Positions 1 to 38,051 of a stretch of DNA of 38,051 nt are shown in pieces. Both the position numbers and the translations under genes were made by a program. Under the pieces are notes generated by a model, which was not told where the DNA came from, searched no databases, and saw only the letters and a program-made list of their open reading frames with translations. Origin of the DNA: Flavobacteriales bacterium (lineage in GTDB: Bacteria; Bacteroidota; Bacteroidia; JACJYZ01); NCBI GenBank assembly GCA_020435415.1, contig JAGQZQ010000025.1:1-38051 (forward strand), written 5' to 3'. Numbering within the stretch: the first letter of the stretch is position 1; each line of letters begins with the position of its first letter.

Positions 1-22
1 CCTGCCCGTCCGGTCAGGCGGG
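1..22 (+). repeat. 22-nt GC-rich repeat, copy 1
   Basis: Identical to positions 373-394. It begins CCTGCCCG and ends CAGGCGGG, so its arms are imperfectly complementary: CCTG pairs with CAGG, or CCCG with CGGG. It sits at the T-loop position of a tRNA-like sequence in both copies. Confidence 0.8.
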
Positions 23-41
23 GAATCCCTCAGCTCCCACA
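1..41 (+). other. 3' part of a tRNA-like sequence (unit copy 1, cut by window edge)
   Basis: This is the left-edge counterpart of the tRNA-like sequence at 316-413. Positions 1-22 are the same 22-nt GC-rich insert found at 373-394. They are followed by GAAT (23-26, end of a T-loop), CCCTC (27-31, 3' strand of a T-stem), AGCTCCC (32-38, 3' strand of an acceptor stem) and ACA (39-41). The 5' half lies outside the window, so the fold cannot be tested. The T-stem strand CCCTC differs from CCTGT in the other copy, while the acceptor strand AGCTCCC is identical. The tRNA-like reading is inferred from the better-preserved copy. Confidence 0.45.
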
Positions 42-53
42 AAAACAACAGAG

Positions 54-84
54 GGCTGATTCATTATTTGGATCAGCCTTTTTT
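54..84 (+). terminator. Intrinsic terminator (unit copy 1)
   Basis: Stem GGCTGAT (54-60) pairs with ATCAGCC (72-78) across an 11-nt loop and is followed directly by six T (79-84). The T-run ends 5 nt before the GIY-YIG start codon at 90. The terminator closes whatever is transcribed from the left, probably the tRNA-like RNA, and does not belong to the nuclease gene. The same structure recurs at 427-457. Confidence 0.75.
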
Positions 85-89
85 ATTTT

Positions 90-353
90 ATGCCCTACTA
101 CTTCTATGTTCTTTACTCCCAAAAACTCGATCGTTACTACATCGGTCACACTTCTGATGTGGAAGGCCGCTTGCGTAGACATAATGGCCGGCATAAGGGT
201 TTTACAACCAAGGCCGATGATTGGAGAGAAGTTTACTGGGAATCATACCCTACCAAAGAAGAAGCTTACCGGCGCGAGCTGGAAGTCAAAAAATGGAAAA
301 GCCGAAGACGCGTTCAGGAGCTTATCTCAGCAGGTTCAGAGCATCCCGCCTAA
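90..353 (+). CDS. Small GIY-YIG nuclease superfamily protein
   Basis: An 87-aa single-domain GIY-YIG endonuclease of the UPF0213/YhbQ-like size class. The GIY-equivalent segment is FYVLYS at residues 5-10 and the YIG motif is YYIGHT at 16-21. The RLRRHN helix (27-32) supplies the usual catalytic arginine region, and a charged helix rich in E, K and R follows at 57-75. Family members cut DNA, often at repair or mobility junctions; the substrate here is unknown. The last ~12 codons and the TAA stop (351-353) lie inside a tRNA-like sequence (316-413), so the protein's C-terminus is encoded by that element. There is no clear ribosome binding site because a terminator T-run abuts the start. A decayed second copy begins at 463. 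Confidence 0.85.
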   Translation: MPYYFYVLYSQKLDRYYIGHTSDVEGRLRRHNGRHKGFTTKADDWREVYWESYPTKEEAYRRELEVKKWKSRRRVQELISAGSEHPA

Positions 354-413
354 GCGGGAGGGTCACAGGTTCCCTGCCCGTCCGGTCAGGCGGGGAATCC
401 TGTAGCTCCCACA
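316..413 (+). other. tRNA-like sequence interrupted in its T-loop
   Basis: Read as a tRNA: acceptor 5' strand 316-322 (AGGAGCT) pairs with 404-410 (AGCTCCC) at 6 of 7 positions. T323-A324 fill positions 8-9. A D-arm follows (CTC 326-328 with GAG 339-341, loop containing GGTT). The anticodon-like arm is TCCCG (344-348) with CGGGA (355-359), the variable loop is GGGTC, and the T-stem is ACAGG (365-369) with CCTGT (399-403). The T-loop would read TTCGAAT once a 22-nt insert (373-394) is removed, and ACA follows the acceptor. Faults against a working tRNA are the insert, a 6-nt instead of 7-nt anticodon loop, an A-C mismatch at the first acceptor pair and a broken first D-stem pair. The GIY-YIG stop codon lies in the anticodon-like loop. 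The fold is seen directly; that it derives from a tRNA gene is inference. Confidence 0.6.
373..394 (+). repeat. 22-nt GC-rich repeat, copy 2
   Basis: Identical to positions 1-22. It separates TTC (370-372) from GAAT (395-398), which would otherwise form a canonical seven-base T-loop between perfectly matching T-stem strands. That placement suggests an insertion into a tRNA-like sequence rather than chance. Confidence 0.8.
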
Positions 414-426
414 ATAAACAATAGAG

Positions 427-457
427 GGCTGATTCATTATTTGGATCAGCCTTTTTT
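427..457 (+). terminator. Intrinsic terminator (unit copy 2)
   Basis: GGCTGAT (427-433) pairs with ATCAGCC (445-451), then six T (452-457). It is a copy of the terminator at 54-84, 373 nt downstream, and again ends just before an ATG (463). Confidence 0.75.
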
Positions 458-462
458 ATTTT

Positions 463-528
463 ATGGCCTACTACTTTTACATCCTGTACTCCAAAAAGCT
501 GGACTGATGATATGTCGGTCACACATTT
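463..528 (+). pseudogene. Decayed, truncated GIY-YIG nuclease copy
   Basis: From ATG 463 the frame reads M A Y Y F Y I L Y S K K L D, closely matching the start of the intact gene at 90. It then has two consecutive TGA codons (505-510), where the intact gene has R and Y, and resumes in the same frame with Y V G H T, matching YIGHT. Similarity stops abruptly near 528, so only about the first 22 codons remain. The upstream repeat and terminator are conserved, so this is a dead second unit. Confidence 0.75.
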
Positions 529-584
529 TTCCTAGCTCCGGACGCTGTTCCACTCCAAATTTGAAATCCAAAAATCCCCCCAAA

Positions 585-592
585 TATATTTG
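585..592 (+). promoter_or_regulatory. Possible -7 promoter box for the 1068-aa surface protein
   Basis: TATATTTG fits the Bacteroidota -7 consensus TAnnTTTG. A TTG at 561-563 lies 21 nt upstream as a possible -33 element. It would give a leader of about 170 nt before the start at 769. No terminator or known riboswitch is recognised in that leader. Confidence 0.4.
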
Positions 593-768
593 CTTCACGG
601 AGGATCATCCAGCTACCATTTGCTTGCAGAAGGCGCATTAATTGGGCAAAAGGGATGATTTTCAAACCTCGTACGACTTGAAATAATTCCATCCGATTTT
701 AATAATTCGGCAGTAAACCATTTGCCTTTCCCACCATCAAATCTTGGTAGATTGATAAACAAGATCCC

Positions 769-3700
769 ATGAAATTGTTTTCCCGTCCTTATGTATGGGG
801 GCTTTGGGCTTTGCTTTGGTTATTGTCATGGCCCTCGTTCGCACAGACACGTTTGCCCCTTGCATCGCCCAACGATGTGTATGGCTACAATGATTGCGGA
901 GATAACCTCGGTTTCGAAGATGGCGACCTGTCTAACTGGGACGGATGCCATTATGATGGTAACAATGCCCCATGCTGTCCGGTGCAATGCGATATTGTGG
1001 GGCTGCAACCCGGCATCAATTCCGTCAACGGAGACCTGGGCGAGTGTAGCACCCGGAATCCGAATTTCAATAACATAAGACACACCCTGACAAACGGTAA
1101 CGGGATCGACCCGAACAGTGATAATATGATACCTGTTGTAGCGCCCGGGTGTGGTAATTACTCAGTACGCATTGGAAACCAGGAGGCGGGAAAGCAGGCG
1201 GAATGCATGTCACAAACGTTTACCGTGGTTCCTGAGAATGCGCTGTTTACCTACATGTATGCCGTGGTATTCCAGGATCCAACCGATCATACGGATGATG
1301 AACGCCCGCGCTTTAACATCAACATCTCGGCCAGCGGAGCACCCGTTCCCTGCGGCGGTGAGTATGTGGTGGTAAGTAAGGATGCCATCAACGAGGGATT
1401 TACCAAAGCCCTCAATCCTGCCTGCGGAGATACCAACGTGTGGTATAAACCGTGGACGCCGGTGGCTACCGATCTTACGGCATACATCGGACAACAGGTG
1501 ACCATCGAATTCTGTACGGCAGACTGTGGCCGTGGCGGTCACTGGGGGTATGCCTATGTGGATACCTATTGTTCTCCATTGGAGATCGATGGCGCCCACG
1601 TGTGCTCCTGGCAAGACAGCATTACCCTGGTGGCACCGCAGGGATTTACGAATTATGAATGGTATATGGGAACACTTCCGCTGACACCGCCCATTGTAAG
1701 TACGGATATTTCCGCGACTGTCCCGGTAGTGGACGGAGATGTATATACCGTACGGATGGAGAACGTTGCGTCCCCCGGTTGCTATACCTACATCACCGAC
1801 ACCATCGTCGTATTCGGAGGCGAGGCTTTCGGTGACACGATGGTATGCAAGGAGTTTGCAGGCCCTATCCAGCTCACCACCATATCCAACGACGGTGATG
1901 CGACCTACAACTGGACTCCCGCCACCGGCCTGAGTTGTACCACCTGCCCCAACCCGCAAGTCAATCCACCCTATAGCGACATCGTCTACACGGTCACTAT
2001 GACCAATGCGGTAGGATGTATCGCCACCGATAGTGTGGTCATCACCACCAAAGGATGTGATCCCACGGTGACTGCAACAGCGGATTCCCTTTGCAACGGT
2101 GGATGTGGTGAAGTGACAGCCGTCGGTTCGAAAGGACTTCCTCCCTACACCTATACCTGGTCACCGGATGTGGGAGGTATAGGTGAGGGACCACATACGG
2201 TGTGTCCGACCACCACGACCGTATACCATGTGACCATAACAGATGCCGATGGTTATACCGACAGCACCACGGCCACCTTTGTGGTTTACCCATTACCCAC
2301 TGTATCCATGCCGCCGGATGAAACGATCTGTGCCAATGAAATACCTACCATGGATCTGACCGCAACCGTCAACAGTGGTACCGCGCCGTTCTCCTATCTG
2401 TGGGATGATCCCAGTTCCGGCACCACGGCTACCATCACCATTAGCAATGTTCCCGATTCCTCCGTTACATATCATGTGACGGTGACGGATGTCAACGGAT
2501 GTTCTACGTCCGGTGAAGTCACCATCACTTCGATATGTTTACCTGAGATCACCATGGAACCGGATGAATATTGTGTGCCCGATTGTGCCATGCTTGACCC
2601 CAAAGCTTCAAAAGGAACGCCGCCTTACACGTACACCTGGGATGATCCCACACTGAATGGCCCCGGGCCTCATCAGGTGTGTCCTTCAGTCACGACAACC
2701 TACTGTGTGACGGTAACGGATGTGTACAACAAAAGCGCGAGTACCTGTGCCACCATTACCGTGCATGAATTACCGGTGCTTACCACTTCCACAACGGATG
2801 CTACATGTGGAGAATGCAATGGGAGTGTTGTGGTGAATGCATCCGGAAACGCGCCGTTTAACTATCTATGGAGTTCCGGATGTATTAATAGCTCATGTCA
2901 GGATTTATGCGCAGGGCCATATACTGTAACGGTTTCGGATGTCAATGACTGTGTGTCGGTCGTGTCGGATACCGTGATCGGACACACCAGACCCACGGTG
3001 GATATCATCTCCAGCACCGATCCGTTGTGCTTCGGAGATTGTACGGGTACGGCAACGGCAGTGGGTGACGAAGGCATTTCACCTTATACATTCACCTGGA
3101 ATGATCCCGGCCAGCAATCCGGAACCACCGCCACCGGTTTGTGTGCTGGTACGCATGAGGTATGTCTGCAGGATGATCAGGGCTGTCTGGTCTGTGATTC
3201 GGTGGTGATCAACCAACCACCTGCACTGGTGGTGTCCATGACAGCTAAAGATGAGATCTGCCATGACTCGACAGGAGCGGTTTATCAGACAAGCACGGGG
3301 GGCGTACCGCCTTATACCTTCGTGTGGAGTGATCAGAATTCATCCACCACTGCGACCATCACAATGTTGACAGAGGGTACGTATGAAGTTACTATCACCG
3401 ACAGCAATGGTTGTACCGCTACCGGTAGTGATCAGGTGATCAATAATCAGATTCTGCCATCGGCGGAGTTCGTTCCGGATCCGGTGGAAGTGTTGCTATT
3501 GAATCCGGTGATCAACTTCTTTGATAAATCAAGCGACGCGATCAGTTGGTATTGGGATTTCGGTGATGGCGCGGAGTCGGATCTGCAGAACCCCATCCAT
3601 CTTTTCACAGATACGGGATGTTATCAGGTACTCTTAAGGGTGGAGAACAAGTACGGTTGTACCGACAGTATTCCGCGGACGGTTTGCGTGAAGGATCTGA

Positions 3701-3975
3701 CCAGCATTTACGTCCCCAATGCTTTTACTCCTAATGGAGATGGAACGAATGAGTACTTTACCGTCGGCGAGTATAACTACTGCGAATTCGAGATGTTCAT
3801 TTATGATCGCTGGGGCAACATGATCTTCAAAACCACCAGCATGAAGGGCTGGGATGGTACGGCCAACAACGGCTCCGAGATCGCGCAACAGGATGTCTAC
3901 GTGTGGTTGATCAAGGCGGTTGATTGCTATGGTGAGGAATGGCAAAGGGTAGGGCGGGTGACGCTGGTGCGATAG
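769..3975 (+). CDS. Large T9SS type B cargo protein with Ig-like/SprB repeats and PKD domain
   Basis: A 1068-aa secreted surface protein. Residues 1-26 are a signal peptide ending FAQ. Residues ~27-275 resemble an N-terminal jelly-roll-like module (GFEDGDLSNW near the start) whose ligand is unknown. From ~277 there are Ig-like/SprB-type repeats, recognisable by PPYTYTW, APFSYLW and SPYTFTW followed by VTVTD-N-GC motifs. A PKD domain lies at ~917-978 (WYWDFGDG). Residues ~979-1068 match the gliding-motility-associated C-terminal domain (VPNAFTPNGDG, then YDRWGN, then GWDG), the type B T9SS sorting signal. Such proteins cross the outer membrane through T9SS, usually with a PorP/SprF partner, and act as adhesins or matrix proteins. 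Many cysteines occur in CxxxC-like pairs. The reading frame is intact, unlike its three minus-strand neighbours. Confidence 0.9.
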   Translation: MKLFSRPYVWGLWALLWLLSWPSFAQTRLPLASPNDVYGYNDCGDNLGFEDGDLSNWDGCHYDGNNAPCCPVQCDIVGLQPGINSVNGDLGECSTRNPNFNNIRHTLTNGNGIDPNSDNMIPVVAPGCGNYSVRIGNQEAGKQAECMSQTFTVVPENALFTYMYAVVFQDPTDHTDDERPRFNINISASGAPVPCGGEYVVVSKDAINEGFTKALNPACGDTNVWYKPWTPVATDLTAYIGQQVTIEFCTADCGRGGHWGYAYVDTYCSPLEIDGAHVCSWQDSITLVAPQGFTNYEWYMGTLPLTPPIVSTDISATVPVVDGDVYTVRMENVASPGCYTYITDTIVVFGGEAFGDTMVCKEFAGPIQLTTISNDGDATYNWTPATGLSCTTCPNPQVNPPYSDIVYTVTMTNAVGCIATDSVVITTKGCDPTVTATADSLCNGGCGEVTAVGSKGLPPYTYTWSPDVGGIGEGPHTVCPTTTTVYHVTITDADGYTDSTTATFVVYPLPTVSMPPDETICANEIPTMDLTATVNSGTAPFSYLWDDPSSGTTATITISNVPDSSVTYHVTVTDVNGCSTSGEVTITSICLPEITMEPDEYCVPDCAMLDPKASKGTPPYTYTWDDPTLNGPGPHQVCPSVTTTYCVTVTDVYNKSASTCATITVHELPVLTTSTTDATCGECNGSVVVNASGNAPFNYLWSSGCINSSCQDLCAGPYTVTVSDVNDCVSVVSDTVIGHTRPTVDIISSTDPLCFGDCTGTATAVGDEGISPYTFTWNDPGQQSGTTATGLCAGTHEVCLQDDQGCLVCDSVVINQPPALVVSMTAKDEICHDSTGAVYQTSTGGVPPYTFVWSDQNSSTTATITMLTEGTYEVTITDSNGCTATGSDQVINNQILPSAEFVPDPVEVLLLNPVINFFDKSSDAISWYWDFGDGAESDLQNPIHLFTDTGCYQVLLRVENKYGCTDSIPRTVCVKDLTSIYVPNAFTPNGDGTNEYFTVGEYNYCEFEMFIYDRWGNMIFKTTSMKGWDGTANNGSEIAQQDVYVWLIKAVDCYGEEWQRVGRVTLVR

Positions 3976-4000
3976 AAACGCCGTCCGGCTCTATCGTACC
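3966..4000. terminator. Inverted repeat between convergent genes (possible weak terminator)
   Basis: GGTGCGATAG (3966-3975) pairs with CTATCGTACC (3991-4000), with one G-T wobble across a 15-nt loop. It covers the stop codons of both convergent genes because both proteins end in VR-stop. There is no T-run on either strand, so a terminator role is uncertain. Confidence 0.3.
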
Positions 4001-5885
4001 ACAAGTCTTTCGCACGTGATTCGTATTCCGTCATACATTTTCACAAAGTACATGCCTGTTCCTATTTCAGATGAAAGGGAGAGGTTCATGAACACACTTC
4101 CCTGGCCGTTTGTGCAAAATTCCCTTTGCAGGACTTTCCTTCCCGTCAGGTCGGAGATAATGAGAAGCCCGCAGTGATCGGGTACCAATCCGGTGGCATT
4201 CAGGGCAAGGGCATGTCCGGGGTTGGGATTAGGGTACAGGTAGAGCTCCGTATCAGGATTCTTCCCACTGAAGTGTATGGCTACGGAATCGCAGACGGTG
4301 GTTGTTCCGTTAAATCCGTCTGCCACAGACGGTAGTAAACCCAGTCAACATCCTGTCCGGGGGACGGGGTCGTATCCAAAAAGGAATAGGGGATGGGCCA
4401 TGTGCTGTTACCACTTCCCGGGATGGTGCCAATGAGGTGGAATTCCGGCTTGATCGTGGTCGCACTTCCTGTTGCCGATTCGAGGGTAAAATAGTGATTG
4501 TTGATTTCTGATGCGGTGGTCCAGTTGACAAGGACATCCTTTCCTGCCTGAACAGCTTCCATGGAAAGAAGTTCTATCGGTAGTGGACCGCCGATCCCGC
4601 CACCGACCGCCACCGGTCCGAGGGCAGAGACCGCTCCGTAGCTTTGGGTGTAAGGCCCTGATCCCGATGAGGAGGACGGACTTCCCTGCTGATTCCAGCT
4701 TCCCCCATTATAGATACTTATAAAACTTTGAGAACGGTCGAAGTCTGATGACTCCTGGGCAGCATCCCACTGGGCGATGATGCTTACCGATGGTGCCGGT
4801 GAAGTGGTTGCCAGTTGCCAGGTGACGTTGGCCAGCTTGGTGACCAATTGGGTGCCACCGCATGTTCCATCGTCAAACACATTGGTGCATGCACGCACGT
4901 CGAAACGCCCGCTTGTGCCGCTGTTGTTCAGCGTTAGCGGATTATATGTGCCCGTCGAATTACTTACCGGGAATGTGAAAGCACCTGTTAAAGCAGGCTT
5001 TTGTACGTTTCCGGTGCCATTGGTTACGATATGCCTGGAAGTACCTGCTCCCGATATCGTATTCATGGTAACGTCATACGTATCGAGGATGAGATGGCCG
5101 GAAGAAAATCCGAGGTTGTCATTGATGGTCACGTCATCCAGCAGGTTCAGGTTGCCACTTGATTTATTGATGGTGAGATCTTCGTAGGCTGAGCCTGCAC
5201 TGCGGATATACCGTGTTCCGGTTCCGTTGAACGTTACGGTGTTGTTTGATGCAGAATAACTGCCGCCCGTATTATTCCAGTTCCCCCCAATGTCGATATC
5301 AAAGGAAGCTGCATTCAGCGTGCCTGAGGAGATGGTGAGGTCATTCAGAATTTCAATGCCCAGGACCAGGTTCAGGTTGCCGGATGTGGCAACTTCAAGA
5401 TCATAGAACTGAAGCATGAACAAGTTCCATGGAAGTGCAAAGGAAGTCCCGGTGAACTTGACCTTTCCTGTGCCACAGGAGAAAGAACCGAATAAACCGC
5501 CGGTCCATTTGGCACAGTTGAGGGTGCCGCCGTTGGACATATCCAGGGAGGCCCAACTGAAAAGATTCTGAAAGAAGGAAAGGGTACCGCTCATGGTTAG
5601 CTGACTGCCTGCATTGAATACCAGAGTTCCTGAGTTTCCGAAGCCTCCGGCTGAAAGTTGAAGGTTATCGCATTGTGCAGTAGTGATGTCCACAGTGACC
5701 GTGCGTCCCGACTTGATGGTAACATCGTCAGCTGCACCAGGTATGCCTCCCCCGCAGTTTTGCCAGGTGCTGGTGTTGCTCCAATTCCCGGAGGTCTTAC
5801 AATCACAGGTATAGGCCTGTGCATCCCCGGCGAATATTAGTGCTGCCACAGCGCAGATAAGAACGATATGCGTGCTTCTCCTCAT
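3991..5885 (-). pseudogene. T9SS type A cargo protein, broken by a 1-nt frameshift
   Basis: The first frame runs 5885 to 4281 (534 aa). It starts with a signal peptide (ending DAQA) and a WSNTSTW...DDVTI segment typical of Bacteroidota secreted proteins with repetitive beta structure. Near the C-terminus it reaches the common LPIELLSMEA...VNWTTASEINN fibronectin-like module and the phrase YYRLWQTD. The expected continuation, FNGTTTVCDS..., lies in another frame ending at 3991. It carries a type A Por secretion tail (YLYPNPNPG ... GMYFVKM ... LVVR). One base missing from the AAA run at 4312-4314 (TTT on the coding strand) explains the shift; repaired length would be 631 aa. As it stands, the product lacks the sorting tail and could not be anchored by PorU. 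A sequencing or assembly error cannot be excluded. The start ATG at 5885 has a shared cis-element upstream (5908-5944). Confidence 0.8.
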
Positions 5886-5907
5886 ACAACTTCAGCGCAT
5901 CGCTGTA

Positions 5908-5944
5908 GCGTATTCTTACGCAAGAACCCGGAAACCGTTACAGG
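5908..5944 (-). promoter_or_regulatory. Shared upstream cis-element, copy near 5885
   Basis: On the minus strand: CCTGTAAC (5944-5937), 15 nt, then the inverted repeat GCGTA AGAA TACGC (5921-5908), 22 nt before the ATG at 5885. The same arrangement, with 16 nt spacing, lies upstream of 8646. It is probably an operator or RNA hairpin controlling secreted-protein genes; its function is inferred only from position and recurrence. Confidence 0.5.
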
Positions 5945-6035
5945 AGTAGGGGTTTATACCTATGTTGTTCTTGATGATATATAGGAAAATCTTCGGTTTA
6001 GGGTACCAGAAAACCCTGTTTGTGTCCCGATCAGG

Positions 6036-7205
6036 TTATCGTATCTCAATCACCTGGATGGTTGGCTGGTAGCCGAGCGTGGTGTTTGTATTTTGGGAAG
6101 ACCCTTCCGTGTGCAGGACTTGAAAATCGATGTAGTCACCTGCCGTCAGGTCAATCATTAAATTGCTGTTGCTGGACAGGTACCAGTTGCTACTGCCGGA
6201 TATCTCCACCTGGCGGGTCATGGTTACACCGTTCACCTGGATATAACCTGCTACCTGCTCGTTGTCATCCATCACGCCGTTGCTGGTCCATGCGGCGGTA
6301 ATGAAGTATTTTCCGGTCCTGCGGATCTCCACCCGGTAGTCGGAGGTAACATCACCGATACCACCGATGTCAAAATCTTCAGTATTGAAATCGATATCCG
6401 TGTAAGTATTATTGGAAATGGATTGTGCGGTGGAGCATCTGAGCCGGCATGTGTGCGGGTGAATCTGGTCTTCAATGATACTTCAGTTCGATCCGTCGCA
6501 GTAAATGCGGACAGCATCATACTGCACGTACAATATCAACGTGCTTGAGCCTTCTATGTTTGCTCCATTGCCGTCAATGGTAATGTAGAAAGGGATCGCA
6601 TTTGTTTTCTTGATATAGTAAATCCTTCCGGTGCTGGTGGCTGCAGTAGGTAGGGTTACGGTGAGCGGCCCGGCTACCGGTTCACATAACACCACGTTGT
6701 GGGTTTCATCCAGTGTTGTGCTGCCGGCCAGGGTGGTTACGGCCAGGCCCAGACTGCCTTGTACGTCCAGCGTACTGACCGGCGAGCTGGTTCCGATGCC
6801 GACCAGTCCGGCATCATCGATGATCATGCGTTCGGTTCCCTTGGTATCAAACCGGATCTTGTCTTCGTCGGTGGTTTCTTCCACCTGTACTTTTGTATCT
6901 GCGTCAGCGTCCCGTAGTCCGTTGGCATTGTCAGTGAGTTCCACCCATCGGGAACCGTTGTAATAATAGAATGCGCTTTTGTCTGTATCAAAAACCAGAA
7001 GTCCGGTTGCGGGAGATCCGATGCTGGTGCGGTTGGCGGTTGTCATTCGTGGAGGTAAAAGCCCTTTGCTGGTACTTTCAAGTTCCACAAGGGATGAGGC
7101 ATCGATGGTTCCCGGGTTATCGCCCAACTTCACCTGTGCTCTTGTCTGCAGCTGTGCCAGCAGGAGCAGGAAGGTCATGGCTGTTATGCGGAGGTGTCGT
7201 TTCAT
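6036..7205 (-). pseudogene. Secreted tail-fibre/C1q-like protein with an in-frame stop
   Basis: Codons 1-240 (7205-6486) begin with a signal peptide ending TRAQ. The segment LVELESTSKGLLPPRM and a VFDTD...FYYYNGSRW motif follow, typical of Bacteroidota fibre-like surface proteins, then a GIGTSSP segment and a region ending IYCDGSN. The next codon is TGA (6483-6485), where related proteins would have W. The same frame continues open for 148 more codons to 6036 through a beta-rich domain (DFNTEDFD ... GKYFITAAW ... IQVIEIR) resembling C1q/TNF-like or phage-receptor-type heads. TGG to TGA is one substitution. No T9SS tail is seen, so the secretion route is unclear. The gene starts 30 nt after the next gene (stop at 7236), implying one operon. 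Alternatively these are two separate genes, but the second part has no good start where the domain begins. Confidence 0.7.
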
Positions 7206-7235
7206 GATGTATTTTGTCGAGGAGGTTTTATGGCC

Positions 7236-8646
7236 TTATCTGATCACGAATTTCTTTTGAAAAAGCTGTTGTTCACTTTGTCCTACAAGGGTATACAGTC
7301 CGGGTGATAGTTCCTTTTCAGGTTGGATCATATACCGGAACTGTCCATTTTCAAAAGCAATATTGTTGGTATAAACGATGCGTCCACCGGCGTCAAATAT
7401 GGTCACCTGCATGTCACCGCGTTGCTCGGAAGCGATCTGCAGGGAGATGTTATCTGAGGTCGCCGGATTGGGGACCACATTGGCAAGTTCCTGCAGACCG
7501 ATATTGACCGGGTGAATGTCGGAATATGTGGAGGTCCCGTCGTAGTCGGTTTGCCTGATGCGGTAGTATGATTCACCTTTATATGGCTCCGTATCGGCGG
7601 AAGCATAGCGGGAAACCGCCGTTGAATTTCCCTTGCCTTTGACCGTACCTATCTCTTCGAAGAGGATACCGTCCCGTGAACGCTCGATGGTGAAGTGGTC
7701 GTTGTTGATCTCGGTACCGGTGGTCCAGTTCAGTTGCACATCCTGATCCTGATAGTAGGCGATAAAATCGAGCCATCGTATGGGTAGTGGGTTATCCGCT
7801 GTAATGGTACCCAGGGCAAATGCTGATCCGAAGGAGGTGATGGCTGCATTGGAAGTCACGGTACCGTCGTCTTTATCGCCGGTGGTGCCGCCATTGCCTT
7901 CATCCACCCATTTGGAACCGTCCCACCGTGCCACCACCAGGTCGGCAAGATCAAGCACGCCGGAGGAGGTAATGAAGGACAGGGTAACGTCAACGTCCGA
8001 GCTGCCGTTGTCACGGCTCAGGAGCCAATATTCCGTTCTACTTACATTATATAGTGTTCCTTCCCGCGAACCTGCGTCATAGGAGGGATCGGGATCGCTG
8101 AAGATATATTGCGTGGTGAAGATATCGGTGGCTACAGATGGTGCCGCGATGGTCAGGGGCATATACCGGCCGCCATCCCCAACAGGGAAGGTAAAGGCGT
8201 CATTACCGGTTTTTCTCACCACACCATCCACATGTTTGTCGTCGGCCGTACCGCTTGACGGTGGCGTCATCAAGGAAGTTCACGAATTCCGTGGCAGCGT
8301 TGGACCTGTTGGTGGTGATGATTCCGTCTGTGAACGTTAGTGAACCGGTGATCTGGTATTCAATATCAAGTTGAATACCATTGCTGTTATCGATAATGAA
8401 GTTGTTGGCATCAGGGGTACTGCTGCCGTCAATGGTCTGGAGAGCGGAACCCACATAATAGATGGTGCCGCTGTTGCTTGTAAATGTCCCGTTGTTGGTA
8501 AGGTCGCCGTAAACCGCCATGTTGGCGCCACTGTGTATGCGCAGGTTGCCGGAGTTTCTGATCTCGTCCTGGGCGTTGGCGACAAGGGTAACGGACAGGA
8601 ATGATACCAGGACATAGGTCCAATGTCTTATGTAATGCAGTGTCAT
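7236..8646 (-). pseudogene. T9SS type A cargo protein, broken by a 1-nt frameshift
   Basis: The first frame starts at ATG 8646 with a signal peptide ending ANAQ, then a beta-rich segment (SGNLRIHSGANMAVYGD ... GSLTFTDGIITTN). It reads NFLDDATV and then goes out of frame, stopping at 8203. The natural continuation GTADDKHVDG...FTFPVGDGGRYMPL is in another frame and runs to 7236. It includes the LPIRWLDF...QLNWTTGTEINNDHF module and a type A T9SS tail (VVPNPATSDNISL ... GLYTLVGQ ... KKFVIR). Removing one base at the TT of 8255-8256 restores GTC-AGC-GGT and a 469-aa protein. A partial product could start at 8273 but would lack a signal peptide. This gene heads the unit that continues into the gene at 7205. 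Confidence 0.8.
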
Positions 8647-8724
8647 TATGTAAACTTTACGAGGTCCGGGTGAGATATCCGGGAATTTGCACGTGTCATT
8701 TCAAGAAATCACAATCCTCCGTAG

Positions 8725-8765
8725 GCGTAGGTATTCTACGCTAGGTAATAATATTGGGTTACAGG
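8725..8765 (-). promoter_or_regulatory. Shared upstream cis-element, copy near 8646
   Basis: On the minus strand: CCTGTAAC (8765-8758), 16 nt, then the inverted repeat GCGTAG AATAC CTACGC (8741-8725), ending 78 nt before the ATG at 8646. It matches the element at 5908-5944 in both halves and in spacing within 1 nt. Confidence 0.5.
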
Positions 8766-8880
8766 GATGCTAAAAATAGCGGTGTAACTCTTTGTGAAGA
8801 TACAGTTTGGTTAGGGAACGGACTATTTGGGTTTTTGAATGCTAACGGAGACGGAGTCACATGAAAGGTGCATGTTTCTC

Positions 8881-9198
8881 TCACTTTACAAAACCCCTAT
8901 CCTCTTCTACCTTACATATCCTGATCTTGTATGCGGCATACCATTCTTCCCGTGCTCTGACTTTAGCCCGGCCGTGGTCCGCGTTGTGTCGCCATTGGTC
9001 GATGGCTTCCAGGTCACGCCAGTAGCTTACGGCGATGCCCAGTTCATTGCGGGCGGATTCCATGCCATAAAAGCCGTCGATGTCTTTGGCGATGTTCATA
9101 AGGTGGTCGTCGGTTTCGATATAGTCGTCACTGACTTCGGTGCGCACAGAACTGAAAATAACGGCATAGTAGGGTGGGGAAGGGGTTTGAACGATCAT
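8881..9198 (-). CDS. Antibiotic biosynthesis monooxygenase (ABM)-like protein
   Basis: A 105-aa protein with the ferredoxin-like ABM fold signature: a YYAVIFSSVRT first strand, a DGFYGMESAR segment, and GIAVSYWRDLEAIDQWRHN leading into the helix typical of the family. Members are small cofactor-free or haem-degrading monooxygenases, or proteins of unknown role with the same fold. The ATG at 9198 is the only good start and the length is normal. It is isolated: the surface-protein unit starts 235 nt downstream and a gene-poor stretch lies upstream. The specific substrate cannot be told. Confidence 0.75.
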   Translation of the reverse strand: MIVQTPSPPYYAVIFSSVRTEVSDDYIETDDHLMNIAKDIDGFYGMESARNELGIAVSYWRDLEAIDQWRHNADHGRAKVRAREEWYAAYKIRICKVEEDRGFVK

Positions 9199-9711
9199 GG
9201 TGCTAGGATAAGGTAAAAGGACCGCGTGGCTTGGGTAAAAATAATGAATTCCGTTTGGATGGCCGGCACGGTATGGGTGCGGAAAGAAATTTTTCGGGGC
9301 GCACCAAATCCCCTCCCCGGATCAAGTTAGGTCTTTTCTGTAATGCAAAGGAGACAATCTGTTGTTGAATCTTACCGGTGTAAGCTAAATCCGGGCTTTA
9401 TCCGGGGATACCCTGATTCGTGGATAAAGACGTGATCAGAATTACACGGGTAATAAATCACATCTATTCTTCCCACGATACTCCAGGAACCTTTGTAACT
9501 TGATTGCGGGGAGGGGACCAGTTGTCCCCGAACACCTTGACCCGAAAACGACACCTACAGCGAAAATGCCCCCCCTCTTACCTTGGGAGCCATCATGGCC
9601 GTTGGTTGCATAATGAATGTTTCCCGGAGAATCGGGTGGTGGCTTGGAGGAATGGCGTGTCCGGTGAGGTGGCAGCATCTATTACCGTAAGAGGAAGCTA
9701 TGTTAGCCCAC
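9199..9711. other. Gene-poor stretch
   Basis: No convincing gene is seen in these 513 nt. Short open frames on both strands look like noise. Hairpins are present at 9371-9384 (CTTAC/GTAAG) and 9513-9529 (GGGGAC/GTCCCC), without T-runs. The promoter of the ABM-like gene and any folC terminator must lie here, but neither is clear. Confidence 0.5.
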
Positions 9712-11010
9712 TCATTCTTCCGGCAACACTTCCGCAATCACAAAAATGCTGCCCCCGATCAATACCAGGTCATCGCTGGATGCAGTGTTCAGCGCGGCCT
9801 CATACGCTGCGATGCATGATGGGTAAATGTCTCCGGATAACCCGGTGTCGTGTGCTTTTTCTTGCAGCAGCCGTGCTTCCATGGCCCTTGGTAAATCTGC
9901 CTTGCAGAAATAATAGCATGCAGTTTTAGGCAACAACCTGAGAACAGGTTCCGGCGCCTTGTCGCCCACAACACCCAATACAATATGTAACCGGGTATAG
10001 TTCATTTCTTCCAATTGGGAAAGACTTGCCTTCACCCCATCCGCATTGTGCATGGCATCTGCAATCACGATTGGGTTTCCGGAGCCGATGCGTTGCCACC
10101 GCCCCATCAAATGGGTGTTTCTGCCCACATTGCGTATGCCCTCCGCTATGGTTAGATGGGTCAGCGGCCATCCTTTCTTCCTTAGCAGTTCCATAGCACA
10201 TACCACCGTGGTTACATTCTTTAACTGGTAATTTCCCTGCAAGGCCGGCTCTACTTCCCATGCCGTTTCACCGTACCGTTGGAGGAGCATGCGCCATCTT
10301 CCGGATTCATCAGCAGGTATCTTTTGCGATCTCCATTCCTGATCCGCCCAGCAGATCGCAGCCTGCATGTCATCCGCCTTTTTTTGAAAAACCGCCGTGG
10401 TTTCAGTCTGCGTTTCACCGATCACCACAGGCACTTCCTTTTTTATGATACCCGCCTTTTCTCCTGCAATGGCTTCCAGCGTATCTCCCAAAAATGCCGT
10501 ATGATCCATGCCGATGTTGGTGATCACGGAGAGTTCAGGTAACAGGATGTTGGTGGAGTCAAACCGTCCGCCCATCCCGGTTTCTACCACGGCCACATCT
10601 ACTTTCTCTCTCGCAAAATGATCAAAGGCCATCGCCACGGTGAGTTCGAAAAACGATGGTTGAATTTCTTCAATGACCGGCAATATTCCGGCTACAAAAT
10701 CTACCACTTCCTGCGTCGGGATTTTCATGCCGTTCACCAGGATGCGCTCTCTGAAATCCTTTAAATGCGGGGAGGTATGAAGTCCCACTTTCAACCCCGA
10801 TTCCTGTAAGATGGAAGCCATCATATGGGCGACGGATCCTTTGCCGTTCGTACCTGCGATGTGAATGCTTTTGAATTTTTTTTCCGGATGATGGAGATGC
10901 GCGCACAACACACTGATGTTGCCCAGGTCTGCCCGGTAGGCAGCCGGACCTATGCGTTGAAAGGCAGGAAGACGTTCATACAGAAATGCCAGGGTTTGTG
11001 CGTAGTCCAT
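9712..11010 (-). CDS. folC: Bifunctional dihydrofolate/folylpolyglutamate synthase
   Basis: Adds glutamate to dihydropteroate and to tetrahydrofolates in the cytoplasm, using ATP. The Mur-ligase-type P-loop GTNGKGS is at residues 53-59, followed by the family motif HTSPHL. Other family blocks are VVETGMGGRFDSTN and NIGMDHTAFLGDT, the latter in the central ATPase region. The DAMHNADG segment matches the conserved D-A-H-N loop of the C-terminal domain. At 432 aa it is a normal length. ATG 11010 is chosen over an in-frame TTG two codons earlier. It follows tonB by 39 nt and is probably the last gene of the exbB-exbD-tonB-folC unit. Confidence 0.95.
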   Translation of the reverse strand: MDYAQTLAFLYERLPAFQRIGPAAYRADLGNISVLCAHLHHPEKKFKSIHIAGTNGKGSVAHMMASILQESGLKVGLHTSPHLKDFRERILVNGMKIPTQEVVDFVAGILPVIEEIQPSFFELTVAMAFDHFAREKVDVAVVETGMGGRFDSTNILLPELSVITNIGMDHTAFLGDTLEAIAGEKAGIIKKEVPVVIGETQTETTAVFQKKADDMQAAICWADQEWRSQKIPADESGRWRMLLQRYGETAWEVEPALQGNYQLKNVTTVVCAMELLRKKGWPLTHLTIAEGIRNVGRNTHLMGRWQRIGSGNPIVIADAMHNADGVKASLSQLEEMNYTRLHIVLGVVGDKAPEPVLRLLPKTACYYFCKADLPRAMEARLLQEKAHDTGLSGDIYPSCIAAYEAALNTASSDDLVLIGGSIFVIAEVLPEE

Positions 11011-11049
11011 GCACAAAGGAAGGCAGAATTTTGAAATTCTACCTAAGCG

Positions 11050-11853
11050 TTATCTCGGGTTGAATTCGAATGAAAAGTAACCCACCTGCTCGATGGGCGC
11101 ACTCGGATCTGCGTTCCAGTTTGATTTCAGACAAGCCTCAAGCGCACTCCGCACAAGGCATGCATCCGTGGTGGTGGAGCTTTTTAATACCTGGGTGGCA
11201 CGTACGACCTTGCCAGCGCGATTTACAAAAATCTTCATGACAATCGTTTCCTCACCGGCCCCGATAGGACAGTCCTGGCTGGGCGTGGCTTTATGTCCTA
11301 ATGTGCGTGGGTGTCCTTCGATCGAATATCCCTGGCCTCCTGGACCGGGACTATGGTTTCCCTCCGTGCCGTTCGGGTTGCCTTTGTTACCATCTCCATG
11401 GGTATCGCCTTCGCTATTATTTCCTGTTCCGGTCTGCCTGTTCTTTATGATATTCAATCGATCCTTCAGGTCGTTGCTTGGCTGGGGATCCGGTTTTTTT
11501 TCCGGTTTCTTCTCAGGCTTCTCCACCGGCTTTTCTTTCGGCTTGGGATCAGGTTTCACAGCAGGTGCATCTTCCGCATCCTGTGTCTGAACGTCTTCCA
11601 TCACTGCCGGTGCACTTTCCTGGGTGGGTTCCGGAGGCTGTGGTGTATTATTGACAGAACTGCTGATCGGCTGATCTTCGATTTTTCCTGAGCCGTCGTC
11701 TGCAAAGCCGAAATCAGCTCCCATGGTAAACTCGATCGGTGGCGGGTCCATATACTTCAAGCCGAAAAGCAGGAAAAGCAACAGAAGAATCCCATGAACC
11801 ACGATCGTGGATACCAGTGCATTCTTCTCCGATTTTTCTGCAAATACGCTCAT
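11050..11853 (-). CDS. TonB-family energy transducer
   Basis: A 267-aa inner-membrane protein with one N-terminal membrane span (~residues 14-33, LVSTIVVHGILLLLFLLFG). A long periplasmic linker follows, rich in P, K, E and D with PKPKEKPVEKPEKKPEKK-type repeats. A C-terminal TonB/TolA-like domain (~200-267) contains EETIVMKIFVNRAGKVV. With the ExbB and ExbD homologues upstream it would carry proton-motive energy to outer-membrane receptors such as SusC/TonB-dependent transporters. The C-terminal domain is divergent and could also be TolA-like, making the operon tolQRA-like. ExbD ends 3 nt before this ATG, so they are translated together. Confidence 0.85.
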   Translation of the reverse strand: MSVFAEKSEKNALVSTIVVHGILLLLFLLFGLKYMDPPPIEFTMGADFGFADDGSGKIEDQPISSSVNNTPQPPEPTQESAPAVMEDVQTQDAEDAPAVKPDPKPKEKPVEKPEKKPEKKPDPQPSNDLKDRLNIIKNRQTGTGNNSEGDTHGDGNKGNPNGTEGNHSPGPGGQGYSIEGHPRTLGHKATPSQDCPIGAGEETIVMKIFVNRAGKVVRATQVLKSSTTTDACLVRSALEACLKSNWNADPSAPIEQVGYFSFEFNPR

Positions 11854-11856
11854 GAT

Positions 11857-12249
11857 CTATTTGGGTGCTGTCGCCAACACGATCTTGTATTTGTTCTTAT
11901 AAGCGATACCGAGAACCTTTACGGCATTGTCCAATGGGATGGTTTTATCTGCATGAAGCATGATGGTGGCTTCCGGGCGGCTGGCCATGACTTGTTGCAA
12001 AGCGGACTCTAGCCCCTCTTCAGAAGTCGGTTTTTTATTTACAAAATACTGCAGGTCTTCCGTAATGGAGACCGCCACATTATCAACTTGCGGTGTTCGG
12101 GTTTCCGAATTGGGCAGACTCACATTCACCGCATTGGTGGTAACCAGAGTGGAGGTGAGCATGAAAAAGATCAAAAGCAAGAAAACAACGTCTGTCATCG
12201 ACGACATGCTGAATCCTACTTCCACCTTATTTCTTGAACGGATTGCCAT
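11857..12249 (-). CDS. exbD: ExbD/TolR-family biopolymer transport protein
   Basis: A 130-aa inner-membrane protein with one N-terminal span. The membrane segment has the conserved aspartate in SMTDVVFLLLIFFML, the proton-carrying residue of ExbD/TolR. The periplasmic domain ends in ...NKYKIVLATAPK with the typical ADKTIPL segment. It works in a complex with ExbB and TonB. It lies 5 nt from exbB and 3 nt from tonB, so it is in the same operon. Confidence 0.92.
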   Translation of the reverse strand: MAIRSRNKVEVGFSMSSMTDVVFLLLIFFMLTSTLVTTNAVNVSLPNSETRTPQVDNVAVSITEDLQYFVNKKPTSEEGLESALQQVMASRPEATIMLHADKTIPLDNAVKVLGIAYKNKYKIVLATAPK

Positions 12250-12254
12250 GGTGC

Positions 12255-12962
12255 TTATTTTTTAGCGGGTTCATGGAGTACGTCCAGGAATTCGATGGAA
12301 CGAGCCTCCATTTTGTTCACCACTTTTTCCACCCTTGATACGAGGATGTTGTATCCGACATAGGCAATGATCCCGATGGTCAGACCGGCAGCCGTGGTGA
12401 CCATGGCTTCATAGATACCACCGGCCAGGGCATTCACTTCAATATTTGCGCCACCGGTGGCCATGTTGTGGAAGGCGCGGATCATCCCGATGACCGTACC
12501 CAAAAAACCGAGCATAGGCGCGGCACCTGCAATGGTCGCCAGTGTTGCCAATGTTTTTTCAAGTTTGAAAACTTCCAGTCTGGCCACGTTCTCAATCGCT
12601 GTGCTGATATCAGTAAGGGGACGCCCCAACCGCGATAATCCTTTCTCGATCATACGTGCAATGGGATTGTCGGTGCGTTTGCACAGGTCCTTTGCAGAGT
12701 CCAGTTTTCCATCATGGATGAAATCCCGGATGTTGTTCATGAAGTGGTTGTCCTCTTCAGAGGCTTTGCGGATGGCAAGCATGCGCTCAATGAAAATATA
12801 GACCGCCATCAGGGAAAGGATGGCCAATGGTATCATGACCAGGCCGCCTTTCACCAACAAGGAGAAAACACTTAGGGTTTCTTCGTGCTGCATTTCACCC
12901 ATCTGGGCGGCGTTGGCCAGCGAATCGCCGGAAATAGAAATCTGCATCAACCAGGTGGACAT
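12255..12962 (-). CDS. exbB: MotA/TolQ/ExbB proton channel family protein
   Basis: A 235-aa inner-membrane protein with three predicted spans: VKGGLVMIPLAILSLMAVYI near residue 40, then the paired spans at GAAPMLGFLGTVIGMI and ATTAAGLTIGIIAYVGYN. Those two blocks are the family signature. With ExbD it forms the proton channel that powers TonB. It is the first gene of exbB-exbD-tonB(-folC). Start ATG 12962 is used; an internal ATG five codons on is possible. The 184-nt region upstream must hold the operon promoter, but no strong TAnnTTTG box is seen. Confidence 0.92.
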   Translation of the reverse strand: MSTWLMQISISGDSLANAAQMGEMQHEETLSVFSLLVKGGLVMIPLAILSLMAVYIFIERMLAIRKASEEDNHFMNNIRDFIHDGKLDSAKDLCKRTDNPIARMIEKGLSRLGRPLTDISTAIENVARLEVFKLEKTLATLATIAGAAPMLGFLGTVIGMIRAFHNMATGGANIEVNALAGGIYEAMVTTAAGLTIGIIAYVGYNILVSRVEKVVNKMEARSIEFLDVLHEPAKK

Positions 12963-13146
12963 GTAGAGGCGTGTTTAAACGGATTCGTAATGGTATAACT
13001 TCGGAATATGCTAAGTTACGTTCCACGATGCCCTTCGTGAGGTAACCACTGCACTACTTTTAAACAGGGAATTGTTGATTTTAGTGTGTTTACAAGCTGA
13101 GGATCTTTAATCGGATAGTTCAGATAAAAGATAGCCCTCCTTGTAT

Positions 13147-14538
13147 TTACCCGTGCATGCTCTGCATGAGGATATATACGGCAGCACCGGCCAGATACCC
13201 GATAAGGGCCAGCCAGGTGATCTTTTTGAGGTACCAGATAAAGTCGATCTTCATGATACCCATGATCGCAACACCGGCCGCAGAGCCAATGATCAGACAG
13301 CTACCGCCCGTACCGGCACAGTAGGCCAGAAACTCCCAGAAGGCATGGTCCATCGGATAGGACTGCCCCTGAATAAACGGACCGACGTCATACATGCCCA
13401 TGGCGCCTGCAACAAGCGGTACGTTATCTACGATAGAGGAAAGAAGGCCAATGATAATGTTGATCGCATACATGTTGCCCACCTTGTCTTCCAGAAATCC
13501 GGCGAGCTGAACCAAATGGCCTGCAGATTGCAAAGCGGCCACTGCGGTAAGAATACCCAGGAAGAAGAAGATCGTAGGTACGTCTACCTTCTTAAGAACG
13601 CCAATGACTGTATGCTTTGATTTTATTTCAGCCAGCTTGCCTTTGTGGATCAATTCTGTCACCACCCACATGACACCCAGGCTAAACAGCATACCCATGA
13701 ACGGAGGAAGGTGCGTGAATGTCTTAAAGATGGGAACGAAAAGCAGTCCGCCTACCCCCAGGAAAAATACGAGCTTCCGCTCAGCAGGGGTCGTAGGATC
13801 TTCCTGATGTTCCCTTTCGGTGACACTTGCGGGTCGCTCTACATCTCCCTTCATGCGGAAAGACAATACAATTAAAGGCAGAAGCATACACACCAGGGAG
13901 GGTGCAATAAGCATCAGGATGATGTTCATGGCTGATACCTGTCCACCGATCCATAGCATGATGGTCGTAACATCTCCAATGGGCGACCAGGCCCCTCCGG
14001 CATTCGCTGCCAGAACGACCATGCCTGCAAACATCCAAAGGTCGTCCTTCCCTTTCATCAATTTCTTTAGCAATGCCGCCATCACAATCGCTGTGGTAAG
14101 GTTATCAAGCGCAGCGGAAAAGAAAAAGGTCAGGATGCTGAGGATCCAGATAAGTTTTACCCTGTTGGTCGTCGTGACCCGATCGGTGATCAGACGGAAG
14201 CCTTCATGTGCGTCAATCACTTCCACGATGGTCATTGCACCAAGAAGAAAGAAGAGGATACTCGCGATCTCACCCACATGCTCCAGCAGCTGGAAGTGCG
14301 CCACATACTCCACAATGGTTTCGTGCTGGTTGAGTTCACGCCCTCCTTCCGAGATCATTTCGAAGAAAAATGCCGGTATTGCGCTGAAGTCAACGATGCC
14401 TTCGGCTCCGAGAATATACAATGTCCAGCATAGGACACCTGTGATCAGGGCGCTGGCTGCTTTGTCTATTTTAAGGGGATGTTCAAGTGCAATGGCCGCA
14501 TAGCCGAGCACAAAAACGAGTACCATCAGTACGTACAT
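13147..14538 (-). CDS. nhaD: NhaD-type Na+/H+ antiporter
   Basis: A 463-aa polytopic membrane protein of the ion transporter superfamily. Hydrophobic segments cover almost the whole length, starting with YVLMVLVFVLGYAAIALEHP. Family-like blocks include SAALDNLTTAIVMAAL, AANAGGAWSPIGDVTTIMLW and SSIVDNVPLVAGAMGMY. NhaD exports sodium or lithium in exchange for protons, which suits a marine or alkaline habitat. A longer frame to 14580 would need a TTG lying inside the -7 promoter box (14578-14585), so ATG 14538 is chosen. It is transcribed alone. Confidence 0.9.
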   Translation of the reverse strand: MYVLMVLVFVLGYAAIALEHPLKIDKAASALITGVLCWTLYILGAEGIVDFSAIPAFFFEMISEGGRELNQHETIVEYVAHFQLLEHVGEIASILFFLLGAMTIVEVIDAHEGFRLITDRVTTTNRVKLIWILSILTFFFSAALDNLTTAIVMAALLKKLMKGKDDLWMFAGMVVLAANAGGAWSPIGDVTTIMLWIGGQVSAMNIILMLIAPSLVCMLLPLIVLSFRMKGDVERPASVTEREHQEDPTTPAERKLVFFLGVGGLLFVPIFKTFTHLPPFMGMLFSLGVMWVVTELIHKGKLAEIKSKHTVIGVLKKVDVPTIFFFLGILTAVAALQSAGHLVQLAGFLEDKVGNMYAINIIIGLLSSIVDNVPLVAGAMGMYDVGPFIQGQSYPMDHAFWEFLAYCAGTGGSCLIIGSAAGVAIMGIMKIDFIWYLKKITWLALIGYLAGAAVYILMQSMHG

Positions 14539-14577
14539 GAGGGGTGAGTTAGGTGAACCTGTCTCAAAAGTCGGTGA

Positions 14578-14585
14578 CAAATTTA
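14578..14585 (-). promoter_or_regulatory. -7 promoter box for nhaD
   Basis: On the minus strand this reads TAAATTTG, a full match to TAnnTTTG, 40 nt before the chosen nhaD start. No clear -33 TTTG is seen at the ideal distance. Confidence 0.5.
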
Positions 14586-14870
14586 TAAAACAATGTGAAG
14601 AACACGGGAGAGCCCGTGGATTTTTTAATGCGGGAAAGACTTATTACATGCTTTTGTCGCATTTACCACATGAAACCCGAAAGTCTTTCGTTTGATCTGT
14701 TTTCTTTATTTGCAGATGCCTTGCAGGATGATCACGGAAGTTTTTCAGCAAGTACGTTCTTGAAATTTCCCCGATCACATTTGTTTTGAAATCGACAATT
14801 TTTTCCAACATTTGTGCAGGCCAATATTGTTGGCAGGCTCCCGGCAGGAGCCTCACCTAATCCAACGAGT
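14586..14870. other. Intergenic stretch between nhaD and the acidic protein
   Basis: Contains no supported gene; a 64-codon plus-strand frame from 14595 has unremarkable composition and no start signal. The perfect hairpin GGCTCC/GGAGCC with a 5-nt loop at 14836-14852 lies 18 nt before the ATG at 14871 and could affect translation of the acidic protein. Confidence 0.45.
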
Positions 14871-15110
14871 ATGAGTAAGCAAACCGGGAAAAAGAAAACA
14901 CCCTCGGAAGACGATCCCAAGGAGGACGATGACGACATGGACCTGAACTTCGATATGGACGATGAGTCCCTCGAAGAGGATGAAGAACTTCCTGAACTGG
15001 ATGATGACGAGGATGATGACGAGGAGGATCGGATATCATACCTTTCAGATGATGAACTCAGGGAATACGAGGAGGGCTATAGCGAGGAGATGGATTATGA
15101 TGATTTTTGA
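14871..15110 (+). CDS. Small extremely acidic protein
   Basis: A 79-aa protein of unknown function: 40 of 79 residues are D or E. A short basic head (SKQTGKKKT) is followed by runs such as EDDDDMD and DDDEDDDEED and an aromatic tail with Y and F. No signal peptide or membrane span is seen, so it is probably cytoplasmic. The composition recalls acidic tails of nucleic-acid-binding partners, DNA mimics or chaperone-like disordered proteins, but no family is recognised. ATG 14871 is preferred over a GTG at 14814, since the upstream part reads through a GC-rich hairpin. It ends 12 nt before the convergent anmK stop. Confidence 0.6.
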   Translation: MSKQTGKKKTPSEDDPKEDDDDMDLNFDMDDESLEEDEELPELDDDEDDDEEDRISYLSDDELREYEEGYSEEMDYDDF

Positions 15111-15122
15111 TCTGCGTTTGCT

Positions 15123-16196
15123 TTAACCCCAGGCAACCAGTCCGCTGCAATGGTCCCGCATTGCACCTGTTACATCCTGAAGCACATTGGTTTTTTCAAG
15201 CATTCTGAGCAATCCCAGAAAGGCAAAGATCATGGCTTCCTTGTACATAACAAGATGGTCTTCCGGGATCATGATACGGTTATGATGTGTCTGACGTAGC
15301 CCATCAATCAGATGTGTATTGAATGCACCACCTCCGGTGATCAGTACCTGTCCATCGTTTGGCCGGATTTCCTTGATCAATTCATTTAGAAGATGAAGCA
15401 GGTATTCCCTCACGGTGGCACATCCGTCCTCAGGTGAAAGGGCGTATTGATCCAGGCAGGGCCAGATGTCTTTTTCCAACCATTCGCGACCCAGGGAAAT
15501 TCCCCGGGGCGGTGTCAGGTCAATTAACCGGGAAACAACAGCATGCCGTACGGTTCCTGCCCTGGCAAGAGCTCCTTCTGCATCATATTCCCTGCCTGTT
15601 TTTTCTGCATAGCGGTTGAAGAGGATATTGCATGGTCCGATATCAAAGGCTTTTCGCCTGCCCTCCTGTTCAAATGAGATGTTGGCAAACCCACCCAGGT
15701 TCAGGCACGCAGCATATGAATCGAACAACAGCGCATCGCCCACGGGAACAAGTGGTGCACCCTGGCCTCCCAGGGCTATGTCTGCGGACCGAAAATCAAA
15801 CACAACCGGTTGTTGACAACGGACGGCGATCTCACTGCCGTCCCCAAGCTGAAAATTCATGCCGCGTTCCGGCTGATGAAAAATGGTATGGCCGTGTGAT
15901 GCGATCAGATCTACAGGTGATGATTCTCTTTTGAGAAAATCATCCGCAATCCCGGCAAGATATTTCCCATAAGTGCGGTGTAAATGTATCAGAGATGCTC
16001 CGTCAAGTAACGATGCCTCTTGCAATCGTTCCTTCCAGTCGGCATCATAAGGAATACATTTCCCTCCATTCCAATGGTAGGACCAGCGGGTTCCCTCCCG
16101 GGAAAAAGTCACGTCTGCAATGTCTACTCCGTCCAGCGATGTTCCGGACATCAGGCCGACACAACGATAAGATTTTTTTTCTTTGAAATGCCCCAT
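15123..16196 (-). CDS. anmK: Anhydro-N-acetylmuramic acid kinase
   Basis: A 357-aa cytoplasmic kinase that opens and phosphorylates 1,6-anhydro-MurNAc to MurNAc-6-phosphate during cell-wall recycling. The family signature GLMSGTSLDGVD is at residues ~14-25. DLIASHGHTIFHQP, FRSADIALGGQGAPLVP and LNLGGFANIS follow, and the C-terminal GGGAFNTHL is the nucleotide-binding block. Length is usual and ATG 16196 is well placed. It is divergent from the acyl-CoA dehydrogenase gene. Confidence 0.95.
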   Translation of the reverse strand: MGHFKEKKSYRCVGLMSGTSLDGVDIADVTFSREGTRWSYHWNGGKCIPYDADWKERLQEASLLDGASLIHLHRTYGKYLAGIADDFLKRESSPVDLIASHGHTIFHQPERGMNFQLGDGSEIAVRCQQPVVFDFRSADIALGGQGAPLVPVGDALLFDSYAACLNLGGFANISFEQEGRRKAFDIGPCNILFNRYAEKTGREYDAEGALARAGTVRHAVVSRLIDLTPPRGISLGREWLEKDIWPCLDQYALSPEDGCATVREYLLHLLNELIKEIRPNDGQVLITGGGAFNTHLIDGLRQTHHNRIMIPEDHLVMYKEAMIFAFLGLLRMLEKTNVLQDVTGAMRDHCSGLVAWG

Positions 16197-16262
16197 GATG
16201 ACTACAAATAAAGGTGTTTTTTGGTCATGTTGGCCTGATTAGTAAAAATGCAGATAAAAGGT

Positions 16263-16270
16263 TACTTTTG
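16263..16270 (+). promoter_or_regulatory. -7 promoter box for the acyl-CoA dehydrogenase gene
   Basis: TACTTTTG fits TAnnTTTG and lies 46 nt before the ATG at 16317. TTAG about 20 nt upstream could serve as a weak -33 element. Confidence 0.5.
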
Positions 16271-16316
16271 CTTCCCTTTAATTTACTAATAATCAAGCCA
16301 ATCATATCATTGCGTT

Positions 16317-17459
16317 ATGGAGTTTAACTTATCGGAAGAACATATGATGATCAGGCAGGCTGCGAGGGATTTCGCAAATGAAGAACTGAAGCCTGGTGTC
16401 ATAGAGAGAGATGAATTGCAAAAGTTTCCTGAGGAACAGGTCAAGAAAATGGCAGAGCTTGGCTTTCTCGGGATGATGGTTGATCCGCAGTACGGAGGTG
16501 GAGGTATGGATACAGTATCTTATGTTCTGGCGATGGAAGAAATTTCCAAAGTCGATGCATCGGCTTCCGTTGTTATGTCCGTGAATAATTCCCTGGTATG
16601 CTGGGGACTTGAGAAATACGCCAACGAGGAACAAAAACAAAAGTACCTCGTTCCCCTGGCCAAAGGCGAAAAGCTGGGTGCTTTTTGTCTGTCGGAGCCC
16701 GAGGCGGGATCCGATGCTACCCAACAACGCACAACAGCCGAAGATAAAGGAGATTACTACCTTCTGAACGGAACCAAGAACTGGATTACCAATGGAAATA
16801 CGGCATCCACTTATCTGGTGATCGCACAGACCAGACCCGAGGACGGCCACAAAGGCATCAATGCGCTGATCGTAGAAAAGGGCATGGAAGGTTTTGAGGT
16901 GGGTCCTAAGGAGAATAAATTGGGCATTCGTGGCTCGGATACACATTCGTTGATGTTCACCGATGTGAAGGTGCCCAAGGCGAACAGGATAGGAGAAGAT
17001 GGATTCGGTTTTAAATTTGCCATGAAGACCCTCGAAGGTGGCCGTATAGGAATCGCCTCGCAGGCATTGGGTATCGCTTCCGGAGCATATGAACTGGCAT
17101 TGGCGTATTCAAAAGAAAGAAAATCATTTGGTCAGGAAATCAGCAAACATCAGGCGATTCAATTCAAATTGGCCGACATGGCCACGGAAATAGAAGCTGC
17201 ACGGATGCTTTGCCTGAAATCAGCCTGGCAAAAGGATAACGACCTGGATTATTCGTTGACCGGCTCCATGGCAAAACTATATGCCTCCCGGGTGGCTATG
17301 GCTGTCACCACTGAAGCGGTGCAGGTGCACGGTGGATACGGATTCGTTAAAGAATATCATGTTGAAAGATTGATGAGGGACGCCAAGATCACCCAGATCT
17401 ACGAAGGCACCTCCGAAATACAGAAGATCGTGATCTCACGGTCTATTTTGAAAGGATAA
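16317..17459 (+). CDS. Acyl-CoA dehydrogenase (short-chain/butyryl-CoA type)
   Basis: A 380-aa FAD flavoprotein that makes the alpha-beta double bond of acyl-CoA in fatty-acid oxidation. The three family domains are present: N-terminal helices, the FAD/substrate block GAFCLSEPEAGSDA and NGTKNWITNG in the middle, and the C-terminal helical domain with AVQVHGGYGF. The catalytic base is the glutamate in IYEGTSEIQ (E363), the position used in short-chain and butyryl-CoA enzymes. Length is normal. It ends 9 nt before the polysaccharide export gene, so some co-transcription is possible, though no functional link is obvious. Confidence 0.95.
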   Translation: MEFNLSEEHMMIRQAARDFANEELKPGVIERDELQKFPEEQVKKMAELGFLGMMVDPQYGGGGMDTVSYVLAMEEISKVDASASVVMSVNNSLVCWGLEKYANEEQKQKYLVPLAKGEKLGAFCLSEPEAGSDATQQRTTAEDKGDYYLLNGTKNWITNGNTASTYLVIAQTRPEDGHKGINALIVEKGMEGFEVGPKENKLGIRGSDTHSLMFTDVKVPKANRIGEDGFGFKFAMKTLEGGRIGIASQALGIASGAYELALAYSKERKSFGQEISKHQAIQFKLADMATEIEAARMLCLKSAWQKDNDLDYSLTGSMAKLYASRVAMAVTTEAVQVHGGYGFVKEYHVERLMRDAKITQIYEGTSEIQKIVISRSILKG

Positions 17460-17468
17460 TCCTACGCG

Positions 17469-19820
17469 ATGGATCAAAACAAGTCTAAAGGCAGAGGCAT
17501 ACTCAAGGTCCTGTGGGGCGCATTGTTTATTTCATTCATGCACGTGTCCATGGGGCAAACCCCTGAGACCACCACACCTTCGCAAAAGGCCATGGCCATC
17601 AGTAAGCTCAAGGAAGCCGGCGTAACTGACGAGCAAATTGCTGCCATCATGGGTGGCAAGTCGCCGGTCAAAGACTCGGTTCCAACGGCTGCCGCTGCGG
17701 ACAGGCTTCGGGTTCAGGAGAAGGATACTTCGTTGGCAGCATTGCCCAGCGGGCCTAAAGGTGAGTTGTTGGATTCTACCATGGTGCCGATTGATACCAA
17801 CGGGGTTTATGGCCATGCACTTTTCCGGAATACTTCACTTAAACACTATGACCGGACAAAGGATTTAAATCCTCCGGATAATTATGTGATCGGACCAGGG
17901 GATCAGATCGGTGTTTCTGTGTGGGGGTTCAGTGAATTCAATGGATTGTTCCGCGTTCAACAAGATGGTTATATAGAGCACCGCCTTGTTGGAAGAATGT
18001 ACGTCAAAGGCCAGACATTCGGGGAGGCCAGAAAGTCCATCGCACAGAAGTTTGGTAAGCAACTTGACCTGAGAAATTCAGAGATCTCCATTAACCTGTC
18101 ATCTTCCCGGATGATCAATGTGAATATCGTAGGAGAAGTGAAGCATCCGGGAACGTATACCATACCTGCTATCAATACCGCCTTCATGGCATTGGTGGCA
18201 GCCGGTGGTCCGGGTGAGTCAGGAAGTGTACGTAATATTCTTATCAAGAGAGGTGGAAAGACGGTTGATACGTTGGATGTGTATAAGTTTCTGATGAACC
18301 CCGGATCGGAAGACGCCATATATCTTCAGGAAAACGATTACATTTTTGTACAGGTGGCGGGCAAAGTGCTGAGCATTCAGGGAGAAGTCAGAAGGCCAAT
18401 GAGGTATGAACTCAAGCAGGGTGAATATCTCATGGATCTCATCAGCTATGCAGGTGGATTCCATGCCGCTGCTTATAAGTCCGTGTTACAACTGACCCGA
18501 TTTCAACACAACCATGAAGTGTTGATCAGTGTGAACCTGGACAGCCTTAATCAGATACAACAACCGTTTGGTGTGGAAGATGGGGATCGTGTGGAAGTTC
18601 GTGCCATCAGGGAAGGTTATGTGAATCATGTGAAGGCCATCGGTGCATTTAAAATTCCCGGAGACTACGAGGTGCGTCCGGGTGATAGGGTCTCAGATAT
18701 GCTTCGGAAGTGTGATGGCCTCAGCATTGATGCGTTTGCAGAAAGGGCCTTTGTTATCCGACGAGAAGAGGATATGAGCAGGACCTATTTCCTGGTGAAC
18801 CTGCGCGATGTTCTTGAAAATGAAGGCAGCAAGGATAATATCGAGTTAAAAGGCAAGGACGAAGTGATCGTACTATCCAGAATCGATTTTCAGGATGATT
18901 TCGAGGTGGAAGTCTTCGGTGCGGTCAGAAAACCCGGAAAGTTCATCTACGGATCGGGCCTTTCATTGAATGACGCTATCTTTTTAGCCGGGGGCCTGAA
19001 AAAAGAGGCAGCTTACAATCGGGTGGAAATCTTCAGGGTGGTGGATTATCAATCGGATAAAAATGCCCTGATTCCTATTAAGGCTATCGTTAATACCATA
19101 GAAGTGAATGGAAATCTTAGTCTGGATAAAGCCAATGAGATACAATTGCAACCATTTGATGAAGTCTTTGTAAGGACCAATCCGGATTTTGAGCCGGCAA
19201 TGAATGTATACCTTGGGGGTGAAGTGAAATATCCGGGTACTTATGCACTGCTCAAGAAGAATGAAACGGTAGCGGAGCTGGTTAAAAGAGCGGGAGGTCT
19301 GAATGACTATGCTTTTGTTCAGGGCGTGACAATGAACAGGGCGCTGGACAGCATAGGCACAGTATACCTCGACCTTGAAACAGCTATTAGAAGACCGAAA
19401 TCAAAGTATAACCTGGTTTTGTCTCAAGGCGATTCCATCAACATTCCCAAAACGTTGGACCTGATCCATATCTCGGGTTCCCTCGGATATGAAACGGATC
19501 AGGCCATCAGCGCGCCTTTCTTTGGTAAGCGTGCCAGCTTTTATGTAAGGCATTTTGCCGGAGGCTTCAATCGGATGAGCAACCGCAGGGAGACATACGT
19601 GATATACCCCAGTGGTATCATGCGAAAAACGTTTAATATGGGTTTATTCAAAATATTTCCACGCGTTAGAAAGGGATGTAGAATTGTGGTTCACAGGAAA
19701 CCGGACAAGAACGATGCGGAAAGAAAGCCAACCGATTGGAACCGGGCTATAGAGAACTTCACCATTAAGGCTACGGGTGTACTGACTTTATGGATTCTGG
19801 CGGATAAGATAACCAACTAA
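17469..19820 (+). CDS. Polysaccharide export outer-membrane protein with SLBB repeats (Wza-like)
   Basis: A 783-aa secreted/outer-membrane protein. An N-terminal hydrophobic signal ends near MGQT. A short helical segment with KLKEAGVTDEQIAAIMGG follows. The Poly_export domain begins at ~residue 135 (YVIGPGDQIGVSVWG), and then come several SLBB beta-grasp repeats, visible as GEVKHPGTYTI, GEVRRPMRYEL, GAFKIPGDYEV, GAVRKPGKFIY and GGEVKYPGTYAL. A membrane-like segment near the C-terminus (ATGVLTLWILADKI) may be the outer-membrane helix. It would export a capsule or exopolysaccharide together with the chain-length protein that begins 2 nt downstream. At 783 aa it is twice the length of E. coli Wza, as is common in Bacteroidota. 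Confidence 0.9.
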   Translation: MDQNKSKGRGILKVLWGALFISFMHVSMGQTPETTTPSQKAMAISKLKEAGVTDEQIAAIMGGKSPVKDSVPTAAAADRLRVQEKDTSLAALPSGPKGELLDSTMVPIDTNGVYGHALFRNTSLKHYDRTKDLNPPDNYVIGPGDQIGVSVWGFSEFNGLFRVQQDGYIEHRLVGRMYVKGQTFGEARKSIAQKFGKQLDLRNSEISINLSSSRMINVNIVGEVKHPGTYTIPAINTAFMALVAAGGPGESGSVRNILIKRGGKTVDTLDVYKFLMNPGSEDAIYLQENDYIFVQVAGKVLSIQGEVRRPMRYELKQGEYLMDLISYAGGFHAAAYKSVLQLTRFQHNHEVLISVNLDSLNQIQQPFGVEDGDRVEVRAIREGYVNHVKAIGAFKIPGDYEVRPGDRVSDMLRKCDGLSIDAFAERAFVIRREEDMSRTYFLVNLRDVLENEGSKDNIELKGKDEVIVLSRIDFQDDFEVEVFGAVRKPGKFIYGSGLSLNDAIFLAGGLKKEAAYNRVEIFRVVDYQSDKNALIPIKAIVNTIEVNGNLSLDKANEIQLQPFDEVFVRTNPDFEPAMNVYLGGEVKYPGTYALLKKNETVAELVKRAGGLNDYAFVQGVTMNRALDSIGTVYLDLETAIRRPKSKYNLVLSQGDSINIPKTLDLIHISGSLGYETDQAISAPFFGKRASFYVRHFAGGFNRMSNRRETYVIYPSGIMRKTFNMGLFKIFPRVRKGCRIVVHRKPDKNDAERKPTDWNRAIENFTIKATGVLTLWILADKITN

Positions 19821-19822
19821 GA

Positions 19823-20899
19823 ATGGTGCAGGCAACGGATAAGAGTGATGATGTAACGCTGAGAAATCTGCTTACAAAATGCATTGACTTCACGGCCGAG
19901 ATCAGGCGTCGCTGGCTGACCCTGAGTGTCATCACCATCGTTTGCATTCTTTTGGGATTGGCGATGTCAATCCTAAAGAAACCGACCTACGAAGCCAAGT
20001 TGTCGTTTGTGGTAGAAGAAGCTCAGAGCGGTGGAATGTTGGCCAAATATTCGTCACTAATGAGCCAGTTCGGTTTCAATATGGCCATGGGCGGGGAGGT
20101 AACCCTGAGTGAAGATAACCTCATGGAACTACTAAAATCCAGGGTCATTGTGAAGCAAGCCCTGATGCAACCCATTCACCCCGGTGATTCTGTGTTGAGC
20201 CTGGCGGATGATTTTATCCGTATCAAAGGATGGAAGGAAAAGTGGAAGGGTAAATCAAATGCGGATCCCGGACTGCAAGAGCTCCAATTTCCTCCGATGA
20301 AGACAGGGGCAGGACTTTCCAGATTGCAGGATAGCATCATGACCCAAATTCATGAAACGTTGGCTTCGGACTTGCTTACGATACAAAAGGCCACGAGCCA
20401 GTCTAATATCATAGAGATTTATTGTCGTATCGAAGATCCCGTCTTCCCTAAGCGAATTTGCGAAGAGATTATTTCCAGTATTTCTGATTTCTATACAAAC
20501 AACAAAACCCAAAAAGCCCGCGAAACCCTTCGTTATGTGAAGTATCGCTCCGACTCTGTCGAACGCGCACTGGCGTCTGCGGAACTTCAGCTTGCAAAGT
20601 GGGAAGATTCCAACCGTCTGGTACAAAAAGCGGAAGGTTTTCTTAAAGAGGTCGAACTCAGACGTGAGGTAAGCATTCTGAATATCATGTATGCGGAGAT
20701 CATAAAAAATCTCGAAATGAGTAAAATGGTCTTACTGGATCAGACACCGGTTATTCAAACCATTGATGTACCCGTTTTACCACTTGAAAAGAAGGAATGG
20801 TCATCCCTTGTGGCCATGATTGTGGGTATGATTCTGGGATTGATGATTGGTGGAAGCTATATTATCATTCGCAAGATTGTGAGGGACGTTCTCCGTTAA
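19823..20899 (+). CDS. Wzz/chain-length determinant family (polysaccharide co-polymerase)
   Basis: A 358-aa inner-membrane protein with two membrane spans framing a periplasmic coiled domain. The first is at ~32-51 (LTLSVITIVCILLGLAMSIL) and is followed by the Wzz-type YEAKLSFVVEE. The second is at ~326-348 and is preceded by a PVLPLEKKEW segment, like the P-rich motif of the family. A coiled-coil stretch is likely around 235-290. There is no C-terminal tyrosine-kinase domain. It controls polymer length or couples polymerisation to export with the upstream SLBB protein, in one operon. Its stop abuts the convergent murF stop. Confidence 0.88.
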   Translation: MVQATDKSDDVTLRNLLTKCIDFTAEIRRRWLTLSVITIVCILLGLAMSILKKPTYEAKLSFVVEEAQSGGMLAKYSSLMSQFGFNMAMGGEVTLSEDNLMELLKSRVIVKQALMQPIHPGDSVLSLADDFIRIKGWKEKWKGKSNADPGLQELQFPPMKTGAGLSRLQDSIMTQIHETLASDLLTIQKATSQSNIIEIYCRIEDPVFPKRICEEIISSISDFYTNNKTQKARETLRYVKYRSDSVERALASAELQLAKWEDSNRLVQKAEGFLKEVELRREVSILNIMYAEIIKNLEMSKMVLLDQTPVIQTIDVPVLPLEKKEWSSLVAMIVGMILGLMIGGSYIIIRKIVRDVLR

Positions 20900-22195
20900 T
20901 CAAAGACTATCCTTCAAAGTCTCCAGCTTCAACTTTCTTGAACCCTTTAAGAGAACGGTATAACCCGATGGTTTTTCACGGGACAACCAATCTTTTGCTT
21001 GTTCCGTTGAGGTAAAGCGGTGGTACCCTGAGTCAGACTTCGGTAAGCCGGAGAATTCTTCCCCAACCAGTATCACCTTCAGATCATCGTATTGGGTAAT
21101 CTGATCCAAAACCTTAGCATGCTCTGTAGCAGACTGATCTCCAAGCTCCAGCATATCACCCAGGATGATCATTTTCTTCGGGAATGGACTGGAAAGGAAC
21201 GATTCCAGTGCGGCCTGTACACTTGTAGGGTTGGCATTGTACGCATCCAGTATCAATGTGTTCCTACCTGTGTCAACCACCTGTGACCGGTTATTTGACG
21301 GTTGATATGTTGCGATGGCCCGGACAATATGCGGTATGTCTATCCCAAAATGCCTGCCTACCGAAATAGCGGCCAGGGCATTGGACATATTGTAGCTACC
21401 GATAAGTTTGCTCTGAACCGGATGGTTTTGCCCATCCTCCACATAATTAAAATGCATATAGGGCGAAGTACTTTCATTATCCGGCGAAGCTTGTTTATCG
21501 CTATATGAAACCCTATCCTTTACTTTACATATGCCTTGTAATACTTCATCTTCAAGATGGATGAAGCACGTACCATCCGTACGTTCGAGATAGTCATACA
21601 ACTCTTTTTTTGTACGAAGAACACCTTCCGCGGATCCGAATCCTTCCAGATGGGCTTTACCGATATTGGTGATCAGGCCGTGGGTGGGTGCGGCAATATT
21701 ACAAAGGAAGGCGATCTCTCCGGGATGGTTTGCACCCATTTCCACAATGGCCATATCCGTTTCACCGGTGATGCGAAGCAAGGTAAGCGGAAGCCCGATG
21801 TGATTGTTGAAGTTTCCTTCGGTGGCGATAGTCTCAAACTGTTGGCTCAACACGGCATTACACAACTCCTTTGTAGTGGTTTTGCCATTGGTTCCTGTAA
21901 TGGCTATCACAGGAATGTCAAATTGCATACGGTGATGATGCGCCAGTTTTTGTAGCGTTTGCAGTACGTCCTCAACCAGAATAAAGCGGTCATTTGTTGC
22001 AACTTCCGGATCATCAATTACGGCAAAAGAGCATCCCTTGTCAAGGGCTTCCGAAGCATGGGTATTGCCATTGAACTGAGCACCCCGCAGCGCAAAGAAT
22101 ATCGCTTCTTTCTGTATATTCCTGGAATCTGTACATATGGTAGGGTGATCTGAGAAGATCTCGTGAAGTTGACTGATGGACGGGTGAACGGTCAT
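20900..22195 (-). CDS. murF: UDP-N-acetylmuramoyl-tripeptide--D-alanyl-D-alanine ligase
   Basis: A 431-aa cytoplasmic ATP-dependent ligase that adds D-Ala-D-Ala to the peptidoglycan precursor. The N-terminal part has the DSRNIQKEAIFFALRG substrate-binding block. The P-loop ITGTNGKTTTKEL lies near residue 100. The central MAIVEMGANHPGEI and TNIGKAHLEGFGS and the C-terminal DAYNANPTS are all MurF signatures. Length is normal and ATG 22195 is clear. It lies downstream of gldJ on the same strand, but a strong terminator separates them. Confidence 0.96.
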   Translation of the reverse strand: MTVHPSISQLHEIFSDHPTICTDSRNIQKEAIFFALRGAQFNGNTHASEALDKGCSFAVIDDPEVATNDRFILVEDVLQTLQKLAHHHRMQFDIPVIAITGTNGKTTTKELCNAVLSQQFETIATEGNFNNHIGLPLTLLRITGETDMAIVEMGANHPGEIAFLCNIAAPTHGLITNIGKAHLEGFGSAEGVLRTKKELYDYLERTDGTCFIHLEDEVLQGICKVKDRVSYSDKQASPDNESTSPYMHFNYVEDGQNHPVQSKLIGSYNMSNALAAISVGRHFGIDIPHIVRAIATYQPSNNRSQVVDTGRNTLILDAYNANPTSVQAALESFLSSPFPKKMIILGDMLELGDQSATEHAKVLDQITQYDDLKVILVGEEFSGLPKSDSGYHRFTSTEQAKDWLSREKPSGYTVLLKGSRKLKLETLKDSL

Positions 22196-22254
22196 GGTTT
22201 GTTTTCTGTTCCGAAATATATAGAATGTTGTTCAAGGTGTGTGCTTGTGAAATA

Positions 22255-22278
22255 AAAAAAGCCCGGAATGACCGGGCT
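22255..22278 (-). terminator. Intrinsic terminator of gldJ
   Basis: On the minus strand AGCCCGG (22278-22272) pairs with CCGGGCT (22266-22260) over a 5-nt loop, followed by a T-run (22260-22255). It begins 23 nt after the gldJ stop and ends before murF. Confidence 0.85.
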
Positions 22279-22301
22279 TCTTTTATCATTGTAAACTAAA
22301 A

Positions 22302-23747
22302 TTATCTTCCGTATGGTGATCCACCGAAACCGGTTGGACTACCTACACGATGCATGGCACAACGGAAACCAAGTGTCGCAGCGGACTGGTTTTCATCCAG
22401 GTATCTCCGTGTTCCCGGAACAAGCCAGTATTGACGGTCTCTCCATGATCCGCCTTTGAAAACCCTGGCCTGATCGTTCAGCATGGAAGCCACACCATAG
22501 TTGTAGGTAACTTCACTTTCCTGGTCACCATCAAGGTTGTTCCGGTTGTCAGCCACACGATAGTTACGGCGATTGCTGAGGTTATCGTCTTTGTCGTTAA
22601 CATCACGCCATTGAACACGGCCGAGGCTGTCTTTCTCTGCGATATAACCTTCATCGTCACGAAGCTGAGTTTTGAAAATATTTCCACGGAAGGCCCTGAA
22701 CTCGTCCTGATCTTCCAAAGACAACGGGCGATAAACATCCATGGTCCATTCACTGACGTTTCCAGGCATGTTGTACAGTCCGTAGTCATTAGGCCAGTAT
22801 GAATGTACAGGTGAGGTCACATCGGCGTTGTCATTAAGATATCCGGCAACACCCATCATGTCACCACGGCCTCTCACAAAGTTGGCCAGGAAAAGCCCTT
22901 TATATCGTTCATCCGGGTTTCTTGCCATGTGACCGTTCCATGGATATAATCTACGTTCGGTAACCCTTTCAAATACGGTATTTCCGATCAATCCCAAAGC
23001 GGCATATTCCCACTCTGCTTCCGTAGGCAGACGATAGCGAGGCAAAAGAATACCATCTTCCATTCTCACCTTACGGCTATCCCTTGTTGGGTCGTAGTCA
23101 TACAGGAGGTCTTTTACCAGACCTTCGTACTGACCTGCAAGGTATGCGTCAGTATTAAAGTTGTCTTCGTTGATCTGATCCGGATTCACCCGCAAAACAC
23201 CTTCACGAATAAGGATCATTTCATTGACACGGTCGGTTCTCCAGGCACAAAAGTCAGTTGCCTGTACCCAGCTTACACCCACAACGGGATAGAAGTGGTA
23301 TGCAGGATGGCGGAGGTATAATTCTACGTAAGGTTCATTGTATGCCAGTCTCTCCCGCCATACCAGGGTATCCGGAAGACGTGTTTCATAAACCTCGGGG
23401 TAGTCCATACCGAATACACGGGAAGACCACCATAAATATTCGAGCCAGTGAATGTTTGCGACTTCAGTTTCATCCATATAGAATGAAGACACAGTGGTTC
23501 TGCGTGGGATATTATCCCAGTCATATACGAAGTCCTGTTCCACACGTCCGAACACGAAGGTACCGCCTTCGATCAATACAAGACCGGGGCCGGTTTCCTG
23601 TTCTTCATAGTAAACGACCTCAAAACCACCGTTTTTCGGATCGTTGTAGTTCCATCCGGTGGAGGACGACCTGTCCTTTCCGCATGAAGCCAGTACCAGC
23701 ACCCCCAAAGTGCAGGCAATCCCCGATATCACGTTTCTCCTGTTCAT
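22302..23747 (-). CDS. gldJ: Gliding motility lipoprotein GldJ
   Basis: A 481-aa lipoprotein with lipobox LASC (C22). The mature start GWNYNDPKNGGFEVVYYEEQ and the sulfatase-modifying-factor (FGE/SUMF1)-like fold agree with GldJ: GPGLVLIEGGTFVFG, FYMDETEVAN, RLPTEAEWEYAALG, GNVSEWTMDVYRP and FKGGSWRDRQYWLVPG. The FGE-like fold is not expected to be enzymatic here. GldJ is needed for gliding and stabilises other T9SS components such as GldK. ATG 23747 is preferred over an in-frame TTG at 23756. The gene sits next to porU/porV, as known from Flavobacterium johnsoniae, here with a porP-like gene between. It is probably co-transcribed with that gene (73-nt gap). Confidence 0.92.
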   Translation of the reverse strand: MNRRNVISGIACTLGVLVLASCGKDRSSSTGWNYNDPKNGGFEVVYYEEQETGPGLVLIEGGTFVFGRVEQDFVYDWDNIPRRTTVSSFYMDETEVANIHWLEYLWWSSRVFGMDYPEVYETRLPDTLVWRERLAYNEPYVELYLRHPAYHFYPVVGVSWVQATDFCAWRTDRVNEMILIREGVLRVNPDQINEDNFNTDAYLAGQYEGLVKDLLYDYDPTRDSRKVRMEDGILLPRYRLPTEAEWEYAALGLIGNTVFERVTERRLYPWNGHMARNPDERYKGLFLANFVRGRGDMMGVAGYLNDNADVTSPVHSYWPNDYGLYNMPGNVSEWTMDVYRPLSLEDQDEFRAFRGNIFKTQLRDDEGYIAEKDSLGRVQWRDVNDKDDNLSNRRNYRVADNRNNLDGDQESEVTYNYGVASMLNDQARVFKGGSWRDRQYWLVPGTRRYLDENQSAATLGFRCAMHRVGSPTGFGGSPYGR

Positions 23748-23820
23748 GGCTTTCAAGATTTATTAATGTGTTGTAACCTTCCTTAACTAAAAAGTGAGAT
23801 AATCGTTACAAATTTAAAAA

Positions 23821-24789
23821 CTAAAATGAAGGACAGCTTATTGTCCTGAATTTACGTTTCTTAGGTCTGCACTCGAATTGTAACTGGAAGCTGAACTCGT
23901 GTGCACCTGCTGTGGCATTACTCAGCTTTGAGATGGTTACATCGTAGCTATAGCCAAACTTCACAATACCTTCCTGGAAGCCGAGTACGATGATCAGTGC
24001 ATCCCTTTCAACAATTCTTGACCAAAGACCTGCTACCAGCGGCCCTTTACTAAGATATAATCCAAGGTTCAACTGTTTGAAGTCTCCTTGTTGCTGCCAC
24101 AGAATGTTGGGAGAGATCGAAGACTCTTCTCCTCTGTCCATGGGTAGCAAGGCTCCGGCATGACCGGTATATTTCATAGGTAATTTACTGGTGCCTGCTG
24201 CAATGAAAGCCTCATCAGGTTCTGTGAGGTGATGCGCTGCAAAGCCAAAGAAATATCGTTTGGAATATCCTAATATACCAGCTGAGAAATCCACATAACC
24301 ACGGCTATCCGGAGGTCTTACTTCATTGGTAGGATATACAAATCCATATTTAGGATCGATCTGATCGCCGAAATTAAGCTTGTCCCAGTCAATCTTACGT
24401 TGGATATACATGGCCTGAAATCCTACCTTGACCGAGAACTGGCGGCTGATATTCAATTGGTAGGAATACATTCCTGCAAAATGTGTCAGGTTGTAGGTAG
24501 CCTGACCGGCTTTATCGTTCAATACTGATAAACCAAGGCCGCCTTGTAAGGCATCAATATGCTGGTCATACGATGCTGCATAAGTAACAAATGTACCAGA
24601 GATCGCCGGCCATTGGTTCCGGTAGTTCATAATAATACGCGGACAACGACCTGTTCCCGCAAAAGCAGGGTTCAGATACAAGGGATTGGCATAAAACTGC
24701 GTGAACTCAGGATCCTGAGCATACGCCTTCTGTGTCGGGATACAGAAGAATGCGGCAATCAATATAAGTGAGAATATAGCTTTTTTCAT
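23821..24789 (-). CDS. PorP/SprF family type IX secretion membrane protein
   Basis: A 322-aa outer-membrane beta-barrel-like protein. The signal peptide (MKKAIFSLILIAAFF...AYAQ) is followed by the family hallmark FYANPLYLNPAFAG. Later blocks such as VGFQAMYIQRKIDWDKLNFGDQ and FGFAAHHLTEP also fit PorP/SprF. PorP is a T9SS component; the paralogue SprF works with type B-tailed cargo such as SprB. Which role applies cannot be told from sequence alone. A longer frame to 24846 would place the signal peptide internally, so ATG 24789 is used. A promoter lies at 24870-24900. Confidence 0.9.
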   Translation of the reverse strand: MKKAIFSLILIAAFFCIPTQKAYAQDPEFTQFYANPLYLNPAFAGTGRCPRIIMNYRNQWPAISGTFVTYAASYDQHIDALQGGLGLSVLNDKAGQATYNLTHFAGMYSYQLNISRQFSVKVGFQAMYIQRKIDWDKLNFGDQIDPKYGFVYPTNEVRPPDSRGYVDFSAGILGYSKRYFFGFAAHHLTEPDEAFIAAGTSKLPMKYTGHAGALLPMDRGEESSISPNILWQQQGDFKQLNLGLYLSKGPLVAGLWSRIVERDALIIVLGFQEGIVKFGYSYDVTISKLSNATAGAHEFSFQLQFECRPKKRKFRTISCPSF

Positions 24790-25087
24790 AACACCTGTTC
24801 TCAAGAATGGTTCTAACGGACTACGGATCGACAAGGTTTCAAACACACCACACCATCCATCTCAATATACAAATATATAGTAAGTTTTCCTAATTCTCAA
24901 GGACTTACACATTTCACCAAAATTTGTCCTAATTTAGGGCCAATGGAGAAACAAATTCCATAAATCTGAGTGTTTTTACCTTCGTTCCTTTGCCTCTTCA
25001 ATAGAGTATAACTGACCACGTCCGTAAAAGTTACAATAAATCGTCTCAGGTGTCGTTTGTCAGGCACTACGCAACTGTTCTAATACT
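24790..25087. promoter_or_regulatory. Divergent promoter region between porP-like gene and porU
   Basis: A 298-nt AT-rich spacer with no gene. On the minus strand TATATTTG (24877-24870) with TTG (24900-24898) 20 nt upstream is a good promoter for the porP-like gene. On the plus strand TACCTTCG near 24977 is a near match to TAnnTTTG and may drive porU. Confidence 0.55.
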
Positions 25088-28000
25088 ATGATTCAACCTA
25101 CAATAAAGCGTGTTCTTCTTAGCCGTATATCACTGCTGGTTATCCTGGGATTGGGAATAATAGCGCAGAACGCCTGGAGTCAGACATTCAGAAGATCGCT
25201 CGATTGGCAGACACCCCAGCAATGGAGTGGTTCCGAAGAAATTAACGAGTTCTTTTTGTATTTCTCCGGTGCGGTGTTTTCGGAAGCTACACGGCTTCCA
25301 GTATACCAGGAAGTACTTCCTGTAAAGGGGGATGGTATTGCAGAAATCAAGCTGACCAACGAGGAATATGTTCCCTTATCTGCAGAAGAAATAAAGTTAT
25401 TGCCTAAGGATGGTCAGCTTCCGGAAACGCCTACACCGGTTACACAAATGGCAAGAAGTCGCAAGGAGCAGGTTGCCATACTGACCATCAACCCCTTCAG
25501 AATTGATAAAGAAACAGGAAAATGGACCAAGCTGGTGCGTTTCGAGTTTAACATGAACATGCTCCCTGCGTCGCAACGGAAGTCAACAGCGAAGAAAAAT
25601 TATGCGAGCCAATCGGTGCTTGCTTCTGGCCAATGGTATAAGGTAGGGGTGAAGGCCAGCGGGGTTTGTAAACTAAGTTATAATGATCTGGTCACCCTGG
25701 GACTCTCTCCGGACAATATTGATCCCCGGAATCTTCGTGTGTATGGAAATGGAGGAAGAATGCTTCCGCATGCAAATGCGGCTTTCCGATATGATGATCT
25801 TGTTGAGAACGCCATTGAGGTAGTAGGTGAGTCCGATGGTAAATTTGATACGGGTGATTATATCCTGTTTTATGCCCTCGCGCCCGATGGTTGGAACTTT
25901 GATGATGCCAAACAGACATTCACACATGAAGTTCATGGCTTTGATTACTCGGCCTATTATTATATCACCGCATCAAACGGACCCGGTAAAAGGGTTCAGA
26001 ATATGCTGCCTCCTGTCTCGGCTCCGACACATGTGGTGACCAGTTTTGACGATCATCAGTTTCATGAATTGGATGAGGTGAACCTGATCAAATCAGGAAG
26101 AGAATGGTATGGTGAGGTCTTTGACATCATCACATCCTGGTCTTTCGGATTCAATTTTCCCAATATTGACAATTCCAGTGATGTCGAGGTCATAGCCAAC
26201 GTGGCAGCCCGATCCATCAATGTCAACAGTACTTATGACATGAATGTATCCGGTCAGTCGACCTCTATTGTTGTTCCTTCTGTGAGTGGTGTGTATTACA
26301 ACGAGTATGTCGGACTGGCAACCAGGTCATTTTCCATGACGCCGAATTCAGATCAAATTTCTGTCGACCTGACCTATAATAAACCTGGGGCCTCCGCATC
26401 AGGCTGGTTGAATTTTATTGAAGTCCATGCGCGAAGATATCTTCAAATGGTAGGGAACCAGATGCATTTCCAGGATGTTGCTTCTATCGGAACCGGTAAC
26501 GTTGCAACTTATCAGGTTACAAATGCAACCCCGGCATTAAAGGTTTGGAAGGTTACCGATCCGTTGCAACCGGAAGAGGTTGGCGGTATACTAAATGGTT
26601 CCACATGGACAGCGGATTGCAATGCAGATTCTCTCGAACGTTTTGTTGCATTTAATGGGGGAAGTTTTGTTCAACCTACGCTTGTAGGTGCTGTCCTTAA
26701 TCAGGACCTGCATGGTCTCGCCGCTACAGGCACCTACGATATGCTGATTGTATCTGCGCCTCAGTTTCTGGGTGAAGCCCAGCGCTTGGCGGATTACCAT
26801 CAGTCTTTTGATAATATCTCCAGTCTGATCGTTACCCCGCAACAGATATATAACGAGTTTTCATCGGGAACCAGGGATATCACAGCTATCCGGGATTATG
26901 TTAAGATGTTCTACGACCTGGCACCCACCCCAGATGATATTCCCAAATACCTGCTGCTTTTTGGTGACGGTTCCTATGATAACAAGGACCGGTTGCCTGA
27001 CAACACCAATTTTATTCCGACGTATCAATCTGCCAATTCACATACGCCAACCGCGTCATATGTTTCGGATGATTACTACGGTTTGCTGGATGATTCGGAA
27101 GGGAAGTGGCAGTCCGGTGACCCAGACCTCGTTGATATAGGAGTGGGAAGACTTCCGGTAAAAAATCAGGCAGAAGCGAAAGCGGCGGTTGATAAGATCA
27201 TCCACTACCAACACCCTACTTCTACCCTGGGTGATTGGAGAAATACGGTCTGTTTTGTCGCCGATGACGAAGACAGCAATCTGCACATGTCCCAGTCGGA
27301 CCAGCTGGCAGTATATGTGGATACCAATTACCGTGACTATAATGTCAATAAGATATTCTTTGATTCCTTTCAGCAACTCTCCACTTCTGGCGGGCAGCGT
27401 TATCCAGACGTTACCGATGCCATCAACAGGCAGGTCGAGCAGGGAGCATTGCTCGTGAATTATACCGGACACGGTGGTGAACTGGGATGGGCGCACGAGA
27501 GAGTGTTGGATGTTCCGGATATTCAGGGGTACAAAAACCTGGACAATATGCCGGTATTCATGACGGCCACTTGTGAATTCAGTCGTTACGATGATCCCGG
27601 TCGCACTTCCGCTGGAGAGTACCTGTTCCTGAATCCGTCAGGAGGGGGTATCGCATTGTTTTCTACCGTGAGGCTGGTGTTTGCCGTCCCTAACTTTCAG
27701 CTTAACCAAAAGTTCCTGCAACGCTTATTTGTCGAAATCAACGGTGAACTGCCAAGAATGGGGGATCTGTACCGATTGACAAAAGTAGCCAGCGGATCTT
27801 CTGTAAATAACAGAAACTTTGCGTTGCTTGGCGACCCTGCACTCCGGATGGCATATCCGCAGGAAGTGGTGAAAACAACGGGAATTAACAGCAAACCTTT
27901 GGCAGGTTTGAATGACACGCTCAAAGCGATGGATAAAGTTACCATCAGTGGCGAGGTCACCGATAGAAATGGTGCGAAACTCACCTCTTTTAACGGAGTG

Positions 28001-28939
28001 GTATTTCCCACGATTTATGATAAACCCGTTTCCGTTAACACGTTATCAAATGACGGAGGTAATCCGTTTAAATTTCAACTGCAAAAGAACATTATTTACA
28101 AAGGGAAAGCCCAGGTGACGAATGGCGATTTTTCGTTTACATTCGTAGTTCCCAGAGATATTGCATATCAATTCGGAAGGGGAAAGATCAGTTACTATGC
28201 ACACGATGGTAACAGCGACGCCCATGGGTCCTACATTGATTTCCTGATCGGCGGAACATCCGATAGCACCATCGCGGATAATGAAGGCCCGGAAATAGAC
28301 TTATACATGAACGATAAGCAATTTGTCTTTGGTGGGATTACAGACGAGAACCCCACTTTGCTTGCGTACGTGCGCGACAGCAGCGGAATCAACACGGTTG
28401 GCAATGGCATCGGGCACGACATTACCGCCATCCTTGATGGGAATACCGAAAAGACCATCGTTCTCAATGATTACTACGAGGCAGACTTGAATCAGTATCA
28501 AAGTGGAATGGTGGAATATCCTTTGTCCGAACTGGAAGAGGGTCGTCATTCCCTTAAATTCAAGGTTTGGGATGTTTTGAATACCTCATCGGAAGCATAC
28601 ACTGAATTTGTGGTGGCAAAATCCGCCGACATTGCCCTGGAGCATGTATTGAATTACCCGAACCCCTTCACAACAAAAACACAGTTTTTCTTCGATCACA
28701 ACCAACCCGGACAAACCCTTCAGGTTCAGGTGCAGATATTCACCGTTTCAGGTAAACTCATCAAGACATTGAATACTGTTGTTCAAACAGAAGGATTCAG
28801 ATCAGACCCGATCCAATGGGACGGAAAGGATGACTTCGGTGATGCCATCGGTAAGGGGGTGTATGTTTACCAACTTACCGTGCAGAACGAAACGGGAAAA
28901 GTGGCGGAGAAGACTGAAAAACTAGTGATCCTTAAATAA
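25088..28939 (+). CDS. porU: Type IX secretion system sortase PorU
   Basis: A 1283-aa secreted C25 (gingipain-family) cysteine peptidase that removes the C-terminal signals of T9SS cargo at the cell surface and attaches the cargo to anionic LPS. A signal peptide ends near WSQT. The N-terminal region is beta-rich. The peptidase domain starts with DMLIVSAPQF; the catalytic pair is H795 in YTGHGGE and C829 in TATCEFSRYDDP, 34 residues apart as expected for the family. Residues ~1189-1283 form PorU's own C-terminal domain (YPNPFTTKTQFFF ... GKGVYVYQLTV). All key residues are present and the length is typical. It is followed by porV after 45 nt. Confidence 0.96.
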   Translation: MIQPTIKRVLLSRISLLVILGLGIIAQNAWSQTFRRSLDWQTPQQWSGSEEINEFFLYFSGAVFSEATRLPVYQEVLPVKGDGIAEIKLTNEEYVPLSAEEIKLLPKDGQLPETPTPVTQMARSRKEQVAILTINPFRIDKETGKWTKLVRFEFNMNMLPASQRKSTAKKNYASQSVLASGQWYKVGVKASGVCKLSYNDLVTLGLSPDNIDPRNLRVYGNGGRMLPHANAAFRYDDLVENAIEVVGESDGKFDTGDYILFYALAPDGWNFDDAKQTFTHEVHGFDYSAYYYITASNGPGKRVQNMLPPVSAPTHVVTSFDDHQFHELDEVNLIKSGREWYGEVFDIITSWSFGFNFPNIDNSSDVEVIANVAARSINVNSTYDMNVSGQSTSIVVPSVSGVYYNEYVGLATRSFSMTPNSDQISVDLTYNKPGASASGWLNFIEVHARRYLQMVGNQMHFQDVASIGTGNVATYQVTNATPALKVWKVTDPLQPEEVGGILNGSTWTADCNADSLERFVAFNGGSFVQPTLVGAVLNQDLHGLAATGTYDMLIVSAPQFLGEAQRLADYHQSFDNISSLIVTPQQIYNEFSSGTRDITAIRDYVKMFYDLAPTPDDIPKYLLLFGDGSYDNKDRLPDNTNFIPTYQSANSHTPTASYVSDDYYGLLDDSEGKWQSGDPDLVDIGVGRLPVKNQAEAKAAVDKIIHYQHPTSTLGDWRNTVCFVADDEDSNLHMSQSDQLAVYVDTNYRDYNVNKIFFDSFQQLSTSGGQRYPDVTDAINRQVEQGALLVNYTGHGGELGWAHERVLDVPDIQGYKNLDNMPVFMTATCEFSRYDDPGRTSAGEYLFLNPSGGGIALFSTVRLVFAVPNFQLNQKFLQRLFVEINGELPRMGDLYRLTKVASGSSVNNRNFALLGDPALRMAYPQEVVKTTGINSKPLAGLNDTLKAMDKVTISGEVTDRNGAKLTSFNGVVFPTIYDKPVSVNTLSNDGGNPFKFQLQKNIIYKGKAQVTNGDFSFTFVVPRDIAYQFGRGKISYYAHDGNSDAHGSYIDFLIGGTSDSTIADNEGPEIDLYMNDKQFVFGGITDENPTLLAYVRDSSGINTVGNGIGHDITAILDGNTEKTIVLNDYYEADLNQYQSGMVEYPLSELEEGRHSLKFKVWDVLNTSSEAYTEFVVAKSADIALEHVLNYPNPFTTKTQFFFDHNQPGQTLQVQVQIFTVSGKLIKTLNTVVQTEGFRSDPIQWDGKDDFGDAIGKGVYVYQLTVQNETGKVAEKTEKLVILK

Positions 28940-28967
28940 GTCATAACCATAGATTATTCAATTTACG

Positions 28968-28975
28968 TATATTTG
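28968..28975 (+). promoter_or_regulatory. -7 promoter box for porV
   Basis: TATATTTG, a full match to TAnnTTTG, ends 9 nt before the porV ATG (28985). If used, the transcript would have almost no leader. Confidence 0.45.
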
Positions 28976-28984
28976 CCTTCCCTG

Positions 28985-30235
28985 ATGAAAAACGCATCCT
29001 TAAATAACCGTTCTGTTAAGTGGGCTACGGGTTCAGCTTGTGTTTTATACGCGCTGTTTTCCGCATCCGCAACGCATGCACAGAACCTAACCGTTGACTC
29101 CCTCACCGGTGGCATCAATACCATTACTACCGCCGTGCCTTTTCTAATGATTGCACCGGATGCAAGAGCAGGAGGAATGGGTGATGCCGGAGCGGCTTCA
29201 ACCCCTGACCCAAACTCATTGCATTGGAATGCAGCCAAGCTGGCATTCATTAACAAGGTGCCATTCGGTAAGAAAGATAAAAGCCGGAACATCGGATTTT
29301 CCATGTCATACATCCCATGGTTAAGGGCACTGGTTCCGGATATCAACCTCGCTTATATCTCCGGTTATAAAGTGCTTAAAGGAAACAGGGTTTCTCAGGT
29401 GGTGGCAGGGTCTCTGCGCTATTTCTCCCTTGGTGATATCACCTTCACAGATATCGTAGGGAATGTGACCGGTCAGTTTAAACCCAATGAGTTTGCCGTT
29501 GATTTTGCTTACGGCCGCTCTTTATCCGAAAATTGGTCGGGTGGATTGGCCCTCAGGTACATTTATTCCAATCTGACAGGTGGTGTTTTTGTGGAGGGGA
29601 ACCCCAGTCATGCCGGACGATCGGTAGCTGCGGATATCTCCGCATACTATCAGAGTGAAGTGAAATTGTTTAACCGCGATGCGCTTGTTGCTTACGGCAT
29701 AAGTGTTACCAACATAGGCGCGAAAATATCCTATACCAAGAATGCCGACCGGGATTTTATTCCGATCAACGGCAGAATGGGTGGTGCCGCCACTTTTAAG
29801 CTTGATGACTATAACAAAGCCATGTTCGTGGCCGATATCAATAAATTACTTGTACCCACCCCGCCGATCTATAACCCTGACGGAACCATTAAAGAAGGCA
29901 AAGATCCGGATCGCTCTATTGCAAGCGGTATGATGGGGTCCTTCTATGATGCTCCTGGTGGTTTGGCCGAGGAGATCAGGGAGTTTAACTATTCCGTGGG
30001 CGGAGAGTACTGGTATGATAACCAGTTCGCCATCCGGGCCGGGTATTTCTATGAGCACCAGACCAAAGGAAATCGTAAATTCTTTACTGTGGGAGCTGGC
30101 TTGAAATACAATGTTTTCGGATTGGATTTTGCCTACCTCATTCCAACCCAGCAAAAGCATCCGCTGGAAAACACCCTTCGTTTTACCCTGTTGTTTGATT
30201 TCGCCGGACTTGGCTCCGAAGGCGGAGAGGAATAA
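28985..30235 (+). CDS. porV: Type IX secretion system outer-membrane protein PorV (LptO)
   Basis: A 416-aa FadL-like outer-membrane beta-barrel that carries T9SS cargo from the translocon to PorU. A signal peptide ends near THAQ. The hallmark is FLMIAPDARAGGMGDAGAAS followed by DPNSLHWNAAKLAF. Later barrel strands include SYIPWLRALVPDINLAYISG and FAVDFAYGRSLSENW-type segments, and the protein ends in FTLLFDF before an acidic tail. ATG 28985 is chosen; a TTG at 28973 would lie within the promoter box. The neighbouring porU supports the assignment, and ispF follows after 5 nt. Confidence 0.95.
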   Translation: MKNASLNNRSVKWATGSACVLYALFSASATHAQNLTVDSLTGGINTITTAVPFLMIAPDARAGGMGDAGAASTPDPNSLHWNAAKLAFINKVPFGKKDKSRNIGFSMSYIPWLRALVPDINLAYISGYKVLKGNRVSQVVAGSLRYFSLGDITFTDIVGNVTGQFKPNEFAVDFAYGRSLSENWSGGLALRYIYSNLTGGVFVEGNPSHAGRSVAADISAYYQSEVKLFNRDALVAYGISVTNIGAKISYTKNADRDFIPINGRMGGAATFKLDDYNKAMFVADINKLLVPTPPIYNPDGTIKEGKDPDRSIASGMMGSFYDAPGGLAEEIREFNYSVGGEYWYDNQFAIRAGYFYEHQTKGNRKFFTVGAGLKYNVFGLDFAYLIPTQQKHPLENTLRFTLLFDFAGLGSEGGEE

Positions 30236-30240
30236 GCTGC

Positions 30241-30729
30241 ATGAACGGTTTTCGCGTTGGATTCGGATTTGATGTCCACCGCCTTGAAGAGGGCCAGCCG
30301 TTCTGGCTCGGTGGGATCAAGGTTCCTCATACCAAAGGTTCCATAGGGCATTCTGACGCAGACACCCTTATTCACGCCATATGTGATGCCATGCTTGGTG
30401 CCTGTGCACTGGGAGATATCGGCCAGCACTTTCCTGATAATGACCCTTCACTGAAAGGAATTGACAGTAAAATTCTTCTGAAAAAGATTACTGCTCTGGT
30501 TGCAGAACAAGGCTATGAACTGGTCAATGTGGATGCCACCATCGCCCTCCAAAAACCCAAAGTCGCAACATTTATCCCTGACATGCGAAAGTCCCTTGCA
30601 GACGTCATCGGTGTGGATGTAGGCCAGGTTTCCGTAAAGGCCACCACTACCGAGAAACTTGGTTTTGAAGGAAGGGAAGAAGGCGTATCAGCCTATGCCG
30701 TCGTTCTGCTCAGTAAATCCAACCACTGA
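30241..30729 (+). CDS. ispF: 2-C-methyl-D-erythritol 2,4-cyclodiphosphate synthase
   Basis: A 162-aa enzyme of the MEP isoprenoid pathway that closes the cyclodiphosphate ring. The metal-binding motif GFDVHRL at ~8-14 and HSDADTLIHAICDAMLG with DIGQHFPD are the classic blocks, and C-terminal KATTTEKLGFEGREEG is the signature end. Length is normal for a single-domain IspF. It starts 5 nt after the porV stop, so it is translated from the porV transcript. Confidence 0.97.
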   Translation: MNGFRVGFGFDVHRLEEGQPFWLGGIKVPHTKGSIGHSDADTLIHAICDAMLGACALGDIGQHFPDNDPSLKGIDSKILLKKITALVAEQGYELVNVDATIALQKPKVATFIPDMRKSLADVIGVDVGQVSVKATTTEKLGFEGREEGVSAYAVVLLSKSNH

Positions 30730-30749
30730 TACCAATTCCAGGCTTTGTT

Positions 30750-30757
30750 TACTTTTG
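30750..30757 (+). promoter_or_regulatory. -7 promoter box for proC
   Basis: TACTTTTG fits TAnnTTTG and ends 18 nt before the proC ATG at 30776. No clear -33 box is seen. Confidence 0.4.
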
Positions 30758-30775
30758 TGAGGTAAAGACCATTTC

Positions 30776-31597
30776 ATGAAAGACACAAAGGACATTAGAA
30801 TTGCAGTTATCGGCGCCGGTAATCTGGGCACTGCTTTAGCCAGGGGCCTGGCAAAATCCAAACAATTCAAGGCGGAGAACATCACGCTTACACGCCGCAA
30901 GACAGCATCTCTGGAACCGTTATCCGAAGAGGGCTTTAAGGTCAATACAAACAACAGGGAAGCAGTCCGGGAATCCGATATCATCGTCATCGGGGTATTG
31001 CCTCAGCAGTTCAACCAGGTGATCACAGATCTTAAGCCTGCCATTGATAACAAACAACACCTCATTATCTCCCTGGTGACCGGTGTCTCATCTCAGGATA
31101 TTCAAAAGCATCTGGGTGATCAGGTTCGTGTCGCCAGGGCCATGCCCAATACTGCGATCGCCATTGGAGAGTCTATGACCTGTCTATCTACTTTGAATGC
31201 TGAGAAGAGCGATATGGACCTGGTGACCACCATGTTCAATACGGTGGGTGAAACAGTGACCATCGGTGAGGAGTATATGACCGCGGCAACGGCGTTGTGT
31301 GCATGTGGTGTGGCCTTTTTCCTGCGTGCCGTAAGGGCAGCGTCTCAGGGTGGTACCGAGATCGGATTTCACGCCGATGAGGCGCTGAAGATGGCGGCTC
31401 AAACGGCCAAAGGCGCTGCATCGTTGCTGTTAAGCAGGGATCTTCATCCGGAAAGAGAAATTGATAAGGTGACCTCTCCCAAAGGTTGCACCATCGCCGG
31501 GTTGAATGAAATGGAACATCAGGGATTCAGTTCCGCCATGATCAAAGGAATCATTACCTCTGCAACCAAGGCGGGGGAGCTGTATAAGGCCGACTAG
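30776..31597 (+). CDS. proC: Pyrroline-5-carboxylate reductase
   Basis: A 273-aa NAD(P)H enzyme for the last step of proline synthesis. The nucleotide-binding loop IGAGNLGTALARGL starts at ~residue 11. RVARAMPNTAIAIGESMT is the family block after the Rossmann fold. The C-terminal dimerisation/substrate part has the signature around TSPKGCTIAGLNEME, where most homologues have TSPGGTT. Length is normal. It is 46 nt from ispF with its own possible promoter. Confidence 0.94.
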   Translation: MKDTKDIRIAVIGAGNLGTALARGLAKSKQFKAENITLTRRKTASLEPLSEEGFKVNTNNREAVRESDIIVIGVLPQQFNQVITDLKPAIDNKQHLIISLVTGVSSQDIQKHLGDQVRVARAMPNTAIAIGESMTCLSTLNAEKSDMDLVTTMFNTVGETVTIGEEYMTAATALCACGVAFFLRAVRAASQGGTEIGFHADEALKMAAQTAKGAASLLLSRDLHPEREIDKVTSPKGCTIAGLNEMEHQGFSSAMIKGIITSATKAGELYKAD

Positions 31598-31609
31598 CCG
31601 ATACCTGCC

Positions 31610-34063
31610 TCAGGATGCCCGAACCCTGGCACCGGCTTTTTCGAATTGTTTAGATAGCTTGGTCATCGCAGCCTCCACTTCTTCATCGGTTAGTGTTCTT
31701 TCTCCATGACCGAACACAAAGCTGAGGGCATACGATTTTTTACCTTGCTCCAGTTTATTTCCCTCGTACACATCAAAGATGGAAACATCCTGTAACAGGT
31801 TGCCTCCGTTCTTCCATGCGATGTCTTTCAATTCACCGTAGGTTGTTTCTTTAGGGATAAGCAGGGCAAGGTCACGCTTAACCGCAGGAAAGCGACTGAC
31901 CTCCCGGTAAGTGGTCACTTCCCTTTGTTTCAGGGCTGCCAGTACCACATCCCATTCGATGATGGAAACCACCACATCCTGCTGAATATCGAAATGATCC
32001 AGTATGGCCTGACTTGCTGTGCCAACTGTTGCAACAATTTCGTCTTTTCCCGTTGTGCATTGGATCGCTTCCCGGTATAATGTATTGTTGGAGATCACCT
32101 GCTCATGCCGGAGTGAAATGCCCAGGCGTGTCAATATTGTTTCGGTTGCGCTTTTCAGGTAGAAGAAGTCTGCTGACGGTGCTTCACCTGACCACGACAT
32201 GGAAGTTTGAACTCCGGTGGAGAACAATGCCAATTGTGTCTTTTCCCGGTAATCATCCGCTTCTTTTTTTCCTTTCGCCAGGGCATATACCCTTCCGAAC
32301 TCAAAGAGGGTCAGGTTCCTGTTCTTTCGGTTCAGGTTGTGCAGGATGGTTTCCATTCCTCCAGGGATCATGCTGGTTCTCATGACGGACAGGTCTGAGC
32401 TTAACGGGTTCAGCATGGCAGCCGGCTCACATCCTTCAGGTGGTGGAAATAGATTCAATCGCTTGTCTGATATCATGGAGTTATTCATGATCTCTGTAAA
32501 TCCATTTGCCACGAGCATGTCGGCTATGGCATTACGATAAGTATCCGGTTCCCATCCGTTGGTGGATGGGTATGAAATGACGCTATGTGTTGATGGTTCG
32601 ATGCCCAGACATCCATAGATTCTCAGGATCTCCTCGATGACATCCACTTCCCTTGTGACCTCTGTTTTGAATGTTGGTACCTTAACGGTCCATCCTTCCG
32701 TGCCGTTGACGCTGATCCCGAATTGCAGGGATTTAAGTATGTTCTCTATAACGTTGGGTTCAATGACTTTTCCCAGCAAACGATGTACACGGGAGATGCG
32801 CAATTTGACTTCCCTTGGTTCAATTTTTTTCGGGTAGATATCGGTAATGTCCGATGTTACTTTTCCACCGGCCAGCTCACAAATTAATTGTGCGGCACGG
32901 TTCAGTGCAAGCAGGGTTGCTTCCGGATCACTGCCGCGTTCAAAGCGGAATGAGGCATCGGTTTTTAGCTCATGGTGAGATGAGGTCCTGCGTATGTAGG
33001 TGGGATTGAAACATGCACTTTCCAGAAAAACAGAGGTAGTCTGATCCGAGATACCGGAATGGATGCCGCCGAAGACACCGGCTATACACATGCCACCTTC
33101 CGTATCGCAGATCATGAGGTCTGTTGATTTCAGCTTTCGGGTTTTCTCATCCAGCGTTACAAAGTTCGTTCCTTCGGGAAGGCATTGGACCACCACCTTA
33201 TTTCCTTTGATCTTTCCGGCGTCGAAGGCATGCAGCGGTTGTCCGGTTTCATGAAGTACGAAGTTGGTGATGTCCACCACATTGCTGATGGGTTGAAGAC
33301 CGATGGCTTTTAGCCTGTTTTGCAACCAGTCCGGACTTGGTCCGATGGTGATGCCTTCAAGCACCAAACCTGAATAACGCGGGCATGCTTCCGGATCCAG
33401 TACCTCCACATCTATCTTCACTGCTCCGTCTACTTTCTGTAAGTCTTTTATCTGAGGGAGATTTAGAGAGGCCTTTACGCCATGATGTTGCAGGACGGCA
33501 TAGAGGTCTCTTGCAACGCCCATGTGTGAGGTTGCATCGCCCCGGTTCGGGGTCAGTCCGATCTCAAAGACCAGGTCTTCTTCAACAGGAATATATTCAG
33601 TGAGTGCTTTACCCGGTTGCCAGTCTGCCGGCAATACCCTGATGCCGGAATGGTCTTCACCCAGCCCAACCTCATCATCCGCGCACAGCATCCCTTCCGA
33701 TAATTCACCCCTGATCTTGGCCTTCTTTATCTCGAATGATTCGCCTTTAACTGGTTTGATCACCGTTCCTACCGGCGCAACGATCACTTTTTGCCCTTCC
33801 GCCACGTTAGGCGCACCGCAAACAATACTCAATTCGTGACCGTTTCCTGTATTTACCTTGGTGAGGCTTAATTTATCTGCGTTGGGATGCTTCTCCTTTT
33901 TAACCACTTCTCCGACCACCAGGCCTCTCAGGCCACCGGGAACGGATTGGAATGTTTCGATGTTTTCAACTTCCAGGCCGCAATCGGTCAGGTACCTTGC
34001 CGTTGTTTCAGCGTCAAGGTCAAAGGAGAGGTATGACTTCAGCCATTGGAATGATATTTTCAT
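31610..34063 (-). CDS. pheT: Phenylalanine--tRNA ligase beta subunit
   Basis: An 817-aa subunit of the (alpha-beta)2 enzyme that charges tRNA-Phe. Domain order is as expected: an N-terminal segment ISFQWLKSYLSFDLD, an EMAP/Myf-like tRNA-binding domain (~40-155; VVKKEKHPNADKLSLTKVN), a B3/B4 editing domain (~210-400), a B5 DNA-binding-like domain (~410-480), the catalytic-like core, and a C-terminal FDX-ACB anticodon-binding domain (~725-817; FPAVKRDLALLIPKE). Length is typical for Bacteroidota. The alpha subunit gene is not in the window. Confidence 0.97.
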   Translation of the reverse strand: MKISFQWLKSYLSFDLDAETTARYLTDCGLEVENIETFQSVPGGLRGLVVGEVVKKEKHPNADKLSLTKVNTGNGHELSIVCGAPNVAEGQKVIVAPVGTVIKPVKGESFEIKKAKIRGELSEGMLCADDEVGLGEDHSGIRVLPADWQPGKALTEYIPVEEDLVFEIGLTPNRGDATSHMGVARDLYAVLQHHGVKASLNLPQIKDLQKVDGAVKIDVEVLDPEACPRYSGLVLEGITIGPSPDWLQNRLKAIGLQPISNVVDITNFVLHETGQPLHAFDAGKIKGNKVVVQCLPEGTNFVTLDEKTRKLKSTDLMICDTEGGMCIAGVFGGIHSGISDQTTSVFLESACFNPTYIRRTSSHHELKTDASFRFERGSDPEATLLALNRAAQLICELAGGKVTSDITDIYPKKIEPREVKLRISRVHRLLGKVIEPNVIENILKSLQFGISVNGTEGWTVKVPTFKTEVTREVDVIEEILRIYGCLGIEPSTHSVISYPSTNGWEPDTYRNAIADMLVANGFTEIMNNSMISDKRLNLFPPPEGCEPAAMLNPLSSDLSVMRTSMIPGGMETILHNLNRKNRNLTLFEFGRVYALAKGKKEADDYREKTQLALFSTGVQTSMSWSGEAPSADFFYLKSATETILTRLGISLRHEQVISNNTLYREAIQCTTGKDEIVATVGTASQAILDHFDIQQDVVVSIIEWDVVLAALKQREVTTYREVSRFPAVKRDLALLIPKETTYGELKDIAWKNGGNLLQDVSIFDVYEGNKLEQGKKSYALSFVFGHGERTLTDEEVEAAMTKLSKQFEKAGARVRAS

Positions 34064-34123
34064 GAACCGCTAGTCTGTTTGGGTTGTGGCGGCAAAGGTA
34101 AGAAAACCCTCCCAATCCGGGTG

Positions 34124-36244
34124 TCAGCTGATCATGCTCCAGTTGGGGTGAAGTTTTTCCAACCGGAGAAGTTCATTTCGGGTGCCCTGGAGGGACACAT
34201 CCTGTAGTTTGGGATCTTGCTGTAGTAATCTGGCAGCCAGTTTCCGGGCATGCGAAAGGATGTCATAATCCTTGGTGAGGTCTGCGATCTTCAAATCCAG
34301 GATACCGCTTTGACGGGTGCCGCTGATGTCACCCGGGCCACGCAACTCAAGATCTACCTGTGCGATACGGAAGCCATCGTTGGTAGTGGTCATGGTTTTG
34401 ATCCGGGTACGACCATCATCGCTGAGTTTATCGCCGGTCATCAATACGCAATAGGATTGGTCCGCGCCACGCCCTACGCGTCCCCGTAACTGATGAAGCT
34501 GTGAAAGTCCGAAACGCTCCGCACTTTCAATCACCATCACAGAAGCATTGGGTACATCCACTCCCACTTCAATCACGGTGGTGGCCACCATGATCTGGGT
34601 CTTCCCTTCCTGGAACCGTTTCATCTCAAAGTCTTTGTCGGCCGGTTTCATTTTTCCATGTACGATACTCACGTGGTATTCCGGGGCCGGGAAGGCTTTT
34701 TCAATACTTTCAAATCCGTCCTGCAGATCTTTGTAGTCCATCTTCTCCGATTCCTGGATCAGCGGATATACCACGTAAATCTGGCGTCCTTTGGCAATCT
34801 CTTTCTTCATAAACCCGAATACGGCGAGGCGTGCCGAGTCAAACTGATGGATGGTTTTGATGGGTTTACGGCCGGGGGGCAGCTCATCGATCACGGAAGT
34901 GTCCAGGTCTCCATAGAGTGTCATGGCCAGTGTTCTGGGGATAGGCGTGGCCGTCATCACGAGAATATGGGGTGGCCGGACTGATTTTTTCCAGAGTCTG
35001 GCCCTTTGGGCTACGCCGAACCTATGTTGCTCATCGATCACGACAAAGCCGAGTTTCTTAAATGAGACGGGATCTTCGAGAAGGGCGTGTGTACCCACCA
35101 GAATGTGCAATTCTCCGCTAGCCAGAGATTCGTGCAGTGATTTACGTTCGGAAGCTTTTGTGGATCCGGTCAATAATGCGGTGCGGATTCCGAGTGGTTC
35201 AAGGTATCTGGAGATGCTTTCATAGTGTTGAATGGCGAGGATCTCCGTGGGTGCCATAAGGGCGGCCTGATAACCGTTGTCCAATGCAATCAGCATGGTC
35301 AGCAGGGCCACCATGGTTTTGCCGCTTCCCACATCTCCTTGTAACAGTCGGTTCATTTGCTTTCCGGATCCCATATCCTGGCGTATCTCCCGGATCACTT
35401 TTTTCTGGGCGCCGGTCAATTCGAAGGGAAGGTATTGGTCATAGAAGGCATGAAAGTGCTGGCCCACTTTGCTGAAAACGATGCCCGGTACGTCATGGTG
35501 ACGTTGTGTTTTGGCTTTGAGGAGGCGAAGCTGGATAAAGAAAAGCTCTTCGAATTTCAGGCGGTTCCTTGCGGCTTCCAGGGTATCGGGATTCTGCGGA
35601 AAGTGGATTTGCTGATAAGCGGCGTGGAGTTCGGGGAAGTTAAAATGCCGGATGATCTTGTCCGGCAGCGTTTCCGGCAGCTTACCGGGAATCTGTTCCA
35701 GGAGCTGGCGTATCAGTTTGGATAACCCTCTGCTATCCAGCCCGCGGCGTTTGAGTTTTTCTGTGCTGGGGTATACGGCCTGAAGTCCCTTCAAGGGTGA
35801 TGCGTTAAAGTCGGCGACGGTCTCCAGGTCCGGGTGAGGGATATTCAGCTGACGTTGGTATAGCACGGGTTTTCCGAACAGCACGTATGGCGTGTTGATC
35901 TGCAGTTTGTCTTTGATCCACCGTACGCCCTGGAACCAGACGAGCTCTACTGATCCGGTCTCGTCTTCAAACCGGGCAGTCAGTTTTTGTCCGCGCTTCA
36001 GAGGCACGGCTTTCAGGGTGGTAATCTGTCCTTTGACCTGCACATAAGGCAGATCACCTTTCAGCTCGTTGACCTTGTAGAACCTGGTTCTGTCGATATA
36101 GCGAAATGGAAAAAGCCTGAGGAGATCTTCAAAAAAGAAAATACCTGACTCTGTCTTAAGGGTGTCAGCGCGTTGTGGACCAACACCTTTAAGGTACTCA
36201 ATGGGGGTGGAGAGAAATGCCCGGATGCCGTCTTCCTTCTCCAC
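34124..36244 (-). CDS. recG: ATP-dependent DNA helicase RecG
   Basis: A 706-aa superfamily 2 helicase that remodels stalled replication forks and Holliday junctions. The N-terminal wedge/OB part begins TPIEYLKGVGPQRADTL and includes KLTARFEDETGSVELVWFQG. Walker A GDVGSGKT lies at ~302-309, then the DEQH box (VIDEQHRFG) and TATPIPRTLAMT. The C-terminal helicase half has VVATTVIEVGVDVPNA-like and QLHQLRGRVGRG motifs. The start is a GTG at 36244, since no in-frame ATG is nearby; GTG starts are uncommon in the phylum. It follows pdhC by 13 nt. Confidence 0.96.
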   Translation of the reverse strand: MEKEDGIRAFLSTPIEYLKGVGPQRADTLKTESGIFFFEDLLRLFPFRYIDRTRFYKVNELKGDLPYVQVKGQITTLKAVPLKRGQKLTARFEDETGSVELVWFQGVRWIKDKLQINTPYVLFGKPVLYQRQLNIPHPDLETVADFNASPLKGLQAVYPSTEKLKRRGLDSRGLSKLIRQLLEQIPGKLPETLPDKIIRHFNFPELHAAYQQIHFPQNPDTLEAARNRLKFEELFFIQLRLLKAKTQRHHDVPGIVFSKVGQHFHAFYDQYLPFELTGAQKKVIREIRQDMGSGKQMNRLLQGDVGSGKTMVALLTMLIALDNGYQAALMAPTEILAIQHYESISRYLEPLGIRTALLTGSTKASERKSLHESLASGELHILVGTHALLEDPVSFKKLGFVVIDEQHRFGVAQRARLWKKSVRPPHILVMTATPIPRTLAMTLYGDLDTSVIDELPPGRKPIKTIHQFDSARLAVFGFMKKEIAKGRQIYVVYPLIQESEKMDYKDLQDGFESIEKAFPAPEYHVSIVHGKMKPADKDFEMKRFQEGKTQIMVATTVIEVGVDVPNASVMVIESAERFGLSQLHQLRGRVGRGADQSYCVLMTGDKLSDDGRTRIKTMTTTNDGFRIAQVDLELRGPGDISGTRQSGILDLKIADLTKDYDILSHARKLAARLLQQDPKLQDVSLQGTRNELLRLEKLHPNWSMIS

Positions 36245-36257
36245 TCCGGACCATATT

Positions 36258-37544
36258 TTAGATGGAATAGGAGCCCAGCAGAATGACGGGGTTCTCCATC
36301 AGTTGTTTGAATGTTTGCAGGAACTGTGCGCCTGTGGCTCCATCTACAACCCGGTGGTCGCACGATAGCGTTACCTTCATGGTGTTGCCTGGCACCACCT
36401 GCCCGTTTTTAACTACGGGTACCTGTTTGATGCCACCGATGGCCAGGATACAGGCATCGGGTGGATTGATGATGGCGGTGAACTCTTCGATCCCGAACAT
36501 ACCCAGGTTGGATATGGTAAAGGTGTTTCCTTCCCAGTCTTCCGGTTGAAGTTTCTTGTTCTTAGCTTTCTCGGCATATTCTTTCACTTCAGAAGATACC
36601 TGGGAAAGGGTCTTCCCATCTGCGAAGCGCACCACGGGTACGAGCAGGCCTTCGTCTACAGCAACAGCCACACCAATATGCACGTGGTCATAGTAACGGA
36701 TCGTGTCACCGAACCACGATGCATTTACCTTAGGGTGCTTCTTGAGGGCCGCAGCAGCAGCTTTGATCACGAAATCATTGAAAGAGATCTTTACATCGCT
36801 GATGGTATTCACCGACTGGCGTGCGCTGATGGCAGCATCCATGTCGATTTCCATGGTGAGGTAGAAGTGGGGTGCGGAGAATTTGCTTTCTGCAAGTCTG
36901 CGCGCGATGGTCTTACGCATTTGCGAGACCGTTTCATCGTGGTAAGCTTCAACCGTGGAGACGGCCATCGCGCCTCCGGCCTTGAAGTACTCAACATCAC
37001 GTTTGATGATCCTGCCGAAATCCCCTGTGCCTTTGACCATGGACAGGTTAATGCCTTTGTCTTCTGCGATCTTTCTGGCCAGTGGTGATGCTTTCACCTT
37101 ACCGTTGATCGGGGAGGCGGTATGCGTAGCGGCAACGGGTCGTGCTTCAGTTGTTTGTGCGACGGGTGCCGGTTGTTTCTTCTCTTCTGTTTTTTGAGGA
37201 GCCGGGGCGGCGGGTGCTTCCGCTTTGCTTTCTTCCTCCCTGGGCGCTTCTGCTGCGGCCTTACTTTTTGCTTCTTCCTCTTTCAGGATGCCCTTGATAT
37301 CTTCTCCTTTTTCACCGAGGATGGCCAGGACAGAATCCACCGGGGCGGCTTTACCTTTATCCACACCTATGTGAAGGAGCACTCCGTCCTGGAATGATTC
37401 GAATTCCATGGTGGCCTTGTCTGTTTCGATCTCGGCCAGAAGGTCTCCGGATTTCACATTATCGCCTACCTTCTTATGCCATGCTGCCACAACCCCTTCG
37501 GTCATGGTATCACTAAGCTTGGGCATTCTAACAATTTCCGCCAT
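36258..37544 (-). CDS. pdhC: Pyruvate dehydrogenase E2, dihydrolipoamide acetyltransferase
   Basis: A 428-aa E2 core subunit that moves acetyl groups from E1 to CoA. There is one lipoyl domain, with the modified lysine K43 in EIETDKATMEFES. An A/P/E/K-rich linker follows, then the E1/E3-binding domain (~149-186, KASPLARKIAEDKG). The acyltransferase domain ends with the catalytic DHRVVDG (H397, D401). The single lipoyl domain is usual in this phylum. The gene lies 30 nt after pdhA. Confidence 0.96.
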   Translation of the reverse strand: MAEIVRMPKLSDTMTEGVVAAWHKKVGDNVKSGDLLAEIETDKATMEFESFQDGVLLHIGVDKGKAAPVDSVLAILGEKGEDIKGILKEEEAKSKAAAEAPREEESKAEAPAAPAPQKTEEKKQPAPVAQTTEARPVAATHTASPINGKVKASPLARKIAEDKGINLSMVKGTGDFGRIIKRDVEYFKAGGAMAVSTVEAYHDETVSQMRKTIARRLAESKFSAPHFYLTMEIDMDAAISARQSVNTISDVKISFNDFVIKAAAAALKKHPKVNASWFGDTIRYYDHVHIGVAVAVDEGLLVPVVRFADGKTLSQVSSEVKEYAEKAKNKKLQPEDWEGNTFTISNLGMFGIEEFTAIINPPDACILAIGGIKQVPVVKNGQVVPGNTMKVTLSCDHRVVDGATGAQFLQTFKQLMENPVILLGSYSI

Positions 37545-37574
37545 ACGGTTGTGCTTCTAAGGTAAATGAATCTT

Positions 37575-38051
37575 TTAGTCGATGATGTAGGGGTAATCCT
37601 GCTGCATGTACACATCCTTGTAAAGTTCGGATGGGTCCGGGAACGGTGATTCTTCGGCAAATTTCACCGCTTCATCCACTTCTTTGTTCACCTTCTTCTG
37701 GATATCTTCAATGGCTTTATCAGTGGCCATTTTATCTTTCCTGATCTTGTTAAGAACGGTCTCGATCGGATCGATGGCTTTGTATTTCTCCACCTCTTCC
37801 TTGGTCCGGTACTTCTGAGGATCGGACATGGAGTGGCCTTTGTAACGGTAGGTTTTTATTTCCAGGAGGGTAGGGCCTTCGCCTTTTCTGGCGCGTTCAG
37901 CTGCCTCTGCGATGGCTTCATGCACCGCTTCACAGCTCATGCCATCTACGGGTTTGGAAGGCATCTCGTAAGCATGACCTGTTTTGTAGAGGTCAACCAC
38001 ATTGGACTGGCGGGCTACCGAGGTACCCATGGCGTAGTTGTTATTTTCAAT
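37575..38051 (-). CDS. pdhA: Pyruvate dehydrogenase E1 alpha subunit, C-terminal part
   Basis: Partial: it runs off the right edge. The frame is open from 38051 and begins I E N N N Y A M G T S, matching the thiamine-diphosphate enzyme segment ENNGYAMGTS. It continues with VDGMSCEAVHEAI, then the E1-alpha phosphorylation-loop-like block YRYKGHSMSDPQKYRTKEE, and ends YPYIID. About 158 C-terminal residues are present. It makes the E1 heterotetramer with a beta subunit not in the window. Confidence 0.95.
   Translation of the reverse strand: MENNNYAMGTSVARQSNVVDLYKTGHAYEMPSKPVDGMSCEAVHEAIAEAAERARKGEGPTLLEIKTYRYKGHSMSDPQKYRTKEEVEKYKAIDPIETVLNKIRKDKMATDKAIEDIQKKVNKEVDEAVKFAEESPFPDPSELYKDVYMQQDYPYIID

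Follow-up and report, generated by a model that had tools for sequence, protein, structure and literature searches.

SegB, a free-standing homing endonuclease of the T-even phages, is a GIY-YIG enzyme that has been implicated, in phage T6, in cutting tRNA-containing DNA; tandem amplification of the tRNA-segB segment is also on record, and needs the active site of SegB (PMC13096335). Genomic islands housed in the 3' ends of tRNA genes offer a second precedent, in which the tRNA is rebuilt by the insertion and a displaced 3' copy forms a direct repeat, and REP sequences with their RAYT (Y1) nucleases a third, where short palindromes are tied to one small nuclease gene, with tandem and gene-less derivatives. 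In Rickettsia, palindromic elements are inserted in genes and RNA genes.

Here, we describe a DNA unit of ~340-370 bases, found across Bacteroidota and often in tandem, which carries one small nuclease gene and whose end is a tRNA-like fold at positions 316-413 of the window (the whole 38,051-nt stretch of Flavobacteriales DNA that was analysed). Parts of this element have known parallels, and in behaviour it would seem to be most like SegB: a GIY-YIG gene sits beside tRNA genes, tRNA homology is present at the end of the nuclease gene, and the tRNA-nuclease segment is amplified in tandem (PMC13096335). It departs from SegB in residing on bacterial chromosomes, in encoding a single-domain protein, and in combining many tRNA types with a true duplication of the tRNA 3' end and a conserved hairpin that takes the place of the anticodon arm. 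Unlike genomic islands, it is ~340 nt long, with one nuclease gene, no integrase and a new hairpin in the displaced copy; the unit (337 nt in genome G013, ~372 nt in the window) has room for the GIY-YIG gene only, and none for a tyrosine integrase. It differs from REP/RAYT systems in its GIY-YIG, as opposed to HUH Y1, chemistry and in being tied to tRNA genes, the GIY-YIG gene being the only one recognised in the unit, with no HUH Y1 transposase; the Rickettsia palindromes, in contrast, are tied neither to a nuclease gene nor to a tRNA duplication. Searches of the open-access literature turned up no account of bacterial GIY-YIG elements linked to tRNA genes.

The window array and its nuclease

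Self-comparison of the window reveals a tandem array at 1-528, with a period of ~372 nt. Positions 1-45 and 373-417 are 91% identical, and 43-151 and 416-524 are 84% identical, such that the window opens within the array, and the recurrence argues that the tRNA-like fold is not due to chance. The unit here reads, in order, terminator-like hairpin, GIY-YIG gene and partial copy of tRNA-Val(UAC) (Table 1); a hairpin and T-run at the position matching 54-84 are also present in the inspected filled loci of relatives. More generally, and counting from the end of an intact tRNA, the unit comprises a terminator hairpin, a GIY-YIG gene of 85-90 amino acids, some 10 nt of the tRNA's D-arm, a TCCCG...CGGGA hairpin where the anticodon arm would be, and the 3' half of the tRNA.

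Table 1. Features at the start of the window, with the basis for each
Feature	Positions	Strand	Basis
Tail (3' end) of the tRNA-Val copy before this unit, with the T-loop palindrome (1-22) followed by T-stem and acceptor 3' strand GAATCCCTCAGCTCCCACA (23-41)	1-45	+	91% identity to 373-417; exact 22-mer at 1-22
Terminator-like hairpin GGCTGAT...ATCAGCC with T run; left end of the unit, directly before the nuclease start codon	54-84	+	read from sequence; recurs at 427-457
GIY-YIG nuclease gene (87 aa), with its stop codon (351-353) inside the loop formed by hairpin 344-359	90-353	+	ORF; Pfam PF01541; AF2 model; nearest solved relatives
Partial, degenerate tRNA-Val(UAC) copy, overlapping the end of the nuclease gene	316-413	+	matches tRNA-Val of relatives; ARAGORN call only after excision of 373-394; like copies at homologous loci
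Hairpin TCCCGC-CTAA-GCGGGA, which replaces the anticodon arm and is the element's conserved hallmark	344-359	+	folding and covariation at homologous loci
Variable loop GGGTC (360-364), T-stem 5' strand ACAGG (365-369), first T-loop half TTC (370-372)	360-372	+	read from sequence
22-nt palindrome that interrupts the T-loop after TTC and before GAA, a secondary insert of REP-like kind	373-394	+	same site and type in the G102 array; two exact genome copies
Remaining T-loop GAAT (395-398), T-stem 3' strand CCTGT (399-403), acceptor 3' strand AGCTCCC (404-410), ACA (411-413)	395-413	+	read from sequence
Terminator-like hairpin of the next unit	427-457	+	repeat of 54-84
GIY-YIG pseudogene, truncated, belonging to the next unit and closing the array at its distal end	463-528	+	68% identity to the first 22 residues; two TGA

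The window's genome contains tRNA-Val(GAC), and a tRNA search of the assembly returned no tRNA-Val(UAC). Contig C23 terminates, facing outward, in a promoter-like TATATTTGC together with GGGAGCTTAGCTCAGCTGGTTCAGAGCATCCCGC..., which looks like the 5' half of tRNA-Val(UAC); the assembly gap between contigs C23 and C25 is the most likely place for the head of the array. Further along the window, 769-3975 encodes what is, judged by eye, a large, repetitive surface protein whose C-terminus looks like a sorting region of the Bacteroidota gliding/secretion type. A search of the window against Rfam gave nothing above threshold and no group I intron match. A weak match to the L20 leader (293-464; 25.8 bits against a cut-off of 58.7) was dismissed as chance, and plasmid matches to 300-470, which were short and at chance level, were likewise set aside.

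The encoded protein matches PF01541 over a complete GIY-YIG domain (63.3 bits, cut-off 22.6; E 2.7e-17), Y6, Y17, G19, R27 and E63 are invariant in the homologue alignment, and it is, judged by its sequence and fold, a member of the GIY-YIG nuclease superfamily. Its AF2 model (pLDDT 88) is disordered only over the last few residues, which are encoded by the tRNA-like part. By both sequence and fold, the nearest solved structures are those of UPF0213/YhbQ-type proteins, represented by BH0048, and of the nuclease domain of the branched-DNA nuclease SLX1 (sequence matches: 1zg2, UPF0213, E 3e-12; SLX1, 4e-5). NCBIfam returned no family for the protein, and no DNA-binding domain is evident beyond the catalytic fold. 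The kinship to UPF0213 and SLX1 suggests recognition of DNA shape, such as a cruciform or hairpin, which would fit tRNA genes as a class of target. We know of no linkage of either SLX1 or UPF0213 to tRNA genes or repeats.

The tRNA copy, its hairpin and the T-loop palindrome

Every part of the fold that a sequence-only reading had claimed for 316-413 is present: six of seven acceptor pairs (AGGAGCT with 404-410), the D-arm, a 5-nt variable loop, the T-stem and ACA. Its anticodon-like arm also exists, with the TAA stop of the reading frame (351-353) in its loop, but is built of a 6-bp stem and a 4-nt loop and is no tRNA anticodon arm. ARAGORN calls no tRNA in the window, nor in 301-430, as the sequence stands. 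Deletion of 373-394, proposed to restore the T-loop, does lead the program to call one tRNA, but of unknown type, with a two-base anticodon and a 6-nt loop; a complete cloverleaf with a 7-nt anticodon loop was found neither before nor after this excision. Of the 29 nt at the 5' end of the copy, 26 agree with genuine tRNA-Val(UAC) from relatives, and the copy is tRNA-Val(UAC)-like.

At homologous loci, the 3' half (variable loop to end) is 91-92% identical to the tRNA of its own locus versus 75-78% to those of other loci of the same type, and the match to its own tRNA is perfect in 37 of 56 copies; the Val copies alone include 22 different 3' halves. Identity on the 5' side is high over the ~8-12 nt nearest the hairpin and drops beyond them. 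The 5' strand of the acceptor is usually absent, and the mean number of acceptor pairs formed, out of seven, is 2.6 for Val and 1.9 for Arg (shuffled, 2.2 and 2.0). Since homologous copies lose their 5' side and acceptor pairing is near chance, the near-full-length 5' half of the window copy represents a minority state. A functional tRNA was rejected on the lack of an ARAGORN call, the 6-nt loop of the excised form and the loss of the acceptor stem in homologues; this loss, and the intact tRNA that lies upstream, also leave a functional, split tRNA-like RNA unsupported.

The conserved part of the element is the hairpin at 344-359, and not the palindrome. Among 71 arms that could be extracted, a hairpin with a stem of 5 bp or more stands in for the native anticodon arm in 68, and the native arm is kept in one. 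The outer stem, T[C/T]CCG...CGG[G/A]A, is nearly constant across different tRNA types, and positions 6-8 of the inner stem covary (111 of 118 paired, against a mean of 77.6 and a maximum of 89 in 2000 shuffles, which ignore relatedness). Because CATCCCGA... encodes His-Pro-Asp with a stop soon after, the stop codon of the nuclease gene falls within the hairpin loop at many loci, that of the window among them. This covariation, and the position of the copy on the mRNA strand and across the stop codon, would suit a role at the level of RNA, where the tRNA-like 3' end serves as a processing or stability signal of the nuclease mRNA, or as a decoy for a tRNA-cutting enzyme. We think such a role very unlikely: neither the acceptor stem nor the 5' half of the cloverleaf is conserved, a terminator-like hairpin stands between tRNA and gene in the inspected filled loci, and SLX1, the nearest relative of known activity, acts on DNA.

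The palindrome itself had been proposed as the cut or recognition site of the nuclease; on this version, the RNA would be a functional split tRNA. Across the whole genome the exact 22-mer is found only at 1-22 and 373-394, with one intergenic relative at three mismatches. The idea that its copies split a T-loop is right for both exact ones, and a similar split is seen in G102, an unrelated genome, but most homologous copies have no T-loop insert and an uninterrupted T-arm (31/31 match), while the anticodon-arm hairpin is near universal (68/71) and the native arm survives in 1/71. With two exact genome copies, and no T-loop insert at most loci, the 22-mer was rejected as a general recognition site, and we give the proposal as a whole next to no credence. 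T-loop palindromes recur independently in a minority of loci (G102, L025, L039, L045, L135 and others), and that of the window is a secondary, later REP-like insert. Locus L171 (genome G107) has, ~110 nt past the tRNA, a lone tRNA-Val 3' copy that bears a T-loop palindrome but lacks the nuclease gene, much like the footprint of a lost element.

A different division of roles is that of a REP-like system, in which the TCCCG...CGGGA hairpin would be the mobile entity and the GIY-YIG protein its dedicated nuclease (as RAYT is for REPs), with tRNA stems as hairpin-like targets. In most of the Bacteroidota genomes that were searched, TCCCGA...TCGGGA hairpins do outnumber the reversed control (at most 99 versus 1), the outer TCCCG/CGGGA stem is conserved over different tRNA types, and palindromes are found in T-loops too (the window, G102, L025, L045 and L135). 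The hairpin is, however, rare in the window's own genome (2 versus 1 in the control), and hairpin-rich genomes such as G029 contain no close relative of the nuclease, which leaves this account improbable to our minds. Genomes G007, G029 and G056 each contain 65-99 dispersed TCCCGA...TCGGGA hairpins versus 1-5 in the reversed control, forming a REP-like family.

Recurrence at tRNA genes

A homologue of the nuclease is present in 66 of 99 genomes of the same class. At 21 of the 29 best loci outside the window's genome, an intact tRNA lies on the same strand within 100 nt of the gene, with two more within 260 nt; the tRNA types found there are Val, Ala, Met, Arg, Pro, Asp, Thr, Ser and Leu. A separate scan covered 84,980 species genomes, with an alignment of closer relatives as query, and its best 80 loci were examined. 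An intact same-strand tRNA is found within 200 nt upstream at 58 of the 80 (37 Val, 18 Arg, the others single) and an antisense one at none, whilst simple arithmetic (~40 tRNAs in the 3.48 Mb of the window's genome) puts the chance of an upstream tRNA at ~0.1% per locus. At 56 of the 58, a partial copy of the same upstream tRNA lies downstream; the unit leaves its host tRNA intact. More distant GIY-YIG hits have an upstream tRNA within 300 nt in 18 of 40 cases (Asn, Met, Phe and Pro among the types), and about half of these 40 genes have no tRNA nearby, which counts against homing to tRNA genes.

Several other loci of the window's genome are of related interest. A further GIY-YIG gene (C123:1-900, L015) accompanies an intact tRNA-Leu(CAA) and several tRNA-Leu 3' copies split by CCTGCC...GGCAGG palindromes. 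Others are found at L013:1-530, L014:815-1340 and L017, the last with two in tandem; in L013 and L014 the gene comes after a long inverted repeat, CCACCCCTGAAG...CTTCAGGG, no tRNA is clearly present, and the two possibly represent a related element at another kind of site. At C15:8872-9075 (L081), a CAT-anticodon-side tRNA is apparently split by a ~230-nt insert resembling a group I intron, and a second tRNA 5'-half copy adjoins it.

At one tRNA-Val(UAC) locus of genus g14, filled alleles (G013 and G113) exist alongside empty ones (G108 and others). Copy and native terminator of the filled locus align to the empty tRNA and terminator (350-455 to 14-118) and the flanks continue, giving an insertion of 337 nt. 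Such alleles, like the intact upstream tRNA at 58/80 loci, are what a SegB-like homing element would show, although presence and absence within the genus could partly reflect loss. In Chryseobacterium, one Ser-Pro-Arg tRNA locus carries 1, 2 or 3 hairpin units at its tRNA-Arg, some of them gene-less and 123-126 nt long, and G102, of the same genus as the filled/empty pair, carries five identical tandem units of 170 nt at that same tRNA-Val locus, deletion derivatives with a truncated gene and a T-loop palindrome. The sequence-only reading is supported in so far as it proposed a small unit that joins a GIY-YIG gene to tRNA-derived sequence: the unit recurs at dozens of Bacteroidota loci, related species differ in whether they have it at a given tRNA, and tandem copies occur. 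From the empty sites and copy number, we infer that the unit is mobile.

These arrays may also be read as passive: a UPF0213-like host GIY-YIG gene, long linked to a tRNA, would be multiplied and left to decay by unequal crossing-over between tRNA copies, with hairpins that are unrelated REP insertions and a nuclease that drives nothing. The five identical, nuclease-dead units of G102 do suggest amplification in cis with no intact gene in the unit. Likewise, tRNA-type lineages are largely stable on the nuclease tree (18 changes versus 39 when shuffled), itself poorly resolved, and TCCCGA...TCGGGA is also scattered through genomes with no close relative of the nuclease, such as G029 with 65. 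Saying this, several switches of tRNA type, at least 2-3, are forced on the same tree, many different tRNAs are linked to the gene with the same hairpin at the same position, and the flanks of the filled/empty pair continue; on balance, we regard a passive origin as unlikely.

A proposed homing-type route and its implications

Synthesising these findings, we propose, as the probable explanation, that the unit is a minimal homing-type GIY-YIG element of tRNA genes, which spreads by cutting and by repair from a filled copy that rebuilds the tRNA, with arrays formed by repetition. In a tRNA gene that lacks the unit, the nuclease would cut in or close to the anticodon arm, recognising its target by structure and not by sequence, and the broken 5' half would then pair with a tRNA copy that carries the element. 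Repair might copy what remains of the tRNA, followed by terminator, gene and hairpin, before rejoining within the identical 3' half; the tRNA would thereby be rebuilt upstream, and the displaced 3' half left as the mark of the right end. Tandem arrays and deletion derivatives could stem from repeated rounds, or from recombination between 3' halves, and the 22-nt T-loop palindrome would arrive later, in the manner of a REP. The rebuilt tRNA retains the presumed target, which speaks against this model unless recognition extends into the flank. The lack of an evident DNA-binding domain and the assembly gap at the head of the window's own array count against it as well.

We also speculate, far more tentatively, that the unit belongs to an undescribed class of minimal self-spreading element of bacterial chromosomes, in which a structure-specific nuclease of 85-90 amino acids reads tRNA-gene DNA by its shape, inserts by repair, restores the tRNA, and marks the displaced copy with a hairpin that shields it from recutting; that hairpin may, in turn, be ancestral to the dispersed TCCCGA...TCGGGA palindromes of Bacteroidota.

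If homing at tRNA genes is the right explanation, a gene seen in many Bacteroidota as a generic GIY-YIG nuclease would be part of one of the smallest mobile elements known, and a chromosomal counterpart of phage SegB, with tRNA genes as its homes. It would also account for the tandem repeats of tRNA origin at which this assembly breaks, and might point to a possible source of the palindromic repeats of Bacteroidota.
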